Origin: Gammaproteobacteria bacterium
GTDB taxonomy: Bacteria; Pseudomonadota; Gammaproteobacteria; SZUA-152
Length of the DNA: 55,427 bases
Assembly: GCA_021647505.1 (NCBI GenBank)
Contig: JAKIUN010000019.1
Span: 1-55,427, forward strand
Reading direction: 5' to 3'
Numbering within the stretch: position 1 is the first letter of the stretch; each line of letters opens with the position of its first letter. A program made the translations under genes and the position numbers. The notes below the pieces were generated by a model. It made no database searches and was not told the origin of the DNA. It was given only the letters and a program-made list of their open reading frames with translations. Shown here one piece after another: positions 1 through 55,427 of the stretch.

Positions 1-119
1 ATGTTGCCATGGCTATGAGCCATGCTTGAATGGAGAGCCGTATGCGCTGAGAGGTGCACGTACGGTTCGGAGAGGAGAAGCAGGGAAATAGTCCGACTAC
101 GCCCTGCTTCTTACTCTAC
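1..119 (+). mobile_element. Group II intron, 3' end (domains V and VI)
   Basis: This is the 3' tail of a bacterial group II intron whose body and reverse transcriptase lie upstream of the window. Domain V is at 35-68. Domain VI follows: 77-85 pairs with 102-110 in a 9-bp stem, extended by 76/111 and 75/112. A113 is left unpaired, and 71-74 pairs with 114-117. A113 fits the branch-point adenosine, six bases before a 3' end in AC at 118-119. The downstream exon resumes IS3 transposase coding, so the intron interrupts that gene. The boundary could shift by one base. Confidence 0.85.
35..68 (+). ncRNA. Group II intron domain V
   Basis: This is a 34-nt hairpin, the usual domain V length. Positions 35-42 pair with 61-68 over eight positions, including one G-U. 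A 2-nt bulge (C59, G60) follows. Then 43-48 pairs with 53-58, capped by a GAGA (GNRA-type) tetraloop at 49-52. AGC at 36-38 matches the catalytic triad. All of this is visible in the sequence and fits the ribozyme core fold. Confidence 0.9.
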
Positions 120-670
120 TTCGATTAGCGCATGGCTTCGCCTACCTGATTGCCATCATCGACTGGTACAGCCGCAAGGTATTGAGCTGGCGGCTCAGTA
201 ACAGTCTGGATGCCAGCTTCTGCGTGGATTGCCTGGAAGAGGCACTGCTGCACTACGAAAGACCGGAGACCTTTAATACTGATCAGGGTGTCCAGTTCAC
301 CAGCAGAGTATTTACTGACGTACTCAAGCGCGAGGAGATCAAAATCAGCATGGATGGCCGAGGCCGGGCACTGGACAATATCTTCGTCGAAAGGCTCTGG
401 CGTAGTGTTAAGTATGAAGACATTTATCTCAAGGGCTATGCCAGTATGGGAGAGCTACTGATCGGACTGTCTGAATATTTCACCTTCTACAACGGTGAAC
501 GCCCCCATCAGTCACTTTCCAACCAAACCCCAAACCGGGTTTATGAAAGTGGTCAAGGTGGTGGGGCGATGATTGTGGACAGGTTTGGCAAGGAAACGTC
601 AGTGCCAGAGGCCATGGCAGAACCGGGGCAGCGCCGTGCAGCTGTATGTGAAGTGGAAAGTACAACTTAA
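120..670 (+). pseudogene. IS3-family transposase OrfB, C-terminal part, split by a group II intron
   Basis: The open frame runs from the intron boundary to the stop at 668-670 and encodes the rve/DDE catalytic core of an IS3-family OrfB. Visible landmarks are IIDWYSRKVLSWRLSN (first Asp), NTDQGVQFTS (second Asp) and NIFVERLWRSVKYED (catalytic Glu), then the usual tail with FYNGERPHQSL. Translation before 182 reads R-L-A-H-G-F-A-Y-L, which matches these transposases, so the gene is interrupted rather than started here. The N-terminal part and OrfA lie upstream of the intron, outside the window. It would be functional only if the intron splices. Confidence 0.85.
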
Positions 671-684
671 ACTCAGGTGGTTTT

Positions 685-704
685 TGTCTTGACTATGGGG
701 TCCA
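685..704. repeat. Probable right terminal inverted repeat of the IS3-family element
   Basis: Read inward from the right, this end begins TGGACCCC, a form typical of IS3-family termini, and it lies 15 bases after the transposase stop. The partner end is outside the window. Host coding sequence (a LysR fragment) is open from about 705. Confidence 0.6.
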
Positions 705-1074
705 CTTTAGTTTGGTGATGAGTGATATAGGGGTGGGAGGTGGTCATCAATGGACATTTTCAACGGGCGGTATCACCAAATATGTAGGGGTAACTCCGCG
801 CGTGTCAGTCAACGATTTTAACTCGTTGAGGCGAATGGTGGCCGACGGGAGTGGGATTGCAATCCTTCCCGGTTACCTGCATGTCGACGATTACCATAAT
901 CGACTCGTCAGTGTCCTGGATGATTGGACGGGGTGCTTGATTGAGCTTCATGCACTATTTCCCAGCCACCGTGGCGCGACACCAAGAGTGCGTGCTTTTC
1001 TCGACTTTTTAGTTGTCCGGCTCGGGGAATTAAAGGGAGGAGGGAAGAGGCAGGATTGTCAAAATGATTGTTAA
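705..1074 (+). pseudogene. LysR-family regulator, C-terminal fragment
   Basis: About 120 codons match the second half of a LysR-type substrate-binding domain: a WTFSTGG segment, then VNDFNSLRRMVADGSGIAIL and a terminal ATPRVRAFLDFLV stretch. The DNA-binding half is missing. The frame stays open back to the IS end at 704, so the simplest reading is that IS insertion removed or separated the 5' part. Codons 712 (TTG), 715 (GTG) and 718 (ATG) are in frame, but a product starting there would lack a helix-turn-helix. It is probably non-functional. Confidence 0.75.
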
Positions 1075-1211
1075 TACCCCTCTGGTTTTCGGTGTCTTGA
1101 TGCTTGCGGTGTTACTGTGATGCTGATGATGCACTGTGCTTATCACGACAGGGGCGTGCAGGCGGGGTTGAGCAGGAGGGTGGCTTACTGGCCCCCTTTA
1201 TTGCCCTTATG

Positions 1212-1259
1212 TTGATCAATTCGATCAATATTTCTATCACCGGGATTAATTGCTATGAT
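1212..1259 (+). promoter_or_regulatory. Candidate LysR operator and promoter
   Basis: A perfect inverted repeat TTGATC-N5-GATCAA lies at 1212-1228. An extended -10 element TGCTATGAT lies at 1251-1259, about 40 bases before the ATG at 1299. No good -35 is seen. A palindrome just upstream of a -10 is a common arrangement for LysR autoregulation. The rest of 1075-1298 shows nothing else clear. Confidence 0.45.
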
Positions 1260-1298
1260 CTGGGAAGACTGAATATCAGAAAGGGTTAATACGCTGTC

Positions 1299-2207
1299 AT
1301 GGCTGATCGCAGATTACGTGTGTTCTATAGTGTCGCGCGCCTGTTGAGCTTTACCAAAGCCGCAGACAGCCTGCATATGACCCAGCCTGCGGTGACCTTC
1401 CAGGTGCGTCAGCTGGAGGAATATTTCAATACCCGTCTGTTCGACCGCACCCATAACAAGATCAGCCTCACCGAGGCGGGGGAGCGTGTCTATGTCTACG
1501 CCGAGAAGATTTTCCACCTCTATGACGAGATGGAAAACGCCGTGCGCGAGCTGACCGGCGAGATCAGTGGTTTGTTGATCCTCGGCGCCAGCACCACCGT
1601 GGCCGAGTACATGCTACCGGCCCTGCTGGGTGACTTTAAGGCCAAGTACCCGGACGTCAACATCCGTTTGAAGGTTTCCAATACCGACGGCATTGTCTCG
1701 ATGGTGGAGAACAATATCATCGACCTGGGCGTGGTTGAGGCGCCGGTGTTGAACAAGAATTTGGCCGTTGAGAAGTGCCGTACCGACCGTTTGGTGGCTA
1801 TCACGCCGCCAGGGCATGCCCTGGCGAAATGTGACACGGTGCCGGTCAAGGCGATCCTTGATTATCCGTTCATTTGCCGTGAAGAAGGTTCTGGTACACG
1901 CGAAGTCATCAATGAGTATCTCAAACAGGCCGGGGTCGATCCTGTTCAGCTGAACGTGATTATGGAGCTGGGCAGTCTGGAGGCGATCAAGGGTGCGGTG
2001 GAGGCGGGTATCGGCGTCAGCATCGTCTCCCGCGCGACACTGGTTAAGGAGATCAAACTGGGTTCGGTGGAGGTGCTGGAGCTGGATATCCCGCTGGAGC
2101 GTCCCTTTTCCTTTGTGCGTCAGAAGCACAAATTTCGGCAGTGTGCCATGGATGAGCTGCTGGAGTTCGCACGCAATTACTGCATCGATCACCGCGACAT
2201 CGGTTAA
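1299..2207 (+). CDS. LysR-family transcriptional regulator (CysL-like)
   Basis: This 302-residue protein has full LysR length. The winged helix-turn-helix is at residues 4-62, with SFTKAADSLHMTQPAVTFQV as its recognition region. The periplasmic-binding-protein-like effector domain spans about 90-295, with LGASTTVAEYMLPALL and EEGSGTREV segments typical of CysL/CbbR-like members. It probably binds a small anion or metabolite and controls transcription, but the ligand and targets cannot be told from sequence. It follows its candidate operator and precedes a hypothetical gene in the same direction. An unrelated LysR fragment lies just upstream at 705-1074. Confidence 0.85.
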   Translation: MADRRLRVFYSVARLLSFTKAADSLHMTQPAVTFQVRQLEEYFNTRLFDRTHNKISLTEAGERVYVYAEKIFHLYDEMENAVRELTGEISGLLILGASTTVAEYMLPALLGDFKAKYPDVNIRLKVSNTDGIVSMVENNIIDLGVVEAPVLNKNLAVEKCRTDRLVAITPPGHALAKCDTVPVKAILDYPFICREEGSGTREVINEYLKQAGVDPVQLNVIMELGSLEAIKGAVEAGIGVSIVSRATLVKEIKLGSVEVLELDIPLERPFSFVRQKHKFRQCAMDELLEFARNYCIDHRDIG

Positions 2208-2234
2208 GTTGTACCTGAATGGTGGTATTTGGCA

Positions 2235-2633
2235 ATGATTTTACAGGTTCCGGTGGGTAAACGAAAAAGTTTAACGGCAGTGGAAAAAAAGCTGCTGGCG
2301 CAGTTTAAATGCTTGTCCGAAACACAGCGTGAGACATTGCTATCCTTCGCCGAATTTCTCGCTACCCAGACACCGCAAGATCTGCTTGAGGCGACTCCCT
2401 TGCCGGAACCGCGTTACACTCCCCGCCCCGAACAGGAAAGCGTCATTGCCGCCATCAAACGCCTTAATGCCACCTATTTTATGTTGGAAAACCGCGCCAC
2501 TCTGCTCAATGAGACCTCGCTGCTGATGACCCAGCACGTTATGCAGGGGCGGGATATCCGCGAGGTGATCGATGAGCTGGAGACCGTGTTCGCGCGTTTT
2601 TTCGTGGAATGGCAGGCGGAGACGCGCTCATGA
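2235..2633 (+). CDS. Conserved hypothetical protein
   Basis: This is a 132-residue soluble protein with no recognised domain. It is rich in Leu, Glu and Thr and probably helical: an N-terminal segment (KKLLAQFKCLSETQRETLLSF) is followed by a Pro-rich linker near residues 52-66 and a helical C-terminal half. A TTG at 2229 would add two residues; the ATG at 2235 is preferred. The stop overlaps the start of the next gene (ATGA at 2630-2633), which indicates translational coupling with the membrane protein downstream. The function is unknown. Confidence 0.7.
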   Translation: MILQVPVGKRKSLTAVEKKLLAQFKCLSETQRETLLSFAEFLATQTPQDLLEATPLPEPRYTPRPEQESVIAAIKRLNATYFMLENRATLLNETSLLMTQHVMQGRDIREVIDELETVFARFFVEWQAETRS

Positions 2634-3697
2634 ACGTCCTGCGCGCCTGGTTCAATCGTAATTTCTCCAATCCGCAGACTGTCATTCTGACCCTGTTTCT
2701 GCTGGGTGGCTTTGTCGTTGTTTTTTATATGGGCAGCATGCTGGCACCGTTATTGGCAGCGGTGGTTATTGCCTACCTGCTGGAGGCCATCGTGCAGGTG
2801 ATGGAACGCTGCAGCATGCCACGCCTACCGGTGGTCATCCTGGTATTTCTGCTGTTTATCGTCGTGTTTCTGTTTCTTATGCTGTGGTTGGTACCCATGC
2901 TGTCGCGGCAGGTGGCGCAATTAGCGCAGGATCTTCCTCGCCATATCGATGCCGGGCAGAAGCTGTTGATGCGTCTGCCTGAAATGTATCCGCAGTTATT
3001 TACGGAAGAGCAGGTGCGGGATATCGTCAACAGCCTGCGGATAGAGTTGGCGGGGCTGGGGCAGAGCTTGTTGGCGCTTTCTCTGGCCTGGATTCCCAGT
3101 CTGATCGCCCTTGCCGTGTACCTGATTCTGGTACCCATGATGGTGTTTTTCTTTCTCAAGGATAAAAGCCAGATTGTGGCCTGGATGGGGTCTTATCTGC
3201 CGCGCCAGCGTGAGCTGACAACGAGTGTCTGGCTCGAGGTGGACTTGCAGATCGGTAACTACATTCGGGGCAAATTTACCGAGATTCTTATCATTGGCGG
3301 CGCCAGTTACATCACCTTCGTACTGATGGGGCTGAACTATGCCGCCCTGTTGGGCGCGCTGGTGGGTTTGTCGGTGGTGATTCCTTACATCGGTGCCACC
3401 GTGGTTACCATTCCGGTGGCGATGATTGCCTATCTCCAGTGGGGCTGGGGTTCCGAGTTTGCCTACCTGATGTTGGCCTACGCCATCATCCAGGTGCTGG
3501 ATGGCAATGTGGTGGTGCCGTTGCTGTTTTCTGAGGCTGTGAATCTGCACCCGGTGGCGATCATTGTCGCGGTGTTGGTGTTTGGTGGGCTGTGGGGATT
3601 CTGGGGGGTGTTCTTCGCCATCCCGCTGGCGACCCTGGTGAAGGCCGTGTTGACCGCTTGGCCCAAGGCAGAGGAGCCTGAGCCGGCCGACGCCTGA
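2630..3697 (+). CDS. AI-2E/PerM family membrane protein
   Basis: This 355-residue polytopic inner-membrane protein belongs to the AI-2E transporter (PerM/YdgG, UPF0118) family. Hydrophobic segments occur near residues 16-56 and 65-88, then a soluble loop (about 92-145), then several more helices to the C-terminus. The family GxxxYxxFxxMGLNYAxLLG region and the late VVPLLFSEAVNLHPVAIIVAVL segment are visible. Members are linked to efflux of small molecules or Na+/H+ exchange, and the substrate here is unknown. The start at 2630 overlaps the upstream stop. An ATG at 2609 would add seven residues but lies inside the preceding gene. Confidence 0.85.
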   Translation: MNVLRAWFNRNFSNPQTVILTLFLLGGFVVVFYMGSMLAPLLAAVVIAYLLEAIVQVMERCSMPRLPVVILVFLLFIVVFLFLMLWLVPMLSRQVAQLAQDLPRHIDAGQKLLMRLPEMYPQLFTEEQVRDIVNSLRIELAGLGQSLLALSLAWIPSLIALAVYLILVPMMVFFFLKDKSQIVAWMGSYLPRQRELTTSVWLEVDLQIGNYIRGKFTEILIIGGASYITFVLMGLNYAALLGALVGLSVVIPYIGATVVTIPVAMIAYLQWGWGSEFAYLMLAYAIIQVLDGNVVVPLLFSEAVNLHPVAIIVAVLVFGGLWGFWGVFFAIPLATLVKAVLTAWPKAEEPEPADA

Positions 3698-3715
3698 TGT
3701 GGATTATTTTTTTGC

Positions 3716-3870
3716 TGAGCGGGCCATGCCCGCGATTGTTGCAGGGAGGAGGGTTATTCTGTAGGGAGCGGCTTCAGCCGCGAATCAAATTAGCTCACAT
3801 TCGCGGCTGAAGCCGCTCCCACAGAGTCATTGTTTTTTTGCTGTTTTTCGCGGGCATGGCCCGCTCCCGT
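3716..3870. repeat. Nested palindromic repeats between convergent genes
   Basis: There are two palindromes, one inside the other. The outer arms are GAGCGGGCCATGCCCGCG near 3717 and its complement near 3850-3867. The inner arms are GGGAGCGGCTTCAGCCGCGA near 3765 and its complement near 3799-3819. The unit fills the gap between the converging perM-like gene and bcp, so it may stop transcription from both sides. The outer motif recurs at 15173-15191, which marks it as a dispersed REP-like family. Confidence 0.8.
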
Positions 3871-3877
3871 TGGTGGT

Positions 3878-4345
3878 TTACAAGGCCTTCACGGCCGCCA
3901 GTACTTCTTCCACATGCCCCGGCACCTTTACCTTGCGCCACTCTTGGCGCAGTACGCCCTGTTTGTCGATGAGGAAGGTGCTGCGCTCGATGCCCATGAC
4001 CTTTTTGCCGTACAGGTTCTTTTCCTTGATGACGTCGAATAGTCGGCACAGGGTTTCTTCCTTGTCCGAGAGCAGGTCGAAGGGGAATGCCTGTTTGGCC
4101 TTGAAATTTTCGTGTGCCTTGATGCTGTCACGGGAGACGCCGAGGATGACCGCTCCGGCGGCTGTGAATGCGTCGAAGTGGTCGCGGAAGTCCTGACCTT
4201 CTTTGGTGCAGCCGGGGGTACTGTCCTTGGGATAGAAGTACAGCACTACCTGTTTGCCGGTCAGAGCGGACAGCTTAATGGTCTTATCGCCAGTGGCCGG
4301 CAGGGCGAAATCGGGGACTTTCTTCTTCAATTCGATACTGTTCAT
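3878..4345 (-). CDS. bcp: Peroxiredoxin of the BCP/PrxQ family
   Basis: This 155-residue thiol peroxidase reduces hydrogen peroxide and organic hydroperoxides in the cytoplasm. The AhpC/TSA fold is complete, with the active-site segment YPKDSTPGCTKEG and peroxidatic Cys46. In E. coli BCP a resolving Cys sits five residues later; here that position is Gln51, so the protein looks like a one-Cys form needing an external thiol. Another Cys lies in EETLCRLF. It follows gcvR on the same strand with a 14-base gap, the common gcvR-bcp order next to dapA. Confidence 0.93.
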   Translation of the reverse strand: MNSIELKKKVPDFALPATGDKTIKLSALTGKQVVLYFYPKDSTPGCTKEGQDFRDHFDAFTAAGAVILGVSRDSIKAHENFKAKQAFPFDLLSDKEETLCRLFDVIKEKNLYGKKVMGIERSTFLIDKQGVLRQEWRKVKVPGHVEEVLAAVKAL

Positions 4346-4359
4346 GGTTTTGTTCTCCG

Positions 4360-4890
4360 TCAGGGCTTGCTGGGTTCCAGGGTGGCATCCATGTTCTGTG
4401 CCTCGCAGAAGTCGAGAAATTCATCGCGCAGGGTGGCGATGTGTACGCTGGCCGGGACGTTGGCGGTGAGGCTGAGGGCGAACATCGGTGTGCCGGTGTG
4501 GGCGGCGGCGTAGCGGGTGGTGTTCAGTTCCTGAATATTGATGTTGCGGCTGGCGAAAAAACTGGACAGCCGGTAGACGATGCCTGGTTGATCGAGGGTG
4601 ATGACCTCTACCGTATAGGGCATGAGGTCGGTGGCCGGGCTGTTGTCGGTGGTACGCTTGTTGATGATGGTGAGGTCGAGACGCTTGCCGAGTGAGGGCA
4701 GGCTGTCTTCCAGCTTGGCCAGTTCGTTCCACTTGCCGCCGGCCATGAGGATGACAGCAAATTCGCCGCCGAGCACGGTCATGCGGCTGTCGATGATGTT
4801 GCAACCGCTGTCCAGCACGGCCTCGGAGAGCTGGCCGACGATGCCGGGACGGTCTTCGCCGAGGGCGGTGATGACAAGATAGTTTTCCAT
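4360..4890 (-). CDS. gcvR: Glycine cleavage system regulatory protein, ACT-domain
   Basis: This 176-residue protein has two ACT domains. The first is at residues 5-75 (ALGEDRPGIVGQLSEAVLDS) and the second at about 92-165 (TLDQPGIVYRLSSFFASRNI). It matches GcvR, which in E. coli binds GcvA and represses the gcv operon when glycine is low. No gcv gene is in the window, so the target is inferred from the family. It is transcribed with bcp and is divergent from dapA, with a large palindrome (4922-5089) between them. Confidence 0.88.
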   Translation of the reverse strand: MENYLVITALGEDRPGIVGQLSEAVLDSGCNIIDSRMTVLGGEFAVILMAGGKWNELAKLEDSLPSLGKRLDLTIINKRTTDNSPATDLMPYTVEVITLDQPGIVYRLSSFFASRNINIQELNTTRYAAAHTGTPMFALSLTANVPASVHIATLRDEFLDFCEAQNMDATLEPSKP

Positions 4891-4921
4891 GGTGGGTCTC
4901 TTGGTGACGAATCTGCGGATT

Positions 4922-5089
4922 CTAGGAGCCTGTCGGGTTTGGGTGATCGTAGCGAGGGAAAGCCATTTTGAGCCGGATTTTTTTGCTCATATGAGGCGAA
5001 TAGTGGTTCTATTTAACGAATATGAGCGGAAAATCCGGCCAAAATGAATTTTCCGCAGTAGACTACCCTCAAATTCGACAGGCTCCTAG
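4922..5089. repeat. 168-bp imperfect palindromic element (MITE-like)
   Basis: The two halves are close reverse complements. The ends read CTAGGAGCCTGTCG and CGACAGGCTCCTAG, and the inner parts share CCATTTTG-GCCGGATTTT and GCTCATAT blocks. It carries no coding sequence and could fold into one long hairpin. Such elements are typically spread by a transposase acting in trans. It sits in the divergent gcvR/dapA gap. The remaining 5090-5227 shows no clear element except a possible -35 TTGACA at 5171. Confidence 0.85.
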
Positions 5090-5227
5090 CATTATCGTCC
5101 ACCGGCTGGCATCTGTGCCGGCCGTTCATCGCGAACCCTGCTTGTCATCGGTCAGTGCCCTCAGTACCATTGACATCCTTTTGATTTCCGGGCGCTGGCC
5201 GCCCGTACACAACGGCGGAGAAACCCT

Positions 5228-6106
5228 ATGTTTCACGGCAGTATGGTTGCCCTGGTCACTCCCATGCGCCCCGACGGCGCGGTGGACAATGAGGCGCTGG
5301 ACGCACTGGTCGAATTCCACATAGAGAATGGTACCAATGCCATTATCGTCATGGGCACCACCGGGGAGTCCGCCACGCTGGATGAAAAAGAGCATTGCGA
5401 CGTGGTGCGTTGGGTGGTGGAGCGTGCTGCCGGGCGTATTCCGGTGATCGCCGGTACCGGTTCCAATTCTACCCGCGAGGCCATCGACCTGACCCGTTGC
5501 GCTATGCACGCCGGCGCCGATGCCTGCCTGCTGGTGACGCCGTATTACAACAAACCCACCCAGGAAGGCCTGTACCGGCACTTCCGCGCCGTGGCCGAGG
5601 CGGTATCGATCCCGCAGATTCTCTACAACGTGCCTGGCCGTACCGCCGTGGACATGTTGCCCGAGACGGTCGAGCGCCTGGCTGATATCGCCAATATCGT
5701 CGGCATCAAGGAAGCGACCGGTGATCTGGGGCGCGGGCAGGAAATCATGCAGCGTTGTGGCAGCCGGCTCACGGTGTACAGCGGCGATGACGCCACCGCC
5801 ATGGCGTTGATCCTGGCCGGTGCCAGGGGTAATATCTCCGTCACTGCCAACGTCGCCCCACGCGACATGAGCGCCCTGTGCGCCGCCGCCCTGAAGGGAG
5901 ACCGTGCCGAGGCCGAACAGCTCAATCAGCGTCTCATGCCGTTGCACCAGACGTTGTTCCTGGAGGCCAACCCCATCCCCGTCAAGTGGGCTCTGTTCGA
6001 AATGGGTTTGATCGCCGACGGCATTCGTCTGCCGCTGACCCTCCTGTCCGAACCCTACCGTGGCCCGCTGCGTGAAGCCATGCAGCAGGCGGGTGTCATC
6101 TCCTAA
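5228..6106 (+). CDS. dapA: 4-Hydroxy-tetrahydrodipicolinate synthase
   Basis: This 292-residue class I aldolase-like enzyme condenses pyruvate with aspartate semialdehyde, the first committed step of the lysine/diaminopimelate pathway. Key residues align by number with E. coli DapA: Thr44-Thr45 in MGTTGES, Tyr133 in YNVPGRT and the Schiff-base Lys161 in GIKEATGD. The start ATG follows a GGAG-type ribosome site. Its stop (TAA) overlaps the ATG of bamC by one base, the same dapA-bamC pairing as in E. coli. Confidence 0.97.
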
Positions 6107-7158
6107 TGTCGGAAAACTCTATGCAGGCATCCCCTTTTTCCCGTGCGGCGAAAATCCCTTTGCGTATCTCGTTCATGTTGTGTGCGCTGTTTTTGTTGAG
6201 CGCGTGCGGCTGGCTGTCCAATAAGCCGACGACGACCGAAGTCAACGTGTTGCCGCCACTGGAAGTGCCACCGGATCTGGTCAAACCGCAAGGCAAGGCA
6301 CCGCTGCAGGTGCCGGAGGTGACGCCGGCAAAGGCCGCAACGGATTGTGTGCCCCATGCGCCTGAACTGGAGCGTATCGCCCAGCGCGTATTGCCGCCAC
6401 AGAAGGATGTGCGTATCGTGCGCGATGGCCGTCACCGCTGGCTGATGGTGGAAGTGGAGCCAGAACAGTTGTGGCCGCTGGCGCGCAAGTTTCTCGGCCA
6501 GCACGGCTATCGCATCGCCGTGGATCAGCCGGATATCGCCCTGATCGAAACAGACTGGAAGCCGCTCGGGACGGGCGCGGATGGCACGCCGACCCTGAGC
6601 GAGCGTCTGCGTCTGCGTATCGAGCCGGGCCAGGTGCCCGGTAGCACCGAGGTCTATATAAGCGAAGCCTTACGTGGGCGGGTGGCTGATGGTAAGTGGG
6701 AATTGCGCAGCCCGGACGAGGAGCGCGCCGCCGAAATGCTTTATCGATTGGCCCGTTATCTGGGTAACGAGGATGTGGGCCAGGCGATGCCACTGAAGAC
6801 GCTGGACAGCAAGATTGACTGGGACGAGGACGGCAATGTCCGCCTGCGGATTGGCGCTCCCTGGGAAGCCGTGTGGCGGCGCGCCGGTATTGCCCTCGAC
6901 AACCTCGGTTACATCATTGAAGACCGTGATCGCGCCAACCGGGTCTATTCAATCTATACCGAGGTTGCATCCGGCAAAACGGAAGAAGAAGTCAAATACG
7001 GCAAGCCGGAAAGCGCCACGGTTCGTCTGACTTATACCTTGAAGATATCTGAGGTGGACCAGGCCACCCTGATTGGTGTGCTCGACTCTGCGGGCAACCC
7101 GGATAACTCCAGCCAGGCCCGGCATCTGCTGACTCAGATCCAGGGCCAGTTGCGCTGA
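6106..7158 (+). CDS. bamC: Outer-membrane assembly lipoprotein BamC
   Basis: This 350-residue lipoprotein of the BAM complex helps insert beta-barrel proteins into the outer membrane. A basic N-terminus and a hydrophobic stretch end in the lipobox LLSAC, so the mature protein would begin at a lipidated Cys. A Pro-rich stretch follows, as in the BamC segment that contacts BamD, then two helix-grip domains with conserved WLMVEVEPEQLWPLARKFL and DEERAAEMLYRLARYLG segments. An alternative ATG at 6121 would shorten the signal peptide. The gene is coupled to dapA. Confidence 0.88.
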   Translation: MSENSMQASPFSRAAKIPLRISFMLCALFLLSACGWLSNKPTTTEVNVLPPLEVPPDLVKPQGKAPLQVPEVTPAKAATDCVPHAPELERIAQRVLPPQKDVRIVRDGRHRWLMVEVEPEQLWPLARKFLGQHGYRIAVDQPDIALIETDWKPLGTGADGTPTLSERLRLRIEPGQVPGSTEVYISEALRGRVADGKWELRSPDEERAAEMLYRLARYLGNEDVGQAMPLKTLDSKIDWDEDGNVRLRIGAPWEAVWRRAGIALDNLGYIIEDRDRANRVYSIYTEVASGKTEEEVKYGKPESATVRLTYTLKISEVDQATLIGVLDSAGNPDNSSQARHLLTQIQGQLR

Positions 7159-7170
7159 TTTAACGGTCAT

Positions 7171-7935
7171 TTGTTTGTGCGATTTGCCTCCCTCGGTAGT
7201 GGTAGCCGTGGCAATGCGATGCTGGTGGAGCACGCCGCTACCTGTGTATTGGTGGACTGCGGCTTTTCCGTGCGTGAGACCGAGCGACGCCTGGCCCGCC
7301 TGGGAAGATCCGGCGATGAATTGAACGCCATCGTGGTGACCCATGAACACGGTGATCACATCAATGGCGTGGGTGCGCTGGCACGCAAATACGGGCTGGC
7401 GGTGTGGGCCACAGCCGGCACCCTGGCGCTGGACAGACTGGGGAAGGTGGCTGAGGTGCATTGTTTCAACAGCCATCAGGCGTTTGCCCTCGATGACCTG
7501 CAGGTGCAGCCCTTCCCGGTGCCGCACGATGCCCGCGAGCCGTGTCAGTTCGTGTTCGGTGATGGCGAGCGGCGGCTGGGCATCCTCACCGATGTAGGTT
7601 GTGCCACTGCACACATTACCGAACAGCTCAGTGGTTGCGATGCCCTGATGCTGGAGTGCAATCACGAAAAGATACTGCTGGATAACGGCAATTATCCGCC
7701 CTCGCTGAAACGCCGGGTCGCAGGCAGTCAGGGGCATCTGAGCAATGCGCAGGCGGAGACCCTGCTGCGCGGGCTGGAGACGGGCCGGCTGAAACAGGTG
7801 GTGGCCGCGCATTTGAGCGAAAAACACAATACGCCCGAACTGGCGCGCGCTGCCCTGGCCGCTGCGCTGGGCTGTGAAAGCGACTGGGTGGCCGTCGCCG
7901 ATCAAGATGCTGGCCTGGACTGGCGCGAGGTTTGA
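7171..7935 (+). CDS. Metallo-beta-lactamase-fold hydrolase (YycJ-like)
   Basis: This 254-residue protein has the metal-binding motif THEHGDH (His58, His60, Asp62, His63), an early SLGSGSRGNAMLVE segment and later VPHDAREP and AAHLSEKHNTPE motifs typical of the YycJ/WalJ group. The family acts on nucleic acids or phosphodiesters; the substrate here is unknown. The start is TTG at 7171, with GTG at 7177 as an alternative. It lies 12 bases after bamC, inserted between bamC and purC, which are neighbours in E. coli. Confidence 0.85.
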   Translation: MFVRFASLGSGSRGNAMLVEHAATCVLVDCGFSVRETERRLARLGRSGDELNAIVVTHEHGDHINGVGALARKYGLAVWATAGTLALDRLGKVAEVHCFNSHQAFALDDLQVQPFPVPHDAREPCQFVFGDGERRLGILTDVGCATAHITEQLSGCDALMLECNHEKILLDNGNYPPSLKRRVAGSQGHLSNAQAETLLRGLETGRLKQVVAAHLSEKHNTPELARAALAAALGCESDWVAVADQDAGLDWREV

Positions 7936-7950
7936 TTTTTCCCGGCGTGT

Positions 7951-7985
7951 AGCGCGTAGGTTGGGGTGAGCTTGCGAACCCCAAC
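7951..7985. repeat. Short dispersed hairpin repeat (copy 1)
   Basis: The unit contains GTAGGTTGGGGTGAG, then a short spacer and GAACCCCAAC, which fold on TTGGGGT/ACCCCAA. A second copy with the same core occurs at 54687-54722. Here it sits in the gap before purC. Confidence 0.75.
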
Positions 7986-8027
7986 TGTGGCGAATAGTTA
8001 TTTTTCAGTAAAGGTTTCAACACAAGA

Positions 8028-8756
8028 ATGACGAAAGACACCATGGAAAAACGCGAAGAACTCTATGCTGGCAAGGCAAAATCAGTCTATCTCACCGATG
8101 AGCCGGATCACCTGATTCTGCATTACCGCAATGATACCTCCGCCTTCGACGGGGAAAAGATCGAGCAGCTGGAACGCAAGGGCGAGGTCAACAACAAGTT
8201 CAGCGCCTTTATTATGCAGAAGCTGGAAGCCGCAGGCGTGCCGACCCATCACGAAGGCGTGATTTCGGCGGAAGAATCGCTGGTGAAGAAGCTGGACATG
8301 TTCCCCATCGAATGCGTGGTGCGCAACATCGCCGCCGGCAGTCTCTGCAAGCGACTGGGTGTGGAAGAGGGTGTCAATCTCAATCCACCCACCTTTGAAT
8401 TCTTTCTCAAAAATGACCAGCTGCACGACCCGATGATCAATGAGTCCCACATCCGTTCCTTCGGCTGGGCCGATGGCGAAGCGGTCGAGAAAATGAAGGC
8501 ACTGACCTTCAAGGTCAACGATACCCTCACCCAATTGTTCGCTGATGCCGGCCTGCTGCTGGTGGATTACAAGCTGGAGTTCGGTCGTTACAAGGGTGAG
8601 ATTCTGCTCGGCGATGAATTCACCCCCGACGGCTGCCGTCTGTGGGATGCGGAGACACGCAAAAAACTGGATAAGGATCGTTTCCGTCAGGGTCTGGGCA
8701 GCGTAGTCGAGGCCTACGAGGAAGTGGCCCGGCGTCTGGGCGTGGATCTTTCCTGA
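8028..8756 (+). CDS. purC: Phosphoribosylaminoimidazole-succinocarboxamide synthase
   Basis: SAICAR synthetase joins CAIR and aspartate using ATP in purine synthesis. The 242-residue length fits the bacterial single-domain form (E. coli 237). Landmarks include [11 protein letters not shown] (ATP site), the [20 protein letters not shown] segment, [19 protein letters not shown] and [25 protein letters not shown] start at 8043 (MEKREEL) matches homologues slightly better than 8028, and neither has a strong ribosome site. Placement after dapA-bamC is conserved. Confidence 0.96.
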
Positions 8757-8789
8757 CCGGTCTCTCCGTTTCGACACTCCGTGAGATGG

Positions 8790-8964
8790 GCCGGACACGA
8801 ATGGCACTTATCTTAAGCTTGAGAGACTTGAAATGCCGTCATTCCCGCGAAGGCGGGAATCCAGAATGTACGGTGTTTCAAGTTCTCTGGATTCCGGGTC
8901 TTCACTTCGTTCCGCCCGGAATGACGGCATTTTTGGCTGAAGTAAGTGCCATTCGGGTCGGACA
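8790..8964. repeat. Nested inverted-repeat element (MITE-like)
   Basis: The outer arms share GAATGGCACTTA (8799-8810) and its complement TAAGTGCCATTC (8943-8954), with GGACA-like ends. Inside is a second palindrome running from GTCATTCCCGCGAAGGCGGG (near 8838) to its partner CCGCCCGGAATGACGGC (near 8930). The inner unit resembles the widespread dRS3-like family built on ATTCCCGCG. Another copy of the outer arm occurs at 18035-18048. No gene is seen from 8757 to 9045. Confidence 0.8.
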
Positions 8965-9045
8965 CCGATGATTCCTATGGGAACAGGCATTCAACAGCTA
9001 AGCCAGTGAAAATACTTATGCAGCGATGAATATGAGTAGAAAAAA

Positions 9046-9705
9046 TTAATCGCTTTGATATTTTTGTCTGCGGCGCGAGGCATACAGCGCTATTAATCCC
9101 AGACCCCATAAAGCCAGGCTATTAGATTCTGGGACAGAGATTATTTCAGAAAGTGTTATGTTATCCAGCCAGCCGGTCTCTGAAGAAGTGCCAACAATGG
9201 CAAATGCAAACTCATGCCTACCACTGCAAATATTAGCATATGTACACATACCCGTTAAAAATTCCGATGTCAGCGTTATATTTAATGAGATTCCTGCCAA
9301 GGCATCAGCCACAGAGTTCGCTGTAAACTCCTTGATATAGTCGGCAATGATGAAATTCAAAATGGTGCCTTCTGCACGGATATTGTAAGACTTCGTGATA
9401 TCCAGTTCACCAAATGTTCTGAAGTTTGCACAGCTGGCGCTGCCTCCCCTCCAAACATGGCCAGCGCTACCATCAAGATATGCCGTGTAGTTACCGGATC
9501 CGCCCGTACCAAAATCTCCAGGCGTGGTTACCCCCGTCATTGCCCCGGTGCATCCTATGAATTGACTGGTTCCAGAATCCGGGTTATGGGTTCCCGGTGC
9601 CAGGGTGCCCGCTTCAAAATCACCATTACTTATTAAATTTGCATATGATGAAGCACCTGAAAATATAAGAGCTGAGAATAATAATATCTGGATAAATGTT
9701 TTCAT
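9046..9705 (-). CDS. PEP-CTERM sorting-domain protein
   Basis: This 219-residue exported protein has an N-terminal signal peptide (about residues 1-22, ending near SSYAN), a middle region starting NLISNGDFEAG that resembles a carbohydrate-binding or choice-of-anchor fold, and a C-terminal PEP-CTERM tail: VPES, a hydrophobic helix (LALWGLGLIALY) and a basic end (ASRRRQK). The motif has Ser where most have Pro after VPE. Such proteins are processed by exosortase (EpsH), which is not in this window. The gene stands alone and is more AT-rich than the core genes. Confidence 0.82.
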   Translation of the reverse strand: MKTFIQILLFSALIFSGASSYANLISNGDFEAGTLAPGTHNPDSGTSQFIGCTGAMTGVTTPGDFGTGGSGNYTAYLDGSAGHVWRGGSASCANFRTFGELDITKSYNIRAEGTILNFIIADYIKEFTANSVADALAGISLNITLTSEFLTGMCTYANICSGRHEFAFAIVGTSSETGWLDNITLSEIISVPESNSLALWGLGLIALYASRRRQKYQSD

Positions 9706-9891
9706 GAATAGTTGCCTGATTTACAGATACTACCTAATTCTGCTTTGTGTTTTAGGATGGTCGATGATAAAAAAGTGCCTAAAAGTGCCTATTGTCGCCT
9801 CAGTGCGTCTGTTTTTGGTGGCACTTTTCAGGTGCAACAGTATTATCTTGTTAATTGAGAACACCCCCCCTCCCGTGTAGGGTCTCATGCC

Positions 9892-10160
9892 GGTTCTCCG
9901 TAAGCTGTGTGAAATTACCCATGTAACGTACAATGCCACCCTCTCCGATGCCGTATTTTACGCTCTAGCGAATCACAGCGAGTAGAATCATGGAGATAAT
10001 AGGGGAGCATTATAGTCAACTGTTCGGCATTTATACACCGTGGGTACCCGCAGTCGATCTAAACTTGATGAGCAGCAGGTAGATATCGTTATCGAGTACA
10101 CCGATAAAACTCGTGCTTGACGTTACTTGGGTATCATGCGATCTGCTCTAGATTTACACT
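9892..10160 (+). pseudogene. ISL3-family insertion sequence relic (left end and transposase start)
   Basis: GGTTCTCCGTAAG followed by CTGTGTGAAATT at 9892-9916 resembles the left end of the ISL3-type element at 55303. An ATG at 9990 then reads GEHYSQLFGIYTPW, matching EEHYSQLLGVNSPW of that element. A frameshift near 10070 moves the match to EQQVDIVIEYTDK before a stop. Homology is lost after about 10160. It is a decayed fragment with no active product. Nothing clear is seen in 9706-9891 or 10161-10282. Confidence 0.72.
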
Positions 10161-10282
10161 GCATGCTGCCGCAGTTTTGCTGTAAAATTCATCGAGCTTA
10201 AACCATCCTGAATCCGTGGTTCCAGGACAGATGCAGAGCGCACCTACTTCCTGCGTTCCCTCTCATCTAATCTGGAGCTGAC

Positions 10283-11065
10283 ATGCGCATTGCCCTTGGG
10301 ATGGAATACGATGGCCAGCATTTTCGCGGCTGGCAGGCACAGAAGAGTGGCCTGCCCACGGTGCAGGCCAGTCTGCAGCGGGGGCTGTCACGGGTGGCCA
10401 ATGTGCCCGTGGCGGTGGTCTGCGCCGGGCGCACCGATGCCGGCGTGCATGCCCTGGAGCAAGTGGTGCATTTCGATACCGAGGCCGAGCGTAGCGCGCA
10501 ATCCTGGGTGCGGGGCACCAACACCAATATCGAGCGGGCGATCACTGTGTTATGGGCGAAGCCGGTGAGCAATGATTTCCACGCCCGTTTTTCTGCCTTC
10601 AGTCGTCGCTATCGCTATGTCATTCTCAACCGCCCGGTACGCTCCAGCCTGGCCAGCGGTCGCATTACCTGGGAATATCGTCCACTGGATGTGATGCGCA
10701 TGGCCGAGGCAGGCCATTACTTGCTTGGCGAACAGGATTTCACCTCTTACCGTGCCGTCGCTTGCCAGTCTAATACTCCGTTTCGCAACGTCACCCGGTT
10801 GGATGTCTCGCGGCACGATGACCTGGTGTTCATCGACATCGAGGCCAATGCCTTTTTGCATCACATGGTGCGCAATATCGCCGGTGTGCTGATGGACATC
10901 GGTGCTGGAGAACGTTCACCGGACTGGGCCGGCGAGGTGTTGGCGGCGCGTGACCGCACGGCTGGAGGCGTGACTGCGCCGCCGCACGGGCTGTACCTGA
11001 TGGCGGTGGGGTATCCGTCCGAGTTTGGCGTCCCGCACCTGTCCAATACCCGGCTGGTCTGGTAA
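10283..11065 (+). CDS. truA: tRNA pseudouridine(38-40) synthase
   Basis: This 260-residue enzyme isomerises uridines 38-40 in the tRNA anticodon arm. The catalytic motif AGRTDAGVHA places the nucleophile at Asp52. Other family segments are MEYDGQHFRGWQ near the N-terminus, FHARFSAFSRRYRY and the late FLHHMVRNIAGVLMDIG. In related bacteria truA often follows asd and fimV; neither is present here, and a relic-rich gap precedes it. trpF lies about 190 bases downstream. Confidence 0.96.
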   Translation: MRIALGMEYDGQHFRGWQAQKSGLPTVQASLQRGLSRVANVPVAVVCAGRTDAGVHALEQVVHFDTEAERSAQSWVRGTNTNIERAITVLWAKPVSNDFHARFSAFSRRYRYVILNRPVRSSLASGRITWEYRPLDVMRMAEAGHYLLGEQDFTSYRAVACQSNTPFRNVTRLDVSRHDDLVFIDIEANAFLHHMVRNIAGVLMDIGAGERSPDWAGEVLAARDRTAGGVTAPPHGLYLMAVGYPSEFGVPHLSNTRLVW

Positions 11066-11257
11066 TCTGCGCGTTTGTCCGAACCTGGATTGGCCTGTTG
11101 ACCGCTTCGAGTCAGGTCTAAGTGTCTGGTCATCAACGAATTCATCGAAAGGCTGATTTCGTCTGCCGGGTAAAGACGCTACGACCTGCCCAGCGGCGCT
11201 CAGAACCACGGGACGGGCCGTTCAACGGATCAATCCAGATTGAACATCCAGCTACGC

Positions 11258-11893
11258 ATGCGAACCCGAATCAAGATCTGCGGTTTTACCCGTCCCGACG
11301 ATGCCCGACAGGCCGCTGCACTGGGTGTGGACGCTATCGGCCTGGTATTTTATACGCCCAGCCCGCGTGCCGTGGACATCGCCCGGGCGCAGGCCATTAT
11401 CGGGGCTTTGCCACCCTTCGTGAGCCGCGTGGGCCTGTTCGTCGATGAGTCTGCCGCGCAGGTGCAAGCGGTGCTGGAACAGGTGGCGCTGGATTCGTTG
11501 CAGTTCCACGGTGACGAAGCTCCGGACTACTGCGCACAGTTCGGTCGTCCCTGGTTGAAAGCCATCCGTATGCGCGAGGGCGTGGATCTGGCCCGTGAAG
11601 CCGAACGCTACCGCAGTGCCACCGGCCTGTTGCTGGACGCCTATCGTCCCGGCACGCCGGGGGGCACCGGTGAGTCCTTCGCGTGGTCACGGGTGCCACA
11701 GGATTTGAATTTGTCCATCGTGCTGGCCGGCGGTCTGAGTTCGGCCAATGTGGCCGAAGCCATCGCGGCGGTGCGGCCCTTCGCCGTGGATCTCAGCGGC
11801 GGCGTGGAATCGGCGAAGGGCATCAAAGATGTGTTGAAGATGGCTGAGCTGGTGGACGCGGTACATGCGGCAGATGGGCGGCGCAAACGTTGA
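11258..11893 (+). CDS. trpF: Phosphoribosylanthranilate isomerase
   Basis: This TIM-barrel enzyme of 211 residues converts phosphoribosylanthranilate to CdRP in tryptophan synthesis. The catalytic Cys8 lies in IKICGFTRPDD and the catalytic Asp in LLLDAYRPGTPGGTG; the phosphate-binding LAGGLSSANV and DLSGGVES loops are present. The ATG at 11258 gives the standard N-terminus; a TTG at 11240 would add six residues. It is a stand-alone trpF, not fused to trpC, in the truA-trpF order seen in many gammaproteobacteria. Confidence 0.96.
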   Translation: MRTRIKICGFTRPDDARQAAALGVDAIGLVFYTPSPRAVDIARAQAIIGALPPFVSRVGLFVDESAAQVQAVLEQVALDSLQFHGDEAPDYCAQFGRPWLKAIRMREGVDLAREAERYRSATGLLLDAYRPGTPGGTGESFAWSRVPQDLNLSIVLAGGLSSANVAEAIAAVRPFAVDLSGGVESAKGIKDVLKMAELVDAVHAADGRRKR

Positions 11894-11902
11894 CAGTTTT
11901 TT

Positions 11903-12000
11903 GCTACAGAGACACAGCATTCACAGGGAATTTTGAAATGCCTTCCAAAGCCGTTTCCGTTTGGGTGTTTTTCTCTGTGCCCTCTGTGCCTCTGTGGCGC
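11903..12000. repeat. CACAGAG-type palindromic repeat between trpF and trpB
   Basis: The left arm has CTACAGAGACACAG and the right arm (near 11973-11998) has CTCTGTGCCTCTGTGGC, so the unit can fold across about 100 bases. Related units lie at 13320-13386, 24005-24081 and 26968-27035, and a half unit at 15202. It extends an open frame into trpB but is not part of that gene. Confidence 0.8.
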
Positions 12001-12071
12001 ATGTCTTTTGGTCGTGGTTCAACGAAAAGTTGCTGCCGCCCGATACGCGCATAACGAAAAGTGGAGCAGTA

Positions 12072-13289
<1,218 letters not shown>

Positions 13290-13319
13290 AGTCTGCGGGG
13301 CCACCTACGAAAAAATCTG

Positions 13320-13412
13320 TTTGCCACAGGGGCACAGAGATAACGAACATCAAGTTCTCTCTATGTCTTTTGCGCCTCTGTGGCAAGTGTCTTTAATTGC
13401 GGGCATGGCCTG
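13320..13412. repeat. CACAGAG-type palindrome plus REP-like fragment between trpB and trpA
   Basis: The arms TTGCCACAGGGGCACAGAGA (13321-13340) and GCGCCTCTGTGGCAA (13372-13386) form one palindrome. Directly after it, GCGGGCATGGCCTGC resembles a degraded copy of the GCGGGCCATGCCCGC family seen at 3717 and 15173. Confidence 0.7.
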
Positions 13413-13478
13413 CATCCGCGCTCGGGATAGCAGATCCGGGCGTGCATTGTACTGAAGCGAAAAGCCAAGAGAACCAAC

Positions 13479-14282
13479 ATGGGCCGTATCACGAACTGTT
13501 TTGACCGACTGAAAACTGAAGGCCGCAAGGCCCTCGTCCCCTACGTTACCGCTGGTGACCCGGAGCCCGCCATTACTGTGCCGCTGATGCATGCGATGGT
13601 GGAAGCCGGTGCCGATATCGTCGAACTGGGTGTGCCGTTCTCTGACCCCATGGCCGATGGCCCGGTGATCCAGCGCGCCGCCGAGCGAGCTCTCGAACAC
13701 GGCACCAGTCTGCGTGATGTGCTGGCCATGGTGGCCGAGTTCCGCCGGCAGGACGCCGATACGCCGGTGGTGCTGATGGGCTATCTTAATCCGGTGGAGG
13801 TCATGGGCTACGAGACCTTCGCCAAGACCGCCGCCGAGGCGGGTGTAGACGGTGTGATCAACGTCGATCTGCCACCGGAAGAGGCCCACGAGCTGAGCAC
13901 GGCTCTGCGCGACCAGGGTATTGATCCCATTTTCCTGCTTGCGCCGACCTCCGATGATAGACGCATCGAGAAAATCTGCGCAGCAGCCAGTGGCTATGTC
14001 TATTACGTGGCCCTAAAGGGCGTCACCGGCGCCAGCAGTCTGGATGTACAGTCCGTGACCGACAAACTGGCGCAGATTGGTCGTCACACCGGGCTGCCGG
14101 TGGCTGTTGGTTTTGGTATCAAGGATGCTGCCTCCGCAGCCGCCGTGGCCAACGTGGCCGATGCCGTGGTGGTAGGCAGCGTGTTGGTGAAAAAGGTCGA
14201 GCAGAATGTCGCTCAAAGCGATAGAATCACCCGGGAAATTACCGATGTTATCGCCCGCATGCGTGCGGCGATGGATGTCTAA
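13479..14282 (+). CDS. trpA: Tryptophan synthase alpha chain
   Basis: This 267-residue TIM-barrel subunit cleaves indole-3-glycerol phosphate to indole, which passes to TrpB. The catalytic pair is Glu49 ([11 protein letters not shown]) and Asp60 (ADGPVIQ), with numbering identical to the enteric enzyme. The phosphate site GVTGASS and the GFGIKDA loop are present. It is followed by accD after 18 bases, the common trpA-accD order. Confidence 0.97.
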
Positions 14283-14300
14283 CAGAGACGGGTTGTTATC

Positions 14301-15161
14301 ATGAGTTGGCTGGAAAAATTAATCCCCTCGCGTATCCGTATTGATGGCACGCAGAAAAAGGCCGTTCCCGAGGGCCTGTGGGCCAAGTGCCCGGCCTGCG
14401 ATGCCGTGCTTTATCGCGCCGATCTGGAGCGCAATCTGGATGTCTGTCCCAAGTGCGACCACCATATGCGGCTCGGCGCCCGTCGTCGCCTCGAGACCTT
14501 TCTCGACGAAGAGCCGCGCGTGGAGATCGGTGAGAACCTGGAGCCGGTGGATACCCTCAAGTTTAAGGATCTGAAGAAATACAAGGATCGCCTGACCCAG
14601 GCGCAAAAGGCCACCGGTGAAAAAGATGCCCTGATCGGCATGATGGGGCAGGTGAAGGGGGTACCGTTGGTGGCTGCGGCCTTCGAGTTCAAGTTCATGG
14701 GTGGTTCTATGGGTTCGGTGGTGGGTGAGCGTTTCGTGCGCTGTGTCGATACCGCCATTGAGCACAATATCCCTTTCGTCTGCTTTACCGCCTCCGGCGG
14801 CGCGCGTATGCAGGAGGCCCTGTTTTCCCTGATGCAGATGGCCAAGACCAGCGCGGCCCTGGCGAAGATGAGCAAGCGAGGTATCCCGTTCGTTTCTGTG
14901 ATGACCGATCCCACCATGGGTGGCGTCTCCGCCAGTCTGGCCATGCTCGGCGACCTCAACCTGGCCGAGCCCAAGGCCCTGATCGGCTTCGCCGGCCCGC
15001 GGGTTATCGAGCAGACCGTGCGACAGACCCTGCCGGAAGGCTTCCAGCGCAGTGAATTCCTGCTCGAACACGGCACCGTGGATATGATTGTCGATCGCCG
15101 CGAAATGCGTGATCGGCTGGCTCGCGTGCTTAGCATACTCACCGCCCAGCCGGCGGCTTAA
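14301..15161 (+). CDS. accD: Acetyl-CoA carboxylase carboxyltransferase beta subunit
   Basis: This 286-residue subunit transfers CO2 from biotin to acetyl-CoA, with AccA. A four-Cys zinc ribbon (Cys30, Cys33, Cys49, Cys52) heads the protein, followed by the crotonase-like fold with [18 protein letters not shown] and [17 protein letters not shown]. In many gammaproteobacteria folC follows accD; here the conserved run ends at accD and an accessory segment begins. Confidence 0.97.
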
Positions 15162-15167
15162 AGTCCG

Positions 15168-15225
15168 TGTAGGAGCGGGCCATGCCCGCGATAAAGGTTC
15201 TTTACCACAGAGCACGGAGAATCAT
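15168..15225. repeat. REP-like palindrome and half CACAGAG repeat after accD
   Basis: GGAGCGGGCCATGCCCGCGA (15172-15191) is another copy of the outer motif at 3717. TACCACAGAGCACGGAGAAT (15203-15222) resembles one arm of the CACAGAG family without its partner. The rest of the gap to 15384 shows nothing clear. Confidence 0.65.
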
Positions 15226-15384
15226 CGTGATTGTTTCCGTGCAACCCTCTAGTGGACTCACCACACCTTTCCCACTCTTGTGTTCATTAAATGATAAAAT
15301 AAGAAATAGAAAAAATGGAGTTGTTTTGTTCGGTCAAAAAGTCTTTCTCCGTCAATATAATTCAGCCCTATCTGACCTGGCAGC

Positions 15385-16548
15385 GTGATGACGTCACAAT
15401 GGAGACGCCTAGCATTGTTCAGGCAAGGTCTAACGTCGCAGCAGCAGTTTGGCGCAGACTTGTCTGGAACGCGTAACGCAATCGAGCATCTTGGTTATGT
15501 GCAAATTGATACGCTATCGGTGGTCGAGCGCGCGCATCACCATGTATTGTGGAACCGAGTGCCGGGTTATGACCCAACCCACTTAAATCAGCTGATCAGC
15601 GAGCAACACATCTTTGAGTATTGGTACCATGCCGCTTCATATCTGCCAATGCGCGACTACCGTTATGCGCTACCGCACATGACGTCGATACGCAATGGTG
15701 AAAACCGCTATTACACCAATGTTGACGAACACCTGATGAGCGAGATATTGGCCCGCGTGGGCGCAGAGGGGGCGTTACGGTTGCGTGATCTCGACAAGGG
15801 GAACAAGGGCAACAAGGGTAATGGTAATTGGTGGAGCATGGGGCGGAGTAAACGCGCCCTCGAAAAGCTGTTTATGCAGGGCGATCTGATGGTGTGCGAA
15901 CGCAATGGCATGGAGAAGGTCTATGACCTCACCGAACGTTGTTTGCCAGAGGGTATCGATCTGAGTGTGCCTACGCTGAGCCAATATGCAGCCTATTTGT
16001 TCGACACCACACTCAGGGCGCACGGTGTTTTCACCTGGAAGCAGCTATTGCACCTAAAAACGGGTAAACCGTTGCGGGACGCGATGCGTAAGGTTCTCGA
16101 CGAGCGTATCGAAGCCGGAGTGGTAAGAGCACTGGATAACGTCGATGCGCCAACTGCCTACGTAGACATCAAGGCACTTGAACAGGAACCGGCAATCGAT
16201 GGCGTACTGAAGGTGCTGTCCCCATTCGATAATGTGGTGATCCACCGTGATCGCTTGAGTACACTGTTCGAATTTGACTACCGGATTGAATGTTATGTCT
16301 CAGCGTCTAAGCGTGTGTTCGGCTATTTTTGTCTGCCAATTCTGTGCGGCGACAAGTTCGTTGGTCGAATCGATTGTAAGGCGCATCGGGCCGACCAACG
16401 TTTTGAAGTTTTAAGTCTGAACCTGGAAGGTGGCACGCTCGATCGAGATCAATTTTTCCCCGCGTTAAGTGGCGAGCTACAAAGGTTCGCCGACTTTAAT
16501 AAATGCCCGTTGCTCGATGCGAGCGTAGTTGCTGCGAAGGGTAAGTAA
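15385..16548 (+). CDS. YcaQ/AlkX-like DNA glycosylase (HTH_42 family)
   Basis: This 387-residue protein belongs to the winged-helix crosslink-repair glycosylase family of E. coli YcaQ. The segment YVQIDTLSVVERAHHHVLWNRV holds a Q-x-D motif, which distinguishes the AlkX/YcaQ type from the QxQ of AlkZ. Other family segments are FEYWYHAASYLPMRDYRY and LSPFDNVVIHRDR. It probably excises alkylated bases and unhooks interstrand crosslinks. A short Lys-Gly-Asn run (about residues 137-148, DNA 15793-15830) comes from near-identical AACAAGGG units. The start is GTG at 15385 or ATG at 15388. It stands alone in an accessory segment. Confidence 0.88.
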   Translation: MMTSQWRRLALFRQGLTSQQQFGADLSGTRNAIEHLGYVQIDTLSVVERAHHHVLWNRVPGYDPTHLNQLISEQHIFEYWYHAASYLPMRDYRYALPHMTSIRNGENRYYTNVDEHLMSEILARVGAEGALRLRDLDKGNKGNKGNGNWWSMGRSKRALEKLFMQGDLMVCERNGMEKVYDLTERCLPEGIDLSVPTLSQYAAYLFDTTLRAHGVFTWKQLLHLKTGKPLRDAMRKVLDERIEAGVVRALDNVDAPTAYVDIKALEQEPAIDGVLKVLSPFDNVVIHRDRLSTLFEFDYRIECYVSASKRVFGYFCLPILCGDKFVGRIDCKAHRADQRFEVLSLNLEGGTLDRDQFFPALSGELQRFADFNKCPLLDASVVAAKGK

Positions 16549-16671
16549 TCAATAGTCGAAAATCGGTGAATTTGAGTAATGGAATATAACACCGCTTTAA
16601 ACTTCCAGACTGTGTACGGTATATGTTAGGTGTGAAAACCACAATTTTTCACATGGAGGTCAAAAGTATTT

Positions 16672-16698
16672 TGTCACACTTCTACGACGAAATGTGTC
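16672..16698 (+). promoter_or_regulatory. Candidate ECF-type promoter upstream of the SnoaL-like gene
   Basis: TGTCACA at 16672-16678 is followed after 16 bases by TGTC at 16695-16698, 57 bases before the ATG. The reported ECF41 signature is TGTCACA-N16-CGTC, so the -35 part and spacing match and the -10 part differs by one base. A small hairpin (TGTGAAAA/TTTTCACA, about 16631-16653) lies upstream. Confidence 0.5.
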
Positions 16699-16755
16699 TA
16701 ATTAAATGAGGCATAGATTATCTCTGTCTTCAAACCAGTTAAAAGGATACTGAGC

Positions 16756-17151
16756 ATGTCGAAACCGAAAGAAGTGGTACAAGCCATGTATGCGGCCTAT
16801 GGCACAGGAAACATGGAGGCACTGAAAAATACTTTATCAGATGATGTCCAATGGATTTATCATGGCACCGATGAGATAGAGCACTCGGGAGTTTACAAAG
16901 GCAAGAAAGGAGTAACAAAGTTTTTTAGTAATGTTAACGAACATGTAGATTATATTGACTTTCAGCCGAGCCAGTTTATTGCTGAAGAAAATATGGTAGT
17001 GGTGTTAGGTAATGAAAAACAAAAAATCAAAAGAAATGGTGAAATGCTGGATCAAGAATGGATTCAAGTATATACAGTTGAGAAAGAACTGATCACGCGT
17101 ATGGAAGAATTTTCAAATACCTCGCATGCTGCAAAGTTACATATGAAATAA
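16756..17151 (+). CDS. SnoaL/NTF2-like fold protein
   Basis: This 131-residue protein has the nuclear-transport-factor-2/ketosteroid-isomerase-like fold: an N-terminal helix VVQAMYAAYGTGNMEALKNT, the strand DDVQWIYHG, the GVYKGKKGVTKFF segment and a closing WIQVYTVEKELITRMEEFSNT. Family members include small enzymes, immunity proteins and the regulatory C-terminal domain of ECF41 sigma factors. No catalytic residue can be assigned with confidence. It is AT-rich compared with accD or hrcA, lies just upstream of an ECF-like sigma factor on the same strand, and has a candidate ECF promoter. The function is unknown. Confidence 0.8.
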   Translation: MSKPKEVVQAMYAAYGTGNMEALKNTLSDDVQWIYHGTDEIEHSGVYKGKKGVTKFFSNVNEHVDYIDFQPSQFIAEENMVVVLGNEKQKIKRNGEMLDQEWIQVYTVEKELITRMEEFSNTSHAAKLHMK

Positions 17152-17164
17152 TATTATAAAGGAT

Positions 17165-17205
17165 CACCACCGTCCTCTTCAATAAGGACGGTAGTGATTA
17201 ATTTT
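17165..17205 (+). terminator. Hairpin between the SnoaL-like and sigma-factor genes
   Basis: CACCACCGTCC pairs with GGACGGTAGTG (one mismatch) around a CTCTTCAATAA loop, followed by ATTAATTTT. It could be a weak terminator or attenuator that lowers read-through into the sigma gene. Confidence 0.5.
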
Positions 17206-17218
17206 GGTGTAATTAATA

Positions 17219-18019
17219 ATGAAAATAGAGTTTCTCGTTAAGCGCGCTATTGAAGGTGATAAAGTAGCGTTGAAGGGTATCATTGAATCAATTCAGGATG
17301 ATGTATATTACTTAGCATTGAGAATGTTAGCTAATCCTGAGGATGCTCAGGATGCAGCACAAGAAATTCTCATCAAAGTTATAACAAACCTTTCTTCCTT
17401 TGAGTTTAAGAGCAAATTTAAAACGTGGGTGTATCGTATTGCAGCTAATTATCTTATTTCAAATAAAAAAATTAAAGATAAAGAGCCCACGTTTGATTCA
17501 TCCAAAGCTGACCTTGAGAGTGACCTGGAGGAGCCTGCTGAGCTCATAAGTTGCCCAGAATATTCAGCTATGCTCAATGAATTACGGATTTTTTGCACTA
17601 TATCTATGCTTATGTGTTTTTCTCCATCCTATAGAATGGTATATATATTAGGGGATATTTTTGAGTTAGAACATCAAGAAGCAAGTCAAATACTTGGCCT
17701 CTCAAAAGACACCTATAGAAAACAACTTTCAAGAGCCAGAATAAAGCTTATAAAATTTATGAGTAGCACTTGTGGTTTAGCAAATGAACATGCAAGTTGT
17801 AGTTGTGAATGGAAATTAAAAGGGGCCATATGTCGAGAGAGGGTAAACCCAAAGTATATAAAATTTTCGGACATAACCAATCCCACATATTCAGAAATTC
17901 AACAAAGAGCTAAAGAAACACAAAAAGAGCTAAAAACAGTAACACTGCAACGCTCAATAACTCATTATAAATACCCTTCTAAATTAAGTGAGTTATTAGA
18001 AGTGTTGATAAATCAGTGA
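17219..18019 (+). CDS. ECF-type RNA polymerase sigma factor with Cys-rich C-terminal extension
   Basis: This 266-residue protein has sigma region 2 at about residues 22-85 (DDVYYLALRMLANPEDAQDAAQEIL and FKTWVYRIAANYLIS) and region 4 at about 125-180 (HQEASQILGLSKDTYRKQLSRARIKL). It is longer than a minimal ECF factor: after region 4 comes a Cys-rich stretch (CGLANEHASCSCEWKLKGA, then another Cys) that may bind metal, and then a helical tail. No anti-sigma gene is adjacent; the SnoaL-like gene upstream is the only linked candidate partner. It is AT-rich relative to the flanking core genes, which suggests acquisition. The promoter target is not known. Confidence 0.85.
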   Translation: MKIEFLVKRAIEGDKVALKGIIESIQDDVYYLALRMLANPEDAQDAAQEILIKVITNLSSFEFKSKFKTWVYRIAANYLISNKKIKDKEPTFDSSKADLESDLEEPAELISCPEYSAMLNELRIFCTISMLMCFSPSYRMVYILGDIFELEHQEASQILGLSKDTYRKQLSRARIKLIKFMSSTCGLANEHASCSCEWKLKGAICRERVNPKYIKFSDITNPTYSEIQQRAKETQKELKTVTLQRSITHYKYPSKLSELLEVLINQ

Positions 18020-18298
18020 AATATATCCTTAAGGAAGTGCCATTCGGGACGGGCCGCGATTAAAATTCTTTGCTGCGCTAATCCAGCATATGTAGGGTGG
18101 GAGGAAGTCAATGCCTCGCAGAACGACGATTTGCCGTTGCCCATGGAGATGTGATGGACGGCTGCTGAGTGGAAAGTTGACAGTAACGTACCTACAACAC
18201 AATACCCCTGTGTCAATAATGGGCTCTTTCAGAAAAACGCCTACGGTTGATGCTGCGGGGTGGTTGAGTGATGAGACTGACTTAGTGAGAAAGGAGAC
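18020..18298. other. Gene-poor gap upstream of hrcA
   Basis: AAGTGCCATTCGGG at 18035-18048 copies the outer arm of the element at 8790-8964. GGGCTCTTTCAGAAAAACG at 18221 faintly resembles an ISL3-type end but has no transposase beside it. No open frame in this stretch looks protein-like. Confidence 0.5.
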
Positions 18299-18325
18299 TT
18301 AGCACTCTGCCCTCGGGGGTGCTAA
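18299..18325 (+). promoter_or_regulatory. CIRCE operator (HrcA-binding site)
   Basis: TTAGCACTC-N9-GGGTGCTAA matches the CIRCE consensus TTAGCACTC-N9-GAGTGCTAA with one mismatch, in the correct spacing and 100 bases upstream of hrcA. It indicates autoregulation of hrcA and probably of the following heat-shock genes. Eight consecutive C residues (18374-18381) lie between it and the start. Confidence 0.93.
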
Positions 18326-18424
18326 AGTAGCTGCTCTTGGCGACCGATTTAGAGGCTGTTTTTGCCGTCATTTCCCCCCCCAGCATGGGTCTCCTTTTAA
18401 TAAAATAAGTGTTAATCCTGTCCC

Positions 18425-19468
18425 GTGACTGAACCCGCCATCAATGAACGTGCCCAGTACCTCCTCAAGGCCCTGATCGAGCGCCATATTCGCGACGGTC
18501 AGCCGGTGGGCTCGAAGACCCTGGCACAGGACAGCGGACTGGACCTGAGTCCGGCCACTATTCGCAATGTGGTGGCGGACCTTGAGCGCCTGGGGCTGGT
18601 GCATGCGCCGCATACCTCCGCCGGGCGCGTGCCGACCGAGCTGGGTTACCGCCTGTTCATCGACAATCTGGTGTCCGTCAAGCCGCTGGGCGAGCCGGAG
18701 GTGCAGACTATCGCCGAGCAGCTGGATGCCGAAGTGGATACCGCAACCCTGCTGGAAAATGCCTCGGCCATGTTGTCCGGGCTGACGCACATGGCGGGGG
18801 TGGTGATGATGCCGTTCCAAAAACAGGAGGCGCTACGGCACATCGAGTTCCTGCCTCTGTCGGATAAGCGGGTGCTGGCGATTCTGGTGATCAATGAGCG
18901 TGATGTACAGAACCGGGTGATCCAGACCTCGCGGTCATATAGCCGGGCAGAGCTGGAACGTGTTGCCAACTATCTCAATGCACAATTCGAGGGCCGGGAT
19001 CTTTCGGCGGTACGGCGTGACCTGTTGAATCAAATGCAGGGTGACCGTGAGCACATCGATCGCCTGATGCGCTCGGCTATCGAAATGGCGCAGCAGACAT
19101 CCGAGGGTGATGCTGGGGCGCGGGACTATGTGTTGGCGGGTGAGACCAATCTGATGAGCTATGAAGAGATGGCTGACGTGACGCGCCTGCGCCAGTTGTT
19201 TGAGGCCTTCAATGAGAAGCGCGCGATGCTGGATCTGTTCGACAAGTCCCTGCAGGCGCAGGGGGTGCAGATCTTCATTGGCCAGGAATCCGGCTACGAG
19301 GTGTTCGACCAGTGCAGCGTCGTTACCGCCACCTATTCTTCCGCCGATGACGAGGTACTGGGCGTGCTGGGGGTTATCGGGCCCACGCGTATGGCCTATG
19401 ACCGCATCATTCCGGTGGTGGATGTGACAGCAAAATTACTCGGCCATGTCTTGAATCTGCGGAATTAG
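18425..19468 (+). CDS. hrcA: Heat-inducible transcription repressor HrcA
   Basis: This 347-residue repressor binds CIRCE and is kept active by GroEL. The N-terminal winged helix covers residues 1-75 (SGLDLSPATIRNVVADLERL and HTSAGRVPTELGYRLF). The GAF-like and dimerisation parts follow, with the conserved IGQESGYEVFDQCSVV and GVIGPTRMAYDRIIPVV near the C-terminus. The start is GTG at 18425. HrcA is absent from E. coli but found in other gammaproteobacteria. Order is hrcA-grpE-dnaK-dnaJ. Confidence 0.96.
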   Translation: MTEPAINERAQYLLKALIERHIRDGQPVGSKTLAQDSGLDLSPATIRNVVADLERLGLVHAPHTSAGRVPTELGYRLFIDNLVSVKPLGEPEVQTIAEQLDAEVDTATLLENASAMLSGLTHMAGVVMMPFQKQEALRHIEFLPLSDKRVLAILVINERDVQNRVIQTSRSYSRAELERVANYLNAQFEGRDLSAVRRDLLNQMQGDREHIDRLMRSAIEMAQQTSEGDAGARDYVLAGETNLMSYEEMADVTRLRQLFEAFNEKRAMLDLFDKSLQAQGVQIFIGQESGYEVFDQCSVVTATYSSADDEVLGVLGVIGPTRMAYDRIIPVVDVTAKLLGHVLNLRN

Positions 19469-19492
19469 CCCATATTTCCCCCACAGGCCATA

Positions 19493-19518
19493 GTGCAGGC
19501 CGTAGTGGACTGGCCTGT
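19493..19518 (+). terminator. Hairpin between hrcA and grpE
   Basis: ACAGGCCA (19493-19500) pairs with TGGCCTGT (19511-19518). No T-run follows, so it is more likely a processing or attenuation hairpin than a full terminator. Confidence 0.4.
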
Positions 19519-19556
19519 TGAATTTCAGAATCAGAAACGGGTTGTGGAGACCAATA

Positions 19557-20147
19557 ATGACGAACAACGAACAATCGACACCAGAAGCCCCGGAAAACGA
19601 AGGCGCCGTGGAGGGTGTGGTTGAAACGGGTGCGAACAACGCTGTATCACCGGATGTGCCCAGCCACGGAGAGCTGACCCTGCTGCTGGAAGACGCCCGC
19701 AGCAAGGCGGATGAGCACTGGGATCAGGTGTTGCGCACCAATGCTGAACTGGAAAACCTGCGCCGGCGCGCCAAACAGGATGTAGAAAACGCGCACAAGT
19801 ACGCGCTGGAGAAATTCGCCCAGGAATTGCTGCCGGTGAAGGACAGCCTGGAAATGGGCCTGGCTGCGGCCAACGGTGAGACGGATGCCGCCGAGGCGAT
19901 CAAGCAGTTGTGCGAAGGCACCGACCTGACCCTAAAGATGCTCAGTGCGGCGATGGAGAAGTCAGGTATCAAGGAAATCGATCCCGTCGGTGAAACCTTT
20001 AATCCCGAGCAACATCAGGCCATGTCCATGCAGGAAAGCGAAGCGCACGCGCCCAATACGGTGATGGCGGTGATGCAAAAGGGCTATCAGCTCAATGATC
20101 GCCTGATTCGCCCGGCGATGGTGGTGGTATCGAAAGCCAAGGCTTGA
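19557..20147 (+). CDS. grpE: Nucleotide exchange factor GrpE
   Basis: This 196-residue co-chaperone releases ADP from DnaK. An acidic disordered N-terminus (about residues 1-45) is followed by a long coiled coil ([20 protein letters not shown], then [20 protein letters not shown]) and the C-terminal beta domain with [16 protein letters not shown] and [20 protein letters not shown]. The ATG at 19557 has a GGAG site; a TTG at 19518 gives an unsupported extension. The gene end overlaps the sigma-32-like promoter of dnaK. Confidence 0.95.
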
Positions 20148-20171
20148 AAAAAAGCGCAATCACCCCTATTT
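20143..20171 (+). promoter_or_regulatory. Sigma-32-type heat-shock promoter for dnaK
   Basis: CTTGAA at 20143-20148, a 14-base spacer and CCCCTATTT at 20163-20171 closely match the RpoH consensus (CTTGAA, 13-15 bases, CCCCATNT). The -35 covers the stop codon of grpE. The start of dnaK is 66 bases downstream. Confidence 0.75.
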
Positions 20172-20236
20172 AGTAATGCAAAGCGTAACAGTCAGAATTT
20201 AAAGCAGATAACTAGAAATAGATTGGAGAGCGAACC

Positions 20237-22186
<1,950 letters not shown>

Positions 22187-22222
22187 TCCTGGCTGTGGCC
22201 TGAAGATCGCTGTGTACGGCAG

Positions 22223-22254
22223 ACGCGACAGCTGGGTTTTCCCGCCTGTCGCGT
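22223..22254 (+). terminator. Hairpin between dnaK and dnaJ
   Basis: ACGCGACAG (22223-22231) pairs perfectly with CTGTCGCGT (22246-22254). No strong T-run follows, so partial termination or mRNA processing between dnaK and dnaJ is likely. Confidence 0.55.
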
Positions 22255-22313
22255 TGCGCCGTTTAAAGAAAATTATTCGAAACTGTTTATAACTAACTGT
22301 AGTTAAAAATAAT

Positions 22314-23447
22314 ATGTCTAGACGTGATTACTACGTAGTACTCGGTGTAGAGCGCAATGCCACCGAGGTCGAGCTAAAAAAGGCCTTCAAGCGGCAGGCC
22401 ATGAAGCACCATCCAGACCGCAATCCCGACAATGCCGAGGCGGTAGAGAAATTCAAGGAAGCCAAAGAGGCCTACGAGGTGCTCTCCGATGCCCAGAAGC
22501 GTGCGGCTTATGACCAGTTTGGCCATGCCGGCGTGGATGCCGGGATGGGGGGGGGTGGGCCGGGTGCGGCCGATGGCGCCAATTTTAGCGACATCTTTGG
22601 CGATGTGTTTGGTGATATCTTTGGTGGCAGCCGGGGCGGCGGGCAGCAACGTACCCGCCGTGGCGCTGACCTGCGTTATCACCTGGAGTTGACCTTGGAG
22701 GGGGCCGTACGCGGTACCACGGTCAAGATCCGTGTACCCACCTCCGTAACCTGTTCCAGCTGTGGCGGCAACGGCGCCAAGAAAGGCTCCTCGCCAACCG
22801 CCTGCACCACCTGTGGCGGTGTTGGTCAAGTGCGTATGCAACAGGGCTTCTTCTCCCTGCAGCAGGCCTGCCCGCAGTGCCACGGCAGCGGGCAGATGAT
22901 CAAGGATCCCTGCACTACCTGTCACGGTCAGGGCCGCGTTGAAGAGAAAAAAACCCTCTCGGTGAAGGTGCCGGCGGGGGTGGATAACGGTGATCGTATC
23001 CGTCTGGCCGGCGAGGGTGAGACCGGCGGGCGCGGTGTACCTGCGGGTGATCTGTATGTGCAGATCAGCGTCAAGGAACATCCCATCTTTGTGCGTGAGG
23101 ATAATGACCTCTACTGCGAGGTGCCCATCAGCTTCGTTACTGCAGCGCTGGGTGGTGAGCTGGAGGTGCCGACCCTGGATGGCCGGGTCAAGCTGAAAAT
23201 TCTTGCCGAGACGCAGAGTGGGCGCCTGTTCAAGCTGCGCGGCAAGGGCGTAAAATCGGTACGCGGTGGCCAGGTCGGCGACCTGTTGTGCCGGGTGCTG
23301 ATCGAAACGCCGGTCAACCTGAACCAGAAACAGAAAGACCTGCTGCGCGAACTCGATGGTACGATGTCGGGCAGCAGCACCCATCGTCCGAAAGAGCATT
23401 CGTGGCTGGACGGGGTAAAAAAGTTCTTTGAAGACATCAAGTTATAG
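22314..23447 (+). CDS. dnaJ: Chaperone protein DnaJ (Hsp40)
   Basis: This 377-residue type I Hsp40 stimulates DnaK. The J domain (about residues 5-70) carries HPD in [11 protein letters not shown] Gly/Phe-rich linker follows, and four CxxCxGxG zinc motifs ([32 protein letters not shown]) precede the C-terminal substrate domains. A run of nine G bases (22547-22555) encodes part of the glycine linker and could be prone to slippage. Confidence 0.98.
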
Positions 23448-23489
23448 GGTAAATGTAAAATAAATATTGGCTTGTAAAGGGGCGGTGCT

Positions 23490-23996
23490 GTGGACGGAAT
23501 GAGGCAGGGCGGTAGTCAGGGTCGCAGGCATCGATATTTTCCGTTCATCCTGCTGGTCGCCCTGTTCTGCTGGAGTATCGTGGGCATGGCCTTCGCGGCC
23601 GATGCAGACGAAGAGCTGCGCTTCCCCGGCGATCCACCGGATCACAAGCTGGTTTACCAGTTCAACAAGGCCGACGAGGCCTATCAGAAAGCGGTGTTGT
23701 TTTCCGTCGGCGCCATGCTGCGCAAATACGGCGACAACATCCACATCGTGGTGGTGGCCATCGGCCCGGGCCTGCACATTCTGGCCAAGGAGCCCAGGCG
23801 GCCGGTCAGCGAGGAAACCCGTCAGCGAGTGTCCAGCCTGAGCCAGTACGGCGTGGAATTCCACGCCTGCGGCAACACCATGAAGGCACTGGGCTGGGAG
23901 GCGAAGGACATGCAGCCCTTTGCCGGCATCGTGGAAGTGGGTGCGTCGGATCTGATGGAATTACAGGAAGACGGGTACGCCTATATCAGTTGGTAA
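23490..23996 (+). CDS. Exported DsrE-family protein
   Basis: This 168-residue protein has a signal peptide (basic start, hydrophobic stretch FPFILLVALFCWSIVGMAFA, likely cut after AFA-AD) and a DsrE/DsrF-like domain: HKLVYQFNKADEAYQKAVL, NIHIVVVAIGPGLHIL and GVEFHACGNTMKALGW. The Cys in HACGNTM is the conserved position in this group. Family members bind or move sulfur; the periplasmic ones are poorly defined. The start is GTG at 23490. It sits between dnaJ and dapB with no other sulfur gene nearby. Confidence 0.82.
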   Translation: MDGMRQGGSQGRRHRYFPFILLVALFCWSIVGMAFAADADEELRFPGDPPDHKLVYQFNKADEAYQKAVLFSVGAMLRKYGDNIHIVVVAIGPGLHILAKEPRRPVSEETRQRVSSLSQYGVEFHACGNTMKALGWEAKDMQPFAGIVEVGASDLMELQEDGYAYISW

Positions 23997-24938
<942 letters not shown>

Positions 24939-25053
24939 TCTGTAGCGTGCACCATGCGCACGATGACCTCTGAATATGGAGGCTGCTCAATGACGGGGTG
25001 GCGCACGATCAAATCCGAAGTCATGGCCATGCGCCACGCCGAAGGGGTTATTT

Positions 25054-25434
25054 TTACACGTAGGTGATCAAGGAGAGGGTGGCGCCTTGGGGATCCTGAA
25101 TTACGCAAAAGCGACCAACATTTGGAATATCTCGTGGCGGCACCAGTACTTTTCCGCCCAGTTTTTCCACCTTGCTCGCCTGGGCGTCAACATCTTCTAC
25201 GGTGACATAGCTGCCCCACATTGCCGGCATTCCGGCCGCTTCCGGCGGTGTCGCCATCATGCCACCGACTTCCTGTTCACCGGCCTTCAGCATGGTGTAA
25301 GTCATATCTCCTGAGGGCAGGTCGTCCATGGTCCAGCCCAGTAGTTCAGCGTAAAACGCCTTTGCACCATCGACATCCGTGGTGGTGAGTTCATTCCAGC
25401 TGAATGCGCCGGGCTGCTTCATTGCATCGCTCAT
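25054..25434 (-). CDS. VOC-superfamily (glyoxalase-like) protein
   Basis: This 126-residue protein has one glyoxalase/bleomycin-resistance/dioxygenase fold unit: GAFSWNELTTTDVDGAKAFY at the start, AELLGWTM, a central WGSYVTVEDVDA and a closing FCVIQDPQGATLSLI. The segment resembles small VOC proteins of unknown substrate. It lies between dapB and carA on the opposite strand. A palindrome-like CGTGCACCATGCGCACG (24946-24962) separates it from dapB. Confidence 0.82.
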   Translation of the reverse strand: MSDAMKQPGAFSWNELTTTDVDGAKAFYAELLGWTMDDLPSGDMTYTMLKAGEQEVGGMMATPPEAAGMPAMWGSYVTVEDVDAQASKVEKLGGKVLVPPRDIPNVGRFCVIQDPQGATLSLITYV

Positions 25435-25791
25435 GACAGTTCTCCTTATTTTAAGAGTAAGCTTTGTGAGTAAGCATGAGTCTAACAGCCCCCTACTGAC
25501 AGCATAGTGTCAGGAGTTGTTGTGTTGTCATTGAGGCTGGTTGAATCCTCGGCTCAGTTCGCGGGTATCGAGGGGGCGCGAGACTTTCCCCCTGTTTGTG
25601 TGCGTTCTATCAATGTGGCATGGAAAAGCTTCAAATGTCGGTGCCTAATAATCGTCGCTGGATGTCGTGCCCGATATAGACGCCCGAGAGGGCAATCGAG
25701 TAGACTAAGCAGGTTCAAGTCAGCACTGAACAATGAGCGGGAGGGACGAGCCATCGTCCCTCCCGCTTTGCACATCTAAAGTGGCGTATCT
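25435..25791. other. Intergenic region upstream of carA
   Basis: This 357-base gap holds a strong hairpin just before carA (25736-25767) and a smaller GCCCGAGAGGGC stem near 25682. No convincing gene is seen in either strand. The promoters of carA and of the minus-strand VOC gene must lie here. Confidence 0.6.
25736..25767 (+). terminator. Strong leader hairpin upstream of carA
   Basis: A perfect 13-bp stem (AGCGGGAGGGACG with CGTCCCTCCCGCT) encloses a 6-base loop, ending 24 bases before the carA ATG. There is no T-run. It could act as an attenuator, a transcript-stabilising structure or a boundary. Confidence 0.55.
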
Positions 25792-26967
<1,176 letters not shown>

Positions 26968-27035
26968 CCACGGAGGCGCAGAGTTCTCAGAGATTAATAA
27001 GATTTAACTCTGTGTTCTCTGCGCCTCTGTGGCAA
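26968..27035. repeat. CACAGAG-type palindrome between carA and carB
   Basis: The arms GCCACGGAGGCGCAGAG (26968) and CTCTGCGCCTCTGTGGC (27017-27033) are nearly exact complements. The unit starts right after the carA stop and ends about 20 bases before the carB ATG. Confidence 0.85.
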
Positions 27036-27053
27036 ACACCAGAACCGAGCATT

Positions 27054-30000
27054 ATGCCAAAAAGAACCGACCTAAAAAGCATCCTGATCATCGGTGCCGG
27101 CCCCATCGTCATCGGTCAGGCCTGTGAATTCGACTACTCCGGCGCCCAGGCCTGCAAGGCCCTGCGCGAGGAGGGCTATCGTGTCATCCTGGTCAACTCC
27201 AATCCGGCCACCATTATGACCGACCCGGAGATGGCCGACGCGACCTACATCGAGCCCATCACCTGGCAGACACTGGCGAAGATTATTGAGCGTGAACGCC
27301 CGGATGCCATCCTGCCCACCATGGGTGGCCAGACGGCGCTCAACTGTGCCCTGGATCTGGCCCGCGAGGGCGTGCTGGAGCAGTTCGGCGTCGAGATGAT
27401 CGGCGCCACCCGCGACGCCATCGATAAGGCCGAGGATCGCGAGCGCTTTCGTCAGGCGATGCTGAAGATCGGCCTTGACATGCCCAAGTCGGCGGTGGCG
27501 CACAGCCTGGAAGAGGCCCTTCAGGTACAGGCCCAGGTGGGTTACCCGACCATCATCCGTCCGTCTTTCACCATGGGCGGCAGTGGCGGCGGTATTGCCT
27601 ACAACAAGGAAGAGTTCGTCGAGATCTGTGAGCGCGGGCTGGATCTGTCACCGACCAAGGAATTGCTTATCGAGGAGTCTATTCTTGGTTGGAAAGAGTA
27701 CGAGATGGAGGTGGTGCGCGACCACAAGGACAACTGTATCATTATCTGCTCCATCGAGAACTTCGATCCCATGGGTATTCACACCGGTGATTCCATCACC
27801 GTGGCCCCGGCGCAGACCCTGACCGATAAGGAATACCAGATCATGCGCGACGCCTCGCTGGCGGTGCTGCGCGAGATCGGTGTGGATACCGGCGGCTCTA
27901 ACGTGCAGTTCTCCATCAATCCGAAGAACGGCCGCATGATTATCATCGAGATGAATCCGCGCGTGTCGCGTTCCTCAGCGCTGGCCTCCAAGGCCACCGG
28001 CTTCCCCATCGCCAAGGTGGCGGCCAAGCTGGCCATTGGCTATACCCTGGACGAGCTGAAGAACGAAATCACTGGCGGCGCCACCCCGGCCTCCTTCGAG
28101 CCGGCCATCGACTATGTCGTTACCAAGATTCCGCGTTTCACCTTCGAGAAATTCCCCCAGGCCGATTCGCGCCTGACTACGCAGATGAAATCCGTGGGCG
28201 AGGTGATGGCCATGGGCCGCACCCAGCAGGAGTCGCTGCAAAAGGCCATGCGCGGGTTGGAGACGGGCGTCGACGGTTTCACCGAGATCCTCGACCTCGA
28301 CGCCGAGGATGCCATGGACACCCTCAAGCAGGAGCTAAAGGCGGCGGGGCCGGATCGCCTGTGGTACGTGGGCGATGCCTTCCGTGCCGGCATGAGCTGT
28401 GAGGAAATCTTTGGCCTGACCTTCATCGACCCCTGGTTTCTGGTGCAGATCGAGGAGCTGATTTGCCTCGAAGGCGAAGTACGCGAGCAGGGCATGGCGG
28501 CACTGGACGAGAAGCGCATGCGCCAGCTCAAGCGCAAGGGTTTCGCCGACAGCCGTCTGGCGACTTTGCTGGGCATCAGCGAAGGCGAATTCCGTGCCCA
28601 CCGACATACACTGGGCGTGCGCCCGGTGTATAAGCGCGTCGACACTTGCGCCGCTGAGTTCGCCACCGATACCGCTTACATGTACTCCACCTACGAAGAG
28701 GAGTGCGAGGCCAGCCCCTCGGATCGTGACAAGATCATGGTGCTGGGTGGCGGGCCCAACCGCATCGGTCAGGGCATCGAGTTTGACTATTGCTGCGTAC
28801 ACGCTGCCTTCGCCCTGCGTGACGACGGCTTCGAGACCATCATGGTCAACTGTAACCCGGAGACCGTGTCCACGGACTATGACACCTCGGATCGCCTCTA
28901 TTTCGAGCCGCTGACCCTGGAAGATGTACTGGAGCTGGTGGATCTGGAGAAGCCCAAGGGCGTCATCGTGCAGTATGGCGGGCAGACCCCGCTCAAGCTG
29001 GCGCGGGCACTGGAGGCCGCAGGCGCTCCCATCATCGGTACTTCGCCCGACTCCATCGACCTGGCCGAGGATCGCGAGCGCTTCCAGCAGTTGGTACAGA
29101 AACTCGGTCTCAAGCAACCGCCGAACCACACCGCACGCTCTGCCGAGGAGGCCATCGACCTGGCTGCGGACATCGGTTATCCGCTGGTGGTACGCCCGTC
29201 CTATGTGCTGGGTGGGAGAGCCATGGAGATCGTTTACAAGGAATCCGAGCTACAGCGTTATATGCGCGAGGCGGTGAAGGTGTCCAACGACTCACCGGTG
29301 CTGCTCGACCGTTTTCTCGATGATGCCATCGAGGTGGACGTGGACGCCATCTGTGACGGTACCGACGTGCTGGTGGGCGCCATCATGGAGCACATCGAAC
29401 AGGCGGGTGTGCATTCGGGTGACTCCGCCTGTTCGCTGCCGCCGTACAGTTTGTCGCAGGACGTGCAGGCGCGTCTGCGTGAACAGGCGCGCAAACTAGC
29501 CCTTGAGCTGAACGTAGTGGGCTTGATGAATGCCCAGTTCGCCATTAAGGACGACGAAATCTATATCATTGAGGTGAACCCGCGTGGTTCACGTACCGTG
29601 CCCTTCGTCTCCAAGGCCACCGGCGTACCGCTGGCCAAGGTGGCGGCACGCTGCATGGTGGGCAAGAGTCTGAAGGAGCAAGGCATCGGCGCTGAGGTGA
29701 TTCCCAGCTATTATTCGGTGAAGGAGGCGGTGTTCCCGTTTAACAAGTTCCCGGGCATCGATCCCATTCTTGGCCCGGAAATGAAGTCTACCGGTGAGGT
29801 AATGGGCGTGGGCCGCAGCTTCGCGGAGGCCTATGCCAAGGCCCAGCTGGGCGCTGGTGTTATTTTTCCCAAGGGTGGTCGCGCCTTTATCAGTGTTCGT
29901 GATGCCGATAAGAAACGTCTGCTTCCGGTGGTGCAGAAGGTGGTGGCGCTCGGCTTCGATATCGTCGCTACCGAGGGCACCGCCGCCCTGCTCAGCGAGG

Positions 30001-30275
30001 CCGGCATTGCCTGTGAGAAAGTGAACAAGGTGACGGAGGGCCGTCCCAACATTGTCGACATGATCAAGAATGACGAGATCGACTTGATTATCAACACTAC
30101 GGAAGGTAAAAAGGCCGTTGCGGATTCGGGCGCCATTCGTAGCAACGCCCTGCAACGTAAGGTGAATTACTCCACCACATTGGCCGGTGCCGATGCCATG
30201 TGCATGGCGATGCAGCAGGATTATTTCAGTGAAATTAATAGATTGCAGGATCTTCATGAGGAGATTTCGAAATGA
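27054..30275 (+). CDS. carB: Carbamoyl-phosphate synthase large chain
   Basis: This 1073-residue subunit uses two ATP to build carbamoyl phosphate from bicarbonate and ammonia. Two homologous halves are visible, each with an ATP-grasp unit: first half [20 protein letters not shown], second half [20 protein letters not shown]. The C-terminal MGS-like allosteric domain begins near residue 940. The ATG at 27054 gives the standard [16 protein letters not shown] start. The stop overlaps the greA start (ATGA, 30272-30275), so the two are coupled. Confidence 0.98.
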
Positions 30276-30751
30276 CAGGCAAGGTACCCATTACTGCGCG
30301 CGGTGCGGAGATGTTGCGCAGGGAACTGCAACAGCTGAAGAGCGTCGAGCGGCCAAAGGTTATCCAGGCTATCGCCGAGGCGCGTGAACACGGTGATTTG
30401 AAAGAGAACGCCGAATATCACGCCGCCCGCGAGCAGCAGAGTTTTATCGAAGGTCGTATTGGTGAGATCAACGGCAAACTGGGTAATGCACAAATCATCG
30501 ATGTGACCACCCTGAATCCGGGTGGCAAGGTCGTGTTCGGCGCTACCGTGGGTCTGATCGACGAAGAGACCAGCAAGGAAGTGACTTATCAGATTGTTGG
30601 CCAGGACGAGGCGGATATTTCAAAAGGCATGGTTTCTATCACCTCGCCCATTGCGCGCGCATTGATCGGTAAAGAAGAGGGCGATATCGCCGAGGTGCAG
30701 GCACCAGGCGGTATCAAAGAATACGAAATCATCGGCGTACGCTACGTCTGA
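30272..30751 (+). CDS. greA: Transcription elongation factor GreA
   Basis: This 159-residue factor stimulates RNA cleavage by backtracked RNA polymerase. The N-terminal coiled coil (about residues 8-75) includes [20 protein letters not shown], with the acidic tip residues needed for cleavage. The C-terminal FKBP-like domain ends with a [13 protein letters not shown] segment. It is translationally coupled to carB and followed one base later by a small membrane-protein gene. Confidence 0.97.
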
Positions 30752-30752
30752 G

Positions 30753-31205
30753 ATGACACATCTTCTGGCTGCATTCGAGCGCATTCTGCTGACCCTGTGG
30801 GTGGGCGGACTGTGGATTACCGGCTACTTGGTCATACCGGCGCTGTTCGCCTCACTGGATGACCGCATGCTCGCTGGCGATCTGGCGGGGAGCGTGTTCA
30901 ACTTGATGAGCTGGGTTGGCTTGGCCTGTGGAGGACTGCTGCTCGCGGGTGTGCTGCTGCGTGAGCGTAGCCAGTGTTTCAAAGCGTGGCGCTTGTGGGT
31001 ATTGGCGGTAATGTTGTCCATCGTGGCTATCGGGCTGTTTGCCTTGCAACCGCAGATGCTGGCACTGAAGGCGCAGGGAATTGGGCCGGGAAGTGTGCAG
31101 GCCATTGCGTTTGGACGTATACACGGGATTTCGACGGCCTTGTTTCTGCTCAACAGCATTCTTGGTTTGTTGCTGGTTGGGGTGGGAATACGCGCTCCGC
31201 GCTGA
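30753..31205 (+). CDS. DUF4149-like membrane protein
   Basis: This 150-residue protein has four predicted membrane helices (about residues 10-32, 48-67, 80-100 and 125-145), with LWVGGLWITGYLVIPALFASL near the start and FGRIHGISTALFLLNSI near the end. These features fit DUF4149, whose members often sit beside greA. The biochemical function is unknown. It starts one base after greA and converges with yhbY. Confidence 0.78.
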   Translation: MTHLLAAFERILLTLWVGGLWITGYLVIPALFASLDDRMLAGDLAGSVFNLMSWVGLACGGLLLAGVLLRERSQCFKAWRLWVLAVMLSIVAIGLFALQPQMLALKAQGIGPGSVQAIAFGRIHGISTALFLLNSILGLLLVGVGIRAPR

Positions 31206-31210
31206 TGGCT

Positions 31211-31507
31211 TCAGGCCTTTGGCAGGCTAATGAGCTTTTGCTTGCTGGTGCGATAAAAGATGCCGATATGGCCAATGCTGCCGACCAATTCGCTGGTGGT
31301 TTTCTGGCAGATCTTGTCGATGGCTGCGGTGCGGTCATCCCGCTGCATGCCGCCGAGGCGGATCTTGATCAGCTCATGGTGTGCCAGACTGCCGTCGATT
31401 TCGCTGATCACACCGTCGGTAATGCCGGCATTGCCAATCATGACCACGGGCTTGAGTGTGTGTGCCAGGGCACGTAAGTGACGTTTTTGTTTGGAAGTCA
31501 GAGACAT
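31211..31507 (-). CDS. yhbY: Ribosome assembly RNA-binding protein YhbY
   Basis: This 98-residue CRM-domain protein associates with pre-50S subunits. It shows the KQKRHLRALAHTLKPVVMIG start, the GxxG-type loop region GNAGITDGV and the LAHHELIKIRLGG segment. It is divergent from the next gene, with the two ATG codons touching (CAT at 31505-31507, ATG at 31508). In E. coli, too, yhbY is divergent from rlmE, but with a normal gap. Confidence 0.93.
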   Translation of the reverse strand: MSLTSKQKRHLRALAHTLKPVVMIGNAGITDGVISEIDGSLAHHELIKIRLGGMQRDDRTAAIDKICQKTTSELVGSIGHIGIFYRTSKQKLISLPKA

Positions 31508-31807
31508 ATGAATCAACAGGTTCCACAGGAAAATGATCGCCAGTCGGCGAGGAAGGGTTTTGGTGTCGCCGCCAGCCCCCTTAACAGCGTCAAGCTGGAA
31601 TTGGGGATTATCCTCTTTGTTGGGTTGCTGCTGTGGCTGGCGGTGGATTCTATCACAGCCGATTTTGCAAACCAGCTGCTGATTCTCGCCATTTTTGGTG
31701 GGACGGGTGCCCTCTGGCTGGTGTTTCGAACCCGCCGTACTCTCAAACAGGTATCTGAACAGGCGGGCAAACAGCCGGACAAAACCCATGAAACGCAGCA
31801 AAAGTAG
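31508..31807 (+). CDS. Small membrane protein of unknown function
   Basis: This 99-residue protein has a polar N-terminus (to about residue 28), two hydrophobic segments ([18 protein letters not shown] and [17 protein letters not shown]) and a polar basic tail. I do not recognise the family. The start ATG directly abuts the start of yhbY on the other strand, and the 3' end overlaps rlmE by 20 bases. The overlap and coding-like character support a real gene. Its own promoter would have to lie within yhbY. Confidence 0.6.
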
Positions 31808-32420
31808 CCAGAACTGGCTGAAACGCCACTTCGACGACCCCTATGTCAAGCAGGCGAAAAAGGCCGGCTATCGGTCGCGTGCCGTGTTTAAGCTACTGGA
31901 AATACAGGAAAAAAGGCGCATCATTAAGCCCGGTCAGGTCATCGTTGACCTGGGTGCCGCACCCGGTGGCTGGGCACAGGTTGCCGTGCCGTTGGTCGGT
32001 AAAAAAGGGGCAATAATTGCGCTGGATATCCTGCCCATCGAGCCCATCGAGGGGGTCGCTTTCATTCAAGGCGATTTTGCGGAACAGGATGTGCGTGAAC
32101 GGCTATTGCTGGCGATAAACGGACGCAGTATAGACCTTGTAATGTCGGATATGGCGCCCAATATTAGTGGTCTTAAGGCCGTTGATCAGCCGCGCGCCAT
32201 ATATTTGGCGGAGTTGGCGCTGGATTTTGCCCGTGGGGTACTGAAACCCGGCGGCGATTTTCTGGTTAAAGTCTTTCAGGGGGAGGGTTTTGACGGCTAC
32301 CTGAAAGACGTTCGGGAGACCTTCAAGAAGGTCGTTATCCGCAAGCCCAAGGCATCCCGGCCGAAGTCCCGCGAGGTGTATCTGTTGGCGATGGACATGA
32401 AAAAAGAGGCAGAAGCCTGA
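31788..32420 (+). CDS. rlmE: 23S rRNA 2'-O-ribose U2552 methyltransferase
   Basis: This 210-residue FtsJ-fold enzyme methylates U2552 of 23S rRNA. The SAM site [14 protein letters not shown] is clear. The catalytic tetrad K-D-K-E can be placed at Lys35 (AVFKLLEI), the Asp of MSDMAPN, the Lys of FLVKVFQG and the Glu of SREVYLLA. The ATG at 31788 gives the standard start [11 protein letters not shown]. It is followed by ftsH, the conserved heat-shock pair. Confidence 0.96.
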
Positions 32421-32493
32421 GTGGTGTGCTTGTATTCGCGTCCGGTATAATGTACCTAACACAATTGAAATCATTTATTAGAGGCAAGCCAGT

Positions 32494-34428
<1,935 letters not shown>

Positions 34429-34499
34429 TTCACCGACCTTGTGCAGCGGGGGAACTTTTTCCCCCGCCGTATCGTTTTCCTGACAGCCCGTGAATTTCC

Positions 34500-35339
34500 A
34501 TGTCGCAAGTCTTGCAGTGTGCTGACAGACAGCTGGATCTGACCCGCCCACAGGTCATGGGCATCCTTAACGTAACCCCCGACTCCTTCTCGGACGGGGG
34601 TTTGTTTGTTTCAGTGGATGCCGCACTAATGGGGGCACGGCAAATGGTCGCGGAAGGCGCGGCCATTATTGACGTCGGCGGGGAGTCGACCCGTCCCGGC
34701 GCCACTGCCGTCTCCGTGCAGGAGGAGCTGGATCGCGTGGTACCGGTGGTCGAGGTCATTGCGCGTGAGCTGCCGGTGATCGTCTCGGTGGATACCAGCA
34801 AGGCAAAGGTCATGAACGAAGCGGTGGCGTTGGGCGCAGGGCTGATCAACGATGTGCGCGCCTTGCGTGGGCCAGATGCGCTACAGGTGGCGAGTAATGC
34901 CAGTGTACCGGTGTGTCTGATGCATATGGCGGGTGATGATCCACGTTTCATGCAGAAAGACCCGCGCTATACGGATGTGATCGATGACATCACGCGGTTT
35001 TTGCACGGACGCATCCAGGCCTGTGAAGCCGCCGGTATCCCTGCTTCGCGCCTGTTGATCGACCCCGGTTTTGGCTTTGGCAAGCGCGTAACGCACAATC
35101 TCCTGATTATGCGGCGCCTGCGCGAATTTCTAGTGCTGGGCAAGCCGCTGCTGATTGGCGTATCACGCAAGTCGACCATTGGTGCGGTGCTGGATTGTGC
35201 CGCGGACGAACGCCTGCCAGGCAGTCTGGCCTTGGCCACGATGGCCTGTCAGGAAGGCGCACAGATTATTCGCACGCACGATGTCGCGGCGACCGTTGAT
35301 GCAGTGAAAATGTGTCATGCGGTGATGACCGCATCGTAA
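34500..35339 (+). CDS. folP: Dihydropteroate synthase
   Basis: This 279-residue TIM-barrel enzyme couples p-aminobenzoate to the pterin diphosphate in folate synthesis and is the sulfonamide target. Signature motifs are VMGILNVTPDSFSDGG near the start and DVGGESTRPGA, followed by the LIDPGFGFGKR and IGVSRKSTIG loops. The order ftsH-folP-glmM is conserved. Confidence 0.97.
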   Translation: MSQVLQCADRQLDLTRPQVMGILNVTPDSFSDGGLFVSVDAALMGARQMVAEGAAIIDVGGESTRPGATAVSVQEELDRVVPVVEVIARELPVIVSVDTSKAKVMNEAVALGAGLINDVRALRGPDALQVASNASVPVCLMHMAGDDPRFMQKDPRYTDVIDDITRFLHGRIQACEAAGIPASRLLIDPGFGFGKRVTHNLLIMRRLREFLVLGKPLLIGVSRKSTIGAVLDCAADERLPGSLALATMACQEGAQIIRTHDVAATVDAVKMCHAVMTAS

Positions 35340-35382
35340 AATTAGTCAGTCATTTTTTGTTACTTAAGGAACCATCGAGGTT

Positions 35383-36723
35383 ATGGAAAAGCTGTATTTT
35401 GGAACTGACGGAATCCGTGGTCGGGTGGGTGAGGGCGCCATTAACCCGGAGTTCATGCTCAAGCTGGGTTGGGCCGTGGGCCGGGTGCTGGCCGGCAATA
35501 ATGCCGGCAAGGTGGTGATCGGTAAGGATACGCGTATTTCCGGTTACATGTTTGAGTCGGCACTGGAAGCCGGCCTGACGGCGGCAGGCATCGACAGTCT
35601 GCTGCTGGGGCCCATGCCGACCCCGGCGATTGCCTATCTGACCCGGACCCTGCACGCCGATGCCGGTATTGTTATCAGTGCATCGCACAATCTCTTCCAC
35701 GATAATGGCATCAAGTTTTTCTCGGCCGATGGCACCAAACTTTCCGACGAGATCGAACTGGCCATTGAGGCCGAACTGGACAAGGCGCTGCTGTGCGTGG
35801 ATTCTTCGTTGTTGGGCAAGGCAGAGCGCATCGGCGATGCTGGCGGACGTTATATCGAATTTTGCAAGAGCACCATCCCTTCGCGCATCAACCTGAAAGG
35901 CATGACGATTGTCGTCGATTGTGCCCATGGCGCCACCTATCATGTCGCTCCGAGTGTATTTGACGAGCTAGGGGCCAAGGTCATCAGTATCGGGGTTGAT
36001 CCCGATGGGCTGAATATCAACGAAAAGTGTGGTTCGACGCATCCCGAGGCGCTGCAGCAGGCCGTGCTTGAGCACCAGGCCGATGTGGGTATCGCCCTCG
36101 ATGGCGATGGTGACCGGTTGATTATGGTGGATCAGCAGGGCGGCGTACTCGATGGTGATGAAATCCTCTACATTATTGCCCGCTCGCGCATGAGCGAGGG
36201 GCGGCTTGAGGGGGGAGTCGTTGGCACCGTCATGAGCAACCTGGGGCTTGAAGTCGCGTTTGATCGCGATGGTATCGATTTTCAGCGTGCCAGTGTCGGT
36301 GATCGCTATGTCATGGAACTACTGATGCGCGATGGCTGGATGCTGGGTGGTGAGTCGTCCGGGCACATTATCTGTCTGGATCACACCACGACAGGCGATG
36401 GTATCGTGTCTGCACTGCAGGTGCTGCATGCCATGATTCGCTCCGGCCTGCCACTGCATGAACTGAAGACGGGCATGACCAAGTATCCTCAGCACATGAT
36501 CAATGTACGGGTCAGCGGTAAAGTGGATCTGGCTGGTTCTGCATCGATTCAGAGTGCCGTCAGTGAAACCGAGGCACAGCTGGGAAGCCGTGGGAGAGTA
36601 CTTTTACGCCCTTCGGGTACCGAGCCCCTGGTACGGGTAATGATCGAAGGTGAGGATGGCACGCAGGTGGTCGAGTTGACCCGGCAGCTGGCGGCGGCGG
36701 TGGATGAGGCGCTGTCAGCCTGA
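35383..36723 (+). CDS. glmM: Phosphoglucosamine mutase
   Basis: This 446-residue enzyme interconverts glucosamine-6-phosphate and glucosamine-1-phosphate for UDP-GlcNAc synthesis. The phosphoserine is Ser101 in GIVISASHN. The metal loop is DGDGDR and the sugar-binding loop is GGESSGH; the C-terminal phosphate site is [12 protein letters not shown]. The start FGTDGIRG is standard. A short palindrome (CAATTGG/CCAATTG, 36734-36763) follows the gene. Confidence 0.97.
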
Positions 36724-36827
36724 AAATTCACTGCAATTGGACGAAATCAGCGAATTCCAATTGTGTTCCGGGGCGCAGACAGGTAAGCTTTGCGCCGAAA
36801 TTTTGCTATGTCTTGAAGGGGTTGTGA

Positions 36828-37577
36828 ATGCGTCAGACACTCGTCGCCGGTAATTGGAAAATGAATGGCTCCCGTGAGGAGAATCGTCACCTGCTCGACG
36901 GTATCAAGGCCGGACTAAGCGAAGGCGTGGGCGCTGAGGTGGTTGTTTGCCCGCCGGCCATTTACATTCCACAGGTGGCTCGCCGTCTTAATGGCAGCGG
37001 TATTACCTGGGGTGGCCAGGATCTCAGTCTGCACGAATCAGGTGCCTACACGGGCGAGATTTCCGCCGCCATGCTGTGGGACTACCAGTGCCGATATGTC
37101 ATCATTGGCCACTCCGAGCGCCGCAGTCTGCATGGCGAGACCGATGCGCAGGTGGCGGAAAAATTCCTTGTCGCGCAGAAGGTCGGCTTGACGCCGATTC
37201 TCTGCATTGGTGAACTGCTGGAAGAGCGCGAGGCCGGCGAGACCGAGGCCGTTGTCGCACGCCAGTTGGATGCCGTCATCGATGCGTCCGGTATACAGGC
37301 CATTGCCGGCAGTGTGATTGCCTACGAGCCGGTATGGGCCATTGGTACCGGTAAGACCGCCAGTCCGCAACAGGCGCAGGATGTCCATGCCTTCATCCGT
37401 CAGCGCGTCGCAACGCAGAATACAGACGTGGCCGAAAAGGTACAGATCCTTTACGGCGGCAGCGTAAAGCCGGATAATGCCGCCGAGCTGTTTGCCATGG
37501 CCGATATCGATGGCGGGCTGATTGGTGGCGCCTCGCTCGACGCAGAGGGCTTTCTCGCGATTTGTCGCGCCGTATAG
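36828..37577 (+). CDS. tpiA: Triosephosphate isomerase
   Basis: This 249-residue glycolytic enzyme interconverts dihydroxyacetone phosphate and glyceraldehyde-3-phosphate. Catalytic residues are visible: Lys11 in AGNWKMNG, the His in IIGHSERR and the Glu in [12 protein letters not shown]. The phosphate-binding [10 protein letters not shown] and GGLIGGASL segments are intact. It lies between glmM and secG, as in many non-enteric gammaproteobacteria. Confidence 0.98.
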
Positions 37578-37603
37578 CCGTACGTTTTTCAGGAACTTGT
37601 TCA

Positions 37604-37975
37604 ATGCTTGAAACGATTTTATTGATGGTGCATTTGCTGATCGCGATCGGCATGGTTGTGCTGGTGCTGATTCAACATGGCAAAGGCGCGGACGCCGGCG
37701 CCGCCTTCGGTGCCGGCGCGGCGGGTGGTGTATCGGGCTCGGTGTTTGGCGCAAAGGGCTCCGGTAACTTCCTGTCTCACTCAACGGCGGTCTTGGCGGC
37801 GGTGTTTTTCCTCACCAGTCTTTCGTTGGCCTACCTGGCAAAGAACACAACAAGCGAGACTGACAGCCTGCTTGATCGTGTGCAGGATTCATCTGTCATT
37901 GACTCGCCGCCTGCGGATACACCCGTACTTCCCTCCGATGTGTCGGTTGACGACGCACCGAAAAACCCAGAGTAA
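37604..37975 (+). CDS. secG: Preprotein translocase subunit SecG
   Basis: This 124-residue membrane protein supports the SecYEG channel. Two hydrophobic helices (about residues 3-24 and 55-75) flank a glycine-rich loop with [15 protein letters not shown] and [11 protein letters not shown], both typical of SecG. The C-terminal tail is acidic and Pro/Ser-rich. The ATG at 37604 follows an AGGA-type site. The gene precedes tRNA-Leu, as in E. coli. Confidence 0.95.
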
Positions 37976-38000
37976 CCCCTCTGAGTAACCCCGTTTTATT

Positions 38001-38085
38001 GCCGATGTGGTGGAATTGGTAGACACGCTGTCTTGAGGGGGCAGTGGCGAAAGCCGTGCCGGTTCGACTCCGGCCATCGGCACCA
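38001..38085 (+). tRNA. tRNA-Leu (anticodon GAG)
   Basis: The acceptor arms GCCGATG and CATCGGC close an 85-base type II tRNA with an encoded CCA (38083-38085). The D loop contains GGAATTGGTAGAC, and the anticodon stem CTGTC/GGCAG holds the loop TTGAGGG, giving anticodon GAG. A long variable arm and the T loop TTCGACT follow. It matches the leuU position after secG. Confidence 0.97.
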
Positions 38086-38175
38086 TTTTTTTCTTCCGTC
38101 AAAAAAATGCTGCTTTAATCCTTCTGTATCAGCCAACCTGTTGAGTTTTATAGAAAAACTCAATTCACCTCAGCC

Positions 38176-38205
38176 TTGACAAGCAATTTCAATCTAGCCT
38201 AGACT
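38176..38205 (+). promoter_or_regulatory. Candidate sigma-70 promoter for the nuo operon
   Basis: TTGACA at 38176-38181 and TAGACT at 38200-38205 are separated by 18 bases. The predicted start near 38212 leaves a leader of about 115 bases before nuoA. The rest of 38086-38325 holds no gene; a small ACTCAA-type repeat near 38140-38165 is noted. Confidence 0.5.
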
Positions 38206-38325
38206 GGGCATTCGCCTATCTACATCAGGCTAGCCCCTAGGGATGCACGTTTTTCTCGCTTGAGTCGAAAGACCCTTGAAAAATAACAAGAAATAATCAC
38301 CGCTAACATGAGACTTTAGGTCAGT

Positions 38326-38682
38326 ATGCTAGAGAATTATTTACCGATTCTGGTGTTCCTCATCTTGGGATTGTTGTTCGGCATCGGCCCCATATTCATG
38401 AGCTATATGCTGGGTCCAAGCCGCCCTGACAGCGCCAAGCTGTCACCCTATGAGTGCGGTTTCGAGGCCTTCGAAGATTCGCGCATGAAATTCGATGTGC
38501 GTTTCTACCTCGTCGCTATCCTGTTCATCATCTTCGATCTTGAAATAGCCTTTATGTTCCCCTGGGCCATCGTCCTGAAAGATCTCGGCGTGTTCGGTTT
38601 TTGGGCAATGTTTGTCTTTCTTAGCATACTGGTGGTCGGATTTGCCTACGAATGGAAGAAAGGGGCGATGGAATGGGAGTAG
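38326..38682 (+). CDS. nuoA: NADH-quinone oxidoreductase subunit A
   Basis: This 118-residue membrane subunit of complex I has three helices (about residues 4-27, 62-82 and 88-108). The conserved [20 protein letters not shown] loop contains the Cys that marks quinone-site state in this subunit. It is the first gene of the nuo operon and overlaps nuoB by 10 bases. Confidence 0.97.
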
Positions 38683-39161
38683 AAGGCATTCTCGAGAAGG
38701 GCTTCGTTACCACTTCTGCCGACAAGCTGATCAATTGGGCGCGCACCGGTTCTCTCTGGCCCATGACCTTTGGTTTGGCCTGCTGCGCTGTCGAATTCAT
38801 GCATGTCGGCGCCTCCCGGTACGACATGGATCGCTTCGGCATCATCCCCCGGCCGTCACCACGGCAGTCTGATTTGATGATTGTGGCCGGAACGCTCTGC
38901 AACAAAATGGCACCTGCATTACGCAAGGTCTACGACCAGATGGCGGAGCCACGCTGGGTTATCTCCATGGGTTCCTGCGCCAATGGGGGTGGTTATTACC
39001 ACTATTCCTACGCGGTTGTACGTGGCTGCGACCGTATCGTGCCGGTTGATATTTATATCCCGGGCTGCCCACCGACCGCTGAGGCGCTGCTGTATGGCAT
39101 TATTCAGCTGCAGAACAAAATCAAGCGCACCAATACGATTGCCCGCACCGCGGCAAGTTAA
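38673..39161 (+). CDS. nuoB: NADH-quinone oxidoreductase subunit B
   Basis: This 162-residue subunit carries the terminal N2 [4Fe-4S] cluster that reduces quinone. The ligands are in [25 protein letters not shown] and [14 protein letters not shown]. The ATG at 38673 gives the standard short [11 protein letters not shown] start; the frame extends seven codons further without support. Confidence 0.97.
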
Positions 39162-39176
39162 ACAAGGAGCTGACTG

Positions 39177-39860
39177 ATGAGTAAGGCGGTTGAGGCTCTT
39201 TCGGCCCGTATTCAGGCACGTTTTTCCGATCATGTTGTTACGCATATAGCATTCGATGAGCTTACGGTCGAGGTGCCTGCGGAGCAGCTTCTTTCTGTTG
39301 GCCTGGCGCTGCGTGACGAGGAAGCGTTTTCCTTCGAAGAACTGCTGGATGTCTGTGGCGTAGACCTGCTGACCTATGGGGAAGCGGAGTGGGATACCGT
39401 TTCCGCTTCCTGCAGCGGCTTCAGTCGTGCTGTCGGCACACCGCATAAGGTCAAGACTCTGCCGCAGGACGAGCGACGATTTGCTGTTATTTATCACCTT
39501 CTGTCAGTTACAAACAACCAGCGTGTTCGTCTCAAGGTTATGCTGGATGAGGCACATCTCATTATCGATTCAGTTGCTGGCCTGTGGGCCTCGGCTGACT
39601 GGTATGAGCGTGAGGCCTTCGACCTGTTCGGCATCATGTTCAAAGGACACCCTGATCTGCGTCGATTATTGACGGACTATGGTTTTATCGGTCATCCGTT
39701 TCGTAAGGACTTTCCGTTGCAAGGCAATGTTGAAATGCGCTATGACGCTGAAAAGCGCCGTGTGGTCTATGAGCCGGTCAGTATCGAACCCCGCACTCTC
39801 GTACCTCGCGTTATTCGCGCAGAACAGCCCATAAAGCCGGTTACGGAAGGTGGGGGCTGA
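39177..39860 (+). CDS. nuoC: NADH-quinone oxidoreductase subunit C
   Basis: This 227-residue hydrophilic subunit (30-kDa type) helps build the quinone module. The family signature [20 protein letters not shown] is at about residues 140-160, followed by [10 protein letters not shown]. It is separate from nuoD, unlike the fused nuoCD of E. coli, and ends two bases before it. Confidence 0.97.
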
Positions 39861-39862
39861 CC

Positions 39863-41116
39863 ATGCCTGAGATTCGTAATTACACACTGAATTTTGGCCC
39901 CCAGCACCCCTCGGCGCATGGCGTTCTGCGTCTGGTTTTGGAACTGGATGGCGAGGTCATAGAGCGAGCCGACCCACACATTGGCCTGTTGCATCGCGGC
40001 ACCGAGAAACTGGCCGAGAGCAAGCCGTATAATCAGAGCATCCCCTACATGGATCGGCTCGATTATGTTTCCATGATGTGCAACGAACATGGTTATGTGC
40101 TTGCACTGGAAAAAATGCTGGGTATTGTCGCACCAGAACGCGCCCAGTATATCCGCGTCATGTTCGATGAAATCACTCGCATCCTGAATCACTGTATGTG
40201 GTTAGGTGCGCATGCGCTGGACATCGGCGCTATGACGGTGTTTTTGTATGCCTTCCGTGAGCGAGAAGACCTCATGGATGCTTATGAGGCGGTATCCGGT
40301 GCACGCCTGCATGCCAGCTACTACCGCCCGGGTGGTGTTTATCGTGACCTGCCTGACAGCATGCCCAAGTATCAGCCTTCCAAGTGGCACAACCAAAAAG
40401 AAGTCGACCGTCTGAACGAAAATCGTCAGGGCTCGCTGCTCGACTTCATCGAAGACTTTACGCGCCGTTTTCCCACTTATGTCGACGAATATGAAACATT
40501 ACTGACCGATAACCGTATCTGGAAACAGCGTACCGTGGGTATCGGCGTGGTGTCGCCGGAACGCGCCCTGCAACTGGGCTTTAGCGGGCCCATGCTGCGC
40601 GGCTCCGGTATTGAATGGGACTTGCGCAGGAAACAACCATACGCGGTCTATGACAAACTCGATTTTGATATTCCGGTGGGCGTGACGGGTGACTGTTATG
40701 ACCGTTACCTGGTGCGTATCGAAGAAATGCGTCAGTCGAACGGTATCATTAAACAGTGCATCGACTGGCTGCGTAACAATCCTGGCCCGGTGATACTCGA
40801 TGATCACAAGCATGTTCCTCCCAAGCGGGAAGAAATGAAGGGCAACATGGAGTCACTGATTCATCACTTCAAATTGTTTACCGAAGGTTATGCCTTGCCG
40901 GAAGGCGAGGTGTACACCTCGGTTGAACATCCCAAAGGTGAGTTTGGTATTTATCTTGTATCTGACGGTGCCAACAAGCCTTACCGGCTGAAAATCCGCG
41001 CCCCGGGCTTTCCCCACCTGGCTGCGCTGGACGAAATGTCCCGTGGCCATATGATTGCCGATGTGGTTGCGATCATTGGTACACAGGACATCGTTTTTGG
41101 AGAAATTGATCGCTGA
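39863..41116 (+). CDS. nuoD: NADH-quinone oxidoreductase subunit D
   Basis: This 417-residue subunit (49-kDa type) forms the quinone pocket with NuoB. The diagnostic [15 protein letters not shown] lies at residues 11-25, and the C-terminus ends in [12 protein letters not shown], the typical last residues. The stop shares a base with the nuoE start. Confidence 0.97.
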
Positions 41117-41622
41117 TGGCCGCTGCAATGGAAACACCAAAAAATGATTTGATCTCCGCCGAGTGCCGGGCCGAGATTGACCAGTGGGTCGCCAAATATC
41201 CACTGGATCAGAAACAGTCTGCGGTGATGGCCGCATTGCGTATCATGCAGGACGACAACGGTGGTTACCTGACCACGGAACGGATGGATGCCGTTGCGGA
41301 CTACCTCGATATGACGCCCATATCGGTCTATGAAGTGGCGACATTCTACTCAATGTATGAGTTGAGTCCGGTTGGCCAGCACAAGATCTGTGTTTGCACC
41401 AATATTTCCTGCATGCTGTGCGGCTCCGATGAAGTGGTCGCACATCTTCGCGAGCGCCTGGGTATTGGTCTGGGAGAGACAACCGAGGACGGCCGCATAA
41501 CACTTAAAGAAGTCGAATGTCTGGGTGCCTGCGTGGACGCCCCCATGTGTCAGATTGATCGTAAATACCATCTCAAGCTGACGCCTGAAAAAATCGACGC
41601 AATACTGGATCAGTTGGACTAA
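41116..41622 (+). CDS. nuoE: NADH-quinone oxidoreductase subunit E
   Basis: This 168-residue subunit (24-kDa type) binds a thioredoxin-like [2Fe-2S] cluster (N1a). Ligand Cys residues lie in the [12 protein letters not shown] region and in [12 protein letters not shown]. It belongs to the NADH-oxidising module with NuoF and NuoG, and its ATG overlaps the nuoD stop. Confidence 0.96.
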
Positions 41623-41627
41623 CCCTT

Positions 41628-42905
41628 ATGGCCAACGAAGTTTGTTTTAGAACACTGCATCTCGATAAGCCCTGGACTCTTGAGACCTATCAGGGTGCGG
41701 GTGGTTACGATGTGTGGAAGAAGATTCTCGCCGAGAAAACGGTTCCTGATGAAATTATTAACCAGCTGAAGACTTCGGCGTTACGTGGCCGTGGCGGCGC
41801 AGGTTTCCCCACCGGCCTGAAGTGGAGTTTCATGCCACGCAATACGCCGGGGCAGAAATACATCGTGTGTAATTCCGATGAAGGTGAGCCAGGCACCTGT
41901 AAGGATCGTGATATCCTGCTCTATAATCCCCATCAGCTGGTTGAAGGGATGGCTATTGCCGGTTACACCATCGGCGCAACAGCGGGTTATAATTATATTC
42001 GCGGTGAATTCTGGGAACCCTATGAGCGTTTTCAGCAGGCCATCGACGACGCCTATGCCGCTGGCTTACTGGGCAAAAACATCATGGGCAGCGGCATCGA
42101 TTTTGATCTGCATGTCCATCTCGGTGGTGGTGCCTACATCTGTGGTGAAGAGACTGCCTTGCTGGAATCACTGGAAGGCAAGAAAGGCCAGCCACGTTTC
42201 AAGCCGCCTTTCCCAGCCAGTTTCGGTCTGTATGGACGCCCGACGACCATTAATAATACCGAGACCCTGGCTTCCGTTCCGGTTATTTTGAAAAACGGTG
42301 GTCGATGGTTTCTGGATCTCGGCAAGCCGAACAACGGCGGATCCAAGCTGTTCTGCGTCAGTGGCCATGTCAACAAGCCCGGCAATTATGAAGTGCCGAT
42401 GGGTACGCTATTTTCCGAGTTGTTGGAAATGGCTGGAGGTATTCGGGACGGCCACAATTTAAAGGCAGTGATACCGGGCGGATCTTCAACGCCGGTGCTG
42501 TTGCCTGAAGAGGCAATGGCCATGAGCATGGATTATGACTCCATTTCAAAGGCCGGCTCGCAGCTGGGTGCCGGTTCGGTCATCGTCATGGATGATTCTA
42601 CCTGCATGGTGAGAGCGCTGGCGCGCATTTCACACTTTTATTACGAAGAGTCCTGTGGCCAGTGCACACCCTGTCGCGAAGGCACGGGCTGGTTGATGCG
42701 CGTCGTGCATCGCATCGAGCATGGGCAGGGACGCCAGGAAGACCTGGATCTCCTGCTGGATGTTTCCAGCAAGATTCAAGGCAGAACCATCTGCGCTTTG
42801 GGCGATGCGGCGGCGATGCCGGTGAGCAGCTTTGTCAGCAAGTTCAGAGATGAATTTCAATATCACATCGATCATAAATCCTGCATGGTCGGTGCGGACG
42901 CTTAA
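41628..42905 (+). CDS. nuoF: NADH-quinone oxidoreductase subunit F
   Basis: This 425-residue subunit (51-kDa type) binds FMN, NADH and a [4Fe-4S] cluster (N3). The glycine-rich [13 protein letters not shown] is the NADH/FMN site, with [13 protein letters not shown] further on. The cluster ligands are in [12 protein letters not shown] and a later Cys (TICALGD). Confidence 0.97.
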
Positions 42906-42937
42906 GGCGTTTAACGTTAGACGGTACGAGTATCACG

Positions 42938-45073
42938 ATGGTCAACATCGAAATTGATGGCAAAAAGATTCACGCGCGCGAAGGCTCGATGGTGATAGAG
43001 GCGGCAGACGATGCGGGTATTAATATCCCGCGTTTCTGCTACCACAAGAAACTTTCTATTGCCGCGAATTGCCGCATGTGTCTGGTCGAGGTGGAGAAGG
43101 CGGCAAAGCCATTGCCGGCCTGTGCCACGCCGGTAACGGATGGCATGAAGATATTTACCCGTTCCACCAAGGCCGTGGCGGCACAGAAGGGTGTGATGGA
43201 ATTCCTGCTCATCAATCACCCCCTGGATTGCCCGATTTGTGACCAGGGTGGCGAGTGCGAGTTACAGGATGTCGCCCTGACCTATGGCAGCGATGTTTCA
43301 AGATACGCCGAAAGCAAGCGCGTGCTGGCCAATAAGGATTTCGGCCCGCTGATTGGCGGCGATATGACACGCTGTATTCACTGTACCCGCTGTGTACGTT
43401 TCGGTACTGAAATCGCCGGTATTGGTGAAATGGGCACTATCGGTCGTGGCGAGCACATGGAAATTGGCACCTTTGTGCAATACAGCCTGAGTTCCGAGCT
43501 GTCCGGCAATATTATCGACCTTTGTCCGGTCGGCGCCTTGACCTCAAAACCCTTCCGTTATGTGGCGCGGGCCTGGGAACTGGTGCAGCGCGACAGCATT
43601 GCGCCCCATGACTGCGTCGGCTCCAATATTCATGTACATGTAAAACACGACCGCGTGGTGCGTGTGGTGCCACGTGAAAACGAAGAAATCAACGAAACCT
43701 GGCTGTCGGATCGTGATCGCTTCAGTTATGAAGGCCTAAATAGTGCAGCGCGCATACAGGCCCCAATGATAAAGGTCGAAGGCGAGTGGCAGGAGACCGA
43801 TTGGGAAACCGCGCTGCATCGTGCCGTAGACGGCCTCAAGCAAGTCGGTTCAGATGATATCGGCGCGCTGGCCTCACCGGTTTCGACGCTGGAAGAACTC
43901 TATCTGTTGCAGAAACTCATGCGTGAGATTGGCTGTGGCAATATCGATCACCGCCTCAAACAGACGGATTTTTCGGATCAGGAAGCGGCGCCGGTCTTCC
44001 CCTGGCTGGGACAGGCGATCAGCGACCTGGAAGATAACGATGCCGTGCTGCTGATTGGCGCCGACGTCGCCAGGGATCAGCCCATCATTGGCCATCGTCT
44101 GCGCAAGGCGGCATTGGGCGGCGGGAAAATTTCCAGCGTCAACCCCGCCGATTTTTCCTGCCATTTTCCTCAGCTGGCCAGCTGTGTCTCCACAAACATG
44201 TTGGAGGAGCTGGTTGCTATTGCCAAGGCCTTGTTGGATAAATCCGCTAAAACGGCCGCCCCCGAGGGTTTTGCGGCACTGGGTAAATCCGTCGAGGTGA
44301 CGGACTCACACGAGCGGATTGCCGAGTCACTGCGCAATGGCCAGTCCACCTCGGTGCTGATGGGCGAGGCGGCGATCAACGATGCACAATTCAGCGCCAT
44401 TCGCAGTATTGCGATACTGATCGCGGAATTGTCTGACAGCCGTCCCGGCTATTTGCCCGCCGGCGGCAACGGTGCCGGTGCCTGGCAGGCCGGAGCCTTG
44501 CCGCATCGCAAGGCGGGTGGACGTCCCGCTTCGGTGAATGGCAAGAATATTGCGCAGATGCTGGCCTCGGACATGAAGGCCTATCTGCTGCTCAACACCG
44601 AACCGGAGAACGATTGCGCAGATACTGGCGCTGCCCGTGCAGCCATGGAGAAGGCCGCGTTTGTCGTCAGCCTGAGTCCCTATTCAAGCGATGCCGTAAT
44701 GGCCTATGCTGATGTCATCCTGCCGGTCTCACCCTTTACCGAAACCTCCGGTAGTTTCGTCAATGCCGAGGGGCGCAGGCAGAGTTTTGAAGGTGTGGTG
44801 CCACCACTGGGGGAGTCCCGCCCGGCCTGGAAGGTACTGCGGGTATTGGGTAATCTGTTCAACTGTGATGGTTTTGATTTTGTTGAATCGTCCGAGGTTC
44901 TTGCTGAATTGGCTACCGAGGTAGGGGATATCAGCAGGGACAACAGTCGTTCCTGGCGCTGCCCGGAGTCATTGGGTTCCTCCGTCGAGTACCGTAAGCC
45001 CCCGGCCTATGCCGGTGATGGAATTGTGCGTCGTGCCGAAAGCCTACAGGCTGTTGCGCGGACGCGTGTTTGA
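42938..45073 (+). CDS. nuoG: NADH-quinone oxidoreductase subunit G
   Basis: This 711-residue subunit (75-kDa type) wires electrons from NuoF to the membrane arm. N-terminal [2Fe-2S] ligands are in FCYHKKLSIAANCRMCLVEV and PLPACATPV; the His-Cys3 site is in HPLDCPICDQGGECELQ; a further [4Fe-4S] site is in CIHCTRCVRFG with a later CPVGAL. The long C-terminal molybdopterin-like domain is catalytically unused in this family. It is shorter than E. coli NuoG (about 900 residues), as is usual in other proteobacteria. Confidence 0.96.
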   Translation: MVNIEIDGKKIHAREGSMVIEAADDAGINIPRFCYHKKLSIAANCRMCLVEVEKAAKPLPACATPVTDGMKIFTRSTKAVAAQKGVMEFLLINHPLDCPICDQGGECELQDVALTYGSDVSRYAESKRVLANKDFGPLIGGDMTRCIHCTRCVRFGTEIAGIGEMGTIGRGEHMEIGTFVQYSLSSELSGNIIDLCPVGALTSKPFRYVARAWELVQRDSIAPHDCVGSNIHVHVKHDRVVRVVPRENEEINETWLSDRDRFSYEGLNSAARIQAPMIKVEGEWQETDWETALHRAVDGLKQVGSDDIGALASPVSTLEELYLLQKLMREIGCGNIDHRLKQTDFSDQEAAPVFPWLGQAISDLEDNDAVLLIGADVARDQPIIGHRLRKAALGGGKISSVNPADFSCHFPQLASCVSTNMLEELVAIAKALLDKSAKTAAPEGFAALGKSVEVTDSHERIAESLRNGQSTSVLMGEAAINDAQFSAIRSIAILIAELSDSRPGYLPAGGNGAGAWQAGALPHRKAGGRPASVNGKNIAQMLASDMKAYLLLNTEPENDCADTGAARAAMEKAAFVVSLSPYSSDAVMAYADVILPVSPFTETSGSFVNAEGRRQSFEGVVPPLGESRPAWKVLRVLGNLFNCDGFDFVESSEVLAELATEVGDISRDNSRSWRCPESLGSSVEYRKPPAYAGDGIVRRAESLQAVARTRV

Positions 45074-45100
45074 ACATTCGTGACAGACTGAGAATAATTG

Positions 45101-46177
45101 ATGCTTGAGGCAATCCAGTCAGCACTGAGTTTCCTGCCCGATGGCCTGGTGACACTGCTGATCATTCTGTTGAAGATTTTCGCGCTGTTGCTCCCGCTGC
45201 TGGGCGCCGTGGCCTATCTGACGCTGGCTGAACGCAAGGTCATCGGTTATATCCAGGTTCGCATCGGCCCCAATCGTGTCGGCCCGCGCGGTCTGCTGCA
45301 GCCGATTGCCGATGCCGTCAAACTGATGTTCAAGGAAACCATTCTTCCGACCAACGCCAACCTGTTTCTGTTTATTCTCGGTCCCATCCTGACCATCGGC
45401 CCGGCCATGGCGGCATGGGCCGTGGTGCCCTTTGACGACGGTATGGTGATTGCGGACATCGACGCCAGCCTGTTGTATATCCTGGCCATGACCTCACTGG
45501 GCGTATATGGCGTCATCATTGCCGGCTGGGCCTCTAACTCAAAATATGCCTTCCTTGGCGCCATGCGCTCAGCCGCGCAGATCGTCTCCTATGAGATCGC
45601 CATGGGTTTTGCCCTGGTGGGCGTATTGCTGGCAGCGGGCAGTCTCAATCTGGGCGAAATCGTTACCGCACAGCAGGGCAGTGTGATCCAGTGGTTTATG
45701 TGGCCCTTACTGCCGCTGTTCCTGATCTATTTTATCGCCGGGCTGGCGGAAACCAACCGTGCGCCCTTCGATGTGGCCGAGGGTGAATCGGAAATCGTCG
45801 CCGGTTTCCATGTCGAATATTCCGCCATGGCCTTCTCGGTTTTCTTCCTCGCCGAGTACGCGAACATTATTTTGATCTCCCTGCTGACGGCGGCCATGTT
45901 CATGGGTGGCTGGCTGTCACCTTTCGAAGGTATCCTGCCCGAGTCCATGCTGACAGAGGGTGCTTTAGGGCTATTGCTGGGCAGCGGTATCCATTGGTTA
46001 TTGCTCAAAACCGCCTTTTTCATGTTCCTGTTCCTGTGGATTCGCGCCACCTATCCACGCTATCGCTATGACCAGATCATGCGCCTGGGCTGGAAGGTGT
46101 TTATTCCAATCACCATCGTCTGGTTGATGGTCGTTGCGGCAATGGTTGTCGGCAACGTCGGGCCTTGGTTCGATTAA
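45101..46177 (+). CDS. nuoH: NADH-quinone oxidoreductase subunit H
   Basis: This 358-residue membrane subunit joins the quinone site to the proton channels. Its helices flank the conserved loops [19 protein letters not shown] and [20 protein letters not shown]. The ATG at 45101 is chosen over the TTG at 45098. Confidence 0.97.
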
Positions 46178-46194
46178 CTGGAAGACGCAGACCA

Positions 46195-46683
46195 ATGAAT
46201 ACGATTAGCAATTACATTAAAAGTCTCTTCCTGATCGAATTAATGAAGGGCTTGATATTGACCGGGCGCTATCTTTTCAAGCGCAAGATCACCGTGCAGT
46301 ACCCGGAAGAAAAGACACCCATGTCACCGCGTTTTCGTGGTCTGCACGCACAGCGTCGCTATGCCAATGGCGAGGAACGCTGTATCGCCTGCAAACTGTG
46401 TGAGGCGGTGTGTCCGGCACTGGCGATCACCATCGAGATGGAGGAGCGCGAAGATGGTAGTCGCCGCACCACGCGCTATGACATCGACCTGACAAAGTGT
46501 ATTTTTTGTGGATTCTGTGAGGAATCCTGTCCCGTGGATGCCATCGTCGAAACACGCCACTTCGAGTATTACGGCGATGTGCGGGAAGATCTGTATATGA
46601 CCAAGGAAAAGCTCCTGGCTCACGGAGATAAGTTTGAGAAGCAGATTGCGGCAGACCGTGCCGCCGATGCTAAATATCGATAA
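46195..46683 (+). CDS. nuoI: NADH-quinone oxidoreductase subunit I
   Basis: This 162-residue ferredoxin-like subunit carries clusters N6a and N6b. Two CxxCxxCxxxCP motifs are visible: [12 protein letters not shown] and [12 protein letters not shown]. An amphipathic N-terminus docks it to the membrane arm. The ATG at 46195 is the standard start. Confidence 0.97.
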
Positions 46684-46704
46684 TCGCAAATTGATGGTAT
46701 AGGC

Positions 46705-47307
46705 GTGGAACAAACAATTTTCTACATATTTTCGACCATATTGGTGCTCTCTGCCGGTGCAGTCGTTACTGTGCGCAACCCGGTATTTGCCGCCCTGTTT
46801 CTGGTGCTGGCATTCTTCACCAGTGCCGCGATCTGGATTTTGCTGGAGGCCGAATTCCTCGCCCTGACCCTGGTACTGGTTTACGTCGGTGCAGTCATGG
46901 TGCTGTTCCTGTTTGTGGTGATGATGCTGGATATCAATTTAACGGTTCTGCGCGAAGGTTTTACCCGCTACCTGCCGGTCGGTCTGCTGGTCGCCATTAT
47001 CATGCTGGCGCAATTGGCCTACATCGTGGGCCCGGAACGTTTCGGTCTGGATAAATATCCGGCACCGACACCTCGCGATGCCGACTACAGCAACACGCGG
47101 GAAATTGGTTTGGTGCTGTACACCGAATACCTGCTGGCCTTTGAATTGGCTGCGGTTATTCTGGTGGTGGCGATTATTGCCGCCATCGCTCTGACATTGC
47201 GTAAGCGTGTAAAGACCAACTTCATGAAGCCAGAGGAGCAGGTAGTGGTGAAGAGCAAGGATCGTGTGCGTTTGGTCAAGATGGCAACTGAAAAAAAGGA
47301 CGATTAA
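46705..47307 (+). CDS. nuoJ: NADH-quinone oxidoreductase subunit J
   Basis: This 200-residue membrane subunit has five helices; the conserved FLALTLVLVYVGAVMVLFLF segment (about residues 50-70) corresponds to helix 3 with its pi-bulge. The start is GTG at 46705. An 86-base gap without a visible element separates it from nuoK. Confidence 0.96.
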   Translation: MEQTIFYIFSTILVLSAGAVVTVRNPVFAALFLVLAFFTSAAIWILLEAEFLALTLVLVYVGAVMVLFLFVVMMLDINLTVLREGFTRYLPVGLLVAIIMLAQLAYIVGPERFGLDKYPAPTPRDADYSNTREIGLVLYTEYLLAFELAAVILVVAIIAAIALTLRKRVKTNFMKPEEQVVVKSKDRVRLVKMATEKKDD

Positions 47308-47393
47308 ATAAAACCTTCGCTGGTTAGCCCATCAACCGACGTTCGGCGTTATTTGGCAATTTATTTGGACAACTCACCACGAGTGGGAATTAC

Positions 47394-47699
47394 ATGATTT
47401 CGATGTCACATTTTTTGATACTGGGTGCGATTCTGTTTTGCATCAGTGTTGCCGGCATCTTCCTTAACCGGAAGAACATCATTATTTTGCTGATGGCCGT
47501 GGAGCTGATGCTGCTGGCCGTGAACATGAATTTTGTTGCCTTCTCCTATTTTTTGGGAGACATCGCGGGCCAGATTTTTGTGTTCTTCATTCTGACGGTG
47601 GCTGCCGCCGAGGCCGCGATTGGCCTCGCCATTCTCGTGGTGCTGTTCCGCAACCGCAGATCCATCAATGTCGATGACATCAATTCCCTGAACGGCTGA
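47394..47699 (+). CDS. nuoK: NADH-quinone oxidoreductase subunit K
   Basis: This 101-residue subunit has three membrane helices and the conserved glutamates in [15 protein letters not shown] and in [13 protein letters not shown], both used in proton transfer. A second ATG at 47403 is a possible start. Confidence 0.97.
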
Positions 47700-47713
47700 T
47701 CCGGAAAAGAAAA

Positions 47714-49666
47714 ATGGAAAATATCTATCTGACCATCGTTCTTGCCCCGCTGATCGGTGCCATTATTGCCGGCCTGTTCGGCAAACAGATTGGCCGCAGT
47801 GGTGCGCACTGGGTCACCATCGTGGGCGTAGCCATTTCTTTTGTCATGTCCGTGATCGTGTTCAAGGACGTTATCTTCGATGGTGCCGCAGTCTACAACC
47901 AGGCGGTCTATACCTGGATGGTCAGTGACGGCATCCGTTTTGAGATCGGCTTCCTCATCGACTCGTTGACGGCCGTCATGATCGTGGTGGTCACCTTCGT
48001 CTCACTGATGGTGCATATCTATACCATTGGCTATATGCGCGACGATCCGGGTTACCAGCGTTTCTTCTGCTATATCTCGCTGTTTACCTTCTCCATGCTG
48101 ATGCTGGTGATGTCCAACAACTTCCTGCAGCTGTTCTTTGGCTGGGAGGCGGTGGGTCTGGTCTCCTACCTGCTGATCGGTTTCTGGTACAAGCGTGAGA
48201 CGGCCATCTACGCCAACCTCAAGGCATTCCTCGTCAACCGAGTGGGTGACTTTGGCTTTATCCTTGGCATTGCCGCAGTGCTGATGTATTTCAACAGCCT
48301 GGACTATCAGGATGTGTTCGATGCCGCCCCGGCGTTGGCCGACCTGACCATCGAGATTATTCCCGGCAGTGAATGGTCCTTGTTGACGGTCATCGGCATC
48401 CTGCTGTTTATCGGCGCCATGGGCAAGTCGGCGCAGGTGCCCTTGCATGTGTGGCTGCCGGACTCCATGGAAGGCCCGACCCCCATCTCCGCCCTGATTC
48501 ACGCCGCCACCATGGTCACCGCCGGTATCTTCATGGTGGCCCGTATGTCGCCGATCTATGAGCTGACCGAGACCGCACTGAGCTTTATCCTGGTGATTGG
48601 TGCGATTACCGCCTTGTTCATGGGCCTGCTGGGCATCATCCAGAACGACATCAAACGCGTGATTGCCTATTCCACGCTGTCGCAGCTGGGCTATATGACC
48701 GTGGCGCTGGGTGTTTCCGCCTATTCCGCCGGAATTTTCCATCTCATGACGCATGCCGCCTTCAAGGCCCTGCTGTTCCTGGCGGCGGGCTCGGTGATCA
48801 TTGCCATGCACCATGAGCAGGACATCCGCAAGATGGGTGGTCTGAAAAAATATATGCCGATTACTTACTGGTGCATGTTGATCGGTTCCCTGGCCCTGAT
48901 CGGTTTCCCCGGCTTCTCCGGTTTCTTCTCCAAAGATGCGATTATCGAGGCCGTGCATGCCTCGCAGATCCCCGGCGCCGGATTCGCCTATTTTGCCGTG
49001 GTGCTGGGTGTCTTTATTACCGCCTTTTACAGTTTCCGCATGTTCTTCCTGGTCTTCCACGGCAAGGAACGCATGGATGAACACACCCGCGAACATTTGC
49101 AGGAGAGTCCGCGGGTAGTGACCTGGCCCTTGCTGGCCCTTGCCGTTCCCTCGGTGATTGCGGGCGCCTTCTTTATCGAACCGATGCTGTTCGCCGGCAT
49201 GTTTGGTGACGCCATCTACGTCAAGCCGGAGCACGATGTCCTCGCGCAATTGGGTGAAAGTTACACGGGTATTGGCGGTTTTCTCGTCCATGGTGTGATG
49301 GCCCCGCCGTTCCTGCTGGCCATGGCCGGCGTAGCGACCGCAGCCTTCTTCTACCTGAAACGTCCGGATATCCCGGCCATGATCAAGGACAGATTGTCAC
49401 TGGTCTACAAGGTATTGGAGAACAACTACGGCTTCGATGCCTTCAATGACCGCTTTTTTGCCGGTGGCTCGCGCAAGCTGGGGCGTTTGTTCTCGAATAT
49501 TGGTGATACCAAGTTGATCGACGGCCTGCTCGTCAATGGCACGGCGAAGAGTGTTGGCTGGCTTTCCAGCAAGATTCGTTTCGTGCAGACCGGTTATCTG
49601 TACCACTATGCCTTCGCGATGATTGTCGGTTTGCTGGCCTTGATCAGTCTGGCGCTTGGTTTCTAA
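47714..49666 (+). CDS. nuoL: NADH-quinone oxidoreductase subunit L
   Basis: This 650-residue antiporter-like subunit forms the distal proton channel. Key segments are FFGWEAVGLVSYLLIGFW, the lysine helix GAMGKSAQVPLHVWLPDSM and the HAATMVTAGIFM segment. The long C-terminal region forms the lateral helix along the membrane arm. Confidence 0.97.
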   Translation: MENIYLTIVLAPLIGAIIAGLFGKQIGRSGAHWVTIVGVAISFVMSVIVFKDVIFDGAAVYNQAVYTWMVSDGIRFEIGFLIDSLTAVMIVVVTFVSLMVHIYTIGYMRDDPGYQRFFCYISLFTFSMLMLVMSNNFLQLFFGWEAVGLVSYLLIGFWYKRETAIYANLKAFLVNRVGDFGFILGIAAVLMYFNSLDYQDVFDAAPALADLTIEIIPGSEWSLLTVIGILLFIGAMGKSAQVPLHVWLPDSMEGPTPISALIHAATMVTAGIFMVARMSPIYELTETALSFILVIGAITALFMGLLGIIQNDIKRVIAYSTLSQLGYMTVALGVSAYSAGIFHLMTHAAFKALLFLAAGSVIIAMHHEQDIRKMGGLKKYMPITYWCMLIGSLALIGFPGFSGFFSKDAIIEAVHASQIPGAGFAYFAVVLGVFITAFYSFRMFFLVFHGKERMDEHTREHLQESPRVVTWPLLALAVPSVIAGAFFIEPMLFAGMFGDAIYVKPEHDVLAQLGESYTGIGGFLVHGVMAPPFLLAMAGVATAAFFYLKRPDIPAMIKDRLSLVYKVLENNYGFDAFNDRFFAGGSRKLGRLFSNIGDTKLIDGLLVNGTAKSVGWLSSKIRFVQTGYLYHYAFAMIVGLLALISLALGF

Positions 49667-49713
49667 CGAGCCGCGTAGCTCAAACGAAAAGAAAATGAAA
49701 AAGGTCTTGTTGC

Positions 49714-51231
49714 ATGTTGGCTGATTTGCCCCTTCTAAGTTTGGTCATCTGGACGCCGATCATCGGCGGCCTGCTGGTGCTGTTTTTCAGCAAGGACGAG
49801 CAGGCCCCGCTGGCGCGTATTATTGCCTTGGCCGTTTCCGTGCTGACCTTCCTGCTGACGATTCCGCTTTGGATCGGTTTCGACAACAGCACCTACCAGA
49901 TGCAGTTTGTCGAATACGCCAGCTGGATTCCGGCGTTCAATATCAATTACCACCTGGGTATCGATGGTATTTCCATGCCACTGATACTGCTGACCGCCTT
50001 TTCTACCGTGCTGGTGGTGATTGCCGGTTGGGAAGTGATCAAATACAGGCCCGCCCAATACATGGCCGCCTTCCTGATCATGAATGGCCTGATGATCGGC
50101 GTATTCTGCGCACTGGATTCGATCCTGTTCTATGTATTGTGGGAAGCGATGCTGATCCCGATGTTCCTGATCATCGGTATTTGGGGTGGTGAGCAGCGCG
50201 TTTATGCCACCATCAAGTTCTTCCTGTATACCTTCCTCGGTTCGGTCTTCATGTTGGTCGCGTTGATCTACATGTATACCCAGTCGGGTTCCTTCGGCAT
50301 TCTCGACATGCAGAACATGCCGCTGGGGATGACTGAGCAGATACTGATCTTCCTCGCCTTCCTGATCGCCTTCGCCGTCAAGGTACCCATGTGGCCGGTA
50401 CACACCTGGTTGCCGGATGCGCATGTGGAAGCGCCCACGGGTGGCTCGGTGATCCTGGCGGCCATCATGCTGAAAATGGGCACCTATGGTTTCGTGCGCT
50501 TCAGTCTGCCGATCACGCCGGATGCCTCGCAGCAACTCGACTGGCTGATGATCACCCTGTCGCTGATCGCCGTGGTCTATATCGCCTTCGTCGCCCTGGT
50601 ACAGAAGGACATGAAGAAGCTGATTGCCTATTCGTCCATTGCGCATATGGGTTTCGTCACCCTGGGTTTCTTCATCATCTTTGCCATCGTGGAGAATACC
50701 GGCAGCACTCAGGGCATGGCCATGGCCATCGAAGGTGCATTGGTGCAGATGATTTCACATGGCTTTATCTCCGGCGCCATGTTCCTCTGTGTCGGTGTTA
50801 TGTATGACCGCATGCACAGCCGCCAGATTAGCGACTATGGCGGCGTCGCCAATACCATGCCGATCTTTGCCTCGTTCCTGGTGCTGTTCGCCATGGCCAA
50901 TGCCGGCCTGCCCGGCACCTCCGGCTTCGTCGGTGAATTCATGGTTATCCTGGCCGCCTTCAAGGCCAACTTCTGGATCGCCTTCCTGGCCGCCACCACG
51001 CTGATCTTTGGCGCCGCTTATACCCTGTGGATGGTCAAGCGCGTGCTCTTCGGTGAAGTGGCCAATGACAATGTTGCCGCCCTCAAGGATGTCAACAAGC
51101 GAGAGTTTTTCGTCTTGGGCGTACTGGCCGTTGCCGTACTCGCACTGGGTTTGTGGCCCGCACCGCTGTTGGATGTGATGCATGCAACGGTCGACCACCT
51201 TATTGAACAAGTGATGCACTCGAAACTATGA
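49714..51231 (+). CDS. nuoM: NADH-quinone oxidoreductase subunit M
   Basis: This 505-residue antiporter-like proton channel has the conserved Glu in [15 protein letters not shown], the Lys in [20 protein letters not shown] and the [15 protein letters not shown] segment. The stop overlaps the nuoN start (ATGA). Confidence 0.97.
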
Positions 51232-52679
51232 TGACCCCAAGCAGCTTTGAAATACCGAACTTCCTGCCGGCGGTTCCGGAAATATTTGTTCTCGCAGCGA
51301 CCTGCGTGATTCTGCTTGCCGATCTGTATATACGCGATGACAAAAAGGTGATTACCTACCTGATGTCCCTCGCCACCCTGGTCGGTGCCGCCGTGCTGAC
51401 CATTACCCTGCATACGGGTGAAACGGTGCTGACCTTCAGCGGTAGCTTCGTCAGTGATCCCATGGGGGATGTTCTGAAGGTCTTTGTCTACCTCGTGACC
51501 GCCGCCGTATTCGTCTATTCGCGCAACTATCTGATCGCCCGCAACCTGTTCAAGGGCGAATTTTTTACCCTTGGCCTGTTTGGCGTGCTGGGCATGATGG
51601 TACTGATTTCCGCGCAAAACATGCTCACCCTCTATCTGGGTCTGGAACTGCTCTCCCTGTGCATGTACGCCATGGTCGCCCTGCAACGTGACTCTATTAA
51701 TGCCACCGAGGCGGCAATGAAGTACTTCATTCTCGGCGCCCTGGCCTCGGGCATGTTGCTGTACGGCATGTCACTTATTTATGGCATCACCGGCAGTCTT
51801 GATCTAGCGGAGATCAATGCTGCCATCAAGTCCCTGGATGACTCGAAGATGATGGTTGCCAGCCTTGGCATGGTGCTGGTGATCGTCGGTATGGCCTTCA
51901 AACTGGGCGCCGTGCCATTCCACATGTGGCTACCGGATGTCTATCATGGTGCACCGACGGCCATCACCCTGTACATCAGCGCCGCGCCCAAGATCGCCGC
52001 TTTCGCCATGGTCATGCGCCTGTTGGTGGAAGGGCTGGGCGACATGCATGTGCAGTGGCAGGAGATCCTCATTATCATGGCGGTACTGTCCATGGCGGTG
52101 GGTAATATCATTGCCATAGCCCAGGCCAACATCAAGCGCATGCTGGCCTATTCGACCATCTCCCACGTCGGCTTTTTGCTGCTGGGAATCCTGGCCGGCA
52201 CTGCGGCGGGTTATTCCTCCGCCATGTTCTATACCATTACCTATGCCTTGATGGCCGCTGGTGGTTTCGGCATGATCCTGCTGTTGAGCCGTTCCGGTTT
52301 CGAGGCGGATCGTCTGGAAGACTTCAAGGGTCTGAGTGAACGCAGCCCCTGGTTTGCCTTCATGATGTTGATCCTGATGTTCTCCATGGCCGGTGTGCCA
52401 CCGACCGTCGGTTTTTATGCCAAGCTGGCCGTGTTGCAATCCGTCATCGACGTTGGTCTGGTCTGGCTGGCCGTGGTCGGCGTGATCTTCTCTATCATCG
52501 GTGTGTTCTATTATCTGCGTATTATTAAACTGATGTATTTCGACAAGCCCGTCGATACAGCACCGCTGGAGACCACGGCCGATATGCGCATTATCTTGTC
52601 CGCCAATGCGCTGGGTATACTTTACCTGGGCTTGATGCCGGGCAGTCTGCTGGCGTTGTGTGTGGCGGCTATTGGGTGA
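51228..52679 (+). CDS. nuoN: NADH-quinone oxidoreductase subunit N
   Basis: This 483-residue antiporter-like subunit is the third large proton channel. It shows [18 protein letters not shown], the [20 protein letters not shown] lysine helix and [14 protein letters not shown]. It closes the 14-gene operon and is followed by an intrinsic terminator. Confidence 0.97.
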
Positions 52680-52705
52680 GGTGGGTTGTGATATAGCATA
52701 AAAGA

Positions 52706-52728
52706 ACGGGGCTGCGGCCCCGTTTTTT
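52706..52728 (+). terminator. Intrinsic terminator of the nuo operon
   Basis: ACGGGGC (52706-52712) pairs with GCCCCGT (52717-52723) around a 4-base loop, followed by six T bases (52723-52728). It lies 27 bases after nuoN. Confidence 0.93.
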
Positions 52729-53052
52729 GTGCCTGGAAAATTGTGGTGTTGTGGGCAAGAGGGGGGCGGTCGGGGGGGGCGGGCGATGTGGTTTTCGGGC
52801 TTGGTGCATCCTACGGGCTATGTCTACCGGGGTCTTGGGTTGACATAGTGATTCCTGGAGAATAAGTTCTGAATGAAAATAACAAACAAAATATGCCCAA
52901 ATTGGCCATCAATATCAATATATCAGGGAAAATTGACTTGCCTTCTACGACTATCCGGTAAATTCCCCTGATTTTTTGTTCAATACGGTGGGAGGCAGGG
53001 CAGGAGTGCTTGATACTAATAAGGTAGGCCAGAAAGAGATAGGAGAAATGAA
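52729..53052. other. Gene-poor gap after nuo
   Basis: A G-rich tract at about 52761-52787 (runs of six, eight and three G) could form a quadruplex. Further on, ATCAGGG (52922-52928) pairs with CCCTGAT (52966-52972) ahead of six T bases, a terminator-like shape with a long loop. A TTGACA at 52841 has no clear -10 partner. The minus-strand open frame here is not protein-like. Confidence 0.5.
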
Positions 53053-53265
53053 ATGGCAAAATCGGTAGAAGATGTTGAAAAGGCTGTGGCGCAGTTGCCA
53101 CCAGACCAATTGAAGAAGTTTCGTGCTTGGTACGAAAAGTTTGATTCTGATACGTGGGATGAACAAATTGAAAAAGATATTTCAGCTGGCAAATTAGATG
53201 CCTTGGCTGAGGTGGCAATAGCTGATCATAAAGCAGGAAAAACAAGAAATTGGCAGTCGAAATAG
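53053..53265 (+). CDS. Antitoxin-like protein (orphan)
   Basis: This 70-residue acidic protein resembles the small antitoxin family with a VEKAVAQLPPDQLKKFRAWY start, an FDSDTWDEQIEKDISAGKLD core and an LAEVAIADHKAGKTR end, normally encoded ahead of a RelE/ParE-like toxin. A good AGGAG site precedes the ATG. The last residues (NWQSK) are read across a probable deletion joint into toxin sequence, because the toxin's C-terminus appears immediately afterwards in another frame. It may still fold, but no complete toxin partner remains here. Confidence 0.72.
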   Translation: MAKSVEDVEKAVAQLPPDQLKKFRAWYEKFDSDTWDEQIEKDISAGKLDALAEVAIADHKAGKTRNWQSK

Positions 53266-53330
53266 AAAATGGTTTTCTTTGGTTCTGGATTGGAAGCCAT
53301 GCTGAATATGACAAGCTCATCAAGCCATAA
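53253..53330 (+). pseudogene. RelE/ParE-type toxin, C-terminal remnant
   Basis: In the frame from 53253 to the stop at 53328-53330 the translation reads AVEIENGFLWFWIGSHAEYD then KLIKP. The FWIGSHxEYDxL ending is characteristic of the toxin that pairs with the antitoxin family just upstream. Only about 25 codons survive, with no start, so most of the toxin gene is deleted. Confidence 0.65.
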
Positions 53331-53395
53331 CTAGGCGCTTCACCTGGCTGATTTTTCGCTGCGCTCAAAATCAGTGGGTGAGCTTGGTCATTAGC
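53328..53395. repeat. attC-like imperfect palindrome
   Basis: Complementary outer arms TAACTAGGCGCTTCACC (53328-53344) and GGTGAGCTTGGTCATTAG (53377-53394) enclose CTGATTTT/AAAATCAG (53348-53355, 53367-53374) and a GC-rich loop. Size, layout and position right at the 3' end of a toxin-antitoxin unit fit an integron attC site. The two core sites (TAAC and ATTAGC rather than GTTRRRY) are degenerate, and no integrase is seen. Confidence 0.45.
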
Positions 53396-53442
53396 GCGCC
53401 GCGAAGCGGGGCGCATCTGGTCGGGTGCAAGCTTTTCAGGAT

Positions 53443-53465
53443 GTTACAATGCGAGAACTGACCCC
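53443..53465. repeat. Left copy of a perfect 23-bp inverted repeat, with tandem 20-bp units
   Basis: The 23-mer beginning GTTACAATGCGAGAAC and ending CTGACCCC is the exact complement of 54296-54318. The 20-base unit GAGAACTGACCCCATTCTCC occurs twice in tandem (53453-53472 and 53473-53492), followed by decaying ATTCTCC units to about 53523. Confidence 0.85.
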
Positions 53466-53544
53466 ATTCTCCGAGAACTGACCCCATTCTCCCCATTCTC
53501 CCATTACATTCTCCGCATTCTCCGCAAAAACATTAAAATCAAGG

Positions 53545-53568
53545 CCACCGTCTAAAGACGGTGGTTTT
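53545..53568 (+). terminator. Hairpin upstream of the unknown gene
   Basis: CCACCGTCT pairs perfectly with AGACGGTGG around two A bases, followed by TTTT. It resembles a terminator or the hairpin marks of IS200/REP-type elements. Confidence 0.6.
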
Positions 53569-53594
53569 AACCAAATTAATGGAAAATAAAGGTC

Positions 53595-54140
53595 ATGGAA
53601 ATAATACTTACATCAATATTAACTTCGACAGTTGTTGTTGGAATAATTGTCTCCCTTTTTAAGGAAAGTATCAAGGCGAAATTTAATATAATCATTAAAG
53701 ATATTGATTCAATAAAAAGCTTTCAATCAAAAGACTTTGATCATGCAAGTCAGTCTATAAAAAATATTTGGAATCAATTAGCTAATATAGATGATTATTT
53801 AAGGCATGGGTTACCGCAAGACATTCAAAAAAACCAGATGGACAATAATTCTTTAAGGCAACATTTATTGGAAATACAAAAAGAAATGGTATTATTGCCC
53901 AATAATATTTATGAAAGCACTGAAAACAGTCTAAATATAATGTCCGGTATATGGGCGAAAGCAATGAAAAATATATCTACGTTATCCCATGATAGAAAAA
54001 CTGGAATCAAATCAGAAGAAGAATGTATTGGTTTAGCTAATAATTATTTATCTGAGTTAAGCGAAAGCTACAATAAAGAGGTTTCGCAGTTAAGGATAAT
54101 ATACCGCTCATATATTGAAAGCCATATAAAAATTAGTTAA
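53595..54140 (+). CDS. Hypothetical membrane-anchored protein
   Basis: This 181-residue protein matches no family I recognise. An N-terminal hydrophobic segment (ILTSILTSTVVVGIIVSLF, residues 4-22) is followed by a Lys-rich segment and long, probably coiled-coil helices (for example NNSLRQHLLEIQKEMVLLP and residues 145-180). It is likely anchored in the inner membrane with a cytoplasmic helical body. Base composition is very AT-rich against the core genes, which suggests transfer. An AAAGG site precedes the ATG. It lies between the two arms of the 23-bp inverted repeat. Confidence 0.65.
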   Translation: MEIILTSILTSTVVVGIIVSLFKESIKAKFNIIIKDIDSIKSFQSKDFDHASQSIKNIWNQLANIDDYLRHGLPQDIQKNQMDNNSLRQHLLEIQKEMVLLPNNIYESTENSLNIMSGIWAKAMKNISTLSHDRKTGIKSEEECIGLANNYLSELSESYNKEVSQLRIIYRSYIESHIKIS

Positions 54141-54202
54141 AGCAATGAGCGTGGTCTGTCCCCTATTGTCACTATTGTCACGCGGAAACGAGTGTAACCG
54201 AG

Positions 54203-54236
54203 GAGCCCCGTGAGGGAGAACTTCATGCGGGGATTT
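54203..54236 (+). ncRNA. Group II intron domain V (second type), remnant
   Basis: This is a 34-base hairpin. GAGCCCCG (54203-54210) pairs with the CGGGGATTT region (54228-54236) with one G-A opposition; a 2-base bulge (54226-54227) follows; then 54211-54215 pairs with 5421-style partner positions 54221-54225, capped by GAGAA (54216-54220). The GGATTTGTGCG after it resembles the GGATCTGTG that follows domain V in one class of bacterial group II introns. No intron protein or normal domain VI follows, so it is a remnant. Confidence 0.6.
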
Positions 54237-54274
54237 GTGCGAAAGCAAGAAGGCAAGAAGGGGGTCAGTTCTTA

Positions 54275-54299
54275 GGGGGGGGGTAAGGGGGGTAAGGGG
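54275..54299 (+). other. G-run tract with quadruplex potential
   Basis: Nine G, TAA, six G, TAA and four G occur in sequence just before the right copy of the 23-bp repeat. It could form a G-quadruplex and is also a place where sequencing may miscount bases. Confidence 0.6.
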
Positions 54300-54318
54300 T
54301 CAGTTCTCGCATTGTAAC
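54296..54318. repeat. Right copy of the perfect 23-bp inverted repeat
   Basis: It is the exact reverse complement of 53443-53465. A shorter copy of its GGGGTCAGTTCT core is at 54261-54272, and GGGGTCAGG-like cores recur at 54734 and 54910. This fits REP sequences linked to RAYT transposases. Confidence 0.85.
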
Positions 54319-54379
54319 ATTCCCGAGAAGAGGAGGGGGCAGGTCTCGCCTTTTGTCATGCATAGACTAAACTTTGAGC

Positions 54380-54670
54380 ATGGCAAGGGCACTAAGAATC
54401 GAATATCAAGGAGCGCTTTACCATGTACCCTTCAGAAGGAATGGATGTGATGATATCTACCCCATCGATCCAGGAGATTATATGAGTTATACTATTGAAG
54501 TTGAAAGAGAAATTTCGAAAGGCACAGGTACGCTTACCTATAAGCACGGTGCTGTTTCTGTAAGTACAACTTGCTGGTTCGAATTAGTGAACCCTATACC
54601 AGCAAAGAAATATATTGGTTGCTCTGCTACTCATATGCAGAAAGATAAAGGGGTCAAAGCCCTTAAATAA
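54380..54670 (+). pseudogene. RAYT (REP-associated tyrosine transposase) N-terminal fragment joined to unknown sequence
   Basis: The frame begins MARALRIEYQGALYHVPFRR and continues NGCDDIY, which matches the first 27 residues of Y1-type RAYT transposases. After that the match stops: the HUH and catalytic Tyr parts are absent. The next 70 residues (MSYTIEVEREISKGTGTL and on) look like a different small protein of unknown kind, which could start at the ATG near 54482. It probably results from deletion or recombination. Confidence 0.65.
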
Positions 54671-54686
54671 TGTTTTCAAGAGTCAA

Positions 54687-54722
54687 TAGCGCGGTAGGTT
54701 GGGGTGAGGGACGAACCCCAAC
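54687..54722. repeat. Short dispersed hairpin repeat (copy 2)
   Basis: GTAGGTTGGGGTGAG and GAACCCCAAC recur as at 7951-7985. The remaining stretch to 55302 is AT-rich, with GGGGTCAGG-type motifs at 54734 and 54910, and I see no convincing gene in it. Confidence 0.75.
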
Positions 54723-55302
54723 ATTATTATCACATGGGGAAAAGGGGTCAGGAAAAAAGAGTCAGGTCTTTGATTTATGATCGCGGCTCCGATAAACTTT
54801 AGATTCCTGAGGGTTTCACAAGACACGGCCATGATCCACTCGATAAGACTGGAATTCCCTGGAGCACTTTGCCTCGAAACTGGATGGCGACCAAGATCTG
54901 AGAGAAGTGAGGGGTCAGGTCTATAACCGAAGCATTACCTATGCTAATTTGTATGAATGGCTTAGGAAAGGGTAACGTCCCCTTTTTTTCTTTTCGCCAT
55001 TTTTTCGGAGAGTTATCTCTCTTATTGATTAAATATAAAAGTCGGATGAAAGGAAGTCTGTGATACACAAATATACCGATATAATAGGTATAAAAAATAG
55101 CGAATATTTTATGAAGAAATTAGCACTAATATCATTTTTATTTTTTATTCAGGATTGTGTTTTTCAAAAGACTCCATCAATCTAGTTCTTCTTCCAGACC
55201 TAATATAAGTTCCATCAATTGGTGTTGAGACGGCGATTACAGAAAATAGCACTGTAGGAATTATTGGTCGAAGTAGTTGCAAATCAGATCGTCCGACTTA
55301 TG

Positions 55303-55427
55303 GGGCTCTTCGTAAAACTGTGTGAAATTCCGGTAAAATACCCTGCTTTAGCCATTGATTGGAGCGGTTTTTTCCATGGACATAGAAGAGCATTACAGCC
55401 AGCTACTGGGTGTCAATTCCCCGTGGG
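55303..55427 (+). mobile_element. ISL3-family insertion sequence, left end (runs off the window)
   Basis: GGGGCTCTTCGTAAAACTGT at 55303 followed by GTGAAATTCCGG has the form of an ISL3-family terminal inverted repeat. A transposase start follows 73 bases later. Only the first 125 bases of the element are in the window. Confidence 0.75.
55376..55427 (+). CDS. ISL3-family transposase, N-terminal 17 residues (partial)
   Basis: The ATG at 55376 follows a GGAG site and reads MDIEEHYSQLLGVNSPW up to the window end. This N-terminus is typical of ISL3-family transposases, and the relic at 9990 shares EHYSQL and PW with it. The zinc-finger and DDE parts lie beyond the window, so its integrity is unknown. 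Confidence 0.7.
   Translation, partial: MDIEEHYSQLLGVNSPW

Follow-up and report, generated by a model that had tools for sequence, protein, structure and literature searches.

Does a free SnoaL-fold protein encoded beside an ECF-like sigma factor represent a two-gene form of the control that ECF41 sigma factors carry within one protein? The question is raised by a small locus in the window (the whole 55,427-nucleotide stretch of DNA analyzed here), in which a first-pass annotation saw a free SnoaL-fold gene directly upstream of a sigma factor gene, an ECF41-like promoter, no neighbouring anti-sigma gene and an AT-rich composition indicative of transfer. Our results suggest that the SnoaL protein is, most likely, made as the operon's output and not as a regulatory subunit, and that the striking part of the locus is the sigma family together with its promoter, rather than a split SnoaL regulator. 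The elements of the locus are as follows.

16672–16678, plus strand: –35 element TGTCACA (pattern match; TGTCACA or GGTCACA stands at the same place before 19 of 22 related operons).
16695–16701, plus strand: –10 element TGTC extended by TAA (TGTCTAA); GTC-(T/C)AA is invariant in 12 aligned promoters with an N16 spacer.
16756–17151, plus strand: gene P0001 for a SnoaL_2/NTF2-like protein of 131 aa (Pfam SnoaL_2, E 6.7e-14), with no export signal by eye; predicted operon product.
17163–17198, plus strand: intergenic hairpin, an inverted repeat with 14-nt arms and an 8-nt loop (MFE –24 kcal/mol, z –5.2), with a weak T tract on the plus strand.
17219–18019, plus strand: gene P0002 for an ECF-like sigma factor of 266 aa with a C-terminal extension (Pfam/NCBIfam; member of a 22-member clade).
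17594–17617, plus strand: C126-x6-C133, a pair of cysteines where sigma region 4 begins, invariant in a 17-sequence, four-phylum alignment.
17756–18016, plus strand: the C-terminal extension, residues 180–266, with C185, C194 and C196 (CGL...CxC), defined from alignments; not a SnoaL domain.

The basic gene arrangement was found as first described. P0001 consists of a complete SnoaL_2 domain and lies directly 5' of P0002, in which Pfam recognizes Sigma70_r2 at residues 22–81 (6.3e-14) and Sigma70_r4_2 at residues 135–177 (1.4e-8). With regions 2 and 4 only and region 3 absent, P0002 has the general make-up of an ECF sigma factor, and it scores 76 bits against the NCBIfam sigma70-ECF model (cutoff 42.9). 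The pair is flanked on one side by a gene that we read from its sequence as YcaQ-like (15385–16548) and on the other by hrcA, and no anti-sigma gene adjoins it. A search against a defence-system library gave 0 matches.

The suggestion of transfer was also upheld. The GC content is 37% in the SnoaL gene and 35% in the sigma gene, versus 55% for the window. In four species of the same genus similarity to the window starts at 18290, just before hrcA, and the SnoaL–sigma stretch has no match. The sigma family is patchily distributed: the 6 further genomes of the genus lack it, whereas 3 of 17 other genomes of the taxonomic family have it; profile searches recovered it from 6 of 369 genomes of the same class (at E 1e-40), from 8 of 397 genomes of the phylum and from 3 of 289 genomes of the class of G722. 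Furthermore, the closest relative of P0002 (L034, 59% identical) comes from another class. The low GC, the patchy distribution, the absence from same-genus genomes and a closest relative in another class together support horizontal acquisition of the operon. In another genome of the genus (L063, 13–640), the place upstream of hrcA holds two adjacent small genes resembling a HigB/HigA-type toxin-antitoxin pair, and this different gene pair suggests that the insertion site may be a variable spot. Elsewhere in the window, an AT-rich patch at 9046–9705 on the minus strand (44% GC) encodes a secreted protein with a PEP-CTERM-like tail (VPESNSLALWGLGLIALYASRRRQ), the stretch at 53001–55000 is AT-rich (38–44% GC) and carries short ORFs without an assigned kind, and the very start (33–119) matches an Rfam group II intron with 65.7 bits.

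The sigma factor had been described as one that lacks the SnoaL domain of ECF41. Pfam indeed finds no SnoaL domain in P0002, yet this description missed that the protein has a different extension of its own, 87 residues past region 4 (~85 residues across the clade), and falls outside the ECF41 branch. In a phylogenetic tree, its 22 relatives form one clade (97/96 support) apart from other ECFs and from two Paenibacillus ECF41 controls, true ECF41 proteins that were the sole finds of a single-sequence scan of genome contigs and that alone represent ECF41 in a tree with several weak deep branches. The clade spans Pseudomonadota, Spirochaetota, Bacillota and Bacteroidota; the 22 loci are a sample of the family that includes several close relatives and that draws on plasmid records for every member outside Pseudomonadota. 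By tblastn the family was found in 20 plasmid records (Leptospira, Enterococcus raffinosus, Runella), and no members were found in viral contigs and phage records. Literature on ECF287/288/238, and on SRPBCC or glyoxalase with ECF factors, does not describe the clade, which may already be a numbered ECF group in the classification of Casas-Pastor et al. (2021). A 301 aa sigma factor of Leptospira, LIC_10225, is unclassified (PMC12655853) and, judged by its length, may be a member; we offer it as a lead.

The clade shares five cysteines. All five are invariant in 17 aligned relatives from the four phyla, in an alignment with only 21 invariant columns in total, and by inspection the pattern C-x6-C ... 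CG(L/I/V)...CxC is present in 22 of 22 collected clade members. Judging from this conservation, the five cysteines are likely to form a metal or redox/electrophile switch, in which they would act as sensors, and the activity of the clade is probably set within the protein by the cysteine-bearing extension and not by an anti-sigma factor.

We then asked whether the promoter belongs to this sigma factor. In ECF41 (Ecf41Bli, Ecf41Rsp and M. tuberculosis SigJ) the promoter consists of a –35 element TGTCACA, a spacer of 16 ± 1 and a –10 element CGTC; TGTCACA has been described as ECF41-specific, and ECF41 mainly serves its own local target (PMC3426412). The promoter reported by the first-pass annotation stands exactly where it was placed, and TGTCACA-N16-TGTC at 16672–16698 differs from the ECF41 motif in one base, TGTC for CGTC. 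Since ECF41 genome sites include TGTC and TGTT at –10 (PMC3426412), CGTC is a weak criterion for membership. A match to TGTCACA-N15..17-NGTC is expected 0.25 times by chance in the window, and the 15 window matches with ≤2 mismatches to the motif are at chance level. The motif in the window alone thus carries little weight, and it is conservation across relatives that makes a strong case for this candidate promoter. The motif was indeed present upstream of orthologues: [T/G]GTCACA-N15/16-NGTC lies ≤200 bp from the first operon gene in 19 of 22 loci, with 0.015 expected from first-order Markov shuffles.

The family motif is usually trailed by TAA, and GTCACA and GTC(T/C)AA are common to 12 of 12 aligned N16 promoters. 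In the plasmid of Enterococcus raffinosus the promoter reads TGTCACACTTATCCTCTTCGTTTGTC-TAA, and in a Leptospira plasmid a weaker TGTCACAGTTGCTTTTTTAAAGCATCTA precedes the gene upstream of sigma. At genome scale, TGTCACAC-N16-GTCTAA has only one match in the window's own genome, at the operon. Across eight sigma-bearing genomes, all six exact matches are at the operon, versus seven scattered matches for a reversed control pattern; with ≤1 mismatch the sigma operon is matched in seven of the eight, with 1 match elsewhere across all of them. The promoter tracks the operon start whichever gene is first (GST, SRPBCC, SnoaL or sigma itself). Locus L043 has no recognizable promoter, and L039 and L041 have no copy ≤200 bp from the sigma gene; the partner gene itself is immediately preceded by a copy in L032 (the glyoxalase gene) and in L039 (a downstream gene). 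The ECF41-like promoter therefore very probably belongs to P0002, and the natural reading of its conservation is that P0002 recognizes the motif at 16672 and acts mainly on the operon that encodes it. A perfect 8-bp inverted repeat, TGTGAAAA-N7-TTTTCACA, lies a short way 5' of the –35 element, at 16631–16653; it could be an operator, yet is compatible with chance; no similar repeat was seen by eye upstream of L005.

What is not conserved is the partner. The SnoaL/sigma pair as such does not recur elsewhere, and the small gene is swapped between close relatives. The best-supported subclade (9 rows, 100/100) contains the window, L034, L005 and six further loci (L030, L035–L038 and L061). Upstream of sigma, L034 carries an SRPBCC-like gene (assigned by resemblance, with no Pfam match) and L005 a glutathione S-transferase (GST) gene (Pfam), and the six loci have a SnoaL_2/DUF4440 gene (Pfam) downstream of sigma whose product begins, by eye, with an apparent signal peptide. 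Further out, SRPBCC partners occur in L028, in L029 (below the Pfam cut-off) and in L006–L008 (by resemblance), with the partner and sigma genes overlapping by 8 bp in L006 and L007 and by more in L008. Other partners are glyoxalase (L032, L062), 4HBT thioesterase (L040) and DUF2461 (L042); CMD is found only in the distant relatives L031 and L032. Co-occurrence of the two genes in other genomes was thus not borne out, the partner being exchanged in sisters and the recurrent SnoaL-fold partners lying downstream with an apparent export signal. Because relatives keep the promoter and sigma but swap the small gene, the SnoaL protein looks like a product that is switched on, not like half of a split regulator.

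P0001 itself points the same way in its relationships. It is 33–38% identical to stand-alone NTF2-like proteins located in other settings, its relatives are found away from P0002-type sigma genes, and its nearest solved relatives are uncharacterized stand-alone NTF2-like proteins and TerC. On a Chroococcidiopsis plasmid (L068, 3040–4296), a longer gene annotated as an RNA polymerase sigma factor is found two genes away from a P0001 relative. Single-sequence structure models of P0001 and P0002 reached a pLDDT of only 39–40 and gave no usable fold. We infer that the SnoaL protein acts as an enzyme or small-molecule binder.

We consider it probable that the locus arrived by horizontal transfer and works as an autoregulated operon of two genes, whose cysteine-bearing sigma factor activates its own expression and that of a single small-molecule-handling protein open to exchange. 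Through the cysteine-bearing extension, a metal, oxidant or electrophile would set the sigma factor to its inactive or active state, and the active form would direct RNA polymerase to TGTCACA-N16-TGTCTAA (16672–16701) upstream of its own operon. Transcription from there would raise both the sigma factor and the SnoaL protein, and the latter would act on or bind a small molecule, in a slot that relatives fill with other proteins. As for the intergenic hairpin, it could keep sigma expression below that of SnoaL, or protect the upstream message. A hairpin of like strength (z –4.3) and unrelated sequence lies at the same intergenic place in L034; as a general family feature the hairpin was rejected, since of the seven operons folded the five others had none. 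The observations beneath this reading are the gene content, the conservation of the promoter, its single-site targeting in genomes, the conservation of the cysteines, the exchange of partners and the patchy distribution.

The control envisaged in the first-pass annotation, in which the free SnoaL protein would bind the sigma factor and inhibit or aid it in a ligand-dependent manner, as the fused ECF41 domain does, appears unlikely to us. It can draw on a –35 motif identical to that of ECF41 (PMC3426412), on a SnoaL gene directly 5' in the same operon with no anti-sigma gene, and on the recurrence of SnoaL-fold partners within the same subclade. However, the nearest sisters have SRPBCC or GST in place of SnoaL, and export of the recurring SnoaL/DUF4440 partners, as their apparent signal peptides suggest, would make contact with a cytoplasmic sigma factor impossible. 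P0001 scores 76 bits against one stand-alone NTF2-like protein versus ≤7.6 bits against ECF41 SnoaL domains, and the sigma factor, with an extension of its own, stands outside the ECF41 branch. With a partner that is not conserved and that resembles stand-alone NTF2-like proteins more than ECF41 SnoaL domains, ECF41 control divided between two genes is not supported.

A related alternative keeps the partners in a sensory role. SnoaL and SRPBCC folds form pockets that bind ligands, and with their genes lying 5' of the sigma gene they could also serve as sensors; each would then be an interchangeable receptor that captures a compound and signals to the conserved extension, with the sigma family as the hub. 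The conservation of the extension despite the variety of partners would fit, as would the frequency of pocketed folds encoded just 5' and the gene overlaps in L006, L007 and L008. We nonetheless hold this to be improbable, because elsewhere in the family the partner is a plain enzyme or an exported protein (GST, CMD, 4HBT thioesterase, glyoxalase) and because the partners in L032 and L039 have their own promoter copy and behave like targets. Very unlikely, in our judgement, is that SnoaL and sigma are unrelated genes that share an AT-rich insertion under separate control. A strong hairpin between them could end transcription, the exact pair was found in no other genome sampled, and the different gene pair of L063 makes the site look variable; against this, the SnoaL gene follows the promoter of the sigma family, and promoter, small gene, hairpin and sigma are arranged alike in the sister operon L034. 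A further conjecture, which we rate as quite unlikely, takes the clade for an ECF group not yet described, one that recognizes the –35 element of ECF41 and switches a single exchangeable gene. Its free SnoaL neighbours would then represent an origin stage of sigma factors with a fused SnoaL domain, ECF41 among them, and here the free SnoaL would still modulate sigma.

An ECF41-type –35 element precedes operons of sigma factors that have another extension and five invariant cysteines, in Pseudomonadota and Bacillota and, as a near match, in Spirochaetota. Were this shared element used by the sigma factor, promoter recognition and sensing module would be separable. Each operon would then amount to a simple switch with one sigma factor and one target, and its signal could be sought among metals, oxidants and electrophiles.

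Several known systems share parts of this design. ECF42 has a C-terminal TPR extension and a YCII-type target gene (PMC8999054); like P0002 it pairs an extended sigma factor with a nearby small protein gene, and the TPR extension and YCII-type target family are not found at the P0002 locus. ECF56, ECF205, ECF294 and ECF295 carry a fused SnoaL_2 domain, with SigG1 having an anti-sigma protein as well (PMC7730460); they too link an ECF-type sigma factor to a SnoaL fold, which is fused there and a separate, exchangeable gene here. In CorE-like factors (ECF44, now ECF238), a CxC in the region 2–4 linker is combined with a metal-sensing Cys-rich C-terminal domain (PMC8999054). Cysteines in a C-terminal extension and nearer the core, possibly forming a joint on-board sensor, are shared with P0002, whereas in P0002 the C-x6-C stands where region 4 begins, the CxC follows region 4, the linker has no CxC, and the extension, with three invariant cysteines, falls short of a full CorE-type Cys-rich domain.

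ECF41 itself shares with the P0002 operon the –35 element TGTCACA with its 16 ± 1 spacer (T or G first in 19 of 22 loci), the lack of an anti-sigma gene with the regulator lying within the sigma protein (as proposed for P0002), and a local small-gene target by or with the sigma gene. It differs in its fused SnoaL extension, as opposed to a cysteine-bearing one without SnoaL, in its –10 element (CGTC, versus TGTC in the window and NGTC(T/C)AA in the P0002 family) and in its separate clade in the tree. The targets differ as well: those of ECF41 are CMD, oxidoreductase or epimerase genes, whereas the partners of the P0002 family form a wider and different set, represented in the window by SnoaL.
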